A stretch of DNA of 64,000 nucleotides from the NCBI GenBank assembly GCA_024710405.1, contig JANJUV010000007.1, positions 124,001 to 188,000 on the forward strand, in the 5' to 3' direction. Of the stretch, positions 1-64,000 are shown piece after piece. Position 1 is the stretch's first letter. Each line of letters opens with the position of its first letter. Both the position numbers and the translations under genes were made by a program. This stretch comes from Bacteroidales bacterium (lineage in GTDB: Bacteria > Bacteroidota > Bacteroidia > Bacteroidales > F082). The notes beneath the pieces were generated by a model, which saw nothing but the letters and a program-made list of their open reading frames with translations, had not been told where the DNA came from and searched no databases.

Positions 1-234
1 TGCCGTTGTCAATGGATTCGGTGAGCTCGACTTCGAGGCTTCTTCCTTTGATTTTTGCTTTTTTGATTCGCTTTTCCATGTTACTTTTTTTCCTGTGGCT
101 AATTCGTATTCTTTGATTTTGTGCTGTGCTGCAAGTGTGGCTGCTGAGGTTGTAGGGCCCCGGGCCCGGATTAGGTTGACCTCAAGGAACATTTCCTCGT
201 CCACGATCACTGAACACTGGTTTATCCTGATCAT
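1..234 (-). CDS. Hypothetical phage protein, 3' part missing (runs off left edge)
   Basis: A reading frame opens at 234 and stays open to base 1 (78 codons). Its ATG overlaps the TGA of the upstream gene by four bases (ATGA), the spacing seen elsewhere in this operon. The first ~45 residues look protein-like; after that the frame becomes Lys/Ser-rich. A second ATG at 79 opens another frame (MEKRIKKAKIKG...) that also reaches the edge, so a further overlapping gene may start there. I do not recognise a family. The sequence left of base 1 would decide between one gene and two. Confidence 0.5.
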   Translation of the reverse strand, partial: MIRINQCSVIVDEEMFLEVNLIRARGPTTSAATLAAQHKIKEYELATGKKVTWKSESKKQKSKEEASKSSSPNPLTTA

Positions 235-698
235 GGTAGTTTGATGGTTAAGAATTCAGAGGTTGAAGTATGAGGCGGGTTGATCACTTCACCGGTCTCT
301 GTGTCGGCAATTCCCATCCCTGGCTTGATGTTTTTGAGGAAGTTTTCCCTTTCTTTCAGCTGCTCAGCAACGGTCTGCTTCTGGCTGTTGAGCCGTTCCC
401 AGACAGAGTCGCAACACTGGGTGAAGTCATAACTGGTGCGCTGTGTTTTTGTGACCGCGCAACCAAAAACCTTGAATGTTTTCTCGGCGTACTTTTCAGC
501 TTCGGCCTGAATTGCCTCCTTAACATCTGGGTGTTTCCGGATGGCGTTAACTGTTTCTTCAAGATTCTTGAGCATGATCTCAAGCTGCAAGGGGTTACGT
601 TCTCCTGAAGTGATCTCGTCCACGCACATCTGGACGAATGTCTCCCGCTCGGCTTTTGTAGCCGGGAGATAGGTGAATTGTGCTATTGCATGTTCCAT
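231..698 (-). CDS. Hypothetical phage early protein, 155 aa
   Basis: A 155-residue soluble protein with no signal peptide or membrane segment. It is mostly helical and charged in the middle (runs rich in Glu and Lys around residues 45-80 and 105-125), with a Cys pair near residues 95-96. It lies five bases after the DnaQ-like gene and overlaps the next leftward gene by four bases, so it is part of the early operon. I do not recognise the family; operon position next to a PD-(D/E)XK nuclease and a RecA-fold ATPase suggests a replication or recombination accessory, but this is inference only. Confidence 0.7.
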   Translation of the reverse strand: MEHAIAQFTYLPATKAERETFVQMCVDEITSGERNPLQLEIMLKNLEETVNAIRKHPDVKEAIQAEAEKYAEKTFKVFGCAVTKTQRTSYDFTQCCDSVWERLNSQKQTVAEQLKERENFLKNIKPGMGIADTETGEVINPPHTSTSEFLTIKLP

Positions 699-703
699 GG
701 TTT

Positions 704-1270
704 TTAAGATTTTACTATTTGATAAATGTTTCGGGTTAACTCGATGTCATACTGTGCATCGTGAAGCTTGGTCTGGTCGATATGGCCAAGCAGGAAGGTT
801 GCTACTGTCATTAGCTTGAAGTTGATCATGTCCGGCCTTTGCTCTATGAGATACTGAGTTGCCAGCACCATCACGTCAATGGAATTGCTCCAGAACCATG
901 AGCCGAAGTACTTGTCATTGTTTCGCTCAAAGAATGCCCTGAGGAAACTATTATCAAAGTGAGCATTGTTCCATCCGGCAAGGAAGGCTTTGTCGAGGTT
1001 ATTATACTTCTCGATATACTTTGAAAGCAGGAATATGAAAGCCCTGTAGACCTCAGCTTCCGAAGGGTATTGCCTGATCTGCTCGATAGTCTTTCCGGAA
1101 ACTTTCAGAGCTTCGGGGTTAATGATAATTTGAGGGGCGGGGTTAATATTGAAGTCGAATGTTTCTTTGACTTCGCCATCAATTTCAATGAGTCCGGACA
1201 GCTGGTGAATTCCATGAACTTTGTAGTCCAGTCCGGTTGTTTCAGTGTCGAAGAATAGGATTTTTGTCAT
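704..1270 (-). CDS. DnaQ-like 3'-5' exonuclease (DEDDh family)
   Basis: The three exonuclease motifs are visible: Exo I with DTET at residues 8-11, Exo II with Asn and FD around residues 101-106, and Exo III with HDAQYD at 170-175, giving the DEDDh set of acidic residues and the general-base His. At 188 residues it is a bare exonuclease domain, like the epsilon-type proofreading or RNase T-like proteins often found in phage early regions. It probably trims 3' ends of DNA or RNA during phage replication or recombination. It lies 11 bases downstream of a small hypothetical gene in the early operon. Confidence 0.85.
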   Translation of the reverse strand: MTKILFFDTETTGLDYKVHGIHQLSGLIEIDGEVKETFDFNINPAPQIIINPEALKVSGKTIEQIRQYPSEAEVYRAFIFLLSKYIEKYNNLDKAFLAGWNNAHFDNSFLRAFFERNNDKYFGSWFWSNSIDVMVLATQYLIEQRPDMINFKLMTVATFLLGHIDQTKLHDAQYDIELTRNIYQIVKS

Positions 1271-1281
1271 TTTATTTGGTT

Positions 1282-1590
1282 TTAGATTGATTCAAATTCC
1301 TTTTCCAACTTCTTGATTTCCTTTTCAAAAATCCTCCTGATTCTCATGGCGCAATCAACCAGTTCTTCGATCACTTTTTCTCTGAGTTCAACTGGGATGT
1401 TGTTCTCTGTTCCATAGGAATCGAGGCGGTAATCAGATTTGCGATCATTTGGTTTTGCCTGTAATTCTAATTTTGCAAATCCAACTGTGTGACTGCTGTC
1501 CACAATAGCGTTTATCGCTTTGATTCTGCCCTTGTACTCGTTAATGATAACGTCGAGTTCACGACCTTTTTCTAACTGTTCTTTTTTCAT
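1282..1590 (-). CDS. Hypothetical phage protein, 102 aa, likely coiled coil
   Basis: A 102-residue, highly charged protein. The N-terminal 30 residues and the C-terminal 30 residues are Lys/Glu-rich and read as helices that could form a coiled coil; the centre is more polar. There is no signal or membrane segment. Its start overlaps the end of the PD-(D/E)XK nuclease gene by four bases (ATGA), so the two are probably translationally coupled. No family is recognised. The coupling makes a partner or regulator of the nuclease an attractive but untested idea. Confidence 0.68.
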   Translation of the reverse strand: MKKEQLEKGRELDVIINEYKGRIKAINAIVDSSHTVGFAKLELQAKPNDRKSDYRLDSYGTENNIPVELREKVIEELVDCAMRIRRIFEKEIKKLEKEFESI

Positions 1591-2237
1591 GACACTTTTG
1601 TTAAGAGGTGTGTGTAATTTCTGATTGTCATAAACTGAGCAAACTCCTCCGCGATGCTCTGAACATCCTCCGGGAGCTTGTCAAAGCGAAGGCATGGGAA
1701 GGGTTCGTGAGGTATGATCTGTCCTTCAAAGCGACCGGACGGGTCTGTGCCGTTATATCCGCGCACTTCAAACACATCATACCAGAATGACTGGGCGTCA
1801 AACATATCAAGGTAAAACTTCCACTGGCATGAAGAGTAATACTCACCCCATCCAGGGTAGCTGAACTTTGTTTTGGCATCCCTTATCTGAATACCTTCAA
1901 TACCATCGGCACGGCCTGTCACTAACAGGACCATGTGTCTGGTGTGGTAGATCTTCTTTGTAGGCACTTCGTGAATCATCTGGGGATGTGCATTGCGATA
2001 ATCTATCGCTGGCTGTGCCTGCTCAGGAGTGAAGGTTATCCCCTCAACGGTAAGAGAACCGTTGAGTTCGTAAGGTAGTTCTATGATCTTGTGAAAGGCT
2101 TGCCCTAACCGGGTTTTGTCGTTGCCGACAAATTTCCCGGTTATGCTTTCAATGAGAGCAGCCTCTGTATCGTAATCTGATACATTGTCCACCATCCGGC
2201 GGAACTTCTCAAGTATGGATACTGATACCCGGTACAT
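1587..2237 (-). CDS. Phage PD-(D/E)XK nuclease (RecB/Cas4-like fold)
   Basis: The 216-residue protein shows the RecB-type nuclease signature in order: His49 in an LGQAFHK motif, Glu90, Asp111 in GRADG, Asp120-Ala-Lys122 (the D-x-K core), and Gln138/Tyr142 (QxxxY). The last motif is typical of RecB-family and Cas4-like nucleases. In phages such enzymes resect double-strand ends to feed a single-strand annealing or RecA-like partner. The gene starts two bases after the stop of the Sak4-like ATPase gene, matching the common exonuclease plus recombinase pairing. The metal-binding residues all appear present, so activity is expected. Confidence 0.82.
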   Translation of the reverse strand: MYRVSVSILEKFRRMVDNVSDYDTEAALIESITGKFVGNDKTRLGQAFHKIIELPYELNGSLTVEGITFTPEQAQPAIDYRNAHPQMIHEVPTKKIYHTRHMVLLVTGRADGIEGIQIRDAKTKFSYPGWGEYYSSCQWKFYLDMFDAQSFWYDVFEVRGYNGTDPSGRFEGQIIPHEPFPCLRFDKLPEDVQSIAEEFAQFMTIRNYTHLLTKVS

Positions 2238-2239
2238 AA

Positions 2240-3184
2240 CTAAACAAGTGAAGTTTGACCGGCCTGATTTTGTGCCACAGGGGCGGGAGTAACTGGCTTT
2301 TCAAATGCCTTTGAGGTTTTGTTAACCACAAACCCGAGTTCTTTTGCTCTGTCGGAAACAAGCTTCCTTAAAGCCTGACTGTAGGAAAGTGGCAACTCAT
2401 TGATAACAGCAAGGAGACCGGTCAAATCGTCCGGCTCAGTTACCTTTACTATCCTGTCCTGATAGACGGCAACCTTTTCAAGTGCTTCCCTTTGAGCTTC
2501 GCTCATCTGGGAGATGGCCTCTTTCACATTATCGATGATGTGAGCCATAAAGGTTCTGAAGGCCGGATCGGTTTCATTTGGAATTTCCGTTACTGGTAGT
2601 CTGGCCACATTCTTTCCGATAGTGCTGTCAGTTGGTTCCCACTGGATGGACCGCTTGTTATTAATGGTGCGCATGTAGCCAACCTGGTCTGCAATTCTCA
2701 GAAGCAGATTATAAGACTGCCCGGTCACATCCGGAATCTTCTTAAGCATGTCACCTTCTTTTTCGTCTTTCGCGTGAGCGATGATTACAAGGTCTGCGTT
2801 CTCACTACGTCTGTTTGAGACAAATAGCTTAAACTCGTCACCGATAGCACCGTAAGCTTTGAGTTTGTTTTTAGCAGCGGAATAATCCTGCTTCACTACA
2901 TACGACATCAGGAAGTCATCCAGAGCGGCTTTTGCTGTGTCGATTCCGATTGTACTGTAGTTTCCAAAGGTTCCGGAACTTTCTTCCGACTGAACATCTT
3001 CCCATTTGTGCACGATCAAGGTGTCCTGACGGTTAATTGATCTGTCAACACCCCGGTCAAAGTCAATTAACAAGGGTTGTTCACTTGTGTTAAACAGGCT
3101 CGTCTTACCGATGCCCGGCTCACCATACACGACGATAACTACCGGTCGTTTTGGGAGGCTTTCTTCTTTTTTCAGAATTGGCAT
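2240..3184 (-). CDS. Sak4-like RecA-fold ATPase (phage recombinase, AAA_24-like)
   Basis: The N-terminal domain has a Walker A motif GEPGIGKTS at residues 21-29, a strand ending IGID at ~79-82 that fits Walker B, and a VIIAHAKDE strand with a His sensor at residue 137. This arrangement matches phage nucleotide-binding proteins of the Sak4/AAA_24 type, a single-domain RecA relative used for single-strand annealing or strand pairing. The C-terminal third (from ~220) is helical, Ala/Lys-rich and ends in a flexible Pro/Gln tail, as seen in proteins that contact SSB. It lies directly upstream of a PD-(D/E)XK nuclease, its probable partner. Confidence 0.8.
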   Translation of the reverse strand: MPILKKEESLPKRPVVIVVYGEPGIGKTSLFNTSEQPLLIDFDRGVDRSINRQDTLIVHKWEDVQSEESSGTFGNYSTIGIDTAKAALDDFLMSYVVKQDYSAAKNKLKAYGAIGDEFKLFVSNRRSENADLVIIAHAKDEKEGDMLKKIPDVTGQSYNLLLRIADQVGYMRTINNKRSIQWEPTDSTIGKNVARLPVTEIPNETDPAFRTFMAHIIDNVKEAISQMSEAQREALEKVAVYQDRIVKVTEPDDLTGLLAVINELPLSYSQALRKLVSDRAKELGFVVNKTSKAFEKPVTPAPVAQNQAGQTSLV

Positions 3185-3228
3185 TGTTTGAAGTATTTAG
3201 GTGTTAATAAAATTTGATTGACAAATGC

Positions 3229-3504
3229 TTATTGGGCGTGTACCTTTGCCACGGCATTGTTTAGGATTAGCTCACCCTGCGGGGTGGGCTTTTCTGTTTT
3301 AGGGTCATAGTTAAGGTGCTTGATTATGAGCTGGCGGGTCGCCTCACGTGGTTCATGTGCGTAGTTACCGTCATTCATTGAGCACCTGTAGGCCAGATAA
3401 TTGTAAATGGCTCTGAGCTCACGGTCAGATTCGATCTGATCTGTGGTGAATTTGTTGCAAAATTCCTGGTAAAGGACTCTGCATGTTTTTGGGCATTGTT
3501 TCAT
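3229..3504 (-). CDS. Hypothetical phage protein, 91 aa
   Basis: A small soluble protein with three Cys in its first 16 residues and another in the middle. There is no clear CxxC metal site and no HTH that I can place. It lies five bases after the HU gene and 44 bases before the ATPase gene, so it belongs to the early operon. Length, operon position and a plausible protein-like composition support it as a real gene, but I cannot assign a function. Confidence 0.65.
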   Translation of the reverse strand: MKQCPKTCRVLYQEFCNKFTTDQIESDRELRAIYNYLAYRCSMNDGNYAHEPREATRQLIIKHLNYDPKTEKPTPQGELILNNAVAKVHAQ

Positions 3505-3509
3505 GGTAA

Positions 3510-3812
3510 TTAAGATTTATAGGGTTGGGTTTTGACCTTATTCTTGAACAGGGCACTGGCACGGAAAACCGGGATGTTGTGGGCCGGTATGTGAACTGCT
3601 TCACCTCGCTTTAAGTCACGGCCGGTTTTACTTCTTCTCCAGACAGTTTCAAAAGTTCCGAAACCATTGATCTTTACAATGTGGCCTTTAGTGACCTGTC
3701 GCATGATAACTTCACACGTTGCGCTGATAACTGACTCAGAATCCCGCTTTGGGATCCTTGTTATGCAGCTGACAATTCCTGCTAATTGCTTTCTGCTGAT
3801 CGCTTTTTTCAT
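3510..3812 (-). CDS. HU/IHF-family DNA-binding protein
   Basis: The 100-residue protein matches the bacterial HU fold: an N-terminal helical dimerisation part, a GHIVKINGFGTFE strand pair at residues ~43-55, then a basic beta-arm (KTGRDLKRGEAVHIPA) and a final strand with PVFRAS near residues 80-86. HU proteins bend DNA without strong sequence preference. Phage copies usually assist replication, integration or packaging. Its start overlaps the end of the upstream gene by four bases. Divergence from canonical chromosomal HU (extra N-terminal residues, Cys at 16) fits a phage-borne copy. Confidence 0.88.
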   Translation of the reverse strand: MKKAISRKQLAGIVSCITRIPKRDSESVISATCEVIMRQVTKGHIVKINGFGTFETVWRRSKTGRDLKRGEAVHIPAHNIPVFRASALFKNKVKTQPYKS

Positions 3813-4075
3813 TTGGTAAGTTTTTCTGCTGAATAGATTGATTCAAGTTCCACCAGTGAATAGGTAGCCTTATGGTTACCGAAGCCTGTCTTGACCCGCT
3901 TTATCCGGCCAAGGTGTTTCCACTTTTTGACGTTCGCTTCACCAAAGCGCCGGTATGCTTCTCGCTGGCTGATTTCATCCTTATCTGAAATGCCAACCTT
4001 TTTCAGTGCGTTGAGTGCTCCGAGTTCCGCTGCGGTCTGGAGCATCTGATGAAGTTTGTAGGGTTCAATTTCCAT
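3809..4075 (-). CDS. Putative DNA-binding (HTH/excisionase-like) phage protein, 88 aa
   Basis: The segment at residues ~34-80 (ISQREAYRRFGEANVKKW, then a basic KRVKTGFGNH turn and a final helix) resembles the winged-helix layout of small MerR/excisionase-like DNA binders found in Bacteroidota prophages. There is no enzymatic motif. The gene overlaps both neighbours (four bases with HU, eleven with the LuxR-type gene). A role in excision, replication initiation or transcription is plausible, but the sequence alone does not decide. Confidence 0.6.
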   Translation of the reverse strand: MEIEPYKLHQMLQTAAELGALNALKKVGISDKDEISQREAYRRFGEANVKKWKHLGRIKRVKTGFGNHKATYSLVELESIYSAEKLTK

Positions 4076-4619
4076 GACCGAACAGATTATGCTTATTAGA
4101 ATAGGTGATGAATTCGGCCATGGTGTGGCTGCCAGTTTTGCGGAAGGATGCCTTTTTGTGATTATTAACCGTGTTGATGCTGATATAAAGTTTGTCAGCT
4201 ATTTGGTTCTCATTCTGCCCGGCATGGAAAAGCTTCATGACTTGAAGCTCTCTTTCTGAAAGACTGCTGTTGAACTTAGGGTTACAGATGACCTGGTCAT
4301 ACTTGCATTCCCCCCTCATAGGGCAGGGGACGAACTCGAACTTGAATGTTCCGGAATCAAAGTCCAAAACATTGTCAAAGTTTCCGAAGTTGCACTTGAG
4401 AAATCGGCGGACGATCAGGAACTCATAATAATATAAGGAGTCGGATGATGCTTTGTAGGCTTCACTCATTGCTTTATATGCATCAGGGTAACTTTCTCTT
4501 ATTAGGGCGATCATCCCAGTAATGAATTCTCTGTGTCGTGGTTCAAGCTTATAGTGAGCTTGTCCGGCTGGTGCAATCATTACTTCACCCTCTGGTGTGC
4601 TGTAAGTTTCGAAGATCAT
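4065..4619 (-). CDS. LuxR-type HTH transcription factor of the phage early operon
   Basis: The C-terminal ~60 residues contain a clear LuxR/GerE helix-turn-helix: SLSERELQVMKL, then QIADKLYISINTVNNHKKA, the hallmark recognition helix of that family. The N-terminal 115 residues contain no receiver or PAS domain that I can recognise but do have several Cys (CPMRGEC near residue 98). Similar proteins occur in Bacteroidota prophages near the early-lysogeny boundary. It probably binds DNA and tunes early gene expression. It overlaps the upstream small regulator by four bases. Confidence 0.8.
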   Translation of the reverse strand: MIFETYSTPEGEVMIAPAGQAHYKLEPRHREFITGMIALIRESYPDAYKAMSEAYKASSDSLYYYEFLIVRRFLKCNFGNFDNVLDFDSGTFKFEFVPCPMRGECKYDQVICNPKFNSSLSERELQVMKLFHAGQNENQIADKLYISINTVNNHKKASFRKTGSHTMAEFITYSNKHNLFGHGN

Positions 4620-4885
4620 GGGAAAAGGAGTTCTGATGAAACACCAAGTTTTTCTGCAATCAGGGATTGCTTGAGGGCATCAGGTTTGTATTCGCCAGAG
4701 ATCCAGCATCGGACTGTTGTTTCGGAAACAAGGCACAGAGTAGCCATTTCCTTGATGAATCGGGCTCTGGGCGTATCTTCGGACTTGTCAGGTAAGACGA
4801 AGTATTGACCCCTGAATGTCATTTTTTCATTTTCAGGCACAACATAGTTGCTTTTGCGCCCTCTCTTTTTGTATATTCGCTCCAT
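4616..4885 (-). CDS. Small phage regulator with HTH-like region (first gene of the early operon)
   Basis: This 89-residue protein is the first gene transcribed leftward from the switch region. Residues ~45-85 (TLCLVSETTVRCWISGEYK, then KQSLIAEKLGVSSELLF) look like an XRE-type helix-turn-helix followed by a typical phage-regulator tail. The basic N-terminus (RIYKKRGRKS) may also contact DNA. Its position opposite the repressor is that of a Cro-like or early activator protein. The assignment as Cro-like is inference from place and HTH-like pattern. Confidence 0.65.
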   Translation of the reverse strand: MERIYKKRGRKSNYVVPENEKMTFRGQYFVLPDKSEDTPRARFIKEMATLCLVSETTVRCWISGEYKPDALKQSLIAEKLGVSSELLFP

Positions 4886-4947
4886 GTATATTTAATTTTC
4901 GGTACAAATATAAACACATTTGATGAAAAGTCAACAAATTTGATGAA
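4866..4947. promoter_or_regulatory. Divergent lysogeny switch: promoters and paired operator-like repeats
   Basis: On the minus strand, TTG (4934-4932), a 19-base spacer and TATATTTG (4912-4905) form a good Bacteroidota promoter for the early operon. On the plus strand, TTG (4869-4871), 21 bases and TAATTTTC (4893-4900) could drive the repressor gene. Two near-identical 13-mers, CACATTTGATGAA (4915-4927) and CAAATTTGATGAA (4935-4947), lie exactly 20 bases apart. One fills the leftward spacer, the other covers its upstream element and the repressor start codon. They are natural candidate operators for repression and autoregulation. Confidence 0.65.
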
Positions 4948-5353
4948 TATTTTTAATAAAAATGATGATAATTTTGGGAACAGGCTGTTAAGTCTTATTT
5001 CTCAACGCTTTAAAAGTCAGTCTGATTTTGCGGAAAAACTTGGTAAGCCGGTTCAGTCTATCAACAGGATCATCAAAACTGACAAGGCAAGCCTTGAGTT
5101 TTTAAACGAAATTGTTGAAATCATACCTGATATTAACCTTAACTGGTTATTAAAAGGAGAGGGCTCAATGATAAGTGGAGAATCGGAGGCAACTAATGAG
5201 AAAAAGGAATCTTATTCTGAAAATGTCTCTGTTCCCAAACTCGTTCTTGATGTTCTGTCAAGTCAGCAGAGGACGATTGAAAACCTCAGTGAGACGCTTA
5301 AAAAAACGACTGCCCGGAAGGAAGGTCATGCCGGATGTGCCGCTGCGGGGTAG
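4943..5353 (+). CDS. CI-like phage repressor (XRE HTH)
   Basis: I start the gene at the ATG at 4943 because the open frame upstream runs through the promoter region and encodes nothing protein-like. The 136-residue product has an HTH in residues ~10-45 (ISQRFKSQSDFAEKLGKP, then QSINRIIK), followed by the phage-repressor phrase INLNWLLKGEGSM near residues 58-70. The rest is polar and ends in a coiled-coil-like segment and a short Ala/Gly tail. No LexA-type peptidase domain is seen, so induction would not use RecA-stimulated self-cleavage. It is divergent from the early operon and probably maintains lysogeny. Confidence 0.8.
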   Translation: MNIFNKNDDNFGNRLLSLISQRFKSQSDFAEKLGKPVQSINRIIKTDKASLEFLNEIVEIIPDINLNWLLKGEGSMISGESEATNEKKESYSENVSVPKLVLDVLSSQQRTIENLSETLKKTTARKEGHAGCAAAG

Positions 5354-5394
5354 TGTTAGGTGTTCGGAAAATGAAATTTTGAAAGAATATAGTT

Positions 5395-5808
5395 ATGAAG
5401 AGAGTTTTATTGCTGTTGATTTTCATCTACATGCTTACTGGATGCAAAAAGGAAGATGCAGTACCACTAATTCTTGACATCAGTTTTACAGAGCACCCCG
5501 AAGGAGGCAGTTCTCAGAATTCTATTGCAGTATCATACGAAGGAGTGATGAGTGGTGAAAAGGCAAAGAACGAACAGATCATTGCCACAGTTGAATGGTG
5601 GTGGGAAAACGGTTTTCATTTGGATCGCCAATTGAAATCATCTGTTCAGGTAGCTTTTGCTCAGAGCGGCACTACCTATAAATCATCAGTATACAGGGCG
5701 CCAGACGGCTATGTTTTATTAAACTATTATTGGGTAAGAATAACCTGGACAGACGATAGGGGTCCCCAAGAGATTGTAAGCGGGAAGGCTTACTGTTCTT
5801 CAAAATAG
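5395..5808 (+). CDS. Phage cargo lipoprotein, 137 aa
   Basis: The N-terminus is a lipoprotein signal: a short basic start, hydrophobic LLLLIFIYM, then LTGC with Cys17 as the predicted lipidated residue, followed by KKE. The mature ~120 residues are polar and rich in Tyr, Trp, Ser and Val, suggesting a small beta-sandwich. I do not recognise the family. It sits in the AT-rich block between repressor and integrase and is transcribed rightward, away from the early genes, the usual place for genes expressed in the lysogen. A surface change of the host, such as superinfection exclusion, is possible but unproven. Confidence 0.72.
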   Translation: MKRVLLLLIFIYMLTGCKKEDAVPLILDISFTEHPEGGSSQNSIAVSYEGVMSGEKAKNEQIIATVEWWWENGFHLDRQLKSSVQVAFAQSGTTYKSSVYRAPDGYVLLNYYWVRITWTDDRGPQEIVSGKAYCSSK

Positions 5809-5815
5809 AAATTAT

Positions 5816-6076
5816 ATGCAACCAGTAGAAAGCAAACAAATAATCGAAAGATTCTTTAGTGCATTAGATTTTTTGATTGAGTCGAAGAAAATTCGCGGGG
5901 TTTCAACATTTTGTCGGTATCACGGAATAAAAAGGGAAAGTCTAATAAAGCAAAGGAATGATCCTGACAGGGCTTTATTCAAAGTTTCTTGGCTCACGCC
6001 CCTTGTCCGTTACTACGGGATCAATCCCCGGTGGCTGCTGACTGGCTTCGGGCCGATGATCAAGAAAAGGAAATAA
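5816..6076 (+). CDS. Small HTH-like protein, 86 aa, in phage cargo
   Basis: The protein is basic and ends with GINPRWLLTGFGPM, the phrase that follows the HTH in many phage CI-like repressors; the middle (TFCRYHGIKRESLIKQRNDP) is compatible with an HTH. A second possible DNA binder in the rightward block suggests local control of the cargo genes. It lies seven bases after the lipoprotein gene, so the two are probably co-transcribed. No enzymatic motifs are present. Function as a regulator is inferred from the motif only. Confidence 0.62.
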   Translation: MQPVESKQIIERFFSALDFLIESKKIRGVSTFCRYHGIKRESLIKQRNDPDRALFKVSWLTPLVRYYGINPRWLLTGFGPMIKKRK

Positions 6077-6125
6077 GTTGCAAGATGCTGTAAACAGGGT
6101 AGTTGTTATAAATACTATACAGATT

Positions 6126-6893
6126 ATGAAAGCAAGTATTTTCGTGTTGTTTGGGCTAATAGTTCTTCTTAGTAGCTGCAAAAAAGATGATCCAAAACTT
6201 AAAGTAGAATCCCATTACTTAGTGCTTAATATTTCAGATACTGCTCAAGTCAAAGCTTCAGGACCACAGAAGATTGAGTATTATTCATCAAATGATTATA
6301 TTGCCAGTGTATCTGAAACTGGACTGGTTACTGCAAGAAAAGTTGGTGAATGTATAATTGTTGTAACCTCTGGTGATGAAATAATCAGTTTGATTTGTAG
6401 TGTCCAAGGAAGCGTTTTTTATGGTCAGCCGCAACTATTTTTTGGATCATCAAGAGAAGAGGTCAAAAAACACTTAGGTCATGCTATGTTCGAAACCTCA
6501 AATGCAATTGTCTTTTATGAGTACAATAGTTTTGTATACCTTTTTGATAGTGATGATAGGATGGAAGGTGTATATTTTGAAGAATGGGTGCTTAATTCGG
6601 ATAGGCTTCTTCAATTCCTTAACGAAAGATATGTTGAAATAGAACCTCTTCCTGGATTTGATAAGACATTTATCAATGCTTTCGATAAGAATGATGCTAC
6701 AATCGCCATCAGCCTTCACGCTCCATATTTTTCTTACGGGTGGGTAGTTCTTTACACTGCCTATAATTCAACGATGAAGTATTCGACGGATCTAATTCAA
6801 TCGCTTAACCGGATATCTGAAACATTCAAAAAATCAATGTTGCTTCCGACAGAGGAAAGAACTCGAAGTTTGATCAAGAAAAGGAAAGGGTAG
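6126..6893 (+). CDS. Phage cargo lipoprotein with Big_2-like Ig domain
   Basis: The start at 6126 is chosen because it places a perfect lipoprotein signal at the N-terminus (IFVLFGLIVLLSSCKKDD, lipidated Cys ~18); the longer frame adds 16 residues before it. Residues ~25-95 read as a bacterial Ig-like (Big_2) domain, with the typical phrase SVSETGLVTARKVGECIIVV. The remaining ~150 residues (GSSREEVKKHLG onward) are unrecognised. It is expected to be anchored in the outer membrane or its inner leaflet. It is the second lipoprotein in this cargo block. Confidence 0.72.
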   Translation: MKASIFVLFGLIVLLSSCKKDDPKLKVESHYLVLNISDTAQVKASGPQKIEYYSSNDYIASVSETGLVTARKVGECIIVVTSGDEIISLICSVQGSVFYGQPQLFFGSSREEVKKHLGHAMFETSNAIVFYEYNSFVYLFDSDDRMEGVYFEEWVLNSDRLLQFLNERYVEIEPLPGFDKTFINAFDKNDATIAISLHAPYFSYGWVVLYTAYNSTMKYSTDLIQSLNRISETFKKSMLLPTEERTRSLIKKRKG

Positions 6894-6941
6894 ATGAGAG
6901 GGGGGGAGTAATAACTGACAATAAATTTATTAGTGATCTTT

Positions 6942-7484
6942 ATGCAAGAATATCACATCGATCAAACATTAGATAAGCTATCAGGACCACCAAGAGAACA
7001 GATTACGCATTATAATCAATGGGCGGCTACTGGTCTCAATAAATTTCATACAAACTCAAATGCAGTTGTCGAATTTGTAGTTGATGGGGTTAAAACTTTG
7101 GCTCGACTTAATTGGAATTCCAACTTTCCAAATAGAACATTGATAGAAAAGAATGACATAGCAAATTTCGGGGGTGTTGCATTATCATGGTTTGTAATGT
7201 CTGTCTTGCAAGATTATGTTTATGTCGAACAGTCTGAGATTGGTGATGGTGTAGATTACAGATTTATGAAAAGCATACCTGATGAAGATGAACTTAATTT
7301 CTTTATCGATGAACATTATGTTGAAGTGTCCGGTATTTTGCATGAAACACCAACAAATACTTTAGAAAACAGAGTAAGACAAAAGCATGAACAAATCATC
7401 CGAGGAAGAAAAAGTGACAAACCTTCATCAGTTATAGTAACTTTGTTCAGTCAACCAAAGGTTGTAAAAACAATACACAGATGA
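6942..7484 (+). CDS. Unrecognised cargo protein A (first gene of an overlapped pair)
   Basis: A soluble protein of about 180 residues (three more if it starts at 6933). It begins with an amphipathic N-terminus followed by a predicted alpha/beta core (AVVEFVVDGVKTLARLNWN, then GGVALSWFVMSVLQDYVYVEQ). There is no signal peptide, ATPase, nuclease or HTH motif that I can see. Its TGA overlaps the ATG of the next gene by four bases, so the two are likely made together. The pair is AT-rich compared with the early operon and sits in the slot next to the integrase where phages carry lysogen-expressed accessory or defence genes. Function unknown. Confidence 0.75.
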   Translation: MQEYHIDQTLDKLSGPPREQITHYNQWAATGLNKFHTNSNAVVEFVVDGVKTLARLNWNSNFPNRTLIEKNDIANFGGVALSWFVMSVLQDYVYVEQSEIGDGVDYRFMKSIPDEDELNFFIDEHYVEVSGILHETPTNTLENRVRQKHEQIIRGRKSDKPSSVIVTLFSQPKVVKTIHR

Positions 7485-8803
7485 AGCCACGAATACTACA
7501 CTCAGAAGCAATGGAGCTTTCCTTCAAAGCTAAAGAAGCTTTTTCGCAAGGTGACATCAATTTAGCGTTGGATTACTACTGCCAGGCAGCAGATATTGAA
7601 GGAGAACTAGCCGATTTTTATGCTAATCGTCCAGATTTAGAACCTACAAGAAGTGTGATTATTCGTAGCGCAGCATTCCTTAACTTAAAGGCAGGACGAA
7701 TCTCAGAGGCTCAAAAGTATATTTTCTTTGGCTTATTGAACATACAGGACGAATTAATACGAGAACAGCTCAACAATGCGCTAGAGTTAATGATTACTCT
7801 AAAGAACAATTCACCCTACACAGTTGCTACTCAGTTTAATTATTTAAATGCGTTACGACAGAAAAGCATTCATTATACCTTGGAACCTGTCAGCCCAGAA
7901 TTCGAAAGATCAGTACCAATCGAAAGTGTGAAAGATTTTTTTGATCATTATTTGAAATCATTACTTGCTTTTGCTAAAACACAACTTAGACGGCTTAGCG
8001 ATTCAATCAATGTTGTACATGACAGTCTTGAAAATGAATTAAGCAAGGTTGTTAGGCCTTTGCTCACTAATTCTGGATACGGAAGTTTCAAATTCTCAAT
8101 AGCGAATGATTTTGTAGCACGCGATTCGGAGAATCCAACACTTACACATCTGAAAAGAGAAGTAGTTTATAAGTATCACATCGAAATTTTTATTAATCCA
8201 TTGGATGATGACAACATCGATAAAATTAAACAGGAGTTTTCAGATGAAGAAATTAATGAAATATTTCGTCCTTTAGCTAAGCTTAAATCAACGAAATCAA
8301 ACTACAAAGTCGGTTATTTTGACATTGAGAACCTAAATAAGAGCTATGTTAAAAGCATTGTCTACAAGCAAAGGAAAAGACTCATAACTCCAAAACAAAT
8401 TTCTGGGGAGGATATTGGGGAACTCGAAAACATAATTAAACACAGAAGGATTGCACCGTCTGGCAAAGTTTTATCAAAAACATTATTTCGAGAAAACTTT
8501 AAATCCTTTGAAAGTGATCTAACTGTAAGCGTAATTGAACCAAGAGAATTTAACCCCATCCTTCTAAATGAATCAATTTCAGTTACCATGATCTTTGATT
8601 CAAATATTGGTTTCACTTTAAGTTTTGAGGATTGTGGGGTTGAATATACCGACACTGAATTCAATCTAGCACTAAAAGGCTTTCATAATGCATTCTACAA
8701 TAAGATTTTAACACTTAAAGAGAAGACGGACCTAAGTATTAGTGAAGCTAAAGAGTTTCGTGTAATCAGGGAGTTGGTAAGTAATATTGAAGCACTTACT
8801 TGA
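7481..8803 (+). CDS. Unrecognised cargo protein B with N-terminal helical (TPR-like) region
   Basis: A 440-residue soluble protein. Residues ~8-110 form helical pairs with TPR-like spacing (AKEAFSQGDINLALDYYCQA and SAAFLNLKAGRISEAQKYIF). A Glu/Lys-rich helical stretch at ~150-190 is followed by alternating strands to the C-terminus. I see no P-loop, HNH, PD-(D/E)XK, TIR, protease or kinase motif. The start overlaps gene A by four bases, and the gene ends only 18 bases before the convergent integrase end. A two-protein complex is the natural reading. Antiphage defence, toxin-antitoxin or host modulation are all possible; nothing in the sequence chooses. Confidence 0.75.
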   Translation: MKPRILHSEAMELSFKAKEAFSQGDINLALDYYCQAADIEGELADFYANRPDLEPTRSVIIRSAAFLNLKAGRISEAQKYIFFGLLNIQDELIREQLNNALELMITLKNNSPYTVATQFNYLNALRQKSIHYTLEPVSPEFERSVPIESVKDFFDHYLKSLLAFAKTQLRRLSDSINVVHDSLENELSKVVRPLLTNSGYGSFKFSIANDFVARDSENPTLTHLKREVVYKYHIEIFINPLDDDNIDKIKQEFSDEEINEIFRPLAKLKSTKSNYKVGYFDIENLNKSYVKSIVYKQRKRLITPKQISGEDIGELENIIKHRRIAPSGKVLSKTLFRENFKSFESDLTVSVIEPREFNPILLNESISVTMIFDSNIGFTLSFEDCGVEYTDTEFNLALKGFHNAFYNKILTLKEKTDLSISEAKEFRVIRELVSNIEALT

Positions 8804-8821
8804 TTTGACTAAGCCACAATT

Positions 8822-10045
8822 TTAATTTATCATATAGCTAATCACCTCTCTATTCGCCCTATCTATCGCTGACCAGTCCTCTTTCACGTAGATATCAGTT
8901 ATCTTCATAGCCGTTTCAACATGGTTCAGCGCCCGGTGAACAACATGCCTATCAATCTCACAATCATTGACTGCAATTGTTGCCCAGGAGTGCCTTGCAG
9001 CGTAAAAAGTCAAATCAGGAATGCCAATCATTTCCCCGACCTGTTTCAGGCCTTTGTTGATTGCCTGATTGAAGTTATCCGGTGAACTATACCTTTTATT
9101 AAACATAAGCGTTCCGTTGATCGAGTATCGCTCAAGAATCGCACGAGCTTCCGGCTCAATCTTTATGCTTATTTCTGCTTCATCTTTTCTTCGGGTTCTG
9201 GTCTTTTTCCTTTTGTAGGTAATCCGACCATCTGAAATAGGGGGGAGCTCATAAAGATCTGCCGAATTGATTCCACACATATAAAAGGAGAGCATAAAAC
9301 AATCTCTCGCCATGATGGCCCGTTTTGCATTCTCCGGAATTGCAACATCGCGAATCAATCTGATCTGAGCAGGGGAGAGGGCTCTTTTCTTTGTTGGAGC
9401 CTCGGTTGGTATCTTGAATTTCGAGAATGGCGAAACATACACCTTTATTATACCATGGTCTTCATCGTTGAATTCTCGTTTGGCCCGGTTAATGACAGCC
9501 TTGAAGATTCCGGTATAAAGTGAGAGTGCTCGGGTACCAGTTTTCCGGATGATGTGTTTGCGTCCCCGGACATGGGAATGTTTCAGAAATGTTGCATAAT
9601 CAAAGAGCAGCTTCGAGGTAATCTCATTGATATCTATAGAGTCCCTTTGCAGAAAGTCACTGAATGAATTGATCGCTGCATTGTAGTTTCTGTACATCCC
9701 AGGTTTGTTTTCCTTTTTAAAGCCTTCGGCAATTGACCGGGTATAGGCAATGAAATCAATCCCTTCATCCGAATAGTTTGTCAACCGGTCATAGAGTTGA
9801 TCGGCGGTGAGTCTTTCTGCAGCAACTCCCAAAGCCCGGACTGCATCACGATAATGTTTAATCAATGCATCAACATCATCTTTGATTGATTCGCTCTTGA
9901 TCTTGCCACTTCGGGTAAGATCTTCAGGGGTAAGATAGATTTGTGTTTTGATCTGTTTTTTCTTGCGCTTATGTAGCATCTGGATTATCACCCGGGAAGT
10001 ACCATCACTTTTGACGTAAGGGAACACTGGTTTGAAGGTTGCCAT
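8822..10045 (-). CDS. Tyrosine recombinase (phage integrase)
   Basis: The 407-residue protein has an N-terminal arm-binding-like part, a SAM-like core-binding domain (~95-190) and a C-terminal catalytic domain. Visible active-site elements are a Lys in the KRKKTR hairpin (~278-283), Arg351 in AARHSWAT, His375 in LNHVETAM and the nucleophile Tyr386 in TDIYV. The usual first Arg is not in its place: the motif reads FYMCGINSADLYEL (~254-267). The His of HxxR is Tyr348. Loss of Arg I is known in some Bacteroidota recombinases such as IntDOT. The gene lies next to the tRNA-Arg 3' end, its likely target. Confidence 0.92.
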   Translation of the reverse strand: MATFKPVFPYVKSDGTSRVIIQMLHKRKKKQIKTQIYLTPEDLTRSGKIKSESIKDDVDALIKHYRDAVRALGVAAERLTADQLYDRLTNYSDEGIDFIAYTRSIAEGFKKENKPGMYRNYNAAINSFSDFLQRDSIDINEITSKLLFDYATFLKHSHVRGRKHIIRKTGTRALSLYTGIFKAVINRAKREFNDEDHGIIKVYVSPFSKFKIPTEAPTKKRALSPAQIRLIRDVAIPENAKRAIMARDCFMLSFYMCGINSADLYELPPISDGRITYKRKKTRTRRKDEAEISIKIEPEARAILERYSINGTLMFNKRYSSPDNFNQAINKGLKQVGEMIGIPDLTFYAARHSWATIAVNDCEIDRHVVHRALNHVETAMKITDIYVKEDWSAIDRANREVISYMIN

Positions 10046-10190
10046 AAGCCTGAAAATTTTCTGAAACTATTCTGAAACATTTTGCAGCAAAATAACAAAA
10101 TATTTGCTGAATTTGCGGAAAAAAGAAAATGAGCATCCTTGATAGAACGCTCATTATCGCTGATTTCCTTTGTGATCCCGGCGGGATTCG
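10046..10190. other. Predicted attachment-site region (att) beside tRNA-Arg
   Basis: This gap between integrase start and tRNA 3' end should contain the element's attachment junction, with the crossover most likely inside the tRNA 3' end (10173-10190). It holds a direct repeat TCTGAAAC at 10060-10067 and 10071-10078, 11 bases apart, which could be arm-type binding sites, and an inverted repeat AATGAGC/GCTCATT (10128-10134 and 10149-10155). The core cannot be delimited without the other end of the element. Confidence 0.5.
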
Positions 10191-10246
10191 AACCCACGAC
10201 CCGCAGCTTAGAAGGCTGCTGCTCTATCCAGCTGAGCTACGAGACC
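10173..10246 (-). tRNA. tRNA-Arg (anticodon TCT)
   Basis: Full cloverleaf on the minus strand. The acceptor stem GGTCTCG pairs with CGGGATC (two G-T wobbles), the D-arm is standard, the anticodon loop reads CTTCTAA with anticodon TCT, and the T-arm GTGGGTTCGAATCCCGC is near perfect. CCA is not encoded. The integrated element left this tRNA whole, as expected when integration occurs at the 3' end. Confidence 0.95.
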
Positions 10247-10262
10247 ATGCCTTAAAGGTTGG

Positions 10263-10294
10263 CAAAATTAGTAATTTTTTGAGAGCATAAAACA
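10263..10294 (-). promoter_or_regulatory. Promoter for tRNA-Arg(TCT)
   Basis: On the minus strand TTG (10294-10292), a 22-base spacer and TAATTTTG (10270-10263) match the Bacteroidota promoter pattern. They end 16 bases before the tRNA 5' end. The upstream element overlaps the T-run of the RRM gene terminator. Confidence 0.6.
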
Positions 10295-10320
10295 AAAAAA
10301 AGACGGGATTAACCCGTCTT
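10293..10320 (-). terminator. Terminator of the RRM protein gene
   Basis: On the minus strand AAGACGGG, a TTAAT loop and CCCGTCTT are followed by a run of T, 22 bases after the stop codon of the RRM gene: a strong intrinsic terminator. Confidence 0.85.
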
Positions 10321-10342
10321 GATAGCTTTTATCTGATTTAAA

Positions 10343-10648
10343 TCAGTAGCGGTTTCTGTATCCGCCACCACCGCCACCGCTGCGTGGAGGACGACTGTCA
10401 CCTTCTTCTTTCGGACGTGCTTTCTTAACTACTATGGTCCTGCCATCAACTTCCGACTCGTTCAGTTCATTGATAGCTGCATAGGCCTGGTTGTCATCAG
10501 GCATCTCAACAAAGCCAAATCCTTTTGACCTGTTGGTTACCTTGTCGATAATTACCTTGGCAGATGTAACTTCACCAAATTGTTCAAAAAGTGCCAACAG
10601 ATCTTCACTGGTGGTCTTAAAGTTCAGTTTTGCAACAAAAATGTTCAT
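10343..10648 (-). CDS. RNA-binding protein, single RRM with Gly-rich tail
   Basis: The 101-residue protein is one RRM domain. RNP2 is visible as IFVAKL (residues 3-8) and RNP1 as KGFGFVEM (~43-50), with the usual beta-alpha-beta-beta-alpha-beta order. The tail from ~85 is Arg/Gly-rich (SGGGGGGYRNRY), as in cold-induced RRM proteins of cyanobacteria and Bacteroidota. Such proteins bind single-stranded RNA and act as RNA chaperones or regulators in the cytoplasm. A TATCTTTG box at 10787-10780 would give a leader of roughly 120-125 bases, suggesting post-transcriptional control. Confidence 0.93.
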   Translation of the reverse strand: MNIFVAKLNFKTTSEDLLALFEQFGEVTSAKVIIDKVTNRSKGFGFVEMPDDNQAYAAINELNESEVDGRTIVVKKARPKEEGDSRPPRSGGGGGGYRNRY

Positions 10649-11028
10649 GATTAAAATAATAGATTATGAATGATAATTTTTCAAAAAGCTTGTAAAATCA
10701 ATTGATTATCAGAATGGTGAGTTCGGAAAATGTTTTGTTATCTACTATTCTTCTTGAAAAAGATTGAATTAAACCACAGCAAAGATAAGTCTTTTATGAT
10801 TCAATTTACATTGGCCTCAAATTATTTTGGTTTTTCATTCATTTGATCTGCTCAAGTTGATCCTTGTCTTCCTCTTTTGCTTGGAAAACACAGTAAGCAA
10901 GCACTTTATTAATTGGAATGAAAAATTTGTATGAACGGAAGTTTTGATTAATTTTGCACCTCCATTTATAGCTCAGTTATCCTAACGGATTCAAGCAGCA
11001 TCAAATTGGATTCTATGTTCTTTGTTTC
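10649..11028. other. Intergenic region: RRM gene leader and tRNA operon promoter
   Basis: No gene is seen. The left part should be the untranslated leader of the RRM gene (minus), starting near a TATCTTTG box (10787-10780). The right part holds the strong plus-strand promoter for the tRNA-Ser/tRNA-Pro operon. The stretch after that promoter begins with a tRNA-like phrase, TATAGCTCAGTTATCC, that does not fold into a full tRNA. Confidence 0.6.
10926..10956 (+). promoter_or_regulatory. Promoter of the tRNA-Ser/tRNA-Pro operon
   Basis: TTTG (10926-10929), exactly 19 bases, then TAATTTTG (10949-10956): a perfect match to the consensus Bacteroidota promoter. Transcription should begin near 10963, about 65 bases before tRNA-Ser. 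Confidence 0.75.
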
Positions 11029-11117
<89 letters not shown>

Positions 11118-11180
11118 AATAGTTTTATTGTAACCGTCTCGTTCTTACTGATGCTCTTCAGCACCAAGTTTATAAAATTA

Positions 11181-11255
11181 CGGGGTATAGCGCAGTCCGG
11201 CTAGCGCACCTGCTTTGGGAGCAGGGGGTCGTAGGTTCGAATCCTACTACCCCGA
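11181..11255 (+). tRNA. tRNA-Pro (anticodon TGG)
   Basis: Acceptor CGGGGTA pairs with TACCCCG, the anticodon stem CCTGC/GCAGG frames a TTTGGGA loop with anticodon TGG, and the T-arm GTAGGTTCGAATCCTAC is perfect. CCA is not encoded. It lies 64 bases after tRNA-Ser and just before a terminator, so both tRNAs probably share one transcript. Confidence 0.96.
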
Positions 11256-11263
11256 CAACAAAA

Positions 11264-11284
11264 ACCGGCGACAGCCGGTTTTTT
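11264..11284 (+). terminator. Terminator of the tRNA operon
   Basis: ACCGGC, loop GACA, GCCGGT, then six T: a short, strong intrinsic terminator eight bases after tRNA-Pro. Confidence 0.88.
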
Positions 11285-11530
11285 AACTATCAGAGGGTCT
11301 CAAACGAAGTTTGAAGACCCTCTGATAGTTAAAAAATCTTTGCGCAGCAAAGGTTTTTGTTGTCAACACCCCCAAACGGATCAATGCCACGAAGTGGCAA
11401 TAATCCTTCTGACATAAATCATCAGCTACCCAAACGAAGTTTGAAGACCCTGTTGCATTAAAAAATCTTTGCGCAGCAAAGGTTTTTGTTGTCATTACAC
11501 CCAACGTATCAATGCCGTGAAGTGGTTTAA
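11285..11530. repeat. Two tandem ~130-base repeats built of triloop hairpins
   Basis: Two diverged copies, 129-130 bases apart, carry the same series of small palindromes. Copy 1 has a 21-bp stem with loop GAA (11285-11330), CTTTGC-GCA-GCAAAG (11338-11352) and TGCCAC-GAA-GTGGCA (11385-11399). Copy 2 has CAAAC-GAA-GTTTG (11431-11443), CTTTGC-GCA-GCAAAG (11467-11481) and a wobble-paired CCGT-GAA-GTGG near 11515. The outer arms of copy 1's long palindrome are absent in copy 2. The block looks like a non-coding repeat family (REP-like or a small MITE remnant), not a gene. Confidence 0.75.
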
Positions 11531-11609
11531 GTTTGCCATCAGATTAACAAATCATGAAATCTGAGATTGCTGGCCCGGCGAAATTTATTATGTTTATTTT
11601 TGCAGGCTG

Positions 11610-12938
11610 ATGAAAAAACGCATTCTCCTTCAGGCCTTCATGATAATTGTTATTATTGTTGCAGGCTACTTCCTTACTTCTGCCGTATTTCCAAAGAATC
11701 TTTCCAGATATCCTTTTTTTATACTGCTGCTGTTAACTGATCTGTATCTGTGGTCAGTGGTTAAGCGCAAAATATTCACCTATAATAACATCCTGAAATC
11801 GGCATTGGCTGTCTTGTATTGGTTGCCGCTCATGCTTTTGATGGCAGTTACTGTTGTGAGCTATTGGCATCCTTCAAATGAATGGCACTCTGCTGTCAGG
11901 ATTTATTCCAACGGACTTATCTTTATTTTCTATGTTGCAAAAATTGTCCCTGCCATATTTTTGTTGACAGCAGATCTTATCAGGTTTTCGGTTCACATTG
12001 CACGAAACACCAAATCAAGGTCAAAAGATAGGAACTCTGCCGGTAGAATCAGTAGAAGCAGGTTTATCGAACAAATTAGTCTGGCCACGGGAGGTCTGAT
12101 GATCGCAACAATGTTTGCCGGTATGTTGAAATGGGTACATGATTTCAAAATCAAGCACATAAAGATTCCGATCAGGCAACTTCCATTTGCTTTTCAAGGA
12201 TACCGTATCGCACAGATTTCAGATATGCACCTAGGCAGTTGGTCAAGTATTGATCAATTAGAGCAAGCAATTGAACTCATTCAAAATGAAGCACCTGACA
12301 TGATTGTTTTCACAGGTGATCTGGTAAATTATTCAACCGAAGAAGCATTTAAGTTTAAAGAAACCCTCAGAAAACTATCCGCTAATGATGGTGTTTTTGC
12401 CATATTGGGTAACCATGACTATGGTGATTACAAAAACTGGCCAACCACAGAGGATAAGAAACAAAATATGCGCGACCTGTATTCATTTTACAACGATATT
12501 GGATGGAAACTCCTAAGGAATGATCACAAGATCATCACCCGTGAAGGTGATTCGCTGGCGGTCATTGGTGTTGAGAACTGGAGTTCGCATAAAAGGTTTC
12601 CAAAGAAAGGAAACCTTGAGAAAGCGACCAAGGGGTTGGGGCAAGTACCTGTGCGCATCCTGCTTTCTCACGATCCAAGCCATTGGGATGTGGTTGAGAA
12701 ACAAAACCCTGAAATACAGCTTACACTGTCGGGCCATACACATGGATTTCAGTTTGGAATTGATATTCCTGGTATTAAATGGAGTCCCGCTCAATATATG
12801 TACAAACGTTGGGCAGGCCTTTATTCCACCGAAGATCAAAGTCGTTATTTGTATGTCAACCGGGGTTTGGGTTCTATAGGGTATCCCGGTCGAATTGGAA
12901 TACTTCCGGAGATCACAATGATTGAATTAATTAGTTAA
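11610..12938 (+). CDS. Membrane-anchored metallophosphoesterase
   Basis: The N-terminal ~130 residues contain four hydrophobic segments, then a basic linker and a further hydrophobic stretch (~155-170). The calcineurin-like phosphoesterase domain follows, with SDMHLG near residue 203, TGDLVN at ~235, GNHDYG at ~268, LLSHDPSHWD at ~350 and SGHTHG at ~373: all metal ligands are present. This architecture is that of YaeI/YkuE-type membrane phosphoesterases with the active domain outside the cytoplasm or at its face. The alkaline phosphatase gene starts ten bases after its stop, so they form an operon. A TATTTTTG box at 11595-11602 leaves almost no leader. Confidence 0.88.
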   Translation: MKKRILLQAFMIIVIIVAGYFLTSAVFPKNLSRYPFFILLLLTDLYLWSVVKRKIFTYNNILKSALAVLYWLPLMLLMAVTVVSYWHPSNEWHSAVRIYSNGLIFIFYVAKIVPAIFLLTADLIRFSVHIARNTKSRSKDRNSAGRISRSRFIEQISLATGGLMIATMFAGMLKWVHDFKIKHIKIPIRQLPFAFQGYRIAQISDMHLGSWSSIDQLEQAIELIQNEAPDMIVFTGDLVNYSTEEAFKFKETLRKLSANDGVFAILGNHDYGDYKNWPTTEDKKQNMRDLYSFYNDIGWKLLRNDHKIITREGDSLAVIGVENWSSHKRFPKKGNLEKATKGLGQVPVRILLSHDPSHWDVVEKQNPEIQLTLSGHTHGFQFGIDIPGIKWSPAQYMYKRWAGLYSTEDQSRYLYVNRGLGSIGYPGRIGILPEITMIELIS

Positions 12939-12948
12939 ACATCAATAA

Positions 12949-14034
12949 ATGAAACAAATGAGATTATTAATTATCACAACCGTTTTCATTATAATCATGT
13001 TGCATGTGCTGTCTTTGAGAGCACAAACAGCATCAAACGAAATCGAGCCTCCAAAGAATATCATACTGATGATTGGCGATGGAATGGGTGTTGCTCAAAT
13101 ACAGGCCTCCATGCTCGCAAAAGGAGATCAGTTGCACATGCAGCAATTTTCCGAGATAGGCTTCATGACTACGCATTCATATAATAACGGTGTGACTGAT
13201 TCGGGCGCCGGAGGTACTGCCATTGCTACCGGACGCAAAACCCGAAACGGCATGATCGGAATGTCGCACGATAGTGTTCCGGCACCAAGTATGCTGGAAA
13301 TACTTGCCGCTAAAGGACTTGCAACAGGAATTGTTGTCAGTTGCGCCGTAACGCATGCAACCCCAGCCTCTTTCATCGCTAAGAACATTAACAGAAATAA
13401 TTATGAGGAGATTGCAGTTGATTATCTCAAAGTTCCCGTCGATGTGGTCATTGGTGGTGGTATCAAGCACTTTGCTGCAAGAAAGGACTACAGAAATCTT
13501 GAGAAAGAGCTCATTCAGAGTGGATATCAGGTTTATCGTTCTCTTGTGGAAGTCAGTGCAGACAAATATTATATCCTTACTGATTCAGTTCACCCTCCTT
13601 CTATGATAAAAAACAGAGGTAATTTTCTCCCAAAAGCAACTCAGTTGGCAATAAGCACGCTGTCTAAAAACGAATCGGGTTTTTTCATGATGGTAGAAGG
13701 CTCACAGATTGACTGGGCTGGACATGATAATGACTCTGCATATCTGGTTCAGGAAACCATTGATTTTGATGAAGCCGTTGGCGAAGCTTTGAAATTTGCT
13801 ATTCAGGACAATAACACACTTGTTATTGTTACGGCAGATCATGAGACAGGAGGATTAACGCTTTCAGGTTCATATAAATCAGCGGTTTTGCAACCAAAAC
13901 TGAAATTCACCTCCGACGACCACACCGCAGTTATGGTTCCGGTTATGGCTTTTGGCCCAGGCGCAGATAGTTTCAAAGGATTTTATGATAATGTTGACCT
14001 GTTTCAGAAAATCATGGCTTTAGTTGCCGAATAA
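12949..14034 (+). CDS. Alkaline phosphatase
   Basis: An N-terminal signal peptide (hydrophobic residues ~5-22, cleavage near RAQT) exports the protein. The alkaline phosphatase superfamily motifs follow: MIGDGMG at ~41-47 (metal ligand Asp), TDSGAGGTA at ~83 with the nucleophile Ser, EGSQIDWAGHDND at ~250, TADHETGG at ~296 and DDHTA near 323. At 361 residues it is a compact PhoA-like enzyme that hydrolyses phosphomonoesters in the periplasm. The gene directly follows a metallophosphoesterase in the same operon and ends with a strong terminator. No PHO-box-like site is evident to me. Confidence 0.92.
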   Translation: MKQMRLLIITTVFIIIMLHVLSLRAQTASNEIEPPKNIILMIGDGMGVAQIQASMLAKGDQLHMQQFSEIGFMTTHSYNNGVTDSGAGGTAIATGRKTRNGMIGMSHDSVPAPSMLEILAAKGLATGIVVSCAVTHATPASFIAKNINRNNYEEIAVDYLKVPVDVVIGGGIKHFAARKDYRNLEKELIQSGYQVYRSLVEVSADKYYILTDSVHPPSMIKNRGNFLPKATQLAISTLSKNESGFFMMVEGSQIDWAGHDNDSAYLVQETIDFDEAVGEALKFAIQDNNTLVIVTADHETGGLTLSGSYKSAVLQPKLKFTSDDHTAVMVPVMAFGPGADSFKGFYDNVDLFQKIMALVAE

Positions 14035-14113
14035 TTCTGGATGATGCGATGATGTCTGCATGAAAGGAGAAAAGCTTCTGCTTAAAAATTTGATTGTAAA
14101 TAAATTAATAATA

Positions 14114-14144
14114 AAGCCGCCCTGAAATCAGGCGGCTTTTTTTT
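14114..14144 (+). terminator. Terminator after the alkaline phosphatase gene
   Basis: AAGCCGCC, a nine-base loop and GGCGGCTT are followed by eight T. It ends directly before the 3' end of the convergent tRNA-Lys and could also stop that transcript, though with a weaker opposite tail. Confidence 0.85.
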
Positions 14145-14145
14145 G

Positions 14146-14218
14146 TGATCCGTCCGGGACTCGAACCCGGGACCCTATGCTTAAAAGGCATATGCTCTAC
14201 CGACTGAGCTAACGAATC
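14146..14218 (-). tRNA. tRNA-Lys (anticodon TTT)
   Basis: Minus-strand cloverleaf: acceptor GATTCGT pairs with ACGGATC, the anticodon stem ATGCC/GGCAT region frames a TTTTTAA-type loop with anticodon TTT, and the T-arm CCGGGTTCGAGTCCCGG is perfect. CCA is not encoded. A TACTTTTG box on the minus strand (14244-14237) lies 18 bases upstream. Confidence 0.94.
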
Positions 14219-14358
14219 AGCCCGTAATTGGAGGTGCAAAAGTACAAAAAAAACAAATCAGCAAAGCCATTTATGAAGAAAATGAACAAGGAAAGGCGAA
14301 ATTTCTGGTTATATCACTGATGATCAATGATAAAAAGAATACTCCTTCATTTGGTTGA

Positions 14359-14970
14359 TTATTCAAGAATCCCTTTACCTTGTCTGGTGATTTCATAGTC
14401 ATCTCCTGTGCAGTCAACAACTGTACTGGGCTGATTTCCACCAAATCCACCATCAATAATAATATCAACCTGTCGACCAAACCGATCAGAAATTTCCTCC
14501 GGATCAGTCATGTATTCTACGATTTCATCAGTGTGGTGAATGGATGCCGTGAGCAAAGGATGACCTAACTGTGCTGTAATGGCTGCAATAATGTTGTTGT
14601 CCGGTATCCTGATGCCAACAGTACGCTTTTTGTTGTGAAATATCTTCGGAATGTTATTGTTACCTTCAACTATAAAGGTGAACGGGCCGGGAAGGTTTTT
14701 ACGCATCAGCTTGTAAACATCATTACCAATAGGTTTGGTAAACTCAGACAACATACTGAGGTTGTTGAAAATAAATGAAAAAGTGACTTTGTCTTTTTTA
14801 ATACCAATTAACTGTGCCACGCGGTCAGCTGCTTTTTGTTGGTAAAGACTACAACCCAAAGCATAAACCGTGTCTGTCGGGTAAATTACAATGCCACCCC
14901 GATTCAGACAATCTACAACTGTCTGAATGTGCCTCTGCGAAGGATTCTCCGGATATATTTTTAATAGCAT
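14359..14970 (-). CDS. Sua5/YciO/YrdC-family protein, likely threonylcarbamoyladenylate synthase
   Basis: The 203-residue protein carries the YrdC-domain pattern: GGIVIYPTDTVYALGC at residues ~25-40, the basic KKDK segment around 58-62, LPGPFTFI at ~93-100 and RIPDN near 121. Members make the L-threonylcarbamoyl-AMP used for t6A37 in ANN-decoding tRNAs. Overall it is closer to YciO-type proteins, which bind RNA and whose synthase activity is weaker or unclear, so the role could be accessory if a full Sua5 exists elsewhere. It stands alone, between tRNA-Lys and SRP RNA. Confidence 0.85.
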   Translation of the reverse strand: MLLKIYPENPSQRHIQTVVDCLNRGGIVIYPTDTVYALGCSLYQQKAADRVAQLIGIKKDKVTFSFIFNNLSMLSEFTKPIGNDVYKLMRKNLPGPFTFIVEGNNNIPKIFHNKKRTVGIRIPDNNIIAAITAQLGHPLLTASIHHTDEIVEYMTDPEEISDRFGRQVDIIIDGGFGGNQPSTVVDCTGDDYEITRQGKGILE

Positions 14971-15066
14971 GGTAAATAAACTGTGTAAAAATAGTGAAGT
15001 TTCAGATATCAGTAGTTATCTATGCAAGCATTATGTGTAGGGGAAGTGATAGAATGTAAAAAAAAA

Positions 15067-15163
15067 TGGGTAAGCTACTTATATCGCACCGCTCAACCGC
15101 TTACCCTTGCTTTCTTCCGAACCTGGGGGAATTCAGCAGGAGCTGGTCGTATAAGACTTACCC
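15067..15163 (-). ncRNA. ffs: Signal recognition particle RNA (small bacterial type)
   Basis: On the minus strand the apical core reads CCCAGGTTCGGAAGAAAGCA, the conserved SRP domain IV asymmetric loop and GGAA tetraloop that Ffh binds. The flanks pair to close a long hairpin (GGGTAAG near the 5' end and CTTACCC near the 3' end). A TACCTTTG promoter box lies at 15175-15168 with TTG 22 bases upstream (15200-15198). Transcription ends at a run of T (15066-15058). It targets signal-peptide proteins to the membrane together with Ffh. The ends are estimated to within a few bases. Confidence 0.88.
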
Positions 15164-15280
15164 GCTGCAAAGGTACAACGTTTTTCTAAAGAACCATCAA
15201 TAAAAAAGTGTTGACGTGAGTATGAAAGTTTTTTTTGGTAAGTTTGCATACAGCCATCAGTGCATAAAAACGAGATTCTG

Positions 15281-15805
15281 ATGTATAAAAACTGGCAATT
15301 CTGGGTCGTGGGTTCTTTCACCGGTTTTTTCGGGGGACTGATTACTTTTCTATTGTTATTCCTGATCAATTTGCTCGTTGTCAAAGAGTATTCCTATCTG
15401 TATCTGGCTGCCTACCTCGCTCCGGGCTTCTTTTATTGGCTAGCCAGTACAAGACTAAGAGACCGGTATAACGAGGGGATTCTTGGATTCGGAAACAGCT
15501 TCAGGATGTCAATTCTAACAGGTTTTGTTCTGACCGTAGTAATGTCTATGGCAGTTTATTTAATTTACGAATACCTCAACAATCCCACACTTGAATTCAG
15601 GGTGAACCGGATAGAAACCGAAATGATTGCTGAAAGTGCGCAATCAGGATTGGAACAGATAAACTCAAATCGTTTGTATGTTAGGGAGTTAATGACTCCA
15701 AAATATCTTGCGATTCTTCACGCAACAGTTAATCTGGCATTGCTGCCGGTATACGCCTTTTTTATTGGTACATTTGCCCGTAGAAAAAACAGGTATCTGG
15801 ATTAA
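15281..15805 (+). CDS. DUF4199 membrane protein
   Basis: I start at 15281 (MYKNWQFW...), seven codons into the open frame, because this fits the family's usual short N-terminus. The 174-residue protein has four predicted membrane segments: two near the N-terminus (~7-30 and ~38-58), one at ~80-100 and one close to the C-terminus (~145-165), with a Glu-rich soluble loop between the third and fourth. This is the DUF4199 pattern, a Bacteroidota family of unknown function. A second DUF4199 gene follows 33 bases later, and a glycosyltransferase after that, hinting at a shared cell-envelope role. Confidence 0.78.
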   Translation: MYKNWQFWVVGSFTGFFGGLITFLLLFLINLLVVKEYSYLYLAAYLAPGFFYWLASTRLRDRYNEGILGFGNSFRMSILTGFVLTVVMSMAVYLIYEYLNNPTLEFRVNRIETEMIAESAQSGLEQINSNRLYVRELMTPKYLAILHATVNLALLPVYAFFIGTFARRKNRYLD

Positions 15806-15838
15806 GTAATATATTTTAATCATTTAATAATCAATAAC

Positions 15839-16369
15839 ATGTACCCAATTAATCAACCTATTAAAGCTGGTTTAGTTTTAGGAATAATTCTTGTGCTGAT
15901 GAGCACGCTTATCTATGCATTTGACATAAATATTTTCAGCTTTGGTCTGTCTATACTTTATGGTTTGTTGGTGCTCGGAATTGTGGTGACAGCTGCATTT
16001 ATTGTTATAAAAAAAATGCGTGATAATGAACTGAACGGATCAATCAGTTTTATGCAGGCTTTTGTGGGCGGATTCGTGTTGCTGATCATTGCATTATACC
16101 TGAACAATCTTTTCTCATTTATTCTGAATGGGTACATCGACCCGGAATATCTGCCTGCCAAGATGGAACAAATGATCAGCGGATTTGAAGATATGATGCC
16201 TGAGGAAGCAGTAGATGAAATGGCAGCCAGAATGGAAGAAAACCTTGACCCAATGAAAACATTTGTCAAGAATCTGTGGATAAATCCCATTATGGCTGCA
16301 GTAATCAGTTCTATTATTGCATTGATTGTCAAAAGAAAAAAAATGGATGAACAAACTATGGAAGCTTGA
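15839..16369 (+). CDS. DUF4199 membrane protein
   Basis: The 176-residue protein has four membrane segments (~9-29, ~35-56, ~72-95 and ~145-162) and an acidic, Met-rich loop (residues ~105-140) that should lie outside the membrane. It matches the DUF4199 family, as does the preceding gene, so the two are probably paralogues working together. The stop is one base before the start of the next gene, a family 2 glycosyltransferase, so they are one transcription unit. Function is unknown; the tie to the glycosyltransferase is the best clue. Confidence 0.82.
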   Translation: MYPINQPIKAGLVLGIILVLMSTLIYAFDINIFSFGLSILYGLLVLGIVVTAAFIVIKKMRDNELNGSISFMQAFVGGFVLLIIALYLNNLFSFILNGYIDPEYLPAKMEQMISGFEDMMPEEAVDEMAARMEENLDPMKTFVKNLWINPIMAAVISSIIALIVKRKKMDEQTMEA

Positions 16370-16370
16370 T

Positions 16371-17312
16371 ATGGAAATCAGTGTGGTTGTACCTCTTTAT
16401 AATGAGGAAGAATCCCTCGGGGAGCTTACCCGATGGATCAGCAAAGTGTGCCTTGGTCTGAACAAATCATTTGAGATTATACTAGTTGATGATGGTTCAA
16501 TAGATAACTCCTGGAGCACAATCAACCATCTTGCCACTGATAATCCGGCCATCAAAGCAATCCGGTTCAGAAGAAACTATGGCAAGTCAGCTGCCCTTAA
16601 CGAGGGGTTCAGATTGGCTAAAGGCAGGGTGGTGATAACGATGGATGCAGACCTTCAGGATAGCCCTGATGAGATTCCTGACTTGTATGATATGATCGCT
16701 AATCAGGATTATGATCTGGTGTCAGGGTGGAAAAAGAAAAGGCACGATCCGCTGAACAAAACGCTTCCTTCCAAACTATTTAATCTGACTACCAGAAAAA
16801 TCAGTAAGATACCCCTGCACGACTTCAACTGCGGGCTCAAGGCATACCGGCTCGAAGTTGTTAAAGCAATTGAAGTTCATGGCGAAATGCATCGTTACAT
16901 CCCGGTAATTGCCAAATGGAATGGATTCAGAAAGATTGGGGAGAAAGTAGTGCATCATTATGAGCGTAAATATGGGCACACTAAATATGGTTTGAGCAGG
17001 TTTATCAAAGGATATCTCGACTTGCTTTCCATCACCTTTGTTTCCAGATTTGGCAAAAGACCTATGCACCTTTTTGGCTTTTTGGGTTCATTACTTTTCT
17101 TCGCAGGTTTTCTGATAGCAGCTTACCTAACTTATGCCAAGTTTTTTATGGAAGCTTACAGAATGACGGAAAGGCCATTGTTTTATTTTGGCCTTCTGGC
17201 AATGATACTTGGCACACAACTATTCATGACAGGTTTTCTTGCAGAACTCGTTTCAGCAGCTGGACGAACACGACATAATGATTATGGAATAGCCGAATCA
17301 ATTAATATTTAA
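16371..17312 (+). CDS. Family 2 glycosyltransferase, DPM1/polyprenyl-phosphate type
   Basis: The start at 16371 is used because the GT-A fold begins there (EISVVVPLYNEEESL); the longer frame overlaps the upstream gene by 44 bases. Nucleotide-sugar motifs are LVDDGSIDNS at residues ~39-48 and MDADLQDSPDEIPDLYD at ~89-105 (DAD metal site). Two C-terminal membrane helices (~237-260 and ~272-297) anchor it. This is the layout of enzymes that load a sugar on polyprenyl phosphate or act on lipid-linked glycans. It heads a run with an epimerase and a second glycosyltransferase. Confidence 0.88.
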   Translation: MEISVVVPLYNEEESLGELTRWISKVCLGLNKSFEIILVDDGSIDNSWSTINHLATDNPAIKAIRFRRNYGKSAALNEGFRLAKGRVVITMDADLQDSPDEIPDLYDMIANQDYDLVSGWKKKRHDPLNKTLPSKLFNLTTRKISKIPLHDFNCGLKAYRLEVVKAIEVHGEMHRYIPVIAKWNGFRKIGEKVVHHYERKYGHTKYGLSRFIKGYLDLLSITFVSRFGKRPMHLFGFLGSLLFFAGFLIAAYLTYAKFFMEAYRMTERPLFYFGLLAMILGTQLFMTGFLAELVSAAGRTRHNDYGIAESINI

Positions 17313-17328
17313 CAACATAAAACATATT

Positions 17329-18384
17329 ATGCAAAAGATTCATCTTGTTTCCGGAGGATGCGGATTCGTTGGGCGGAACATGGTTAAGAGATTGCTGAAC
17401 ACTACTCAGGACCGGATTTTTATGATTGACGACCTTTCGATCGGGAGACACCCTTCGGATTGGCTCGAAAACTATACCTCAAGATCATATCTTGATCTGG
17501 AGATCATCGGAAACGAAAACAGACTGTTCTTCTGGAAGGGTGATTTCCGCAACCTGCTTTTCTATATGCGTGAGAATAAAAGGTATGTACAGGAAAAATA
17601 CGCCATTGAATTTGACAGGTTTTCTGATGTATTTCATTTTGCTGCCATAGTGGGGGGGCGCTTGAAAATCGAAGGAGATCCAATGATTGTGGCACTTGAC
17701 CTGTCCATTGATGCCGAGTTTTTCTATTGGATTACCCAGCATAAACCTGAGCGTGTGTTGTATCCCAGTTCGAGTGCAGCATATCCCATCAGCCTGCAGT
17801 CAACAGATTTTGCAATTGCCCTCAGCGAAGGAGATATTGATTTCACTAAGAATCTGGGCACACCGGATATGACCTACGGATGGTCGAAACTGACGGGTGA
17901 ATTCCTGGCTCAGATTGCCGCAAAGTATTATGGAATCAGGGTTGCCTGCATCAGACCGTTTTCGGGTTATGGTGAAGATCAGGAATTAGCCTATCCGGTT
18001 CCGGCTATTGCTGCCCGTGCTGCCGGCAGGGAAGATCCGTTTGAAGTGTGGGGCTCAGGCAAACAAGGACGTGATTTTGTTCACATTGACGATGTTCTTG
18101 ACTTTATTTTCATACTGCTCGACAAAGTATCTGATGGTTCTGCATACAACATAGGTTCCGGACAGCTTACATCATTTCTTGAACTTATTGAGCTATTTGC
18201 AGATATCGCAGGTTACAAACCTGCCATTAAACCGTTACTTGATAAACCTGTCGGCGTTCATTCACGCTATGCAAATATGGATCTGGTTAACCAGTTTTTT
18301 GGATGGAAACCCAAAATCAGTCTGCGTGAAGGAATGGAGCGTGTGTACAAAAAGCAACTTGACAGACTCAATTCCGGTAAATAA
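17329..18384 (+). CDS. NAD-dependent sugar epimerase/dehydratase (extended SDR)
   Basis: A Rossmann motif GGCGFVG at residues 8-14 binds NAD(P). The catalytic elements are SSSAAYP at ~147 and YGWSK at ~183-187 (YxxxK). The C-terminal part (RPFSGYGEDQELAYPVPAI, then DFVHIDDV near 248) is the typical sugar-binding half. At 351 residues it has the usual length for nucleotide-sugar epimerases. It lies 16 bases after a family 2 glycosyltransferase and upstream of another glycosyltransferase, so it likely supplies an activated sugar for a surface glycan. The exact sugar cannot be read from the sequence. Confidence 0.88.
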   Translation: MQKIHLVSGGCGFVGRNMVKRLLNTTQDRIFMIDDLSIGRHPSDWLENYTSRSYLDLEIIGNENRLFFWKGDFRNLLFYMRENKRYVQEKYAIEFDRFSDVFHFAAIVGGRLKIEGDPMIVALDLSIDAEFFYWITQHKPERVLYPSSSAAYPISLQSTDFAIALSEGDIDFTKNLGTPDMTYGWSKLTGEFLAQIAAKYYGIRVACIRPFSGYGEDQELAYPVPAIAARAAGREDPFEVWGSGKQGRDFVHIDDVLDFIFILLDKVSDGSAYNIGSGQLTSFLELIELFADIAGYKPAIKPLLDKPVGVHSRYANMDLVNQFFGWKPKISLREGMERVYKKQLDRLNSGK

Positions 18385-18428
18385 CACACCACTGATATTC
18401 TCTCACATTTTATTCGCTTAGTCACATT

Positions 18429-19703
18429 ATGAAACGAATTGTATGCTTTGGTCCCGGACCACAGTTTAAAGGCGGTATTGCAAACTATAACACTTCTCTA
18501 GCTAAAGCTTTTGATGCCTCGGGCGATGTAGAGGTGCATATTGTTTCATGGACACAGCAGTATCCAGCCATCATTCCCCGTGATTTTATTGACCGCAAGA
18601 GCAGACAGGATCAACTTAAGGGTACAGGAATCAAGGTTCACTACATAACAAACTATAATAATCCCTTTAGCTGGATAAAAACAACAAGATTGATTAAAAA
18701 TCTGAAGCCTGATCTGGTTGTTTTTCAATGGGCAATCGCCATACAAGGATTACCATTGGGTTATATTGCCCGCAAACTTATTCGCAGCGGCCATCATGTT
18801 GTGTTCGACCTGCATTTCGTGAAACAAAAGGAAGGAAGCACACTGGATATTCTATTGACAAAATTCGGCATCAAAAATGCCAATTCCTATGTTGTACATG
18901 CCCGGCAAACGGCTGATGAACTTTCATCACTTTTTTCAATGCGAACATTTACTTTAGTTGAAGGAGCTGTTTCCGGCAAGATTCAAAACCCTGTGTTGAA
19001 ACTATATCATCCTGTTTATGATATGTTTAAACCCGATCCTGACTTTAATAAAGAATTGGTCAAAAGTCAAATGGGGCTCAAAGAGAATGTTTTTCTTTTT
19101 TTTGGGTTTATCAGAAAGTATAAAGGGCTGCATCTGGCTATAGAAGCTTTTGCAAAACTTGCTTCCATGCGAAATGATGTCAGTCTTTTAATCGTGGGCG
19201 AATCATTTTGGGACACACTTGACAATAAAAAATTTACCGCACGGCTAAAGAACAGGCTTTTCGGTATTGCCAAAAAGATCTTTTTGAGAAAACAGGATGA
19301 CGAACGGGATTACAACCCACTGCGATTGATTGATGATTTGAATATCAGAGACAAAGTTGTTGTAGTCAATGACTTTGTACCTAATGAGGAAGTGCACAGA
19401 TATTTTCAGGTAAGTGATAACCTGTTGCTGTTTTACCTTACTGCCACTCCTTCGGGTGTTGAATCAATAGGTTATAACTTCCGAATGCCGATGCTTGCTT
19501 CCTCTGTGGGCCATTTCCCTGAAACAGTTCAGAATGGTGTTAATGGTTATCTCGCTGTATCGGAAGATACCAATGATATGCTCCGCATCATGAATCTGGC
19601 TATTGTTAAACCCATTGACAGAAAGAATATCGAATCAACAGCGCAAAATATGAGCTGGCACAATTATGCACGTTCGATTATGAGCCTTACCAGCAGTAGG
19701 TGA
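18429..19703 (+). CDS. Group 1 (GT4-like) glycosyltransferase
   Basis: The 424-residue protein has a GT-B layout. The N-terminal half starts with a strand and glycine-rich turn (FGPGPQFKGGIANYNTSL, residues 5-22). The C-terminal half begins near FLFFGFIRKYKGLHLAIEAF (~220) and has the donor-binding region LTATPSGVESIGYNFRMPM near 340-358, close to the E-x7-E pattern of family 4 enzymes. It has no membrane segment and should act at the inner face of the membrane. It ends the epimerase/glycosyltransferase run; its acceptor is unknown. Confidence 0.85.
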   Translation: MKRIVCFGPGPQFKGGIANYNTSLAKAFDASGDVEVHIVSWTQQYPAIIPRDFIDRKSRQDQLKGTGIKVHYITNYNNPFSWIKTTRLIKNLKPDLVVFQWAIAIQGLPLGYIARKLIRSGHHVVFDLHFVKQKEGSTLDILLTKFGIKNANSYVVHARQTADELSSLFSMRTFTLVEGAVSGKIQNPVLKLYHPVYDMFKPDPDFNKELVKSQMGLKENVFLFFGFIRKYKGLHLAIEAFAKLASMRNDVSLLIVGESFWDTLDNKKFTARLKNRLFGIAKKIFLRKQDDERDYNPLRLIDDLNIRDKVVVVNDFVPNEEVHRYFQVSDNLLLFYLTATPSGVESIGYNFRMPMLASSVGHFPETVQNGVNGYLAVSEDTNDMLRIMNLAIVKPIDRKNIESTAQNMSWHNYARSIMSLTSSR

Positions 19704-19708
19704 GATGA

Positions 19709-20077
19709 CTAATAATCATCCTCTTCATCATAGGACTGGTAATCGTCAAAATCATCATCACCACCCAGATCAAGGTCATCGTCCCATCCGAATTCATCTT
19801 CCTCTTCCTTAAAGTCTTCTTCAAAGTCGCCAATCATCTCTGCATCTTCCAAAAATGAATCCAGCACGTCATCATTCATTTCTTCAGAATCGGCAGGAAG
19901 GGCAAACTTAGGGTTCATGTCTCTCAATTCGCGCAAAACGGCAGGAGAAACATAAAACTCATCAATGTTGTTGAAACAAAAATCAATGTATTTCGGATCT
20001 TTCTCGAAAACCTCTTTAATGGTTTTACCTTCATATTTTCCGAATGTAAATTCAGAATCAACATCATAAAATTTCAT
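19709..20077 (-). CDS. Small protein with exonuclease X C-terminal/DUF3820-like motif and acidic tail
   Basis: Residues ~10-32 (FTFGKYEGKTIKEVFEKDP) match the short FGKYKGK-type motif found at the end of exonuclease X-like proteins and in DUF3820 proteins. From residue 65 to the end the protein is almost all Asp and Glu with aromatic residues. There is no nuclease domain. The acidic tail could mimic nucleic acid or bind a basic partner, which is inference. The gene is convergent with the preceding glycosyltransferase gene (5 bases between stops). Confidence 0.72.
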   Translation of the reverse strand: MKFYDVDSEFTFGKYEGKTIKEVFEKDPKYIDFCFNNIDEFYVSPAVLRELRDMNPKFALPADSEEMNDDVLDSFLEDAEMIGDFEEDFKEEEDEFGWDDDLDLGGDDDFDDYQSYDEEDDY

Positions 20078-20149
20078 AGCTCTTTTTTACTGAGGGTTAT
20101 GGTTAATAATGTAAAATTATGTCAATTTCTGCCTGATAGCAATACTTTA

Positions 20150-20518
20150 TCATTTTTTAAAAATAAAATAAACGGCCAGTATCAAAAACACAAAGCCGAT
20201 AAGGTGGTTTATTCTGAAGGTTTCGGTACGAAACAACAGAATCGAGAAACCAACAAAAACCACCAGTGTAATAACTTCCTGAATCACTTTAAGTTGAACA
20301 AGGGTGAAAGGCCCACCGTTACCATGGTAACCAATCCTGTTGGCAGGAACCTGAAACATGTATTCAAATAGCGCAATTGACCAACTGATCAACACAATCC
20401 AAAACAAAGATAATTGATCAAATCCCTTTATGTCTTTAAATCTCAGGTGGCCATACCATGCTAGTGTCATGAAGGCATTGGACAGAATCAGAAGCAAAAT
20501 TGTTTGCGAGGCTTTCAT
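20150..20518 (-). CDS. DUF486 small membrane protein
   Basis: The start at 20518 (MKASQTILLLI) gives a 122-residue protein, close to the usual length of DUF486 members; the open frame allows an upstream start at 20593. Four membrane segments are visible (~3-22, ~38-58, ~77-97 and ~103-121) with the family phrase NAFMTLAWYGHLRF at ~13-26. DUF486 proteins resemble half-sized DMT transporters and may dimerise; substrate unknown. The gene stands alone on the minus strand. Confidence 0.82.
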   Translation of the reverse strand: MKASQTILLLILSNAFMTLAWYGHLRFKDIKGFDQLSLFWIVLISWSIALFEYMFQVPANRIGYHGNGGPFTLVQLKVIQEVITLVVFVGFSILLFRTETFRINHLIGFVFLILAVYFIFKK

Positions 20519-20735
20519 CAGCATGAAAAAATTGCGCAAATATCTTTTTTTTTTCTCCTGCAACGCTAAACCGACAACTAAATTTTGAAACAAGTTTTAA
20601 AGGTTACCATAATTCTTAGATCACTAAATAGCTTTTATACGCTATGATTCAATGTTTAATTGAAATGAAGCAATTCGATATTTACTGAACAACCAGGAAT
20701 TTGTTATTTTTGCCTCAAAATATTGTTCGTCTCAA

Positions 20736-21317
20736 ATGAGAATTCAGGACATAATCAAAGATTCGGTTCATGTAAAAAGTAAAATGCTTCAGGATAGTGA
20801 GTTATTACTGAACATTCAACTGGCTGCCATTTCATGTACTAAATGTTTCAAGACAGGTAACAAGGTCCTGCTTTGCGGCAATGGTGGCAGTGCAGCAGAC
20901 GCACAACATATTGCTGCTGAGTTGTCTGGAAGATTTTACTACGACCGGCAACCGCTTTATGCAGAGGCACTCCACGTGAACACTTCATACCTCACTGCCG
21001 TTGCCAATGATTATGGTTTTGAAAGAGTCTACAGCAGACTTGTTCGTGCAATGGGCCGGAAAAACGATGTGCTGATCGCATTGAGCACATCCGGAAATTC
21101 GCAAAATGTTATAAACGCAATCAGCAATGCCAGAAAACTAGGAATGATCACTATTGGATTATCCGGAGAAGATGGCGGAAAGATGTCCGAAATCTGCGAA
21201 ATAATGATTAAAGTTCCTTCTAGAGATACAGCCAGAATACAGGAAGCCCATATCCTGATCGGACACATCATTTGCGAAATTATTGAAAGTGAACTCTTCC
21301 CGAAGAATTCAGAATGA
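20736..21317 (+). CDS. gmhA: Phosphoheptose isomerase
   Basis: The SIS-domain protein (193 residues) has the phosphosugar-binding motif CGNGGSAADAQH at ~48-59, the ALSTSGNSQNV loop at ~113-123 and the C-terminal helix with EAHILIGHIICE at ~170-181, whose Glu and His are catalytic in GmhA. It converts sedoheptulose 7-phosphate into D-glycero-manno-heptose 7-phosphate, the first step of ADP-heptose synthesis for LPS core. It overlaps gmhB by four bases. A TATTTTTG box (20705-20712) lies 23 bases before the start. Confidence 0.93.
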   Translation: MRIQDIIKDSVHVKSKMLQDSELLLNIQLAAISCTKCFKTGNKVLLCGNGGSAADAQHIAAELSGRFYYDRQPLYAEALHVNTSYLTAVANDYGFERVYSRLVRAMGRKNDVLIALSTSGNSQNVINAISNARKLGMITIGLSGEDGGKMSEICEIMIKVPSRDTARIQEAHILIGHIICEIIESELFPKNSE

Positions 21318-21877
21318 GTTTTATTGAACAGATCAAACCCGATTGGTCGCTTTTTCTCGACCGTGATGGAGTAATTAATGTTCGGCCTGTAAATGACTAT
21401 GTTAAATGCTGGTCCGATTTTGAGTTTCTTCCGGGTGCAATTGAAGCAATAGCTTCGCTTTCAGGATATTTTCATTTAGTATTTGTTGTTACCAACCAGC
21501 AGGGGGTAGGCAAAGGATTGATGAAACCTGAAGCGCTGCAGGAAATTCATTCCAATATGATGAAACATATAAATGAAGCTGGTGGCAGGTTAACACGAAT
21601 CTATTCGTGCACTTGCCTTCAAAACACCTTTCCTGATTGCAGAAAGCCATCGCCATTTATGGCTAATCAGGCTAAGGTTGAATTTCCTCAAATCAATTTC
21701 AGACATTCTGTTATGGTTGGAGACACTTTGACGGATATGCAGTTCGGAAAAAATTCAGGCATGCACACCGTTTTGGTCTCTTCTGATGAAACAAATATTG
21801 AAGCCGACCTTATCGTTTCAGACTTGATGGAGCTGGCAGAACTGATCAGTAAACAACAAAAGAAATCAAGTAAGTAA
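21314..21877 (+). CDS. gmhB: D-glycero-manno-heptose 1,7-bisphosphate 7-phosphatase
   Basis: The HAD phosphatase motifs are visible: FLDRDGVIN at ~16-24 (nucleophile and acid Asp), VVTNQQGVGKG at ~58-68, and GDTLTDMQFG at ~136-145. A CxC with a following Cys (STCTCLQ... DCRKPSP, ~96-115) matches the GmhB zinc-binding loop. It removes the 7-phosphate of heptose bisphosphate in the ADP-heptose pathway. The start overlaps gmhA by four bases, so they are translationally coupled. The kinase/adenylyltransferase HldE is not in this window. Confidence 0.9.
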   Translation: MSFIEQIKPDWSLFLDRDGVINVRPVNDYVKCWSDFEFLPGAIEAIASLSGYFHLVFVVTNQQGVGKGLMKPEALQEIHSNMMKHINEAGGRLTRIYSCTCLQNTFPDCRKPSPFMANQAKVEFPQINFRHSVMVGDTLTDMQFGKNSGMHTVLVSSDETNIEADLIVSDLMELAELISKQQKKSSK

Positions 21878-21879
21878 TT

Positions 21880-23340
21880 GTGAATTACTACATTATATTA
21901 ATCATTTTTATTTCTTACTCCGCTGTCCTGTTCGGGGTTTCATTACTTACTGCGCGTAAAGCAGGGAATAAAGCATACTTTTTGGGCAATCGCCAATCGC
22001 CCTGGCCTGTTGTTGCTTATGGTATGGTTGGTGCCTCATTGTCCGGAGTTACCTTTATTTCCATTCCGGGCTGGGTAGGTTCATCTTCGTTCACCTACTT
22101 AATGGTAGTCTTTGGCTATCTGGCCGGTTATTTAGTTATTACCTTTGTTCTCTTGCCCCTATATTATAAACTTAATTTAACATCTATTTATACATATCTG
22201 CAACAAAGATTTGGTTTCTTCTCACACAAGACTGGGGCATTCTTTTTCATCATCAGCAGGCTGATAGGGGCCTCGTTCAGAATGTTTCTTGTTATTAACG
22301 TTCTGCAGCTTTTCGTTTTTGATCATATCGGTGTTCCTTTTTGGGTATCGGTGCTTCTGTTTCTCTTTCTGATTACCGTATATTCATTCAAAGGAGGCAT
22401 CAAAACAATTGTTTGGACGGATATGTTGCAAACAACTTTTATGCTTGCTTCGATGTTCATTATCATTAATATTATTTTAAAACAAACCGGGTACTCATTG
22501 TTGGAAATGATCAATATGGCAGACGAACAGGGGCTAAGCAGAATTCTTGAGACAGACTGGAAACACGACCGGTTTTATCTGAAACAGTTTTTCAGCGGCA
22601 TGTTTATAACTATTGTTATGACCGGACTTGATCAGGATATGATGCAAAAAAACCTGAGTTGCCGCTCTTTAAAAGATGCACAGAAGAATATGATTTCTCT
22701 TGGATTTATATTGATCCCTGTTAATTTGTTGTTTCTGTTCCTGGGAGCTTTGCTCTACCTGTATGCAGCTCATTTTGGAATTGACCATCCCCGTTTGTCT
22801 GATGATTTGTTTCCTACTCTTGCCTTCAATCATTTCGGAGTATTTGCCGGTGTTATATTCTTTGTCGGATTGATCGCGGCTGCATATTCAAGTGCCGACA
22901 GCGCAATAACCGCGCTAACTACCTCATTAAGCATCGATTTTCTCAACCTGGAAGAAAAAGGAAATTTAACAGAAATTAAACAAATCAAACTGCGCTACGT
23001 TTTACATTTTTTTATTACTTCGCTCGTTTTTTTAACCATCGTTCTTTTTAGTTTGATTAATAATCAGGCTGTTATTGCAATGCTTTTCACGATTGCCGGA
23101 TACACTTACGGTCCATTGTTGGGGTTGTTTGCATTTGGACTCTCTTCAAAAGCGGCAATACACGACCGTTATGTTCCGCTGATCGCAATACTTTCTCCTG
23201 TACTTTGCTATGTTCTTAGCCAGAATTCAGAGCTGCTTTTATGGGGTTATAAATTTGGTTTTGAGCTGCTTATTTTGAATGGATTGCTAACCTATGCCGG
23301 ATTATGGATTATCAGAAAACCACAACAACAAACAACTTAA
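21880..23340 (+). CDS. Sodium:solute symporter (SSS family)
   Basis: The gene begins with GTG at 21880, two bases after gmhB. The 486-residue product has about 13 hydrophobic segments and the SSS signature region GAALSGVTFISIPGWVG-like at ~55-70 and AAYSSADSAITALTTSL at ~335-352, which forms the conserved Na2 site. It takes up a small solute with sodium through the inner membrane. Substrate cannot be told. The tight spacing to gmhB suggests co-transcription, although no metabolic link is obvious. Confidence 0.87.
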   Translation: MNYYIILIIFISYSAVLFGVSLLTARKAGNKAYFLGNRQSPWPVVAYGMVGASLSGVTFISIPGWVGSSSFTYLMVVFGYLAGYLVITFVLLPLYYKLNLTSIYTYLQQRFGFFSHKTGAFFFIISRLIGASFRMFLVINVLQLFVFDHIGVPFWVSVLLFLFLITVYSFKGGIKTIVWTDMLQTTFMLASMFIIINIILKQTGYSLLEMINMADEQGLSRILETDWKHDRFYLKQFFSGMFITIVMTGLDQDMMQKNLSCRSLKDAQKNMISLGFILIPVNLLFLFLGALLYLYAAHFGIDHPRLSDDLFPTLAFNHFGVFAGVIFFVGLIAAAYSSADSAITALTTSLSIDFLNLEEKGNLTEIKQIKLRYVLHFFITSLVFLTIVLFSLINNQAVIAMLFTIAGYTYGPLLGLFAFGLSSKAAIHDRYVPLIAILSPVLCYVLSQNSELLLWGYKFGFELLILNGLLTYAGLWIIRKPQQQTT

Positions 23341-23349
23341 ACAACTAAC

Positions 23350-25539
23350 ATGAGTAATTTCAGATTCAGAGCCCTTGCCGAAACCTTCAACAGACAGGCT
23401 AAACCGGCACAATTTCCATCAGAGAAAATATCCGACTATTATGGGTCGATGGTGTTTAACGACCGCACCATGCGCGAATACCTGACCAAGGAAGCTTATC
23501 AGAGCGTACAAATGGCTATTAAACATGGACAGAAAATCGACCGGAAAGTCGCAGATCAGGTGGCATCAGCCATGAAAGCATGGGCCATGAGCAAGGGAGC
23601 AACACATTATACCCACTGGTTTCACCCCTTAACTGGAACAACAGCTGAGAAGCACGATGCATTTATCAACCCATCCGAAGGCGGAAAAGCCATCGAAGAG
23701 TTTCAGGCCAATGAACTGATCCAGCAGGAACCTGATGCATCTTCTTTTCCAAGCGGAGGAATCAGAAATACGTTTGAAGCAAGAGGATATACCGCATGGG
23801 ATCCAACATCAACAGCTTTTATACTTGAAAACACCCTTTGTATTCCTACAATATTTGTTTCGTATACCGGTGAATCTCTCGATTATAAAACACCACTTCT
23901 GAAATCCATTGATGCCATTGACAAAGCCGCTACACAGGTTTGTCAGCTTTTTGATGGTGAGATAAACAAGGTCTATCCGACACTTGGATGGGAACAGGAA
24001 TATTTTTTGGTTGACTCAGCATTATTTGCTGCACGTCCTGACCTTGTGCTGTCGGGACGAACAGTTTTCGGACATTCATCAGCCAAAGACCAGCAATTGC
24101 ACGATCACTATTTTGGCACTATTCACAGTCGTGCCAGAGCATTTATGCGTGACCTGGAAATCGAATCACATAAACTGGGTATACCATTGAAAACCCGTCA
24201 TAATGAGGTTGCTCCAAGTCAGTTTGAGTGTGCCCCCGTATATGAAGAAGCCAATCAGGCAGTTGACCATAATCAATTGTTGATGCACCTTTTGGATATG
24301 GTTTCTCGAAAGCATCATTTTAAGGTGTTGTTGCACGAAAAGCCTTATGAAGGTGTTAATGGAAGCGGAAAGCACAACAATTGGTCACTTGCCACCAATA
24401 CAGGTGTGAATCTTTTATCGCCCGGCAAAAGCAACCTTGAAAACCTTAGATTTCTGTCAGTGCTTGTCAGTATCTTAAAAGCTGTGCGTGATTTTGAAGA
24501 ACTCATGCGTGCCAGCATTGCCTCAGCGAGTAATGACCTGCGGCTGGGAGGCAATGAAGCACCTCCGGCCATCATTTCTGCCTTTATCGGAGCTCAGCTT
24601 ACGGCAACTCTGGATGAAATCGAGAATATGCCCACCATCAAAGAGCTAAACAATAATAACGGCAAGAAAGGACACATCAGTATTCCCAAAATACCTGAAA
24701 TTCTGCTGGATAATACTGACCGCAACCGGACGTCGCCGTTTGCCTTTACCGGAAACAAGTTTGAGTTCAGAGCGGTTGGGTCAATGGCAAATGCTGCCAA
24801 GCCAATGTTTGTGCTCAATACCATCGTCGCAGAAACTTTGCTGCAATTCCATGAAGAAGTGATCAGTTTGATGAACAAGAAAACGGACAAAGAGGCAGCT
24901 GTTTTTGAAACCATCAAAAAATTCATTGTTGCTTCCAAAGACATACGCTTCGAAGGCAACAGCTACAGCGACGAATGGAAAGCCGAGGCAAAGAAAAGAG
25001 GACTCTCGAATCACCAAACTACTGTTGAGGCGATCAAAGCTTTCATTGCGCCCAAATCAATCGAATTGTTTGAAAAGCACAGCGTTTTATCGAAAAGAGA
25101 GCTGGAAGCAAGAGTTGAAATCAAATTGGATAAATACGCCCGCAAGTTGCAGATTGAATCCAGACTTATAGGCGACTTGTCTGTAAACCACATCATTCCA
25201 ACAGCCATTAGGTATCAGAATACCCTTATTGACAATGCAAAAGGCCTGAAGGAAGTGCTCGATAGCAAATCATTCGTTAAGCTCAGTCGCAATCAGATGC
25301 AAACGATTAAGGATATATCAGAACATATTTCTGAAATCAAGCAGCTTGTCGAAGATATGGTCAATGAGCGAAAGATTGCGAACAGGCTTTCGACTGATGA
25401 AGCAAAAGCTTATGCATATTGCTACAAGGTAAAACCATATTTCGAAAGTATACGCGAACACGTTGATAAGCTAGAAATGCTTGTTGATGATCAGGAATGG
25501 CCACTTCCAAAATACAGAGAGTTGTTGTTTGTCAAATAA
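23350..25539 (+). CDS. glnN: Type III glutamine synthetase
   Basis: At 729 residues this is a full-length GSIII, the class common in Bacteroidota and cyanobacteria. The N-terminal GSIII-specific domain holds DRTMREYL (~37-44); the catalytic core includes EQEYFLVD (~216-223), KTRHNEVAPSQFECAPVYEE (~280-299) and NGSGKHNNWS (~336-345), which bind metal, glutamate and ATP. It makes glutamine from glutamate and ammonia in the cytoplasm. A terminator follows. No NtcA- or GlnR-like site is evident upstream; it lies nine bases after the symporter. Confidence 0.96.
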   Translation: MSNFRFRALAETFNRQAKPAQFPSEKISDYYGSMVFNDRTMREYLTKEAYQSVQMAIKHGQKIDRKVADQVASAMKAWAMSKGATHYTHWFHPLTGTTAEKHDAFINPSEGGKAIEEFQANELIQQEPDASSFPSGGIRNTFEARGYTAWDPTSTAFILENTLCIPTIFVSYTGESLDYKTPLLKSIDAIDKAATQVCQLFDGEINKVYPTLGWEQEYFLVDSALFAARPDLVLSGRTVFGHSSAKDQQLHDHYFGTIHSRARAFMRDLEIESHKLGIPLKTRHNEVAPSQFECAPVYEEANQAVDHNQLLMHLLDMVSRKHHFKVLLHEKPYEGVNGSGKHNNWSLATNTGVNLLSPGKSNLENLRFLSVLVSILKAVRDFEELMRASIASASNDLRLGGNEAPPAIISAFIGAQLTATLDEIENMPTIKELNNNNGKKGHISIPKIPEILLDNTDRNRTSPFAFTGNKFEFRAVGSMANAAKPMFVLNTIVAETLLQFHEEVISLMNKKTDKEAAVFETIKKFIVASKDIRFEGNSYSDEWKAEAKKRGLSNHQTTVEAIKAFIAPKSIELFEKHSVLSKRELEARVEIKLDKYARKLQIESRLIGDLSVNHIIPTAIRYQNTLIDNAKGLKEVLDSKSFVKLSRNQMQTIKDISEHISEIKQLVEDMVNERKIANRLSTDEAKAYAYCYKVKPYFESIREHVDKLEMLVDDQEWPLPKYRELLFVK

Positions 25540-25560
25540 AAACAGTTTCATTATGAAAGA

Positions 25561-25592
25561 AAAGGGGAATACAGTCGAGTGTTTCCCTTTTT
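25561..25592 (+). terminator. Terminator after glnN
   Basis: AAAGGGGAATAC and GTGTTTCCCTTT form a hairpin with one or two mismatches, followed by T residues, 21 bases after the glnN stop. Confidence 0.7.
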
Positions 25593-25697
25593 TATTTCTT
25601 ATCGATGTTTTTGCAGGTAATTTATTCCTAAGATAAGTTTTGACGCAATGGTTTAGATCCATTTTGCCTACTTTTACATTTCAAATCCTACCAGCAA

Positions 25698-26861
25698 ATG
25701 AAAAAGTCGTTTACATTTCTTCCGATTATATTATTGGTGATTTCTGTTCTTATTGGCCATAATAATTGCTTCAGTCAGATATTTATCTCACCGGCAGGAT
25801 CAATTAAAGCCAGTGACGCAACAGGGTTTTACTATGCATTGCCACAAAACCTCCTCAAAATTGATATCATTCTTGAAAAAAACACACGTTACAGGGGACC
25901 TTATGCTGAGTATGCTGTTAAAATTCTGGGTGTCGATAATTTTGTAAAACAGGATGAAACTGTATATACCATTCGCGATGTTATAATCACAACCATAAGC
26001 GAACCTGATCCTAACGCCTGGTTTTTTGTTGAATTTGACGAAAAAGGCTCAAAAGACGCGCAATCACTTGTTTTCAGTTTACAACCCGATGGAATCATCA
26101 TTGCAGCAGATAATGCTGAACATTCATCCATAACTTCCATAAACCGTATTGAAAAGCAATTTGTCAACGCTCCTGAATCCGCAAGTTTCAAGTATTTCGC
26201 CGAACGCAACCTCTATCAGCGTGTGGATACGATCGTGCGTAAAATAACGATTGATACTACAACTATTATGCATAATGTTTTGCAAGCTTCCTGGGTTGAC
26301 CGCAACCCTGAGCAAAAGGCAAAAGCAGCGGCAGACATGATTCACAGCCTGCGTGAGAAAAGATTGAATCTTATCAGTGGTTATCAGGAAATAAACTACG
26401 GTCAAAGTCTAATATATATGAATGACGAACTACTCAAACTGGAACAAGAGTATCTCGGACTATTTTTGGGAAGAGAATTTCGGAGTATCGAAGAGCAGAC
26501 CATTTATTTTCTGCCTGAAGCCGGGAAAACTGGCCTGCAGGTTTTGGCACGCCTTAATGAAAATCAGGGAGTTGTTGATAGCGGATCGAAAGGGGAGGCC
26601 CTTCAGATAAAGATTGATCCTGCCGGTTCCACCCAATCTCTCTCGGGTTTAAATGCTCCGTCAAAATCAAGACTCAGTAATATAATGTATTTCAGAACAC
26701 CCGAATATGTAAATATAGAAGTGTTGTTTAAAGGAAAAAAACTAGCCCATGCCCGAAAAGCAATTAGCCAGTTTGGACCAATCAGTAATGCACCCTTAAG
26801 CAAAACACGGTTGCAGTTTGACCCCGAAACAGGTCAGGTGAAAACCATTAGAAGAGAATAA
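25698..26861 (+). CDS. DUF4831 exported protein
   Basis: A signal peptide spans residues ~1-27 (hydrophobic IILLVISVLIGH, then CFSQ). The mature protein contains the DUF4831 pattern: YYALPQNLLKIDIILEKN at ~46-63, GPYAEYAVKILG at ~69-80 and WFFVEFDEKG near 114. The rest is beta-rich. DUF4831 is a Bacteroidota family of unknown function; the conserved N-terminal part looks like a repeated beta-domain. It is convergent with kdsA, the stop codons nearly touching. Confidence 0.82.
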   Translation: MKKSFTFLPIILLVISVLIGHNNCFSQIFISPAGSIKASDATGFYYALPQNLLKIDIILEKNTRYRGPYAEYAVKILGVDNFVKQDETVYTIRDVIITTISEPDPNAWFFVEFDEKGSKDAQSLVFSLQPDGIIIAADNAEHSSITSINRIEKQFVNAPESASFKYFAERNLYQRVDTIVRKITIDTTTIMHNVLQASWVDRNPEQKAKAAADMIHSLREKRLNLISGYQEINYGQSLIYMNDELLKLEQEYLGLFLGREFRSIEEQTIYFLPEAGKTGLQVLARLNENQGVVDSGSKGEALQIKIDPAGSTQSLSGLNAPSKSRLSNIMYFRTPEYVNIEVLFKGKKLAHARKAISQFGPISNAPLSKTRLQFDPETGQVKTIRRE

Positions 26862-27674
26862 TCAACTAATGGCTTCCTTAATTCGTACAAGTCTGCTAAT
26901 TAATTCATTAACCTTAGATAGATGCAACATATTGGCACCATCCGACAGAGCAGAAGCCGGATCAGGATGCGTCTCCAGAAAGATGCCATCAGCACCTGAG
27001 GCAATTGCAGAACTGCCTATAATACCGATCATTTGAGGTTGACCTCCGGTTACACCCGAACCTTGGTTAGGCTGCTGCAAAGAATGGGTAATATCCATGA
27101 TCACAGGAACTCCAAATTTCTGCATTTCCGGAATATTCCTGAAATCAACTACAAGATCATTATATCCAAACATATTACCGCGGTCAGTCAGCATAATTTT
27201 ATCGCTACCGGATTGAACTACTTTGTCAACGGCAAACTTCATGGCACTACCCGACAAAAACTGTCCCTTTTTGATGTTAACTGTTTTGCCTGTATTAGCA
27301 GCAGCCACCAAAAGGTCAGTTTGGCGGCATAAAAAGGCAGGAATCTGCAAAACATCCACGAACTCAGCGGCCATCTGAGCCTCATCCGGCTGATGAATAT
27401 CGGTTACAACAGGAATCTGAAATGTCTCAGATACCCGACGCAAGATCCTGAGAGCCTTTAAGTCACCTATTCCTGAAAATGAGTCTAAGCGTGTACGGTT
27501 TGCCTTACGGTAAGATCCTTTGAAAACCAATGGCAAATCAACAGCCTGGCAAATGTTCAACAATTCTTCAGCAATCTGAAATGGATTGGTGTCATTCTCT
27601 ATGACGCACGGACCAGCAAGTAAAAAAAAACGATCTGAACGCAGATGTTTAAGAAACGGGATATTCTTTATCAT
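26862..27674 (-). CDS. kdsA: 3-deoxy-8-phosphooctulonate synthase (KDO 8-phosphate synthase)
   Basis: The 270-residue TIM-barrel protein contains FFLLAGPCVIE at ~17-27, VFKGSYRKANRTRLDSF at ~50-66, TDIHQP at ~98, and DITHSLQQPNQGSG near residues 196-209, where PEP and arabinose 5-phosphate bind. It condenses these into KDO 8-phosphate for lipid A-core synthesis in the cytoplasm. Its ATG overlaps the upstream NAD(P)-binding protein gene by four bases, and it ends a four-gene minus operon. Together with gmhA-gmhB it points to LPS with a KDO-heptose core. Confidence 0.95.
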   Translation of the reverse strand: MIKNIPFLKHLRSDRFFLLAGPCVIENDTNPFQIAEELLNICQAVDLPLVFKGSYRKANRTRLDSFSGIGDLKALRILRRVSETFQIPVVTDIHQPDEAQMAAEFVDVLQIPAFLCRQTDLLVAAANTGKTVNIKKGQFLSGSAMKFAVDKVVQSGSDKIMLTDRGNMFGYNDLVVDFRNIPEMQKFGVPVIMDITHSLQQPNQGSGVTGGQPQMIGIIGSSAIASGADGIFLETHPDPASALSDGANMLHLSKVNELISRLVRIKEAIS

Positions 27675-28345
27675 AAGTAATCTTTTAATTGCAATTCGCT
27701 AAACTTCTCAATTAATTCGTTCTCAATAATTTCAGTTGATTCATCGACCAATGCAAGATGCAGCATGCAAGATGCTATTGCGTCAGCAGAAACTGGTCGA
27801 TACTTTTTCCAACTTCCGGATAACAAAGGCATGAAAAGTGGTGATAACAGCGCTGCAAGCCACTCACCAAACCTGAATTCTTTCCTGTGACCCAAAATAA
27901 GACCGGGCCTGATAAAATGCTTCTGTTCTATTTCACATGCCATCACCATTAGTTCCATTTCACCTTTGGTTCGCAAATAGAAATTCCTGGAGAAAGGATG
28001 TGCGCCAACCGACGAAATTACGATGAACTTTCGGATACGGTTACGTTCAGCAATACGTGCCAGCTCTGCAACGTATTCCAGGTCGACTTTTTTGAAAGCT
28101 TCTTTACTGCCGGCTTTTTTAATTGTTGAACCAAGACAGCAAAATAAAACATCAGTCTTCATCAGATTACCTAGTGTCTCAATCTTACCAAAATCAATTA
28201 CATGCTCTGTAAGCTTATCGTGAATCCTTCCCGAATTCTTTCGAACGAGTACTGAAACTGAGCTGAAATTCCTGTTCGAAAGCAATTTTTCGAGCAATAT
28301 GTTGCCGACCAATCCAGTAGAACCTACGACAAAAGCTTGTTTCAT
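27671..28345 (-). CDS. NAD(P)-binding oxidoreductase, TIP30/YbjT-like atypical SDR
   Basis: Rossmann motif VGSTGLVGN at residues 7-15 and a CCLGSTIKKAGSKEAF segment at ~69-84 match the HTATIP2/TIP30-like group of atypical SDRs. FIVISSVGAHPFSRNFY at ~107-123 carries a Ser, and Tyr123 with the following TKGEME gives a YxxxK-like site. Length (224 residues) fits the family. The reaction is unknown. It overlaps both neighbours by four bases, so it is co-translated with the EamA transporter and kdsA, though no pathway link is clear. Confidence 0.82.
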   Translation of the reverse strand: MKQAFVVGSTGLVGNILLEKLLSNRNFSSVSVLVRKNSGRIHDKLTEHVIDFGKIETLGNLMKTDVLFCCLGSTIKKAGSKEAFKKVDLEYVAELARIAERNRIRKFIVISSVGAHPFSRNFYLRTKGEMELMVMACEIEQKHFIRPGLILGHRKEFRFGEWLAALLSPLFMPLLSGSWKKYRPVSADAIASCMLHLALVDESTEIIENELIEKFSELQLKDYL

Positions 28346-29232
28346 GATTTGCTTCCCGGTATATTTGGCTTACTTACCAGATAAACTCCCGCAAAGATAA
28401 GCAAAGCAGCAAGCAGGTGCATGAGCCGTAATTTGTCCGAACCTGTTGATATGGCAACCAGACTGGCAAAAACCGGTTGTGTGTATATAAAGGCGCTGTT
28501 TGCCGATGGACTTAAATGTGACAAAGAGTAATTATTGAGAAAATAGGCAACAATTGTTGTAAAAACAATAACATATAAAATAGATAACCAGATAGATAGA
28601 GGTATTTCAGCCCAGTTCTCGTTCAAAGCACCTGAAATGGTTAATGGAGTAACATAAAAGAGGCCAAATAAAAAAATCCAGGCAACAATTGTTAGAGGCT
28701 TATAGTGTCTGAATAATGGCTTAACAATGACAAGATAAACAGAATACGAAGTTGCGTTACCCAAAATCAACAGGTTTCCGATCAAGGTGGTGGAATTATC
28801 GGATTGATTGCCTGACATATAGATTAAGTATGCGGCACCGGTAAATCCGGCAATAACACCTGATACATTAGTTGCATTAAGGCGTTCGGACAAGAAGATT
28901 GCTGAAAGGAGCAGAACAATAATCGGAACGCCAACCATGATAATGCTGGCATTGATAGGGTTTGTCAGATTGAGGCCCTCAAAAAACAAAATCTGATTCA
29001 TGGCCACACCAAAAAATGCCGCTGTGGCTAGTCGGAGAAGGTGAGCGAGTTTGACTGTTTGAACAGACTTACTGAAATATAAAACCGAAAAAACCAAAGC
29101 TGCACCACCAACACGTAAAAGAATAATGGACCTGGGTTGCAGATATACAGGCATTATACCTTTAGCAATCACGTAATTAAGACCATAAATCAGATTTGCC
29201 AGAAAGGCAGCCGTTAGGGCAGGAGTGCGCAA
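28342..29232 (-). CDS. EamA/DMT-family transporter
   Basis: Ten predicted membrane segments in two EamA repeats (residues ~1-140 and ~150-290), the standard DMT layout. Characteristic pieces are FFEGLNLTNPINASIIM at ~82-98 and YFLNNYSLSHLSPSANSAF at ~225-243, which align as the helix 3-4 regions of each half. Substrate is unknown; members export amino acids or other metabolites. The gene starts 19 bases after the DUF3127 gene and overlaps the next by four bases. Confidence 0.88.
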   Translation of the reverse strand: MRTPALTAAFLANLIYGLNYVIAKGIMPVYLQPRSIILLRVGGAALVFSVLYFSKSVQTVKLAHLLRLATAAFFGVAMNQILFFEGLNLTNPINASIIMVGVPIIVLLLSAIFLSERLNATNVSGVIAGFTGAAYLIYMSGNQSDNSTTLIGNLLILGNATSYSVYLVIVKPLFRHYKPLTIVAWIFLFGLFYVTPLTISGALNENWAEIPLSIWLSILYVIVFTTIVAYFLNNYSLSHLSPSANSAFIYTQPVFASLVAISTGSDKLRLMHLLAALLIFAGVYLVSKPNIPGSKS

Positions 29233-29251
29233 AATCTACCAGGATTATTAT

Positions 29252-29614
29252 TTAAAAGGGCAGATCATCATCTCCTGATGCTACATCAAAGGATTGCTCC
29301 TCGATTAATGGCGCCTGCTGTGGTCTTGCATCCGTAGTCTGGCCTGCTTTATCAATGCGCCAGGCTTTCACATCAGTGTACCATCTGCCATTAAACTCTC
29401 TTGATTCGATGTTAATACTAAATTTCAGCTTTTCGCCAACCGAATTGGCTTTGATCGCTGAAGCCTTATCGCCCCAGCAGGCTATGCAAACTTTTTTTGG
29501 AAATTGCTCATCCGTTTCAATGATGATTTCCTGCTTTATCCAGGGACCATTTTTTCCCTGTCCGGTTTGCTCCGATAAAAATGACACCAGTTTTCCCGTA
29601 ATTTCCAGATTCAT
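29252..29614 (-). CDS. DUF3127 protein (OB-fold-like)
   Basis: The 120-residue protein matches DUF3127: GKLVSFLSEQTGQGKNG at ~7-23, KQEIIIETDEQFPKKVC at ~27-43, and SREFNGRWYTDVKAW near 70-84. The pattern is an SSB-like OB-fold with an acidic tail (SGDDDLPF) much like the C-terminal peptide of bacterial SSB. This suggests single-stranded nucleic acid binding, but no experimental role is known to me. It is the first gene of the minus operon ending in kdsA. Confidence 0.85.
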   Translation of the reverse strand: MNLEITGKLVSFLSEQTGQGKNGPWIKQEIIIETDEQFPKKVCIACWGDKASAIKANSVGEKLKFSINIESREFNGRWYTDVKAWRIDKAGQTTDARPQQAPLIEEQSFDVASGDDDLPF

Positions 29615-29721
29615 ATGCTAAAGATTTAATTGTAATCGTAAAATGGCTAGAGGGCAAATATATGAAATATCAGCTTGCAACAAAACCTCATGATCTGTGT
29701 TAATACACTAAAATATTCATT

Positions 29722-30315
29722 ATGATAAACCTTTTAATACTAATTGCTATGGTAAGCCAGACAAACCAGTTGAAACAAAAAGATCACTCAGAGACAATAA
29801 CTCTTGGTGCAGGATGCTTTTGGTGTGTAGAAGCTGTTTTCGAGCGTGTTAAAGGCGTTGAAAAAGTTGTTTCGGGTTATTCTGGCGGATCAATAGCTAA
29901 TCCAACATACAGGGAAGTTACCAGTGGTCTGACTGGTCACGCTGAAGTTGTGCAGGTGACTTTTGACCCAAATGTGATATCACTGGTTCAGATACTCGAA
30001 ATCTTCTGGAAGACACACGATCCGACAACACTGAACAGACAGGGTGCTGATATCGGCACACAATACAGATCGGCTGTGTTTTATCATAACGAACAACAAA
30101 AGATAACTGCCAGGACGCTGAAAGACAAACTCGAAAAGGCTGCAATATGGTCTAATTCAATTGTAACAGAAATTACAGCGCTGAAAAGTTTTTATCAGGC
30201 CGAAGGATACCATCAGGAGTATTACAGGAAAAATCCCAATCAGCCTTACTGTCAGTTTGTGATTGTACCTAAACTGGAGAAATTCGAACAGATCTTTTCG
30301 GAATTTTCTAAATGA
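29722..30315 (+). CDS. msrA: Peptide-methionine (S)-S-oxide reductase
   Basis: The catalytic motif GCFWC is at residues ~31-35 with the nucleophile Cys in the second position. GYSGG (~53), GHAEVVQVTFDP (~72-83) and the HDPTTLNRQGADIGTQYRS region (~98-116) are standard MsrA. It repairs methionine S-sulfoxide using thioredoxin. The N-terminal ~28 residues precede the domain and begin hydrophobic (LLILIAMVSQ), so it could be exported or start later at 29749. A terminator follows, shared with the convergent gene. Confidence 0.94.
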   Translation: MINLLILIAMVSQTNQLKQKDHSETITLGAGCFWCVEAVFERVKGVEKVVSGYSGGSIANPTYREVTSGLTGHAEVVQVTFDPNVISLVQILEIFWKTHDPTTLNRQGADIGTQYRSAVFYHNEQQKITARTLKDKLEKAAIWSNSIVTEITALKSFYQAEGYHQEYYRKNPNQPYCQFVIVPKLEKFEQIFSEFSK

Positions 30316-30382
30316 GCATTTTTACCATAGTATAAGACAGTTTAATTTGTCTTATAATTAACATTATGTTAAATGTAAGTTT

Positions 30383-30416
30383 ATTAAAAGACCCGGACTA
30401 ATCCGGGTCTTTTAAT
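30383..30416. terminator. Bidirectional terminator between msrA and the TPR protein gene
   Basis: ATTAAAAGACCCGGA, a CTAA loop and TCCGGGTCTTTTAAT form a perfect hairpin with T-rich flanks on both strands, serving two convergent genes. Confidence 0.88.
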
Positions 30417-30430
30417 GATAATACCCACTT

Positions 30431-31579
30431 CTATTCTGACAGATTCAAGGCTTTCAGTTTATCTTCCATTTTGAATCTTGTATAGATAGTTTTTAAAACA
30501 GCAACGGTTTCCTGATTCGATGGCTGCATTTCGTGTGCCTTCTCAAGATATGGCAATGCCTTTCGGATAATGACATTTGCCTCTTCAGTAATTTTCTCAT
30601 AGCCCTTTGTATCTGACAAAGGCAGATCATTTGCCTTTACCTGAAGTTTATTGGATTCGTTGATATACAGAGCTCCAAGGTTATAAATGGCATCGAAATA
30701 GTCGGGTTTAAGATCGATGGCCCGGGTATAATAAGATGCAGCTGTTTCCATGTTGTACATATCTGCATTCAGTTCATCACCGAAGATTGTACCCAACACA
30801 AAAAAGACAGAATAGTTGGTTGGATCTTTCTCGACAAGTTCCTTTAAGTCGTCAACCACTTTTTCGCCTTCCCCTATCGCCAGATAAGCATTAATCTCTT
30901 CAAGAAGAAGTCCTGCGTCTTCAGGGTATTTTGCGCGACCCTCTTCAATGCTTGCAAACATCTTTTCGTTGTCACCAAGGCTTCTGTGGGCAAGTGCAAG
31001 ATTCTTGTAGATATCCGGTTCAGAAAAGTTCATTTCCAGAAGCTGGTTGTAAAAATTAATTCCATTCTGGAAGTCCTCACCTCTCACCGAAGACAGAGCT
31101 GCGTTAAGCAAAGCAAGCGTGTCGGTCTTTTGAACTACTTTTGCTACCTCAAATGCCTTAATAAAATTCCCGGCAGAAGATTTAAAATCGTTGATATTAA
31201 ATCCTTCAACCCCTTTTTCAAAATACCTCTGTCCAATTGCTTCGATACGCACTGTGATTTCCCCTCCCATTCCCTCTTTATCGTCAGGATCGAGTTCCCT
31301 TGCTTTAACAAAAGATTCAAATGACTTCTCCAATGCGTTTTCATCCAACGATTTATATTCATCAGAGAAAACTATATTCAGATAAATAATTCCCCTGTAA
31401 ATCCAGGTTCTGGCATCATTAATGGTTTTTTCATGAACGATTGCCTTATCAATTGCCGCACGTGCTTTATCATACTGACCGTTCTTGTTGTACATAAATG
31501 CATTCGTGCGTTCAGATTTCTGTGCGTTCACCGCAAAGCCGGCTATCAGCATAACCAGCATGATTATTAGTTTTTTCAT
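30431..31579 (-). CDS. Exported TPR-repeat protein
   Basis: A signal peptide (MKKLIIMLVMLIAGFAVNAQ) covers residues 1-20. The rest (to 382) is helical with several TPR-like pairs: MYNKNGQYDKARAAIDKAI (~29-47), ALAHRSLGDNEKMFASIEEG (~194-213), and SYYTRAIDLKPDYFDAIYNL (~284-303), the last a good consensus repeat. It is probably a periplasmic or outer-membrane scaffold. No enzyme domain is seen. It lies 85 bases downstream of gyrA on the same strand. Confidence 0.85.
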   Translation of the reverse strand: MKKLIIMLVMLIAGFAVNAQKSERTNAFMYNKNGQYDKARAAIDKAIVHEKTINDARTWIYRGIIYLNIVFSDEYKSLDENALEKSFESFVKARELDPDDKEGMGGEITVRIEAIGQRYFEKGVEGFNINDFKSSAGNFIKAFEVAKVVQKTDTLALLNAALSSVRGEDFQNGINFYNQLLEMNFSEPDIYKNLALAHRSLGDNEKMFASIEEGRAKYPEDAGLLLEEINAYLAIGEGEKVVDDLKELVEKDPTNYSVFFVLGTIFGDELNADMYNMETAASYYTRAIDLKPDYFDAIYNLGALYINESNKLQVKANDLPLSDTKGYEKITEEANVIIRKALPYLEKAHEMQPSNQETVAVLKTIYTRFKMEDKLKALNLSE

Positions 31580-31664
31580 TGATTTTGATATTGGTTATGA
31601 ATATTCAAGTTTTTGTATCAATTACTAAAATCATACCAAAATGATAAATGGCATGAAAACCCTT

Positions 31665-34187
31665 TTATAACTCATTTTCAGAAGTTTCCACCTCAGTTTC
31701 TGCCACACCGGAAGATTCTGCTGAAAGCTCATCTTCTTCATTCATCTTTTTAACCTTGGTAACAGCAGCGATCTCATCACCGGCTCTCAGGTCTATAAGT
31801 TTCACACCTTGTGTTGCTCTACCCATTACCCTTAGCTGGGCCACTCCAATTCTGATTAGTACCCCTGATTTATTGATAATCATCAGATCATCATCATCTT
31901 CAACGTCTTTAATAGCAATCAGGTTCCCTGTTTTTTCTGTAATGTTAATGGTTTTTACGCCTTTTCCGCCTCTGTTGGTTACGCGGTAATCTATCAGCTG
32001 CGACCTTTTTCCGAATCCTTTCTCCGATACCACAAGCACATCTGATTGTTCGTCTCCAAGACAAATCATGCCAACAACCTCGTCCGAAGTGCCTGCAAGC
32101 GTAATTCCTTTAACACCTGAAGCATTGCGCCCCATCGGACGAACTGTTGACTCATTAAATCTTATTGCCCTTCCTGATCTCAATGCCATCAGCACCTCAT
32201 TATATCCGTTTGTCAACCTGGCTTCAAGCAGTTCGTCTCCTTCCCTGACGGTAATGGCGTTAATACCATTTTGTCGCGGACGAGAATAGGCTTCCAGACT
32301 GGTTTTCTTAATGATTCCCTGTCTTGTACACAATATAATGAAGTTATTGTCAATATAATCCTGATCCTTCAGGTTGGCTACATTGATAAATGCCTTTACC
32401 TTATCTGTCTGTTCAATATTGATCAGGTTTTGAATTGCCCTTCCTTTTGAGGTTTTGGTTCCTTCAGGAATCTCATAAACCCTCATCCAGAAGCATTTGC
32501 CCTTCTCAGTAAACAACAGTATATAATTGTGGTTTGTAGCAACAAAAAGGTGTTCGATGAAGTCTTCATCACGGGCCTCAGAACCTTTTGCACCCTTGCC
32601 TCCCCTGCTCTGACGTCTATATTCACTTAACGCAGTACGTTTTATATATCCAAGATGAGATATTGTAACTACAACAGGTTCGTCAGGGATTAGGTCTTCC
32701 ATGCGCATTTCATCAGCTGCATAAACAATTGTAGATCTGGCTTCATCACCAAACTTCTCTTTCAAACCTCTTAATTCTTCTTTGATTATGTCGAAACGCA
32801 GAACTTCATCAGAGAGAATGTTATTAAGCTGTTGAATTAGTTTCAGCAATTCATCATATTCCGCTTTGAGCTTGTCAATCTCTAGCCCGGTCAAGCGTTG
32901 CAAACGCATATCGAGAATTGCTTTTGCTTGAATTTCAGATAGTTCAAAGCGCATCATAAGGCTGTTCTTCGCATCTTCCGGTGTTTTGGATGCTTTGATC
33001 AGCTCTATCACTTCGTCAATATTGTTCAGCGCAATGAGCAAGCCTTCAAGAATATGCGCCCGCTTTAAAGCTTCGCTCAGTTCAAACTTGGTCCTGCGTA
33101 CTACTACCTCGTGCCGGTGTTCGACATAATAATGGATCAGGTCTTTCAGGTTGAGTGTTTTAGGTCTGCCGTTTACCAATGCCACATTGTTGACACTGAA
33201 TGCTGTCTGCAACGGAGTCATTTGATACAGTTTGTTCAGAACAACATTGGATACGGCATCACGTTTAAGCTCGTAAACAATTCGCATTCCGTTTCTGTCC
33301 GATTCGTCTCGTATATCCGAAATTCCTTCCAATTTTTTATCATTGACGAGATCAGCAGTCTTTTTGATCATCTCAGCCTTGTTCACCTGATAAGGTACTG
33401 AGGTTACAATTATCCATTCTTTTCCATTATGTTCCTCAATAGTAGCTTCCCCGCGCATGACAATACGTCCTCTTCCGGTTTCAAATGCTTCGCGCACTCC
33501 TTCATAACCATAAATAATCCCTCCTGTAGGAAAATCAGGGGCTTTGACAAACTGCATCAGTTCTGCAACCGTTATCTCACGATTGTCGATATATGCCATA
33601 ATGCCATCAACAACTTCAGACAGATTATGAGGTGCCATATTAGTGGCCATCCCGACAGCAATACCACTTGCTCCGTTAACAAGAAGGTTTGGCAGTAATG
33701 CAGGCAATACGGTTGGTTCGCTGAGCGAATCATCAAAATTCAATTGAAAATCAACCGTTTCTTTATCAATATCAGCCAACATTTCTTCGGCAATCTTTCG
33801 AAGTCGGGCTTCGGTGTAACGCATGGCTGCGGGGCTGTCGCCGTCGATGGAGCCAAAGTTACCTTGCCCGTCCACCAAAGGATAGCGCAAAGACCAGTCC
33901 TGTGCCATGCGCACCATAGCATCATACACTGAGGAATCACCATGGGGATGGTATTTACCCAGCACCTCCCCTACAATTCTTGCCGATTTCTTATAAGGCC
34001 TGTTTGATAAAACACCCAGCTCTAGCATTCCGAAAAGTACACGACGGTGCACTGGTTTTAGTCCATCACGGACATCTGGCAAGGCTCGGCTTACGATGAC
34101 CGACATCGAATAATCGATGTAGGCCGATTTCATCTGATTCTCTATATTTACCTTGACAATCTTTTCTCCTTCAAAAACCTCTTCCAT
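31665..34187 (-). CDS. gyrA: DNA gyrase subunit A
   Basis: The 840-residue protein is full length. The winged-helix active site contains Tyr124 in AMRYTEARL, the cleavage nucleophile. The GyrA box reads [10 protein letters not shown] (consensus QRRGGKG), needed for DNA wrapping by the C-terminal beta-pinwheel. The C-terminal ~30 residues are acidic. In the quinolone-resistance region the motif is [10 protein letters not shown] (81-89 area), with Ser85 and Asp89 at the positions of E. coli Ser83 and Asp87, both wild-type. It introduces negative supercoils together with GyrB, which is not in this window. Confidence 0.97.
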
Positions 34188-34585
34188 TCAGTATATTAGT
34201 ATTTTACGCTTTCGTTTGTAAATAATGTGCAAAAATAGCAAAATTAAACGCACCTATATAAGCATCATGGTTGTTTATTATCAACCAGAACTGTCAAACA
34301 ATCATTTGTTACTTAAGGAGTCGGATAGGGCGGTTAAAACAAAAGTATTATAAGTGTATCAATTTGTTTTTAAAGTATATACGCATTAACGGATAGCTTT
34401 CGGCGAAGCTCTTCAGGTTTCTATGCAACCAAAAGTCAACAGAATTGTGTTAATAAATAACACTTACGAACAAAGATGGACTGATTTTTGTTGTTACCTT
34501 TGAATTTAGGCTGACCATTAATTATGATGGTCAAAATTGAGCTAATTATCAATACGTTACAATACCACAGAAGTTATACCATAAT
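34188..34585. other. Divergent intergenic region between gyrA and clpC
   Basis: No gene is seen. Minus-strand boxes TATTTTTG (34237-34230) and TAATTTTG (34246-34239) fit a gyrA promoter with a 40-50 base leader. The plus-strand box TACCTTTG (34495-34502) fits clpC, giving a ~75-base leader that holds the small inverted repeat GACCAT/ATGGTC near 34513-34533. I see no CIRCE or other known heat-shock operator. Confidence 0.55.
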
Positions 34586-37135
34586 ATGGACGCTAAATTT
34601 TCTCCACGTGTCAGGGACATTTTGACCTACAGCCATGAAGAAGCCGTCAGACTAGGCAACAATTACATTGGCCTGGAGCACTTGTTTCTGGGAATGGTCA
34701 GGGATGGTGAAGGGAAAGCCCTGCAACTGCTTAAATACTTAGGAATCAATATTGATCATTTCAAACGTAAGATAGAGGATACGATACGGAATCCCGACAA
34801 AGTAAACGGGAATCTGACCAATATACCATTGATGAAGCAAACTGAGCGTGCCCTTAAATTTACATATATTGTTGCCAAAGAGTTTAAAAGTGATGTGATT
34901 CATACCGAACATTTGCTGATGGCCATACTAAGAGATAAGAGCAATATGATTACACAATATCTTGAAAAAGAAGGTGTTGACTTTGCATCATTCAAGAATG
35001 AACTGATGTTAATGACCGCCTCGGAAGACGAACCAGAGCAAGGTTTTGATGCGCCAAGAGCAGAGCATCCTGGTGAGTCGGCCGATGAAGATGACGACCC
35101 GAGGCAATCTGTTGGAAGTAGCAAAAAACCTGGGGACTCCAAATCAAAGACACCTGTGCTTGATAATTTTGGAAGAGACCTGACCCGCGCGGCAGAAGAA
35201 AACAGACTCGACCCGATAGTTGGCCGGGAGCAAGAGCTGCAGCGTGTTGCACAGATACTCAGCAGACGAAAAAAGAACAACCCAATACTAATAGGTGAGC
35301 CCGGTGTGGGAAAATCTGCAATTGCTGAAGGACTTGCCTTGCGGATTGTTCAGCGTAAAGTCAGCAGAGCATTATTCAACAAAAGAATTATTATGCTCGA
35401 TCTCGCTTCACTCGTCGCAGGAACGAAATACCGCGGACAGTTTGAAGAGCGAATGAAAGCTGTGTTGAATGAACTGGAGAAAAACCCTGACATTATCCTG
35501 TTTATCGACGAAATTCACACTATTGTCGGTGCTGGTAACGCAAGTGGCTCCCTTGATGCATCTAACATGTTCAAACCTGCCCTTGCCAGAGGCGAACTGC
35601 AATGCATCGGTGCAACAACGCTTGATGAATACAGACAATATATTGAAAAGGATGGTGCGTTGGAGCGGAGATTCCAGAAAATACTTGTTGATCCAACTTC
35701 CCCTGAAGAAACCTTTGAAATTCTGAACAACATTAAGGAGAAATATGAAGATCACCATCTTGTCAAATACACACCCGAAGCTATTTCGGCATGTGTAAAA
35801 CTTACCAGCAGGTATATGTCGGATCGTTTTCTCCCCGACAAGGCCATTGATGCACTTGATGAAGCAGGTGCCAGAGTTCATATCAACAATATTCACGTGC
35901 CGGTTGAAGTCATAAACATCGAAAACGAAATCGAAGAAACCAGGCAGAAAAAGAATAAGGCAATACAGATTCAAAAGTTCGAAGAAGCAGCAATGTTTCG
36001 CGACAACGAAAGAAAACTATCTGAATTGCTGGAACAGGCCAAACGCCGTTGGGAAGAAGAGTCACGAATACACCGTGAAATGGTTACCGAAGAAAACGTT
36101 GCCGAAGTGGTGGCCATGATGACTGGAATTCCGGTACAGCGGATTGCCCAAAACGAGAGTGACCGTCTTATAAATATGGAGCACGAACTGGAAGATGCCG
36201 TAATCGGACAAAACGAGGCTATAAAAAAGGTGGTCAAAGCGATACGCAGAAATCGTGCCGGCCTCAAAGATCCCAGTAAACCTATCGGAACATTCATTTT
36301 CCTTGGCCCGACCGGAGTGGGGAAAACTTATCTGGCAAAAGTTTTAGCCAAATATCTGTTCGATACTGAGGATGCGCTTGTACGGATCGACATGAGTGAA
36401 TACATGGAAAAATTTGCTGTGTCAAGACTTGTAGGTGCTCCTCCCGGATATGTAGGCTACGAAGAAGGTGGTCAGCTTACTGAGAAAGTCAGGCGCAAGC
36501 CCTACTCCATTGTTCTGCTCGACGAAATTGAAAAGGCTCATCCCGATGTGTTCCACCTATTGCTGCAGGTTCTTGATGACGGAGTGCTGACAGACAGCCT
36601 TGGTCGCAGGGTTGACTTCAAAAATACAATTGTCATTATGACCTCCAACATCGGATCAAGACAGTTGAAGGATTTCGGACAAGGAGTTGGTTTTGGCACT
36701 TCGGCAAAGAAAAACGCCAAAGCCACGTTTGCACAAGGTGTTATCGAAAACGCACTGAGAAAATCATTTGCTCCCGAATTCCTGAACAGAATTGATGATG
36801 TGGTGATTTTCGAGTCACTCGAACGAAATGATATTCACAAGATTATCGACATTGAATTGAAGCATTTGTATAAGAGGGTTGAAGAGATGGGTTACACCCT
36901 GCAGCTTACTGAAAAAGCAAAGGATTTCATTGTCGAAAAGGGATGGGATGAGCAATTTGGTGCACGGCCACTAAAGCGCTCGATTCAGAAATATGTAGAA
37001 GATTCATTGGCTGAAGAAATCATCAAAACCAAGCTACATGAAGGTGATGTGATCCTGCTTGACTATTTAGAAGAGAGCGGTGAAATGGCTGTTAAAATTA
37101 ATCCTAAAACTGAGGATATGGCCTTAACTCCGTAA
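34586..37135 (+). CDS. clpC: ATP-dependent Clp protease ATP-binding subunit ClpC
   Basis: The protein (849 residues) has two Clp_N repeats (~1-150), a linker rich in Asp, Ser and Pro, AAA+ domain 1 with GEPGVGKSA (~236) and FIDEIH, a UVR-type middle segment ([20 protein letters not shown], ~462-481), and AAA+ domain 2 with GPTGVGKT (~574) and [16 protein letters not shown] loop near residue 700 fits the ClpP-docking loop. It unfolds proteins and feeds them to ClpP. Absence of a ClpP gene next door is normal in this phylum. A strong terminator follows. Confidence 0.96.
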
Positions 37136-37164
37136 AAGCTTATCCATTATTATCGTGATATTTC

Positions 37165-37199
37165 AGACAAAACCGGGCAATACCCGGTTTTGTCTCTTT
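37165..37199 (+). terminator. Terminator after clpC
   Basis: AGACAAAACCGGG, loop CAATA, CCCGGTTTTGTCT and a T-rich tail: a 13-bp perfect stem 30 bases after the clpC stop. Confidence 0.87.
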
Positions 37200-37307
37200 A
37201 AGGCCTCGTCCTCTCTTTAGTGTATTCATATGTCGGGTTAGTTGTATAAATTATGACAGAATTTGACTAAGTTTGCCGCCAATTTCTAACATATATACAT
37301 ATATTCA

Positions 37308-39086
37308 ATGAGCACGAAAGCAGTCTTAAAAGGGGGAGAATTCCTGTTGAAGGAAGTTGATTTTCAGGATATTTTTATTCCGGAACAATTTGATGAAGAA
37401 ACGCGGATGATCGCTGACACCTGTCGTGATTTTCTGGAAACCGAAGTATTTCCTAATCTGGACAGAATAGACAAACAGGAAGACGGTCTGATGGCTTCAT
37501 TACTGAAAAAAGCAGGTGAATTAGGGCTGTTGGGGTTATCCATACCCGAAGAACTGGGAGGGTTTGAACAGTCGTTTCTAAACATAATGAAAGCAAATGA
37601 AGCACTGGGATCAGGTTATTCCTATTCAGTGGCCATCATGGCGCATACCGGAATCGGAACACTGCCCATATTATACTATGGAAATGAAGAACAGAAAGCA
37701 AAGTACATTCCGCAACTCGCCAGTGGCGAATTGATGGCAGCATACTGCCTCACCGAACCGGGCGCTGGCTCAGATGCCAATTCGGGCCGCACACGTGCCG
37801 TTTTGTCAGCCGATGGAAAGCATTATATTCTCAATGGTCAGAAAATGTGGATCACCAACGGAGGTTTTGCCGACGTTCAGACTGTTTTCGCCAAGATCGA
37901 CAACGACAGGGTGCTGAGCGCATTCATCGTTGAAAGAGCCTGGGAAGGTGTAAGCATGAATCCTGAAGAGAAGAAGATGGGAATCAAAGGTTCCTCGACA
38001 CGTCAGATATTCTACAACGATGTTAAAGTACCGGTCGAAAACCTGCTTGGAAAAAGAGGCGAAGGATTCAGGATTGCGTTGAATATTCTGCATCTGGGTC
38101 GCATAAAACTGGCTGCAACGGTAATTGGAGGTGCAAAACGGGCCATACTCCACTCAGTGAATTATGCCAACGAACGCAAACAGTTTGGTAAAGCCATTGC
38201 TGAATTCGGAGCCATCAAACACAAACTTGCACAACAGGTAGTTAAAACTTTTGCTACCGAATCAGCCGTGTACCGCGCCAGCAAAGACATTCAGGATACC
38301 ATTCTTTCTATGAAATCCTCAGGTGTACAGCATGGATTGGCCAATATTGAAGGTGTTGCCGACTACGCCATTGAATGCGCACTAATGAAAGTTTATGGAT
38401 CCGAAACACTGGATTATGTAGTTGATGAGGCAGTACAGATTTACGGAGGGATGGGTTTCTCGTCTGAAACCCCTGTTGACCGAGCCTACCGCGATTCACG
38501 TATCAACCGTATTTTTGAAGGAACCAATGAAATCAACAGACTTCTGGCTGTTGATGCACTCCTGAAAAGGGGCATGAAGAACGAATTCAACCTGTTTGAG
38601 AAAGCCAGACATGTTTCGGATCGTCCTGAATGGGTTGAAAATGTGTCAGGACCCGGATATGACGAAGCAAAGGCAGCACTTGTCAGGAACCTGAAAAACG
38701 CAATACTGATGCTTATACCCGGTATTTCGGAAGCCTTTGGACGGAAGTTGGCTGATGAAGAAGAAGTGCTGATGAACATTTCAGATATGATGATGCAGGT
38801 GTATGCCCTTGAATCAACGGCATTGAGGGTGAAGAAACTCGCTACTATGAAAAGTCAGGAGGAGATGAGTATCTACAGAGATATTCTCGATGTTCTTTCT
38901 GTGGATTGTGCTGCAGTTGTTCAGAAATCAGGCAAAGACGCCATCATGTCATTTGCACCGGCGGAACAACAAATCGGAATGCTTGATATATTATCGAAAC
39001 GTTGTTTTGTGCAGCCGGTTAATATTAAAGATGCCCGCAGGAGAATTGCCGAAAAACTGATCGAAGATAACCAGTATAGTTTTTGA
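37308..39086 (+). CDS. Acyl-CoA dehydrogenase with C-terminal extension
   Basis: The first ~410 residues are an acyl-CoA dehydrogenase: AYCLTEPGAGSDA at ~145-157 and MWITNGG near 181 bind FAD and substrate, and YGGMGFSSETPVDRAYRD with IFEGTNEINR (~384-418) carries the catalytic Glu. An extra ~180-residue helical C-terminal part follows, as in VLCAD/ACAD9-like and FadE-type enzymes, where it aids dimerisation or membrane contact. It oxidises fatty acyl-CoA to the enoyl form, passing electrons to ETF. The chain length is not determined by the sequence. Confidence 0.92.
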   Translation: MSTKAVLKGGEFLLKEVDFQDIFIPEQFDEETRMIADTCRDFLETEVFPNLDRIDKQEDGLMASLLKKAGELGLLGLSIPEELGGFEQSFLNIMKANEALGSGYSYSVAIMAHTGIGTLPILYYGNEEQKAKYIPQLASGELMAAYCLTEPGAGSDANSGRTRAVLSADGKHYILNGQKMWITNGGFADVQTVFAKIDNDRVLSAFIVERAWEGVSMNPEEKKMGIKGSSTRQIFYNDVKVPVENLLGKRGEGFRIALNILHLGRIKLAATVIGGAKRAILHSVNYANERKQFGKAIAEFGAIKHKLAQQVVKTFATESAVYRASKDIQDTILSMKSSGVQHGLANIEGVADYAIECALMKVYGSETLDYVVDEAVQIYGGMGFSSETPVDRAYRDSRINRIFEGTNEINRLLAVDALLKRGMKNEFNLFEKARHVSDRPEWVENVSGPGYDEAKAALVRNLKNAILMLIPGISEAFGRKLADEEEVLMNISDMMMQVYALESTALRVKKLATMKSQEEMSIYRDILDVLSVDCAAVVQKSGKDAIMSFAPAEQQIGMLDILSKRCFVQPVNIKDARRRIAEKLIEDNQYSF

Positions 39087-39116
39087 CAACCGCATTATTA
39101 TCAGCTTCACATAAAA

Positions 39117-39151
39117 AAAGACCCCTTCGACATTTGCCGGAGGGGTCTTTT
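39117..39151. terminator. Bidirectional terminator between two acyl-CoA dehydrogenase genes
   Basis: AAAGACCCCT and AGGGGTCTTT form a 10-bp stem flanked by A-run and T-run; the loop can form an inner CGA/CGG-type extension. It serves both convergent genes. Confidence 0.85.
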
Positions 39152-39169
39152 GCTGTTTTGGTTATTCAA

Positions 39170-40312
39170 TTACTTTAAAATACTTTTGGAGATCACCACA
39201 CGCTGAATCTGGTTTGTTCCTTCATAGATCTGACACAACTTAGCATCGCGCATCATTTTTTCAACCATAAACTCTGTGCTGTAACCTTCGCCGCCCATCA
39301 CCTGAACCGCATCGGTGGTGACTTTCATACCTACATCGGAGGCATACATTTTCGACATGGCCGATAATTTGCTGGCTGCTTTCAATCCGTTATCGTAAGC
39401 CCAGGCAGCATACCAGGTCATCAGACGCGCAGCCTCAACTTCGGTTGCCATGTCGGCAAGCATAAAGCTTACGCCCTGGTTAGCTGTTATCGGTGCACCA
39501 AACTGAATACGGTTTTTGGCCCAATGTAAAGCAGTTTCGTATGCCGCTCTGGCATTACCTACACTGAGTGCAGCAACACCGGTGCGCGTGCGGTCGAAGG
39601 TTTTCATGGCAATCAGAAAACCTGTGCCCTCATCCCCCAGCCTGTTGTTTTCTGGAATTTCAACATCATGGAAGATAAACTCGTTTTGTACAGATGCCTT
39701 CTGCCCCATTTTTTGCAGACGTGGTTTCAGTTCAACACCGGGGGAATCGGTTGGCACGACGAATGCAGTCAGGCTTCGTGCTCCTTTCTCCGGATTGGTT
39801 AATGCAAAAACAGTAATAAATGAGGATGCCTCTCCATTTGTTATGTAACGTTTATGTCCGTTAAGAATGTATTTGTCACCTTTTTTGATGGCTGTGGATT
39901 TAATTCCTGCCACATCCGAACCTGCATTGGGCTCTGTGAGCGCATAAGCCGCAACAGCTTTTTTCTCATTGATGAGTCCAAAAAAACGTTTCTGCTGTTC
40001 CTCATTTGCTGCAAGATACAGGGGAGTCAGCGCAAGAGTATTGGCGTCAATGCAAATACCGATACCGATGCAGCCAGCACCCAATTCTTCGGAGGCCACT
40101 GCACCGTCAAGGATGCTGTAATCGCTACCGCCAAATTTTGCGGGCATAGGACCATTCATGATCCCTTCGTTATATGCTGCCTTCACCACTTCCCATGGGA
40201 ATTCGGCTAATTGGTCGTATTTCAGACGGTTGGGCACAATCCAACGGTTTGCGAAATCGCGATACTTCTCCTGAATCTCTAATTGCCGGTTGTCGAGAGT
40301 AAATCCAATCAT
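39170..40312 (-). CDS. Acyl-CoA dehydrogenase, short-chain type
   Basis: The protein has 380 residues, the normal length for homotetrameric acyl-CoA dehydrogenases. Motifs are AYALTEPNAGSDVAG (~120-134), RYITNGE (~158-164) and VMGGEGYSTEFMVEKMMRD with IYEGTNQIQR (~340-372), the latter holding the catalytic Glu. It is most like butyryl/glutaryl-type enzymes and would feed electrons to ETF during fatty acid or amino acid breakdown. On the minus strand TTTG, 19 to 20 bases and TACATTTG (40356-40349) form a good promoter 37 bases upstream. Confidence 0.93.
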   Translation of the reverse strand: MIGFTLDNRQLEIQEKYRDFANRWIVPNRLKYDQLAEFPWEVVKAAYNEGIMNGPMPAKFGGSDYSILDGAVASEELGAGCIGIGICIDANTLALTPLYLAANEEQQKRFFGLINEKKAVAAYALTEPNAGSDVAGIKSTAIKKGDKYILNGHKRYITNGEASSFITVFALTNPEKGARSLTAFVVPTDSPGVELKPRLQKMGQKASVQNEFIFHDVEIPENNRLGDEGTGFLIAMKTFDRTRTGVAALSVGNARAAYETALHWAKNRIQFGAPITANQGVSFMLADMATEVEAARLMTWYAAWAYDNGLKAASKLSAMSKMYASDVGMKVTTDAVQVMGGEGYSTEFMVEKMMRDAKLCQIYEGTNQIQRVVISKSILK

Positions 40313-40718
40313 TGTTTTAAGGTTTATAGTTTAGTTCTGATGAAAGAGCAAATGTAGGCACAAAACAACTTATTTCCAAAAACGATTTTTAAGCTATTAC
40401 TAAAAAAAATACCTTTATCCGAAAGTTCCGGATCAGGCTGCCATATGGTCATCTTAAGATTAATAACTTCAGTATGTTGAAAAAATTAGATAGGACACAG
40501 ATGGGCAGCCACAATTTTTTTGTATTTTTATCAAAAAGCACTATCACTCACTAAGTGACTTCTTGACTTTCCGTTTTTTGGAATTTGTTGTAAAATTTGG
40601 ATTTTTACGATCTTCTATGTGAAAAGAAAGATGATTCTAATGCGTTGATATATAATTATATATATTGTTTGGCACACAGATTGTTATACTTCGATCAAAG
40701 ATAAAAACTTCACGAAAT
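40313..40718. other. Intergenic region upstream of the LruC gene array
   Basis: No gene is seen. The left part carries the minus-strand promoter of the acyl-CoA dehydrogenase gene (TACATTTG at 40356-40349). The remainder is AT-rich, with an alternating AT stretch at 40649-40665 just before the first lipoprotein gene. A possible plus-strand promoter for the array (TTTGG at 40668, TACTTCGA at 40687) has poor spacing. Confidence 0.5.
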
Positions 40719-41078
40719 ATGAAAAAAATAATCCTTTTAAGCGTACTTGGTCTGGCGGTATTGTTTTCTTCCTGTAGAAAGGACATGGACAATAAGCCAA
40801 CCACACCTCCTACTATGGAAGAGCTTGAGATACCGGCTGATTTCGATTGGAAAACCATAAAGGACTTCCAATTGACCCTTACCGGTTATGCCAACAGCAT
40901 AGTTGAGGTTTCCTCTCCTGAAGGTGTTGTTTATCAGAAAGTTTTTCTGACCCGAAACGAACCTTATACCATGAAACTCACTGTTCCTACATATGAGCAG
41001 TCTGTCAGACTGAAATATATGGGACAAAATATCGAGTTGCAGTTAAGCACAACCAACATTGAGTACACCTTTAATTAA
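40719..41078 (+). CDS. Small lipoprotein of LruC unit 1
   Basis: The ATG at 40719 places a lipoprotein signal at the N-terminus (LSVLGLAVLFSSC, lipidated Cys ~20, then RKD). The mature protein (~100 residues) starts with a Pro/Thr-rich linker, then ELEIPADFDWKTIKD and a small beta domain ending in TMKLTVPTYEQSVRLKYMG. The motif FDWKTxK resembles the N-terminal segment of LruC proteins in other Bacteroidota. Here it is a separate gene, ten bases before the LruC gene. Role: probably a membrane-anchored partner of the large protein (inference). Confidence 0.8.
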   Translation: MKKIILLSVLGLAVLFSSCRKDMDNKPTTPPTMEELEIPADFDWKTIKDFQLTLTGYANSIVEVSSPEGVVYQKVFLTRNEPYTMKLTVPTYEQSVRLKYMGQNIELQLSTTNIEYTFN

Positions 41079-41088
41079 GGCAATCAAC

Positions 41089-42525
41089 ATGAAAACAATG
41101 AATCAATTCAGAAATTTCACCATTGTCGCTGCTATGCTGATGCTGATCTTTGGATCAGTTTCTGCTCATGCAGTGGTAGTGGTTTGTGAAATTACAAAAG
41201 TAAATGGTGGTGGTTTTACCACTACCATAGAATCTGTGACCTGCAACCCAAACGAAACACATACTATTGTGCTCAGGGTTGAACATAACGGTTGCGGAGG
41301 TCCTAGCTGTAAATCACTTTCGCATTACTCGGTGCAGGCAACCCCCGGCACATACAGCGATATCAGTGTGGAAGTTATATCGGGATCAATGAACTATGGT
41401 AATATTGATTTGGGACCAAATCTCGGAGTTGATCCTTTTCAGGGATTTAAGATCGACAATACTTCCGGAATTGGCGGTGGAAATGCAGGAGTGTTTACAA
41501 TTACCTATACCCTTTCCGGCCCGCTTCAGCAACAGATGGTTTCAGCCAAAGCCGGAACCAGCGGACAGTTTGCCACCTTTACTGTTGAAGACTTTGAATA
41601 TGTGATGAACTGTGCCGGTACTACCTGCGATGGTGGCGGAAACGACACTGATGGAGATGGATGCAACGATGATGAAGACGATTATCCGACCGACCCCGAC
41701 CGCTGCACCGACAACTTCTTCCCTGCCAATGGTTATGGCACACTTGCTTACGAAGACCTTTGGCCCGGCAAAGGTGACTACGATTTTAACGACCTCGTAC
41801 TGGATTATGAGTTCCAAGTTGTCACCAACTCACAAAATTACGTGGTGGAAATGTTCGGAACATTCATTATCAAAGCCTTTGGTGCTTCCTATGAAAATGG
41901 GTTCGGTTTCCAGCTTGAAGGACCTATCGATCCTGAAGATCTAACCGTCACAGGTTATTCACTCACCGAAAATTACATCACTCTGCTTTCTAACGGAACC
42001 GAGGCCGGACAATCTAAACCTGTAGTAATTGTTTATGATAACGCTTATAATCAGATGCAATGGCCAGGCGTTGGTATTGGAGTAAACACTGAGCTAAACA
42101 TGCCTTACATAACTCCTGACACATTAAACATCACCATTGGATTCCCTGCTGACACCTATACTTATGAGGATCTCAATATCGGAGGTTTTAATCCCTTTAT
42201 CATTGTGAATCAAAACCGGGGTGTTGAAGTACACCTTCCTGATTATGTTCCAACAGACCTGGCTGACCAGACACTGTTTGGCACTATGGAAGACTACAGC
42301 AATCCTGCGCAGGGAACCTATTACAAAACCGACAACAATCTTCCATGGGCGATTCATATCTATGAGAGTTTTTATTATCCCATAGAGAAACAACTTGTTC
42401 TCCTCGCCCATCTTAAGTTTGCCGAATGGGCAACCAGTGGCGGAGTGCTCTTCCCCGATTGGTACAAAAATCTTTCAGGATACAGAAACAACGACCTCAT
42501 ATATCCTGTGCCGGTACAAGACTGA
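41089..42525 (+). CDS. Secreted LruC-domain protein of unit 1, with calcium-binding-like motif
   Basis: The start at 41089 follows the lipoprotein stop and begins a signal peptide (~1-28, ending VSAHA). A Cys-containing beta domain (~30-185) is unrecognised. Next comes DTDGDGCNDDEDDYPTDPD (~187-205), a thrombospondin type 3/EF-hand-like repeat expected to bind calcium. The LruC domain runs from ~208 to the end: GTLAYEDLWPGKGDYDFNDL, NGFGFQLEG, and WATSGGVLFPDWYKN near the C-terminus. No type IX secretion signal is visible. It is the shortest of the three array proteins (478 residues). Confidence 0.82.
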   Translation: MKTMNQFRNFTIVAAMLMLIFGSVSAHAVVVVCEITKVNGGGFTTTIESVTCNPNETHTIVLRVEHNGCGGPSCKSLSHYSVQATPGTYSDISVEVISGSMNYGNIDLGPNLGVDPFQGFKIDNTSGIGGGNAGVFTITYTLSGPLQQQMVSAKAGTSGQFATFTVEDFEYVMNCAGTTCDGGGNDTDGDGCNDDEDDYPTDPDRCTDNFFPANGYGTLAYEDLWPGKGDYDFNDLVLDYEFQVVTNSQNYVVEMFGTFIIKAFGASYENGFGFQLEGPIDPEDLTVTGYSLTENYITLLSNGTEAGQSKPVVIVYDNAYNQMQWPGVGIGVNTELNMPYITPDTLNITIGFPADTYTYEDLNIGGFNPFIIVNQNRGVEVHLPDYVPTDLADQTLFGTMEDYSNPAQGTYYKTDNNLPWAIHIYESFYYPIEKQLVLLAHLKFAEWATSGGVLFPDWYKNLSGYRNNDLIYPVPVQD

Positions 42526-42546
42526 TATACATTTTCTTACAAAAGA

Positions 42547-42580
42547 AAAGCTGTCAGTGTGAAACTGCAGCTTTTTTTTT
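42547..42580 (+). terminator. Terminator after LruC unit 1
   Basis: AAGCTGTCAG and CTGCAGCTT form a hairpin (one mismatch) followed by nine T, 21 bases after the stop of the unit 1 LruC gene. Confidence 0.8.
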
Positions 42581-42732
42581 GATTTAGCACAATCGACTAC
42601 TGTTGCAATAATTGGACAAACTGTTCCAAAACGGGAAAATATTGATGTCAATTTAACTCTTATATCTTTTAAAATAAGACACATGTATACATTGGCATAT
42701 ATTTTGATATTCAATTGAAAAATTACTAAATC

Positions 42733-43095
42733 ATGAAAACGAAAATTAATTACTTCCTGCTTTCATTTCTTCTGATCACAATATTTTCGTCTTGCAGAAA
42801 AGATCTGACTGAGCCAAAAGCTACAGAATCTTCTATTGAAGATATAGCTGTTCCGGAAAGTTTTGACTGGAAAACCACCAAGGCATATACCATTCATTTT
42901 TCAACTCATGTTTCCGGACTTGTTGAAGTTAGCAATGTAAATGGAATTCCTTACCAAAGAGCGTTTCTTATTCCGGACAAAACCTACATGATGAACCTGA
43001 CAGTGCCTTCATATGAGAAAAAGGTTCATGTCAAGCATGGTTCTTTTACGAAGGAGATTGATCTTTTATCAGCAGAGATCTTCGTTAACTTCTAA
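42733..43095 (+). CDS. Small lipoprotein of LruC unit 2
   Basis: Signal and lipobox: FLLSFLLITIFSSC with lipidated Cys ~21, followed by RKD. The mature part has the same pattern as its two paralogues: IAVPESFDWKTTKAYTIHF, a beta strand pair with GIPYQRAFLIPDK, then NLTVPSYEKKVHVKHG. Length is 120 residues. The large LruC protein gene starts 58 bases after its stop. Close similarity to the unit 3 lipoprotein (shared VPSYEKKV-type phrase) supports a recent duplication. Confidence 0.82.
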   Translation: MKTKINYFLLSFLLITIFSSCRKDLTEPKATESSIEDIAVPESFDWKTTKAYTIHFSTHVSGLVEVSNVNGIPYQRAFLIPDKTYMMNLTVPSYEKKVHVKHGSFTKEIDLLSAEIFVNF

Positions 43096-43153
43096 TGTTT
43101 ATTAACATTTAAATATTAGAATATTTATTCTAAATCAAAAAAATAACCTAACT

Positions 43154-46018
43154 ATGAAAAATACTAAGAGAAAGAAAATTTTTAAAGCATTTCTTCTATC
43201 TTTAATTTTAAGCAGTTCATTTCTTTTTGTTAATGGTCAAAATATTAATTCCCTTCTTGGTAACCTTACTGACTATCATTTAGTTATTGGTGACGGCAGG
43301 ACTGATGCTAATTGGCAGGGTGCTAGCAAAGGATTTATCGGTAATGTTGCTGTCAGCTCAACTGCATCGCAAAGAACATCCGGCACAGTTCCTTATGCAG
43401 GAACTATTTACACAAATGCTGCTACTCAGAGTAGTTGGCAGGCGATTGTAAACGCTAATGCTGGCCAGGCATCTGGTATAGTTACCAACGAGACAGCAAG
43501 ATTGGTTGGCCTTTCAGCAGACCTCAACAGTGCCTTTACACAAATCAATGCCCTGACTGCCACATCAGGATTTGAGAATAGATCTTCGACATCTTTGGAT
43601 GGCTTGAATACTGTAAATGGACTAAACGAGATATACGTCATTAATATCACAAGTGTGTTAAGTGTATCATCCCAGATAGATATCACGGGTGACGCTGGTG
43701 ATCTATTCATTCTCCGGTGGGATACTGATGCGAATTTTGCCAATGGTTACGATGGTCAGGTCAAGTTCCAAAGCGGAGGTGCGATAGTGCCACACGGTGG
43801 TTTGACCCCAGGAAACTTCATACATGTTGCTGGGGATATCAACGCCTCCGGTGGTGGTAGTAATCCTACAGCACCTTACCCTCAAGGACCACGTTATGAT
43901 AACGGCCAAGGCGCTTTGATTGCAGGTGGGTCCAACTTCAGTGGTGGTGGTTTTTTTACAGGATATTGGCTGACCACTGGGAAACCTGACAATCCCGCCG
44001 ATGCGACCTGGGATGTACATTACGGTGAAAGCTCTTCTCTGAGCAATGCTATCTTCGTTGGGGGTTGGTACACAATTGCGACTAAATTTAGTATGACTTC
44101 AGGAACAAGTGGTGTGTATGTTGCCCCGCCGTCAATCACTCCCCCACCCGTGCAAGGTCTTAGCGGAAACGTGTTTCACGATATCAATGGTCTTGCCGAT
44201 AATACTGTAAATGGCACGAGTATTGGCCAAGCCTCAGGCGAAACTATCTTTGTGCATCTGCTAAACAATAATACCGAAATTGTAATTGATGTGAAATCTG
44301 TAAATATTGACGGTACGTATTCTTTTAATACCGCTGCTGGTCAATATAAAGTGCTTATAACCAATACACAAGGTGTTGTAGGGTCCCCTGCTCCAACAGT
44401 AATCTTTCCTAATGGGTGGGTTAATACCGGCGAAAACCTTGGAGCAGCTGCAGGTAATGACGGAACAACAGACAGCAAACTTTCCGTAACAGTTGTTGCC
44501 GATCAAATGACCTCAGATGCTAATTTTGGTATTCAGCAATTGCCTGTTCCTTCGGTTGCTACAGCACCTGCCCAGACTAACCCCGGAGGAAACAATTCTG
44601 CAACAGTTCCTGCAGCAACTTTTACTGCAGCTGATCCTGATGGTGAAGTTACTGCTATTTTGATCACCTCCTTCCCCTCCAATGCAACTTCAATTACCAT
44701 TAACGGAGTTCCCTACACAAGCGGAACATTTCCAATAGATGGAGTTGAAGTTCCTGCTTTGGCAAACGGAAATCCAACACATTCTGTTCTGGTTGATCCT
44801 GTTGACGGTGCTGTTACCGTAGATATACCCTTTAAAGCTAAGGATAATGCTGGATTCTTAAGTACAACTGCAGGAACAGCAAGCCAGCCTTTTATAGTGC
44901 CTGACGGTCCAACAGCTGTTGATGACCAGGCGACTACCCCAATCAACACTCCTGTTAACATCAACATTTTAAATAATGACATAGAAGGTTCAACACCTTT
45001 GGTGCCAGGAAGCATTAGTTTCATAGGTGGAACAGAGCCTGATCCCGCAACCGTTGGGGTATTCACAGTTGACCTTGTAACCGGTATTGCTACATTCACG
45101 CCTGCTCTTAATTACGTTGGAATTGCGACAATTGACTATGAAGTTTGTGATCAAAATAGCCTGTGCGATATTGCAACAATTACTGTTACTATAATTGATG
45201 GAGTATTAAACTTCTATCCGGCTCTTGGTCCCGGAACGCTGGCTTATGAAGACCTGTGGCCTGGAAAAGGTGATTATGACTTCAATGACCTCGTGCTTGA
45301 TTATCAATTTGAAATTTTAATCAATCCAAGCAATTTCGTCGAGCAGGTTAATGCTACCTTTACCATCAGAGCGTTTGGCGCTTCGTTCGAGAATGGATTT
45401 GGCTTCCAGTTGTCCGATGCCATTAACGCCGCTGACCTAACAGTAACCGGTTTCGACCTTTCAGAAGGTTTTGTTACGCTTGATCCCAATGGAACAGAAG
45501 CAAATCAAAGCAAACCAACGATTATTGTTTACGAAAACGCTTTCAATCTGATGCCGCACCCCGGTTCGGGAATTGGTGTCAACACTACACCCGGCAGCCC
45601 ATATGTGCAACCCGTTACCATTGTTATTGGCATTCAGTTTAAACCGAATACCTATTCTTACAATGACCTGGATATTGCCAATTTCAATCCATTCCTGATC
45701 GTAAACAAAGTCAGGGGCCACGAAGTGCACCTTCCGGATTATCCCCCCACTGATCTCGCTGATGTATCATTGTTTGGCATGTGGGAAGATGATTCTGATC
45801 CCCAAACAGGCAAGTATTACCTTACAGCAAATAATCTTCCGTGGGCTATCAATATCTACGAAAGCTTTGATTACCCGAAAGAAAAACAGGAAATTATCTG
45901 GGCACACCTTAAGTTTGCCGAATGGGCCACAAGTGGCGGTGTGCTGTTCCCCGACTGGTACAAGAACCTTCCGGGCTACAGAAATAACAACCTGATCTAC
46001 CAACGACCAAACAACTAA
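43154..46018 (+). CDS. Large secreted LruC-domain protein of unit 2
   Basis: A 954-residue protein. After a signal peptide (~1-29) comes a beta-rich domain (~30-325) resembling choice-of-anchor A or ice-binding-like (DUF3494) adhesin domains (DLFILRWDTDANF, LTPGNFIHVAGDINASGGG). Then an SdrD-B-like segment (LSGNVFHDINGLADN, ~336-460), a second beta domain (~466-583), a Big_9/cadherin-like repeat (GPTAVDDQATTPINTPVNIN, ~585-685), and the LruC domain from ~688. The middle repeats suggest a long stalk. It probably acts outside the cell, perhaps in adhesion; that is inference. Confidence 0.82.
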   Translation: MKNTKRKKIFKAFLLSLILSSSFLFVNGQNINSLLGNLTDYHLVIGDGRTDANWQGASKGFIGNVAVSSTASQRTSGTVPYAGTIYTNAATQSSWQAIVNANAGQASGIVTNETARLVGLSADLNSAFTQINALTATSGFENRSSTSLDGLNTVNGLNEIYVINITSVLSVSSQIDITGDAGDLFILRWDTDANFANGYDGQVKFQSGGAIVPHGGLTPGNFIHVAGDINASGGGSNPTAPYPQGPRYDNGQGALIAGGSNFSGGGFFTGYWLTTGKPDNPADATWDVHYGESSSLSNAIFVGGWYTIATKFSMTSGTSGVYVAPPSITPPPVQGLSGNVFHDINGLADNTVNGTSIGQASGETIFVHLLNNNTEIVIDVKSVNIDGTYSFNTAAGQYKVLITNTQGVVGSPAPTVIFPNGWVNTGENLGAAAGNDGTTDSKLSVTVVADQMTSDANFGIQQLPVPSVATAPAQTNPGGNNSATVPAATFTAADPDGEVTAILITSFPSNATSITINGVPYTSGTFPIDGVEVPALANGNPTHSVLVDPVDGAVTVDIPFKAKDNAGFLSTTAGTASQPFIVPDGPTAVDDQATTPINTPVNINILNNDIEGSTPLVPGSISFIGGTEPDPATVGVFTVDLVTGIATFTPALNYVGIATIDYEVCDQNSLCDIATITVTIIDGVLNFYPALGPGTLAYEDLWPGKGDYDFNDLVLDYQFEILINPSNFVEQVNATFTIRAFGASFENGFGFQLSDAINAADLTVTGFDLSEGFVTLDPNGTEANQSKPTIIVYENAFNLMPHPGSGIGVNTTPGSPYVQPVTIVIGIQFKPNTYSYNDLDIANFNPFLIVNKVRGHEVHLPDYPPTDLADVSLFGMWEDDSDPQTGKYYLTANNLPWAINIYESFDYPKEKQEIIWAHLKFAEWATSGGVLFPDWYKNLPGYRNNNLIYQRPNN

Positions 46019-46032
46019 AATTACTGAGACTA

Positions 46033-46064
46033 ATTAAAAGCCGGTGTTTCACCGGCTTTTTAAT
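46033..46064 (+). terminator. Terminator after LruC unit 2
   Basis: ATTAAAAGCCGGTG, loop TTT, CACCGGCTTTTTAAT: a perfect palindrome 14 bases after the stop, active on the plus strand. Confidence 0.88.
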
Positions 46065-46112
46065 AATAAATCCTAATTGATCATTAATCTTGAAGAGAGA
46101 GAACAAAAAATC

Positions 46113-46475
46113 ATGAAAAGATTTAGTTCCTTACTATTGATTGTAACATTGTTGCTGACAATTTCCTCTTGCCAAAAAGATCGCAATATAACATCTGATA
46201 AATTGCAGGCTATGGAAGAATTGACAATACCTGACAATTTTAACTGGAAAACAACACGCGACATCACTATTCAGTTTACGGCCAGCAAAACAGGAATTGT
46301 AGAGTTGCTCAACCTGTATAATGTAAGGTATCAGCAGGCATTTATCAACGAAATGGGCACGTACACCATGAAACTAACGCTGCCTTCCTATGAAAAAAAG
46401 GTTAAAGTTAAGTTTGGATCGCAGGAAACCGAGTTGGATATTACATCCGATATTTTGACTTACACTATTAACTAA
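46113..46475 (+). CDS. Small lipoprotein of LruC unit 3
   Basis: The start at 46113 gives a signal with lipobox TISSC (lipidated Cys ~20) and QKD after it. The mature protein repeats the family pattern: ELTIPDNFNWKTTRDITIQF, then VRYQQAFINEMGTYTMKLTL and PSYEKKVKVKFGS. Length 120 residues, as in unit 2. The LruC gene of the unit starts nine bases after its stop, so the two are probably translated together. Confidence 0.82.
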   Translation: MKRFSSLLLIVTLLLTISSCQKDRNITSDKLQAMEELTIPDNFNWKTTRDITIQFTASKTGIVELLNLYNVRYQQAFINEMGTYTMKLTLPSYEKKVKVKFGSQETELDITSDILTYTIN

Positions 46476-46484
46476 GGATTTTTT

Positions 46485-49043
46485 ATGAAACAAATACTAA
46501 AGAGAACCGTATTTTGTGCTTCATTGTTTTTACTGGCTGGCAACAGCTTCAGTCAATCAGGTATAAGCGCTATTCATTCTACTACAAGCAGTTCTGCTTC
46601 TTCGACGACTTATATTGCCAATGGCGCACTAAACTCACCTCTTGCAGGTAACAGTTATAACTACCGTTATGGATCGTCATCAGGCTTCAGCGACAACCAA
46701 CTCAGCCTCCTGTCTATTGAGGCTGCCTCTAAGGCCTACCGGTACGAGAGTATTCCTGTTGTTGTAAATTTTCGTCGCGTAAATAATCCTGGTTTTACTG
46801 GCGTTCGCGACCTTATGTTTTACTTTGGCGCATTGGACGGAAGTACGTTGAATCTTAAAGCGCCTTATGAGGACAATATGATTACGGCTTTTGAGGGAAA
46901 CACCAATATGCTTCGTGGGTCAGATAATTTATTTGCCAATGCCGTTGATGGCAATGGAAACATCAACAACATCGAGAGATTAGATGTAGTAGTTCCAGCC
47001 GGAGTTGTCATGACTTCAGCTTCAGGACAAGGATTTGCACTTATGGAAAGAGGAGCCCTGAACCAACATGATGCATTTGTAGTTGGTGTAATCACTTCAA
47101 TTGATGGTGGCGGAAACCCAACAACATATTCTTCACTGATTAGGGTAAATTCTTCGCATTACGGATCCGTTAATGTAGTTCCAAATCAAAACTCGGCTGT
47201 GCTCAGACGTGACAATGGGTCAGGTAATTTGTTGGTCAGCACAACTTTGTCAGGCCAGGGAATTGGAGGTGTGTTTTTTACATTCAGTGACTTTGGCATC
47301 ACCGATGGCCAAACAGTTTACGGTTACTCAGTAGCTGCTTCCGATTTTCCTGTTTCAGGATCTCCTGGTGATTTTGTCGATTATAACAACAGTATTAACT
47401 TTCCTTTGAACACCAGCGGATCGAACGTGGGTGGTATTGATATGATCGCGCTTACAGGCCTTGTACGCATTATTGACCTGTCAGGCAATGTATTTCACGA
47501 CGATAATGCACTGACAGACAACCTTGTTAATGGCAATCCTACAGACAATGCCGAAGGTAATCAGCTTTATGTCAACCTGATCAATAGTGCAAATCTGGTT
47601 GTTCAATCAGTACTTGTGCAAAATGATGGCTCCTTCAGTTTTGATGGTGCGCCTTTAGGAGACTTACGCCTGGAGCTAAGCACGATACAGGGAATCGTTG
47701 GCAATGCACCTCCCCTCCGCCAACTACCAGACCAAGAATGGGTGTACACGGGAACAACAGCAGGAAACGGATCTGTTGCCACGGGTAATCTGGGTTTTTC
47801 CCTGGTCACCGTTACCGATCAGGACATTACCGACATCAGATTTGGTATTCAGCAGAAACCAACTGCCGGAAATGCAGTAGCACCCATAATCGCACATCCC
47901 GGAGAAGGGGTTCATGTAACCGTAGATAACAATCTTTTTGTCACAAACGATCCTGATGGCCAGGTTGTTTCAATTAAACTCACAGCATTTCCGGCGAATT
48001 GTGCTGAGCTCATTGTTGACGGAACTGTATATACTGCCTTGACTTTTCCGGGAAGCGGTATCACTGTGCCGGCTGATCCATCGGGAAAACCAAACGTTGT
48101 TATCAGCGTTGCCCCATCTGCTGCAGCTTCTGAAATGATTATTTACTTTGTACCCATCGATAACGGAGGCTATGAAAGCAATGTTGCAGGAACAGTTACC
48201 CTCCCCCTTGATGTAAGCGGAGTGATTATCAGCAACCTATATCCTGCAACCGGACCGGGTACCCTTGCTTTTGAGGACCTTTGGCCGGGCAAAGGAGATT
48301 ATGATTTCAACGACCTTGTAATTGACTATCAATTTACTATATCCAGCAATTTGTCGAATTTCGTGAGCCAGCTTTCTGCTACTTTCACCATAAGGGCTTT
48401 CGGCGCTTCATTTGAAAATGGTTTTGGCTTTCAACTGCCGGCCATTATTGCAGCTTCTGACCTAACTGTAACCGGCTTTAACTTATCGGAAAACTATGTT
48501 GTTCTGAATGCAAATGGCACCGAGGAAGGACAGTCGAAACCCACCATCATTGTTTATGACAACGCCTTTGCATTGATGCCCCATCCTGGAATTGGCATAG
48601 GTGTAAATACAGAACAGGATGCACCTTATGTGACTCCAGTTACACTTACCATTACCATACTTTTTAAACCTAATACCTACACTTTAAACCAATTGGATAT
48701 AAGCAACTTTAATCCATTTCTTATTGTAAATCAAAACCGTTCGCATGAAGTGCACCTGCCGGGCTATCCACCAACCGATCTAGCCGATCTTTCGCTTTTC
48801 GGGCAATGGGAAGACAGCAGCGACCCTGCAACAGGCAAATACTACGTAACAGCCAACAACCTTCCATGGGCTATTAATATCTACGAAAGTTTTGATTATC
48901 CAAGGGAAAAGCAGGAAGTTGTTTGGGCTCATTTAAAATTTGCCGAATGGGCCATGAGTGGCGGGGTACTGTTTCCCGACTGGTACAAGAATTTATCCGG
49001 ATACCGGAACGAAAGTTTCATTTACCAAAGACCAAATCCTTAA
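46485..49043 (+). CDS. Large secreted LruC-domain protein of unit 3
   Basis: An 852-residue protein with a signal peptide (~1-24). The N-terminal ~300 residues are Ser/Asn/Gly-rich beta structure (NNPGFTGVRDLMFYFGALDG) unlike the unit 2 front. From ~335 it follows unit 2: an SdrD-B-like segment (LSGNVFHDDNALTDN), a second beta domain (~465-580) and the LruC domain (~584-852, GTLAFEDLWPGKGDYDFNDL). The Big_9 repeat of unit 2 is absent. The C-terminus ends in GYRNESFIYQRPNP with no sorting signal seen. It is likely surface-exposed or secreted. Confidence 0.83.
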   Translation: MKQILKRTVFCASLFLLAGNSFSQSGISAIHSTTSSSASSTTYIANGALNSPLAGNSYNYRYGSSSGFSDNQLSLLSIEAASKAYRYESIPVVVNFRRVNNPGFTGVRDLMFYFGALDGSTLNLKAPYEDNMITAFEGNTNMLRGSDNLFANAVDGNGNINNIERLDVVVPAGVVMTSASGQGFALMERGALNQHDAFVVGVITSIDGGGNPTTYSSLIRVNSSHYGSVNVVPNQNSAVLRRDNGSGNLLVSTTLSGQGIGGVFFTFSDFGITDGQTVYGYSVAASDFPVSGSPGDFVDYNNSINFPLNTSGSNVGGIDMIALTGLVRIIDLSGNVFHDDNALTDNLVNGNPTDNAEGNQLYVNLINSANLVVQSVLVQNDGSFSFDGAPLGDLRLELSTIQGIVGNAPPLRQLPDQEWVYTGTTAGNGSVATGNLGFSLVTVTDQDITDIRFGIQQKPTAGNAVAPIIAHPGEGVHVTVDNNLFVTNDPDGQVVSIKLTAFPANCAELIVDGTVYTALTFPGSGITVPADPSGKPNVVISVAPSAAASEMIIYFVPIDNGGYESNVAGTVTLPLDVSGVIISNLYPATGPGTLAFEDLWPGKGDYDFNDLVIDYQFTISSNLSNFVSQLSATFTIRAFGASFENGFGFQLPAIIAASDLTVTGFNLSENYVVLNANGTEEGQSKPTIIVYDNAFALMPHPGIGIGVNTEQDAPYVTPVTLTITILFKPNTYTLNQLDISNFNPFLIVNQNRSHEVHLPGYPPTDLADLSLFGQWEDSSDPATGKYYVTANNLPWAINIYESFDYPREKQEVVWAHLKFAEWAMSGGVLFPDWYKNLSGYRNESFIYQRPNP

Positions 49044-49059
49044 TAAATAGGAACTTAAT

Positions 49060-49101
49060 AAAAAGAGAGGCTACCCCCAACAGTATAGCCTCTCTTTTTT
49101 T
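49060..49101. terminator. Terminator between LruC unit 3 and the C69 peptidase gene
   Basis: AAAGAGAGGCTA and TAGCCTCTCTTT form a 12-bp stem with A and T runs on each side, so it can stop both convergent transcripts. Confidence 0.85.
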
Positions 49102-49116
49102 ATCAGGAATGATTGG

Positions 49117-50847
49117 TTATCTGTAGATAAACCTATCGCCGGTTTCAGCCGGAATCTGTTCCAGAAAATCTTTTGAATAACCCGGATGAGCGGGCGGTAA
49201 GGGATAACCCCACGGGTTTCTCAGAAAACGGCCGTCTTTTTCCTGTTTCACATTTCCATCCAGATATTTCACCAACAGGAAATCTCCAAGTTCTTTCCAT
49301 TCTTTTACGGTTGTCTCAGCCATGTTTACTGAGTAATCTGTCAGAAATTGCTTTGCCAGCGCAGTATCCGATTTCCACAAAAGTGTTGCAGCAGCATCAA
49401 TAGCAGGTGTGTAGTCCATGAATTTCTGTTCGAGTTGTGATTGTTTCTTACTGACATCCCCTATAACCCTGTTATAAAACAAGTAGGTAAAATGTGCCAC
49501 ACGGTTAAACACCCAGAAAGCAGCATCATCCGAATACTGTACCATATCGCCGTTGCCTTCGGCCCAGCTGGGTGGTACCCTGTTGATTCCACAGTAAAAA
49601 GGAACATAAACTGTAGTGCCGGCATCATCCACCCCAAACCAGTTTATTCCTCCGATCGGGTCGGGCAGCCATGAGCGCATCTGGGCGATAAACGAAAATC
49701 CGGTTTGCTGTGTAACAGTTACCCTCTCGTGGAAGTAGGTACTGTCATCCACTTTCCATGTCAATGGTCGCCAACGGTAGGGTTTGGCAAAAGGCCCGGC
49801 ACCCACATCCAGCGTCATATCCAGTTCAGTTCCCTGAAGGTAATCTCTTTTTGCCATCATCAAGTCATGAACAGAAATCTTTCTATTCGGTTTTACATAC
49901 AAAGGCATGCGTCCCGATTGAAGGTTCTTGCCGGTTGCGTAATCCCAATATTGATCCATTTCATCTGTGAAGCGGTTAAAAACGCTCCAAACCCTCAGTT
50001 CGCAAAAACGGGCTGCTCCAAATTCGATAGGTGCATACACATCGCTGAAACTGAATGCATCGTCAGTGCCCTGATAAAAACCCATGATCCGCGCAAAATC
50101 AATAACATCATGAGAATAAATGGTGTTTAGGTCAGGTGAATTAAGCTTGTCCCACTGCTTATTTGTTATGGAAGTGTTGCCGTCCGACAGTGTGAAACTG
50201 GTTATCCGTGCATGATTCGCGTGGGCTGAGATATACCCGTCAGGAATTCTAATGGCCACCCAGACTGCTCCTTTGTTGGCATTTATGTTCCTGCCTGTTT
50301 TGCGGTCATTCACCATCTTTGTTCCTTTGCCAATAAGTTCCATGATCCAGACTTCGTTTGGGTCACCAATGGAAAAGGACTCACCTGTGCTCGCATAACC
50401 ATGTTCTTCTACCAGATCAGCAATGACTTTAATGGCTTCCCTTGCAGTTTTCGCGCGTTGCAGTGCAAGAAACATCAGACTCCCGTAATCAATCAAACCG
50501 GTGGAGTCGCGTAAAACAGATCTTCCGTCAAAAGTTGATTCACCAATAGCCAACTGATGTTCATTCATAAAACCTATTGTCTGATAGGTGTAAGCGATCT
50601 GCGGAATCTGTGCCAGTGGTTTTGCTGTGCCGCGGTCATAAATTGTTACCACACTCCCCTTTGGCCAGTGATGCGCGGGCCTGAAGTAGAGTTCACCATA
50701 TCGGATGTGTGAGTCCGCAGCGTAGGTAATCATTGTAGATCCATCCACAGATGCTCCTTTGGTAACCAGAAAATTTGTGCAGGCCAAAGAGCTGTTCGCC
50801 AGCAGCAGCAAGAATAAGCCGGTTAAAGCCAGTATTTTCGTGTTCAT
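49117..50847 (-). CDS. C69-family dipeptidase
   Basis: After an N-terminal signal (~1-22) the mature protein should begin at Cys23 in ACTNFLVTKGASVDGS, the N-terminal nucleophile Cys of the NTN-hydrolase fold. YAADSH (~43-48) and the GESTFDGR segment are further family marks. At 576 residues it has the usual length of peptidase U34/C69 enzymes, which cut dipeptides. Because the Cys follows a signal peptide, it may also look like a lipoprotein to predictors; the family suggests autoprocessing or signal cleavage instead. Probably periplasmic. Confidence 0.9.
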   Translation of the reverse strand: MNTKILALTGLFLLLLANSSLACTNFLVTKGASVDGSTMITYAADSHIRYGELYFRPAHHWPKGSVVTIYDRGTAKPLAQIPQIAYTYQTIGFMNEHQLAIGESTFDGRSVLRDSTGLIDYGSLMFLALQRAKTAREAIKVIADLVEEHGYASTGESFSIGDPNEVWIMELIGKGTKMVNDRKTGRNINANKGAVWVAIRIPDGYISAHANHARITSFTLSDGNTSITNKQWDKLNSPDLNTIYSHDVIDFARIMGFYQGTDDAFSFSDVYAPIEFGAARFCELRVWSVFNRFTDEMDQYWDYATGKNLQSGRMPLYVKPNRKISVHDLMMAKRDYLQGTELDMTLDVGAGPFAKPYRWRPLTWKVDDSTYFHERVTVTQQTGFSFIAQMRSWLPDPIGGINWFGVDDAGTTVYVPFYCGINRVPPSWAEGNGDMVQYSDDAAFWVFNRVAHFTYLFYNRVIGDVSKKQSQLEQKFMDYTPAIDAAATLLWKSDTALAKQFLTDYSVNMAETTVKEWKELGDFLLVKYLDGNVKQEKDGRFLRNPWGYPLPPAHPGYSKDFLEQIPAETGDRFIYR

Positions 50848-50973
50848 AGATTTAGATTAGTGATTCGTTAAAGCAGGCAAAAATAGCGAAATACCTCATT
50901 TTAGATAGTATATCTTACTTTAGCATTGATCCCGAAGAACCAAATTAGGTATTTTTGTAGCGAAAACCATGTG

Positions 50974-51474
50974 ATGGATCAGGACACAATTCTATTGCTC
51001 GTTATTGGCGCTCTGGGAGGCGCAGCAATACTATTCAGAAGGTGGTATAGGGCACAACCGCGTTCGTATAAAGTTTCGGAGCAATGGCACAATGCTGTCA
51101 GAATGGTAGTTACAGAACATAATCCGAGAAAAGAAGGCGCTGTTATCGAAATTGAGCTTTCGCCCATAAATGAAAAACTGGATACGGATCACTTCATGGT
51201 TGAGTTTATTTCAAGAAAAAGGGAGCTGGAACGAAAAACACTTTCAGAATTAGGAATTGAAGAAGTGATTATCAGTTACGACGGCAAAAGTAATTCTGTC
51301 ACATGCGCCTTTGAGAAACGTGACCTTATGAGAGGAATCCGGTCTCTTGACATCAAATTACACCGGTTTCGTTTCTTAGTCAGGGTATCAAAAGTTTCGG
51401 TGAAAAAATCACCGGAGTTTGCATTTTCATCAAAAAGTATGCTTTTCAGACCCGATACGGGCAAATACAATTGA
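50974..51474 (+). CDS. Hypothetical protein with one N-terminal membrane anchor, 166 aa
   Basis: The start at 50974 is chosen because a TATTTTTG promoter box lies at 50950-50957, inside the longer open frame, making the upstream start (50926) impossible for that transcript. One hydrophobic segment (ILLLVIGALGGAAILF, residues ~5-20) is followed by a charged soluble domain of ~140 residues with alternating strands. I do not recognise a family. It stands between the C69 gene (divergent) and a hybrid histidine kinase. Confidence 0.7.
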   Translation: MDQDTILLLVIGALGGAAILFRRWYRAQPRSYKVSEQWHNAVRMVVTEHNPRKEGAVIEIELSPINEKLDTDHFMVEFISRKRELERKTLSELGIEEVIISYDGKSNSVTCAFEKRDLMRGIRSLDIKLHRFRFLVRVSKVSVKKSPEFAFSSKSMLFRPDTGKYN

Positions 51475-51659
51475 AGAAGGAAAAACAAGCTGCGATTTCT
51501 TCCAAAATCTGAACCAGGTTTTCCAAAATAAGGACAATATTTCTCCACTGTAAAATTTATGTTATTGTAAATTAGACCTATATACTGCCAGGTAGTATGG
51601 CTTGCTTTTTGCTTTTCTGACTGGTTGAACTAATTGAATCTTTGTACCAGCATCATATC

Positions 51660-53117
51660 ATGGTATACCTATTTGCTCAAAGTATCCTATCCGGTATTGT
51701 TCGTTTTGCCACAGATCCAATGGTTCTGGGCACCACAGCGGGTGCGCCTGAATTTGGGCTCGACAGAATGGATGGTGCTGTTTTACTTTCAGGAACATCA
51801 AATGATTCACTGATCACATATCTGCTTTTTGCATCACTTTTATTGCTGGGTATTTCTGCATACCTTCTTGTTATTACTTTTCGCCGCAACAGGCGCATGA
51901 ATCATATATTACATCAGCGACACACTTTGATTGATAAGCAAAAGACCGATCTTGAGCTTGCCTTCAGGGAAATGATATCTCTAAAAGATAAGGCAGAATC
52001 GGCCAACAAAGCAAGATCAGGTTTCCTGGCCAACATCAGTCATGAATTGCGTACACCTTTAAATGGAATGATTGGATTGATCAGTCTGTTGAAAAAAACA
52101 GGGTTAAATGACAAACAGCAGGAATATGTGAATGATACGGAGCTGATGGCACGTAATATGCTTACCTTGGTTAATGATATATTGGATTATTCCAAATTTG
52201 AATCCGGATCCCTTGTCTTACAGCAGATTAATTTCAATCTGCTTCAGGAATTGACTGAGGTGCTTCAGATTTTCAGAAAAAAAACAAGCGAGAAGAACAT
52301 TCAATTCATCAGTCGTCAGGACACAGACCTCCCACACTATGTTAAAGGTGACCCTGTCAGGCTTATGCAGATACTCAACAACCTGCTGCAGAATGCAGTG
52401 AAATTCACTGATAAAGGCAGTATTAGGGTTCATATCAGTTTAGTATCGGAAGAGGGTGATCGATTCAGACTCAGGTTTTCGGTAACTGACACAGGATGTG
52501 GTATCAGCGAAAGTGAGCAAAAACGCATCTGGGATGTTTTTGAAATGGGCGATGAAAGTTATACACGTTCTTTTGGAGGGGCAGGTCTGGGGTTGGCTGT
52601 TTCCTCAAAACTGGCTTCCCTGATGAATGGCGAAATGGGTATGAGCAGTGCCGAAGGAAGTGGGTCGTCTTTTTGGTTTACTGTGGAATTGCTTAAAGGA
52701 ACAGAACCTGACCTACTCAACTCAAAAATATGTCAGAAGATACTGGTTGTTGAAGATAATCTGATCAACCAGAAAGTTTCAAAAGCAACACTGCAGAATC
52801 TTGGTTACGAAGTAGATCTGGCAGAAAACGGAAAAATTGCTGTGGACAAATTCTCCAAAACCCAGTATGACATTGTGTTGATGGATATACAGATGCCCGT
52901 GATGGATGGTATTCAAGCCACAAGGGAAATCAGAAAGATCGAAAAAGATCAGAAAAGCAGAAAAAGAACCCATATTGTGGCACTCACTGCCAACTCAATG
53001 CTTGACGACAAAAAGAAATGTGAGGAAGCCGGTGTTGACAGTTATCTGAGCAAGCCATTCAACCTTGAAAAATTCCCTGTACTTCTAAGTCAGATCAGTC
53101 AGAACGGACATTATTAA
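51660..53117 (+). CDS. Hybrid sensor histidine kinase with receiver domain
   Basis: One membrane segment (~60-80) follows a short N-terminal part, so there is little room for an outside sensor. The HisKA domain has ANISHELRTPLNG (~122-134) with the phospho-acceptor His; the ATPase domain has NNLLQNAVKFT (~240-250), DTGCGIS (~277) and GGAGLGLAVSSKL (~302). A receiver domain follows with VVEDN (~357-361), the phospho-accepting Asp in VLMDIQMPVMDG (~401-412) and a conserved Lys near SKPF. It passes phosphate from His to its own Asp; the output partner is not here. Confidence 0.93.
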   Translation: MVYLFAQSILSGIVRFATDPMVLGTTAGAPEFGLDRMDGAVLLSGTSNDSLITYLLFASLLLLGISAYLLVITFRRNRRMNHILHQRHTLIDKQKTDLELAFREMISLKDKAESANKARSGFLANISHELRTPLNGMIGLISLLKKTGLNDKQQEYVNDTELMARNMLTLVNDILDYSKFESGSLVLQQINFNLLQELTEVLQIFRKKTSEKNIQFISRQDTDLPHYVKGDPVRLMQILNNLLQNAVKFTDKGSIRVHISLVSEEGDRFRLRFSVTDTGCGISESEQKRIWDVFEMGDESYTRSFGGAGLGLAVSSKLASLMNGEMGMSSAEGSGSSFWFTVELLKGTEPDLLNSKICQKILVVEDNLINQKVSKATLQNLGYEVDLAENGKIAVDKFSKTQYDIVLMDIQMPVMDGIQATREIRKIEKDQKSRKRTHIVALTANSMLDDKKKCEEAGVDSYLSKPFNLEKFPVLLSQISQNGHY

Positions 53118-53186
53118 AGTTAAGTTGCTATCAAGATAAGGCAAGGTAATTAGGCTTATTTTTGTTGTCAGCAATATCCCTTGTTT

Positions 53187-54479
53187 ATGATGCAATATTC
53201 AGGTGACACGCCTTTGGCAGAAAGACTCAGGCCAGTTGATCTTGATGATTATATAGGACAGGAGCACCTTGTTGGGCCTGATTCACCATTGCGGAAAGCA
53301 ATTGAACAAGGAAAAATCCCGTCCATGATTCTTTGGGGACCTCCGGGTGTGGGCAAAACAACGCTTGCCTTCATTATTTCAAAGAAACTATCGCGGCAGT
53401 TTTTTACATTAAGTGCCATCAGCAGCGGTGTAAAAGATGTGAGGGAAATTATCGAACGGGCCCGTATGTTGCCTCAGTCACCGGTTTTGTTTATTGATGA
53501 AATTCACCGTTTCAGCAAATCGCAACAGGATTCATTGCTTGGAGCAGTCGAAAAAGGTCTTGTTACGCTCATTGGAGCCACAACCGAAAACCCTTCTTTT
53601 GAAGTTATTGCGCCCTTGCTTTCACGTTGCCAGGTGTACCTTCTGGAACCGCTTAAAGAAAAGAACCTTGGAGTCCTCTTGTTAAAAGCCTGTGAAACTT
53701 TGTCGCAGCAATACAAGAGAGAAATTAACATTGAAGAAACAGATGCTTTGTTCAGAATCAGCGGAGGTGATGCCAGAAAACTTCTCAACGCCATAGAACT
53801 TATTGTCGATATGAGCAGTCATGACCTGCCTCAAAACAAGGCAATTTTAGTCACAAATAAATTATGCATCAAGGTAATTCAAAATAATCTGGCCCGTTAT
53901 GACAAGTCGGGTGAAATGCATTATGACCTGATTTCTGCATTTATTAAATCAATGAGGGGTAGCGACCCAAATGCAGCGGTTTATTACCTTGCCCGAATGG
54001 TGGAAGCCGGAGAAGACCCTCTGTTTATTGCCCGCAGAATGATCATTCTGGCTGCAGAAGATATTGGCAATGCCAATCCGAACGCTTTGCTGCTTGCCAA
54101 TGCTTGCTTTGATGGTTTGAACAAAATAGGATGGCCCGAAGGAAGAATTATACTGTCGCAAACCGCTATCTACCTTGCCTGTTCAGCCAAAAGTAATGCT
54201 TCCTACATGGCTATAGAGCAGGCACTGCAGGAAGTAAGAAACAGCGGAGACCTGCCGGTTCCTTTGCATCTGCGAAACGCCCCGACAAACTTGATGAAAA
54301 ACCTCGGTTACGGCGAAACCTATCAATACGCACATCAGTTTGAAGGAAATTTTGTTGATCAGGAATTTCTGCCTGAGGCAATCTCCGGCAAACAATTCTA
54401 CAATCCGGGAAATAATTCCAAAGAATCAGAAATGAGGAGTTCACTACGAAATAAATGGAAAAAAAAATATGGTTATTGA
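53187..54479 (+). CDS. rarA: Replication-associated recombination protein A (MgsA/WHIP-like AAA+ ATPase)
   Basis: Start at 53187 (MMQYSGDTPLAERLRP). Walker A is WGPPGVGKTTLA near residues 50-61 and Walker B FIDEIHRFSKSQQD near 108-121. ATTENPSFEV (~134-143) is the sensor 1 region. The C-terminal MgsA domain includes RGSDPNAAVYYLARMVEAGEDPLFIARRM in its expected place. Length 430 fits RarA, a homotetrameric ATPase acting at stalled forks. A TATTTTTG box (53157-53164) gives a short leader of about 17 bases. Confidence 0.95.
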   Translation: MMQYSGDTPLAERLRPVDLDDYIGQEHLVGPDSPLRKAIEQGKIPSMILWGPPGVGKTTLAFIISKKLSRQFFTLSAISSGVKDVREIIERARMLPQSPVLFIDEIHRFSKSQQDSLLGAVEKGLVTLIGATTENPSFEVIAPLLSRCQVYLLEPLKEKNLGVLLLKACETLSQQYKREINIEETDALFRISGGDARKLLNAIELIVDMSSHDLPQNKAILVTNKLCIKVIQNNLARYDKSGEMHYDLISAFIKSMRGSDPNAAVYYLARMVEAGEDPLFIARRMIILAAEDIGNANPNALLLANACFDGLNKIGWPEGRIILSQTAIYLACSAKSNASYMAIEQALQEVRNSGDLPVPLHLRNAPTNLMKNLGYGETYQYAHQFEGNFVDQEFLPEAISGKQFYNPGNNSKESEMRSSLRNKWKKKYGY

Positions 54480-54602
54480 AAATTTGCAAGAGACTGTTCA
54501 GCACAGGCTAGCAATGAGTTGTTTATTCCGGACGAAAACAATTGAAATTATTTCTTAAACCTTTAGAACTTTAGTTTGTTTACTCAACAAAACACTAATA
54601 AC

Positions 54603-55139
54603 ATGAAAATGAAACTAATGATTATCGTCTTCACCATGATAGCAGGTATAGTAAGTGCCCAACAAAGCTTTCATGATTTCACCGTGAAAGATATTGATGG
54701 TAATGATTATGCGCTTTCACAACTCAAAGGAAAAAAAGTATTGGTTGTGAATACTGCCAGCAAATGTGGTTTAACCCCTCAATACCAAAAACTTGAAGAG
54801 CTTTATCAACAGTTTGGCGGTGATAAATTTATCATCATAGGGTTTCCTGCCAACAATTTTATGGGTCAGGAGCCAGGAAGTAATGCTGAGATCAAAGAAT
54901 TCTGTTCCACCAAATATGGTGTATCTTTTCCGATGATGTCCAAAATATCAGTTAAGGGCGATGATATGCATCCTGTGTATCAATGGCTGACTTCAAAAGA
55001 TAAGAATGGTGTTGAAGATTCTTCAGTCAGCTGGAATTTTCAGAAATACCTGATTGATGAAGACGGCAGACTGGTTAAAGTGGTGAGTCCAAGAACCTCC
55101 CCGCTTGATGATGAAATTACCGGTTGGTTATCAAAATAA
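54603..55139 (+). CDS. Exported glutathione peroxidase (thioredoxin-type)
   Basis: The start at 54603 puts a signal peptide first (MIIVFTMIAGIVSAQ). The family residues are NTASKCGLTPQY with the peroxidatic Cys (~48), GFPANNFMGQEPG with Gln (~80-92) and VSWNFQKYLID with Trp (~142). A second Cys (~99, EFC) is placed as the resolving Cys of thioredoxin-dependent members. It reduces hydroperoxides and should act in the periplasm. It stands alone, convergent with an SDR gene. Confidence 0.92.
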   Translation: MKMKLMIIVFTMIAGIVSAQQSFHDFTVKDIDGNDYALSQLKGKKVLVVNTASKCGLTPQYQKLEELYQQFGGDKFIIIGFPANNFMGQEPGSNAEIKEFCSTKYGVSFPMMSKISVKGDDMHPVYQWLTSKDKNGVEDSSVSWNFQKYLIDEDGRLVKVVSPRTSPLDDEITGWLSK

Positions 55140-55149
55140 TAATATCCTA

Positions 55150-55932
55150 TTAACCGAATATGCCTGAAACAGACCCGCCATCATGACTGATGGTCTGGCC
55201 GGTAACAAAACCGGACATAGGCGAAAGCAACCATGCCGAAAGACTGGCCAGTTCTGAAGCCTGGCCCAGTCTGCCCACAGGGATTTTAAACTCGTAATGT
55301 TTTCTGGACTCCTCCAGACTCGTCCCCTTAATTGCAGATAACTTAGCGAAAAGACGCTGCATTGCTGCAGTGTCATGGTAGCCCGGTGCGAGCACATTAA
55401 TTGTGATGTGTTCTGATGCCAGTTCCTGAGAAAGTGTTTTTATCCAGCCAATTACGGCCGATCTTAACGAATTGCTGAGCACCAGATTTTCGACCGGTTG
55501 TTTTACTGAAATGCTTTCAAGAAGCAATACCCGACCATACGATTGTTTTCTGAATACCGGTAACAACTTCATAACTAACTGAATTTTCCAGCGAAGCAGG
55601 TATTGGTAGGCCTCGTCCCAGGCTTCAATTCTTGTTTCGACCGCAGTTGTGGCAGGAGGTCCACCGGCGTTAATGAAGATTCCATGGAGTTTCAGATCTT
55701 TGCTCAACAAAATCAGCCGTTCTTGGGTTTCATCTTTTGTGATGTCAGCACAAACGGTGATCAATCTCTGTTTGTGAATATTCCGGTCTTCAAATTGCCT
55801 TAGTACTGAATCAGTTCGGGCAACAGCTATAACACCTGCCCCTTCTTCAAGAAGCCTCTCTGCCACAGCCCTGCCAAATCCGCTTCCGGCACCACACACA
55901 ATAAACCAGCTATCGCTTATTCCAAGGTTCAT
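55150..55932 (-). CDS. SDR-family protein lacking the usual Tyr-Lys pair
   Basis: The protein (260 residues) has the classical cofactor motif VCGAGSGFGRAVAE (~12-25) and NAGGPPATT (~87), and the C-terminal region LSPMSGFVTGQTISHDGG is typical of FabG-like SDRs. Where the active site YxxxK should follow Ser, the sequence reads ENLVLSNSLRSAV: Tyr and Lys are replaced by Leu. This subgroup of FabG-like proteins is known, but its reaction is not clear to me. It may be an oxidoreductase with another mechanism or a non-catalytic protein. It stands alone. Confidence 0.82.
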   Translation of the reverse strand: MNLGISDSWFIVCGAGSGFGRAVAERLLEEGAGVIAVARTDSVLRQFEDRNIHKQRLITVCADITKDETQERLILLSKDLKLHGIFINAGGPPATTAVETRIEAWDEAYQYLLRWKIQLVMKLLPVFRKQSYGRVLLLESISVKQPVENLVLSNSLRSAVIGWIKTLSQELASEHITINVLAPGYHDTAAMQRLFAKLSAIKGTSLEESRKHYEFKIPVGRLGQASELASLSAWLLSPMSGFVTGQTISHDGGSVSGIFG

Positions 55933-56114
55933 AAGGAAATGAATTTATCAGCCAAAAATATTGCATTTGTTGCAAACATAAGAGGATAATGTTGTTGAAC
56001 CTCTTTAAGCAGAAAAGTCGCAAGCAATTAAGTAACCTTCATTATTTGTTTTCATCAGTGAAACCCGCTAAATGTTTACATTTGCGGCTTATTTGCCCGT
56101 AATCCGACAATTGA

Positions 56115-57032
56115 ATGACAGGAGCTTTTAAATCATTCAGCATCAAAGGTTCGGTTGCCATTAGTATAGCAGCCATTATGTGGGGACTCGATGGAGTTGT
56201 TCTTACACCCAGACTGTATAATCTGGATGTTGTTTATGTAGTGTTTATGCTTCATCTGATTCCGTTTGTGATGATGAACCTGTTTCTATTCAGGGAATAC
56301 AGGCATCTGAAGACTTTCACACGATCTGACCTGATTATTTTTCTGCTGATCAGTCTGAGTGGCGGAGCAATAGGCACTCTTGCCATTGTGAAAGCTTTGT
56401 TTTTATTAAACTTTAACCATTTATCCATTGTTGTCCTGCTTCAAAAGCTACAGCCTATATTTGCCATACTTTTGGCAACCACATGGTTAGGTGAACGACT
56501 GGGTAAAAGTTTTGTGGGTTATGCAATTCTTGCCATCTCCGGGGGATATTTTCTGACTTTTGGTTTTGCCCTGCCTGATCTCGAAACAGGTGAAAACACC
56601 GTTTATGCATCACTGCTGGCCCTGCTGGCTGCCTTGTCGTTCGGAAGTTCAACAGTGCTTTCAAAAAAAATATTGGGATCTTATAACTTTGTTACCTCAA
56701 CCTTCTATCGCTACGGATTCACTTCGGCGATCATGTTTTTTTTCATGTTATTCTTTGGTGATTTCGGTCAATTGCAGGCAACTTCAACCAGTAACTGGAT
56801 ATTCATTGCCATCATTTGTCTCACTACAGGCTCAGGGGCAATATTTCTTTATTACTACGGACTCAGAAAAGTTCAGGCAATCATGGCCACGGTTAGCGAA
56901 CTACTTTTTCCCATTTCGGCCATTGTTTTTGATTACCTCATCAATGGAAGCGTATTCTCGGCTGTTCAGTGGATTTCGGCTGCAGTAATGGTGTTTGCCA
57001 TCATCAGGATAAATGCCGGAACAAAAAAATAG
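56115..57032 (+). CDS. EamA/DMT-family transporter
   Basis: A 305-residue protein with ten predicted membrane segments in two EamA halves (~12-145 and ~160-300). Family pieces include VALLQKLQPIFAILLATTWLGERLG-like helix ends near 110-133 and GSGAIFLYYYGLRKVQAIMA near 243-262. Substrate unknown. It is the second EamA-type gene in the window and is not similar enough by eye to be a recent copy of the first. The next gene (DUF2007) begins 55 bases later. Confidence 0.87.
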   Translation: MTGAFKSFSIKGSVAISIAAIMWGLDGVVLTPRLYNLDVVYVVFMLHLIPFVMMNLFLFREYRHLKTFTRSDLIIFLLISLSGGAIGTLAIVKALFLLNFNHLSIVVLLQKLQPIFAILLATTWLGERLGKSFVGYAILAISGGYFLTFGFALPDLETGENTVYASLLALLAALSFGSSTVLSKKILGSYNFVTSTFYRYGFTSAIMFFFMLFFGDFGQLQATSTSNWIFIAIICLTTGSGAIFLYYYGLRKVQAIMATVSELLFPISAIVFDYLINGSVFSAVQWISAAVMVFAIIRINAGTKK

Positions 57033-57087
57033 CACTTGTTTTTTGGCTCAAATTGAGTTACCTTTATTGCGACAAAAAACATTAGCC

Positions 57088-57318
57088 ATGAAAGAGGAAA
57101 TCAAACTGGTTTTTACAGGATCATTAATCGAGGCTGACTTTATCGAAGAGATACTTTTTGAACATGGAATAGGTGTACTGAAGCGTAATTCGATGGACGA
57201 AAGCCTGATTGCAGGATGGGCTTCCGGCAGCCCCGAGGATGCCTGTGAGCTATTTGTTGAGGCAGAAAATGAAGACAAAGCCACAGCACTTGTCGCGGAA
57301 TATCTAAAAAACAGATAG
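57088..57318 (+). CDS. DUF2007 (putative signal-transducing) protein, 76 aa
   Basis: The start at 57088 (MKEEIKLVFTGSLIEADFI) gives the usual DUF2007 length; the longer frame begins inside the upstream transporter gene. The protein has the beta-alpha-beta pattern of a small GlnB-like ferredoxin fold: a strand, a helix from EADFIEEILFEHG, a strand at IGVLKRNS, and ELFVEAENEDKATALVAEYL at the end. Members are thought to bind partners, but no mechanism is known. No enzymatic motif is present. Confidence 0.82.
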   Translation: MKEEIKLVFTGSLIEADFIEEILFEHGIGVLKRNSMDESLIAGWASGSPEDACELFVEAENEDKATALVAEYLKNR

Positions 57319-57412
57319 TCTATGCTCCTGTTAGAAGTAAGTGTAAGTTCATCTGATCTTATTCCGGATTGCTGTATAATCATCTATTGACTTCCCGAAG
57401 CGTTTCGACTGC

Positions 57413-58258
57413 ATGGAAACCTGCCTGAACAGTTATTTCATTATAGATCAACAACTATTGAGCTGTTGCGACTTCAACCCGTTCAAGTTTGCAAACGGCA
57501 AGCCGGTTTATGAGGTTATAAGGGTTATCGGGGGTCGGCCACTCTTTCTGCGGGAGCATCTGGGCAGGTTTTTTGAATCATTGGGCCAAACCGAAAGCCG
57601 GGTCAGGGAAAGCGAGGGTCAAATAAAACAGATCATTAGATTGCTGATTGAAGCAAATAGGGCTGACATGGGAAATATAAAACTAATTGCTTTTATCGAA
57701 GACTCTGGATCAGATCGAAGAACTGCAGCATGGTTTACTCCGGCCTACTACCCTACTGATGAACAATATGCAGCAGGTGTATTGATGACAAGTCTGAATT
57801 TGAGACGAAAACACCCTACACGCAAAGTTCAGGATGATGAGTATAAGAAAGCCGTTGCCCAACGACTGCATGAAACTAAAGCATTTGAAGTGTTGCTGAC
57901 ACATAATGACATTGTAACAGAAGGCAGTAAATCGAATATTTTTTTTATCCGAAACAACTGCCTGTTTACTGCTGCGGACGAACAGGTTTTGGGGGGGATT
58001 ACCCGCAGCAAGGTTATTGAAATCTGTTATAAAAGCAAAATAGAACTTTTCAAAAATGAGATTCGGACGGGTCATTTATCAGGGTTTGAAGCCTGTTTTC
58101 TCACCGGCACCTCTCCAAAAATACTCCCAATCAGTAAAATTGACCATACTGGATATAAGGTACCCCATCAATTAATCACTTTTTTAATGAGTGAATTGGG
58201 TAAGATGATCGTAGAAAATATTGAACAATTCAGTTGGAATACTCAGTTACAGACCTAA
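57413..58258 (+). CDS. Class IV (fold-type IV PLP) aminotransferase or lyase
   Basis: The 281-residue protein has the fold-type IV pattern: YEVIRVIGGRPLFLREHLGRF at ~29-49, a Lys that should bind PLP at QDDEYKKAV (~139-147), and VTEGSKSNIFFIRNN near 164-178, the conserved E-G-S-x-S-N motif. GGITRSKVIEI (~194-204) and FLTGTSPKILPI (~229-240) follow as in the family. It could be a branched-chain or D-amino acid aminotransferase or aminodeoxychorismate lyase; the sequence does not decide. It stands alone. Confidence 0.88.
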   Translation: METCLNSYFIIDQQLLSCCDFNPFKFANGKPVYEVIRVIGGRPLFLREHLGRFFESLGQTESRVRESEGQIKQIIRLLIEANRADMGNIKLIAFIEDSGSDRRTAAWFTPAYYPTDEQYAAGVLMTSLNLRRKHPTRKVQDDEYKKAVAQRLHETKAFEVLLTHNDIVTEGSKSNIFFIRNNCLFTAADEQVLGGITRSKVIEICYKSKIELFKNEIRTGHLSGFEACFLTGTSPKILPISKIDHTGYKVPHQLITFLMSELGKMIVENIEQFSWNTQLQT

Positions 58259-58427
58259 AGCTTATGTCAAAACAACCACAAAGAACAATCTATTTCAAAA
58301 GGAAAGTCTAATTTTATCCTTTGATTTCGCCATTGGTTCATGAACGTTAAGATGCTTTGTTCAGTATTTGAAGAATTGGATACAGTTTGAAATGATTGAT
58401 ATGTAATGTATAAATTCAGTTAGTATT

Positions 58428-59291
58428 ATGGTTGTAAGGGGATCAATATTAGGCTTGTGGTCATTATTGTTAGCAATTGGTGTTTTCGGGCAAGAGCACA
58501 GTATTGACAACTTTTGTATAACAACAGCCGAATTGAACTTTTCAGAATCGATCAATAAATTTAGAAGGGAACACCGAATGTCAGAAATTCCACTTTCAAC
58601 TTCGCTCAGTTTTGTTGCCAAGACTCATGTAGCCGACTTGCAGCTTAACAGGCCCGACACAAGTATTTGCACCACTGCAAGCTGGTCGGATAAAGGAATT
58701 TGGAAGAGCTGCTGTTACAATAGTTACATACACCGCCCGGAGTGCATGTGGGAAAAACCTAAGGAACTAAGTAATTACCCGTTCAGAGGCTACGAGATTG
58801 TGTATTTTGAAGAAAATCTGCTTCAGCCTGACATGGTCGCAGACCTGTGGTTTTCGGTTCCGGAGGTTGTAGATTTTATTCTCGGTAAAGGCGCGCACTC
58901 GGATAAGAAGTGGGCAGCCATGGGAGTTGGTATTGGGGAAAACTACCTGAGTCTTTGGATGGGTCAACGAACCGATCCTAACAGAAAACCTGCCGTTTGT
59001 GCTAAGGGTAATGAAATCTTTTTGGCTCCGTTTACAAACGATACATCCGCAAAAACTTCTGTAAAAAACACGAACAGATACTATATCATTTACGGCATAT
59101 TTGGCAGCCTTCAGGAAGCACAAACTGCTCTGAAAACACATAAGAACAACGGATTTGAACATGCAGTGATTGTTACTAAAGATAACAAAATCAGGGTTGC
59201 ACTAAATGTCTTAGACAATCTGAAAGATGCCATTGCAGCAAAAGAAAAACTTCCGGCTGAGTATTCCGATTCGTGGATTTTAAAAGATTAG
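58428..59291 (+). CDS. Exported CAP-like protein with C-terminal SPOR domain
   Basis: A signal peptide (~1-21, GLWSLLLAIGVFGQ) is followed by a CAP/SCP-like domain: FSESINKFRREHRMSEI (~39-55), LSFVAKTHVADLQ (~62-74), and VVDFILGKGAHSDKKWAAMGVGIG (~146-169). It is Cys-rich near residues 85-110. The last ~75 residues (RYYIIYGIFGSLQEAQTAL onward) fit a SPOR domain, which binds denuded peptidoglycan. The pair suggests a cell-wall associated protein. Catalytic residues are not established for this subgroup. Confidence 0.8.
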   Translation: MVVRGSILGLWSLLLAIGVFGQEHSIDNFCITTAELNFSESINKFRREHRMSEIPLSTSLSFVAKTHVADLQLNRPDTSICTTASWSDKGIWKSCCYNSYIHRPECMWEKPKELSNYPFRGYEIVYFEENLLQPDMVADLWFSVPEVVDFILGKGAHSDKKWAAMGVGIGENYLSLWMGQRTDPNRKPAVCAKGNEIFLAPFTNDTSAKTSVKNTNRYYIIYGIFGSLQEAQTALKTHKNNGFEHAVIVTKDNKIRVALNVLDNLKDAIAAKEKLPAEYSDSWILKD

Positions 59292-59327
59292 CACCAACAA
59301 TTTGACAGTTTGGGTTGTTTCATGTGT

Positions 59328-60626
59328 ATGAATGATAACCCGGTTATTTTTTGGTTCAGGCGTGATCTCAGATTACAGGACAACCATGGCCTTTTCAGGG
59401 CTTTAAAAAGCGGACGAAAAGTGCTGCCACTATTTATTTTCGACACCGACATACTCGACAACATTAACGATCGGGCTGATGCAAGGGTTAGTTTCATTTA
59501 CAAGAAACTTGCAGAAATTAATGAAAAACTCAGGCTTGAGGGCAGTAGCTTGATTGTCAGGTTTGGAAAACCCGCAGAAGTATTTCATCAACTCACAGAC
59601 GAATGGAAAATTGACGGGGTTTTTGCGAACAGAGACTACGAACCTTATGGTATCAAAAGAGATGAAGAGGTTAAATCGTTCCTTGAAAAAAGAGAAATTC
59701 CATTCAGAAGCTTTAAAGATCACCTGATGTTTGAACCGGGAGAAATACTCAAAGCTGACTTGACGCCCTATACTGTTTTTACACCTTTTTCGGTTCGCTG
59801 GAAAGAATACCTTCGTTTAAATCCTTTCACAACCTATTCATCTGAAACGTTGATGGCAAATTTTTACAGGTTTGATAACCAATTTCCGGAGTTAGGAATG
59901 ATTGGGTTCAAACTGTCATCCATTAATGTTCCGGAGTTGCGTATTGATAAAGATACCCTGATGCTTTACGCTGACCTGCGAAATGTACCTTTTCCGGGTC
60001 ACACAACATTTTCTGGTGTCCACCTTCGGTTTGGAACTGTTAGCATCAGACAATTGGTCTCACTTGCAATGAATTACAGCGAATCATTTATGAATGAATT
60101 GATATGGCGCGAATTTTTCATGCATATTTTGTCCCATTTTCCTCATGTTGCAGAACGGAATTTCAATGCCAGATACGACCGCATCAACTGGCGTAACGAC
60201 CCGGATTCATTCGATAAATGGTGTCAGGGCAAAACCGGATATCCATTAGTGGATGCAGGTATGCGACAGCTGAACCAAACTGGTTTTATGCACAATCGGG
60301 TGAGGATGGTTGTAGCCGGTTTTCTCACGAAACATCTTCTGATTGACTGGCGTCTCGGTGAGGCTTATTTTGCTGATAAACTTCTTGACTATGAACTGTC
60401 TTCCAACAATGGCAACTGGCAATGGGCAGCCGGAACAGGTTGTGATGCAGCTCCATATTTCAGGGTATTCAACCCCCTGGAGCAGGCCCGTAAGTTCGAT
60501 CCGGAACAAAAGTATGTCCGGTATTGGATACCCGAACTTAATAATCCGGATTATCCTAAACCGCTGGTTGACCACAAAAATGCCAGAGAAAGGGCAATAA
60601 AAACCTATAAAGAAGCCCTGAGCTGA
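59328..60626 (+). CDS. Deoxyribodipyrimidine photo-lyase (cryptochrome/photolyase family)
   Basis: The start at 59328 (MNDNPVIFWFRRDLRLQDN) gives the normal N-terminus; earlier in-frame Met codons exist at 59310 and 59322. The antenna-binding half (FWFRRDLRL near 8-16) is followed by the FAD domain with WREFFMHIL (~258-266), LVDAGMRQLNQTGFMHNRVRM (~300-320) and NGNWQWAAGTGCDAAPYFR (~355-373). All hallmark residues of class I CPD photolyases are present. It uses blue light to split pyrimidine dimers. Fold and length (432) fit. Confidence 0.95.
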   Translation: MNDNPVIFWFRRDLRLQDNHGLFRALKSGRKVLPLFIFDTDILDNINDRADARVSFIYKKLAEINEKLRLEGSSLIVRFGKPAEVFHQLTDEWKIDGVFANRDYEPYGIKRDEEVKSFLEKREIPFRSFKDHLMFEPGEILKADLTPYTVFTPFSVRWKEYLRLNPFTTYSSETLMANFYRFDNQFPELGMIGFKLSSINVPELRIDKDTLMLYADLRNVPFPGHTTFSGVHLRFGTVSIRQLVSLAMNYSESFMNELIWREFFMHILSHFPHVAERNFNARYDRINWRNDPDSFDKWCQGKTGYPLVDAGMRQLNQTGFMHNRVRMVVAGFLTKHLLIDWRLGEAYFADKLLDYELSSNNGNWQWAAGTGCDAAPYFRVFNPLEQARKFDPEQKYVRYWIPELNNPDYPKPLVDHKNARERAIKTYKEALS

Positions 60627-60673
60627 CTTATTATTCAGGCTAATTCTCTTATTTTCGCACGAAAAACAGGTCT

Positions 60674-61855
60674 ATGATTCAGCGATACCGCCTGCATGAA
60701 GTGTTAAATGAGCGGGATAAAAGGGACTTTCTGTCATTTCCTTCAAAACTTTATAAGAACGACAGTCATTACGTCAGGCCGCTCGACAATGATGTTGAGA
60801 AATTGTTTGACAGCAAAAGAAACAAACGGTTGCGCAAGGGCGAAGCCATCCGATGGCTTCTGCTTGATTATGAAGGCACTATAATAGGTCGCATAGCAGC
60901 CTTTATCGATCCTGATACTGCACGAAACAACGAACAACCCACAGGAGGTTGTGGATTTTTCGATTGTATCCATGATCAGGAAGCCGCCACAATGCTTTTT
61001 GATGCAGCACGGGTATGGCTTGCTCAGCGTGGGATGGAAGCGATGGACGGACCGGTGAATTTTGGTGACCGCGACAATTTCTGGGGAGTACTTGTTGATG
61101 GTTTTCATGAACCCGTATTTAATATGCCGTATAACTTCCCTTATTACAAAGAACTTTTTGAGAATTATGGTTTTCAGAACTATTTCAATCAATACACCTA
61201 TAAACGGGAGATTAATCTTCAAGGTGTTAAAGATGTCATATTTGAAAAAGCTGCCAGAGTATTTGCTAATCCGGATTATCGTTTTACGATGATCAGCTGG
61301 CAAAATCTGGAAAAATACGCTCATGATTTTCTGGAAATTTATAATAAGGCATGGGGTTCAATCCCGGGATCCAAGAAATTGACCATTGCGCATGCCACAG
61401 GATTGCTGAAAATGATGAAACCAATTCTGGATCGCAGACTTGTTTATTTTGGATATTACAAAAATGAGCCCATCGCATTTTTTATCATGATGCAGGATCT
61501 GAACCAAGTCATCAGAAAGTTCAATGGAAAAATGAACCTGATCAACAAACTCAGGTTAATGTACCATTTGAAGGTCAGAAAAAGCTGTACCAGAATAATA
61601 GGAAGGATATTTGGCATTGTCCCTGAACATCAGGGAAAAGGTATTGATGGGGCTCTGGTTATGACCTTCAGCAAGACAGCCATTTCCAAAGGATTTCCTT
61701 ACAAGGAGTTAGAGATGAACTGGATCGGAGATTTCAACCCATCAATGATGAAAGTAGTTGAAAATATTGGCGGACAAATTTACAAGACACATGTCACATA
61801 CCGCTACCTTTTTGACAGGGCCAAACCTTTCAGGCGCGCCAGAATACAAGAATAA
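60674..61855 (+). CDS. GNAT-like protein of the YghO type
   Basis: The 393-residue protein resembles E. coli YghO, a large GNAT-related protein. GPVNFGDRDNFWGVLVDGF (~128-146) and PYNFPYYKELFENYGFQNYF (~152-171) are strongly conserved in this family. The C-terminal acetyltransferase-like part includes GRIFGIVPEHQGKGIDGALV (~311-330), a candidate acetyl-CoA loop (GKG). The substrate is unknown. A TATTTTCG-like box lies about 25 bases before the start. Confidence 0.82.
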   Translation: MIQRYRLHEVLNERDKRDFLSFPSKLYKNDSHYVRPLDNDVEKLFDSKRNKRLRKGEAIRWLLLDYEGTIIGRIAAFIDPDTARNNEQPTGGCGFFDCIHDQEAATMLFDAARVWLAQRGMEAMDGPVNFGDRDNFWGVLVDGFHEPVFNMPYNFPYYKELFENYGFQNYFNQYTYKREINLQGVKDVIFEKAARVFANPDYRFTMISWQNLEKYAHDFLEIYNKAWGSIPGSKKLTIAHATGLLKMMKPILDRRLVYFGYYKNEPIAFFIMMQDLNQVIRKFNGKMNLINKLRLMYHLKVRKSCTRIIGRIFGIVPEHQGKGIDGALVMTFSKTAISKGFPYKELEMNWIGDFNPSMMKVVENIGGQIYKTHVTYRYLFDRAKPFRRARIQE

Positions 61856-61902
61856 CAGGGCAAAGAAAACGTGATTCTGCAGAAAAAAAATGGTGCAGGA
61901 TA

Positions 61903-62772
61903 TTAACGCAACAATTCAGACATTTTACGACCGATATCGGCCGGTGAATCAACAACATGAACGCCGCATTCTCTCAGTATTGCTTTTTTGGCTTCAGCAG
62001 TATCATCTTTTCCACCGATAATGGCTCCGGCATGACCCATGGTGCGTCCTTTAGGTGCTGTTGCACCGGCAATGAAGCCAACTACAGGTTTCGTTCCATG
62101 TTCTTTTATCCAATAAGCTGCCTCGGCTTCCATGCCACCGCCAATTTCACCAATCATGACAATTCCCTTGGTTTCAGGGTCACCCATTAGCAATTCAACA
62201 GCATCTCTGGTTGTTGTTCCAATAATCGGATCACCGCCAATGCCGATGGCCGTGGTTTGGCCCAATTCAGCTTTGGTGAGCTGATCAACAGCCTCATAAG
62301 TGAGTGTTCCTGAACGCGAAACAATACCTACCTTGCCCTTTTGGTGAATAAATCCGGGCATAATTCCCACTTTGGCTTCACCGGGTGTGATAACTCCCGG
62401 GCAGTTGGGCCCGATGAGTCTCGATTGACGTCCTTTCAGGTATTCTTTTACACGAACCATATCAGAGGTTGGTATGCCTTCAGTTATACAAACAATGACT
62501 TCAATTCCGGCATGAGCTGCTTCCATGATGGCATCGGCAGCAAAAGCAGGTGGAACAAAAATTACAGATACATCGGCACCTGTTGCTTTTACAGCATCAG
62601 CAACCGTGTTGAAAACCGGTTTTCCAAGATGCTCAGTCCCTCCTTTTCCAGGGGTAACTCCGCCTACAACATTAGTGCCGTATTCAATCATCTGACCTGC
62701 GTGAAAAGTGCCTTCGCTTCCGGTGAATCCCTGTACAATAACTTTTGAATGCTTGTTTACTAATACGCTCAT
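61903..62772 (-). CDS. sucD: Succinyl-CoA synthetase alpha subunit
   Basis: The 289-residue protein has the CoA-binding part ([20 protein letters not shown], ~13-32, and [12 protein letters not shown], ~37-48), [12 protein letters not shown] (~120-131) and the phospho-His region GHAGAIIGG near 246-254. With SucC it interconverts succinyl-CoA and succinate with ADP or GDP phosphorylation in the TCA cycle. sucC is not adjacent here, which is common in Bacteroidota. The terminator of the upstream tRNA-Arg lies about 85 bases before it. Confidence 0.96.
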
Positions 62773-62855
62773 GGATGGGTATTTTAGTTATTTTTATTTA
62801 TTGCCCAAAATTAAAACCTTTTGGAGAATATTAATCACTATCCTGATGGTTTTGA

Positions 62856-62895
62856 TAAAAAAAGAACCGTTGGCCTATTATTTAAGCCAACGGTC
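62856..62895 (-). terminator. Terminator after tRNA-Arg(ACG)
   Basis: On the minus strand GACCGTTGGC, an 11-base loop and GCCAACGGTT are followed by TCTTTTTTT: a strong terminator nine bases after the tRNA. Confidence 0.85.
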
Positions 62896-62903
62896 GGATT
62901 GTG

Positions 62904-62977
62904 TGAACCTGAAGGGACTCGAACCCCTAACCTTCTGATCCGTAGTCAGATGCTCTATCCAATTAAGCTACAGGTCC
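62904..62977 (-). tRNA. tRNA-Arg (anticodon ACG)
   Basis: Minus-strand cloverleaf: acceptor GGACCTG pairs with CAGGTTC, anticodon stem TCTGA/TCAGA frames a CTACGGA loop with anticodon ACG, and the T-arm AGGGGTTCGAGTCCCTT is near perfect. CCA is not encoded. A TAATTTTG box (63000-62993) lies 15 bases upstream. The A34 needs TadA deamination to read CGN codons. Confidence 0.95.
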
Positions 62978-63169
62978 ATGTTAACAGGAGTGCAAAATTA
63001 ATATAATTCTCTTAAAAATGTTATAAGAATCCAATAAATATTGAGTCAATCAAAAAAAAACATGTTCCGTACCAATTTCTTGCATGACTATACAACACGC
63101 TAACTGGGCTGATTCATAATGAGATCTGTAAAGAAATCTAGGAAGTCCAAGGAATGATGTACCTACGAT

Positions 63170-63379
63170 TTAATTTAAGATGACTTCACAGGGAGAGCAG
63201 AACCTTGTTCTCACTGATTTCATTGAGGCAGCAAATCCAATGATTTTCTTACGGATAAACTCGTCAGGATTTACTGATTTCATTTCATCAGCGAAAAAAC
63301 TGGTAATTTCTTTCTCCAGTTCTTGCTGAAACTGATCTGAAAATGAAGGAATGTTGTTGAAAGTAAAGGTTTTTTTCAT
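63170..63379 (-). CDS. Small hypothetical protein downstream of an ECF sigma factor, 69 aa
   Basis: The start at 63379 (MKKTFTFNNIPSFSDQF) is preferred, since the longer frame reads through a palindrome (GAGCAAATGCTC, near 63395) and non-protein-like sequence. The product is charged, with a helical middle (QFQQELEKEITSFFADEM) and a CSPC-type Cys pair close to the C-terminus. No membrane segment is present, unlike classical anti-sigma factors. It follows the sigma gene by 101 bases on the same strand. I do not recognise it. Confidence 0.6.
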   Translation of the reverse strand: MKKTFTFNNIPSFSDQFQQELEKEITSFFADEMKSVNPDEFIRKKIIGFAASMKSVRTRFCSPCEVILN

Positions 63380-63480
63380 GCAGGTTGTTTTTGTGAGCAT
63401 TTGCTCCAATAACGCTGCATAAGTTGTGATTCGTATACAACACAAAAACTTTTTCTACATGATTGACAAAAGGCAAGTTT

Positions 63481-64000
63481 CTACACAGATAGAATCAAAT
63501 TTTTCTCTTTCGCCATTTTACGCATATTGATCAGGGCATAACGCATGCGTCCGAGAGCAGTGTTGATGCTGACTCCTGTTGTTTCTGCGATTTCTTTAAA
63601 ACTCATTTCGGCATAGAGTCGCAGATAAAGCACTTCGCGCTGTTCTTCGGGAAGGAATCCGATCATTTTGCGGAGGTCTTCGTGGATTTGCTCTGTGATT
63701 AGTCTTTCTTCGATTGAAGGACCTGCATGATTCGTCTGCCGGACAACGCTTATATCGTCAAATTGCGAATCAACTGTCGGAAGCCGTTTCGATTTGCGGA
63801 AGTGATCAATAATAAGGTTGTGCGCTATGCGCATTGCCCATTGTATGAATTTGCCTTCTTCCTTGTAAGCTCCGCTGTTCAGTGTACGGATGATTTTCAT
63901 GAACGTATCCTGAAAAAGATCATCTGCCAGTTGTTTGTCCTTGACCAGCATTAAGATGTACGAATACACCCTACCCTGGTGGCGGTTCAGCAAAATCTCG
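63481..64000 (-). CDS. ECF RNA polymerase sigma factor, 5' end cut by the window edge
   Basis: The frame is open to base 64000, so the start lies beyond the window; the TTG at 63993 is only an internal codon. Region 2 is visible as RVYSYILMLVKDKQLADDLFQDTFMKIIR, read in part near the cut N-terminus, with the DDLFQDTF core binding motif. Region 4 holds LPEEQREVLYLRLYAEMSFK followed by EIAETTGVSINTALGRM, the -35 recognition HTH. It should direct RNA polymerase to a small regulon; no anti-sigma gene is seen next to it. Confidence 0.92.
   Translation of the reverse strand, partial: EILLNRHQGRVYSYILMLVKDKQLADDLFQDTFMKIIRTLNSGAYKEEGKFIQWAMRIAHNLIIDHFRKSKRLPTVDSQFDDISVVRQTNHAGPSIEERLITEQIHEDLRKMIGFLPEEQREVLYLRLYAEMSFKEIAETTGVSINTALGRMRYALINMRKMAKEKNLILSV

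Follow-up and report, generated by a model that had tools for sequence, protein, structure and literature searches.

Gene pairs for a small lipoprotein and a LruC-domain protein form a tandem array in a Bacteroidales bacterium and may encode a two-piece surface anchor

The window analyzed in this study, a 64,000-nucleotide stretch of contig JANJUV010000007.1 from a Bacteroidales bacterium, carries three units on its forward strand at positions 40719-49043. The list of open reading frames (ORFs) bore out the order given in a preliminary description, namely a small lipoprotein gene followed each time by a large gene for a LruC-domain protein (Table 1). The two genes of a unit are separated by 10, 58 and 9 bases in units 1, 2 and 3, respectively; the start of the unit 1 partner was taken as the ATG at 41089, and the listed ORF begins at a TTG at 41059. 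The length of about 120 residues, the (F)(D/N)WKT motif and the beta domain described earlier were seen in all three lipoproteins, which share a lipobox, a C-[RQ]-K-D sequence, an F[DN]WKT motif and a beta-rich domain. The unit 1 lipoprotein is a homologue of the front found at the N-terminus of single-chain LruC lipoproteins. Within the window, this front and the lipobox stand on a separate ORF with its own stop, and the partners open with a signal peptide and contain no front. The mature lipoproteins were pairwise 36-40% identical (39% to the first in the full alignment) and far closer to each other than to any other family, and the three LruC domains showed 67-79% mutual identity. Recent triplication of one unit was ruled out by the degree of lipoprotein identity and by the N-terminal modules of the partners, which fall into different clusters. 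Of the amplification proposed earlier, the repetition of a lipoprotein-LruC chassis therefore stands, but the units are not three recent copies and they differ in their modules.

Table 1. Genes, domains and terminators of the array (positions in the window)
Feature	Position	Strand	Remarks
Unit 1 small lipoprotein, 119 aa	40719..41078	+	Signal II and lipobox (FSSC), CRKD, FDWKT motif, beta domain of ~80 aa
Unit 1 partner	41089..42525	+	Sec signal, N-terminal module 'CEITKxNGGGFTT', Ca-type DxDGDG motif, C-terminal LruC
LruC domain (TIGR04456), unit 1	41737..42468	+	243.4 bits (cut-off 36)
Intrinsic terminator after unit 1	42540..42582	+	Hairpin of -22 kcal/mol, z -5.9, U run
Unit 2 small lipoprotein, 120 aa	42733..43095	+	
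Unit 2 partner, 954 aa	43154..46018	+	Sec signal, Ig-like (Big_9) repeat, C-terminal LruC
LruC domain (TIGR04456), unit 2	45233..45964	+	244.5 bits (cut-off 36)
Intrinsic terminator after unit 2	46036..46062	+	Perfect 11-bp stem and U run, z -5.9
Unit 3 small lipoprotein, 120 aa	46113..46475	+	Predicted seven-stranded beta sandwich, pLDDT mostly >90
Unit 3 partner, 852 aa	46485..49043	+	Sec signal, third N-terminal module, SdrD/pilin-like Ig domains (model), C-terminal LruC
LruC domain (TIGR04456), unit 3	48258..48989	+	250.7 bits (cut-off 36)
Terminator after unit 3	49064..49100	+	Common to convergent gene 49117-50847

The claim that a LruC domain ends each large partner agreed with the profile scores, which were 243-251 bits for TIGR04456 and 178-191 bits (cut-off 22) for PF16130/DUF4842, and the partner chains stop shortly after this domain. 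No NCBIfam match to a PEP-CTERM or LPXTG sorting motif was found in the partners at E 1, and none of the 133 matches to the type IX tail TIGR04183 in the genome is located at the array or at another LruC locus. The front domain had no Pfam family above cut-off and no credible match, by sequence, among solved structures. DUF4841 (PF16129) was rejected as the identity of the lipoprotein, as it reached only 14.4 bits against a gathering cut-off of 25, in one member.

A terminator closes each unit and none lies inside the units, and each pair therefore looks like its own transcription unit. Direct folding, from which the three terminators came, placed no strong U-run hairpin between lipoprotein and partner gene in any of the three units; the scan for sigma-70 promoters and terminators performed no better than on shuffled sequences. 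The Bacteroidetes-type promoter pattern matched the window 8 times against 3.8 expected, with no match on the plus strand directly upstream of a unit. An A+U-rich hairpin lacking a U run (43090-43121, z -3.8), which is possibly regulatory, lies at the boundary between the lipoprotein and partner genes of unit 2.

It had also been proposed that a similar front and the LruC domain occur in one chain in other Bacteroidota, and that the present system is split into two genes. Both proposals were supported by fused homologues, which were found in the same genome and throughout the phylum. A hidden Markov model (HMM) was built from the three mature lipoproteins only, with the lipobox removed, and was set against a background of 147 x 20 shuffled decoys and all other ORFs of the fetched loci. 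With this profile, nine other front-bearing LruC chains of the genome outranked every decoy and every other fetched ORF. The 3.39-Mb genome contains 12 LruC matches, comprising the three window partners, one gene cut by an end of contig C15, which also carries the window (C15:613905-614180, seen in loci L010 and L021), and eight single chains, which start with a lipobox and an IPxxFxW-type front; the ninth front-bearing chain, on contig C8, runs off the contig just inside its LruC domain (L018:1-1808). The fronts of the fused chains align with the lipoproteins, with C, F.W and P conserved. Judged by sequence, what single-chain LruC lipoproteins carry as a front domain is here a separate chain, the small lipoprotein.

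Searches of other genomes indicated that the split form is conserved and is not a local accident, and that split and fused genes are found throughout Bacteroidales and outside this order. The lipoprotein profile, run on 173 genomes of the same family, recovered stand-alone frames of about 112-181 aa and fused frames mostly of 550-880 aa, often in one genome, with 2-5 stand-alone copies in tandem. Both forms were also present in the order-level sample and, in the phylum-level sample, in one genus of another class. At 40 family loci, a LruC partner directly followed 53 of the 65 lipoproteins, and most of the exceptions involved a contig end, a broken gene or the insertion of a gene of about 172 aa; at the order and phylum levels, the pair was kept in all 20 loci. 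A second search of named genomes, which used a LruC alignment and was independent of the lipoprotein, returned 79 loci, which came from Bacteroidales, Balneolia, Thermaurantimonas and others; the two locus sets overlap in some contigs, and identical sequences were counted once. Among the 87 complete and distinct LruC genes of this second set, 48 were fused (two of them frameshifted, and about ten assigned by eye from the lipobox and an F.[WFY] motif), 38 had a separate lipoprotein gene directly upstream, and one had neither. Thus, 86 of the 87 had a front, either within the same chain or on a lipoprotein gene upstream. The median intergenic gap of 113 split pairs was 25 bp, and only three complete LruC genes in all sets lacked a lipoprotein of their own, all of them beside other pairs.

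Two observations were made along with these searches. A conserved exported protein of about 172 aa with the motif GHVCGG[IL]I[HN]FE and no Pfam family occurs near the lipoproteins in arrays whose partners exceed 1700 aa (L056:7747-8262, L057:15600-16121, L059:7703-8218 and L060:12481-13002). In addition, a contig from a viral collection (IMGVR_UViG_3300042261_000534) encodes a fused front-LruC lipoprotein of 745 aa (L114:3498-5735) beside a phage-type NAD-dependent DNA ligase, which makes a phage-encoded surface protein possible unless the contig is not viral.

The split and fused states were compared on a tree of 126 LruC domains, from which two apparent splits that were in fact frameshifted fused genes (L184 and L190) had been removed. 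The split/fused label required 7 changes against a shuffled mean of 38.5, and at least three changes were forced by well supported branches. A single split clade was rejected, with the best constrained tree 83 log-likelihood units lower (p-AU 0.022, quick tree); the state has therefore changed more than once, and whether by fissions, fusions or both cannot be told. Lipoprotein and LruC distances were correlated (r 0.66), and shuffling the partners within arrays lowered the array-only fit from 0.60 to 0.48 (P 0.007). This cognate covariation fits a two-piece anchor, but duplication of whole units would give the same.

The N-terminal modules of the partners vary on this constant pair of domains. 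When 90 distinct split partners were clustered by their first 220 residues, with clusters defined by the absence of BLAST links between them, 11 clusters were obtained (sizes 32, 18, 13, 12, 5, 3, 3 and four single), with the lipoprotein and LruC remaining constant throughout. The window partners of units 1, 2 and 3 fall into clusters 0, 7 and 2, respectively. The 'CEITKxNGGGFTT' module of unit 1 belongs to the commonest cluster, and the module of unit 2 clusters with no other partner; the partners of units 2 and 3 are partly alike (34% identity over residues 133-576 of the latter). The minus-strand gene at 49117-50847, convergent to the last LruC gene, encodes a C69 family peptidase, and since its homologues, mostly 67-73% identical, adjoin arrays in about nine relatives, the array site is syntenic. 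The same site holds one cluster 0 unit in a genus mate, units of clusters 2-1-3 in genome G159 and of clusters 1-4-2 in genome G037. The array is thus a conserved site with one to several units whose modules differ among species. Elsewhere, partner modules include an exosortase-type surface domain (Npun_F0296), choice-of-anchor Q, DUF11, Big_9, CARDB and CshA-like repeats, and fused chains carry laminin-G domains. Modules of these kinds are usually accompanied by some C-terminal anchor.

The complex prediction that had been suggested as a check was carried out on unit 3 as one chain. The two genes of this unit lie in one frame with a three-codon gap, and the pair can therefore be read through the stop as a single chain. 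The model was built from this read-through chain, with the stop read as G and the signal peptide in the middle; its alignment held 13 other read-through pairs and 30 fused chains, and the fused rows helped the model. The lipoprotein beta sandwich (pLDDT mostly >90) and LruC were confident and the middle was unsure (pTM 0.52). The best structural match was 3OQQ, a putative B. ovatus lipoprotein (Z 25.6, rmsd 3.6, 312 aligned residues), covering model residues 60-974, which start at the second strand of the lipoprotein, and 3OQQ residues 41-456; LruC can account for at most about 259 of the 312 aligned residues. A natural fused chain of 438 residues that consists of front, linker and LruC only (L129, pTM 0.82) matched 3OQQ likewise (Z 24.8, 308 aligned residues, L129 75-437 on 3OQQ 41-456), the match beginning just ahead of the second strand of the chain. 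For these superpositions, the reported ranges give the end points only. The superposition from lipoprotein to LruC is consistent with docking, and the same domain arrangement in the modeled split pair, the modeled fused chain and the 3OQQ crystal suggests that the two proteins dock in this manner. Matches to SdrD, UafA, pilins, transthyretin and TssJ had Z scores of 6-10, reflect common Ig-like folds and were given no weight in assigning membership. No published function for 3OQQ was found in the literature searched.

The sequence after the lipobox cysteine bears on location. C-X-K was found in 89% of the split lipoproteins against 24% of the other lipobox ORFs in the same loci, and C-X-K-[DE] in 61% against 11%. 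In Capnocytophaga canimorsus, the lipoprotein export signal (LES) is C-X-K-(D/E)2 after the cysteine, with two acidic residues required (PMC5080379), whereas a second acidic residue was present in only 11% of the split lipoproteins. By analogy with this signal, the resemblance of C-X-K-[DE] makes surface exposure of the split lipoproteins likely. We know of no route over the outer membrane for a partner that has neither a lipid nor a type IX tail, and the partner may cross bound to its lipoprotein.

Taken together, these data are best read, with a probability of roughly 60%, as a two-piece anchor, with the lipoprotein retaining interchangeable modules at the outer membrane through their C-terminal LruC domain. 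Each unit would be a two-gene operon in which the seven-stranded beta domain of the lipoprotein binds the LruC domain of the downstream partner with no covalent link, through the same face by which the two domains meet in single-chain LruC proteins. The partner would be held at the outer membrane by its C-terminus, leaving the N-terminal modules free to point outward; modules would be exchanged between units and species on a constant lipoprotein and LruC, and the tandem array would be a collection of different adhesive modules that share one chassis. The docking geometry is predicted from the models, and we infer stable binding in the cell, surface orientation and adhesive function; the surface assembly suggested earlier would fit this reading. 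A wider proposal, to which we give somewhat less than even odds, is that LruC is a general C-terminal attachment domain and the cognate lipoprotein its dedicated non-covalent outer-membrane receptor, allowing display with no type IX tail, sortase or exosortase signal or lipidation of the cargo, with arrays exchanging modules on a fixed chassis.

The same pairing and fusion data would also fit a lipoprotein that serves as an escort or pilot: it would bind LruC in the periplasm and assist folding or delivery of the partner, after which the partner would be released or passed to another anchor. That the partner has no known export route, no lipid of its own and no type IX tail agrees with this idea. 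It is nevertheless unlikely, because in about half of the family the two domains are joined in a single lipidated chain, which speaks for a lasting tether rather than a transient escort. It is rather improbable that the LruC proteins polymerise into a fibre with the lipoprotein as basal or capping subunit, as in Bacteroidota pili: Ig domains of the modeled partner that are like those of SdrD and pilins, the resemblance of the front fold to pilin Ig domains and the several different partners per array lend themselves to this idea, but one lipoprotein per partner and fusion in cis point to a 1:1 relation, no donor-strand or sortase feature was found, and Ig-fold Z scores of 6-10 are common. Equally hard to sustain is history alone, by which the genes stay linked and their products act separately and do not touch, for although operon linkage and unit duplication could account for part of the covariation, the split state changed more than once on the LruC tree, the pairing holds almost universally even among very distant taxa, and the match of the predicted chain to 3OQQ extends from its lipoprotein part through to LruC.

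A two-piece anchor would be of interest beyond this locus. LruC/DUF4842 proteins are widespread, including leptospiral surface antigens and ice-binding proteins, and no role has been assigned to their shared domain. As anchor and cargo are separate proteins in the split form, what LruC does can be tested directly with a lipoprotein of 120 residues and a domain of 260 residues. If the two bind, a mechanism would be gained for a whole class of surface proteins, and the arrays would provide a natural toolkit for protein display on Bacteroidota. In this group of bacteria, these findings suggest, the membrane anchor is maintained as a component of its own, and the exported modules attached to it are changed.

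LruC proteins are already known by name, and the split pair and its arrays appear to be new within the literature searched, in which no description of a separate lipoprotein or of arrays was found (most subscription journals lay outside the search). The single-chain LruC/DUF4842 lipoproteins (TIGR04456, PF16130), such as Leptospira LruC, LIC13086 and Bacteroides ovatus BACOVA_00967 (3OQQ), have the same C-terminal LruC domain, and those of Bacteroidota also have the same N-terminal front and lipobox, with a fold match to 3OQQ at Z of about 25. In contrast to these proteins, the array encodes front and LruC as two proteins in tandem units, and the partner is not lipidated and carries a Sec signal of its own. 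The choice-of-anchor surface proteins with LPXTG, PEP-CTERM or type IX tails are alike in their N-terminal surface modules and exchangeable C-terminal end, whereas the end in the array is LruC paired with a separate lipoprotein, with no covalent sorting signal. Proteins of the same genome with type IX C-terminal tails (TIGR04183) are likewise exported and modular, and a C-terminal domain decides their attachment; unlike this cargo, the LruC proteins have no TIGR04183 match. Finally, the DUF3494 ice-binding proteins with DUF4842 from Arctic Bacteroidetes and Gammaproteobacteria also carry LruC/DUF4842 as the C-terminal end on an unrelated module, and a survey has reported that DUF3494 proteins end in a C-terminal DUF4842 or, alternatively, in PEP-CTERM (PMC9957290).
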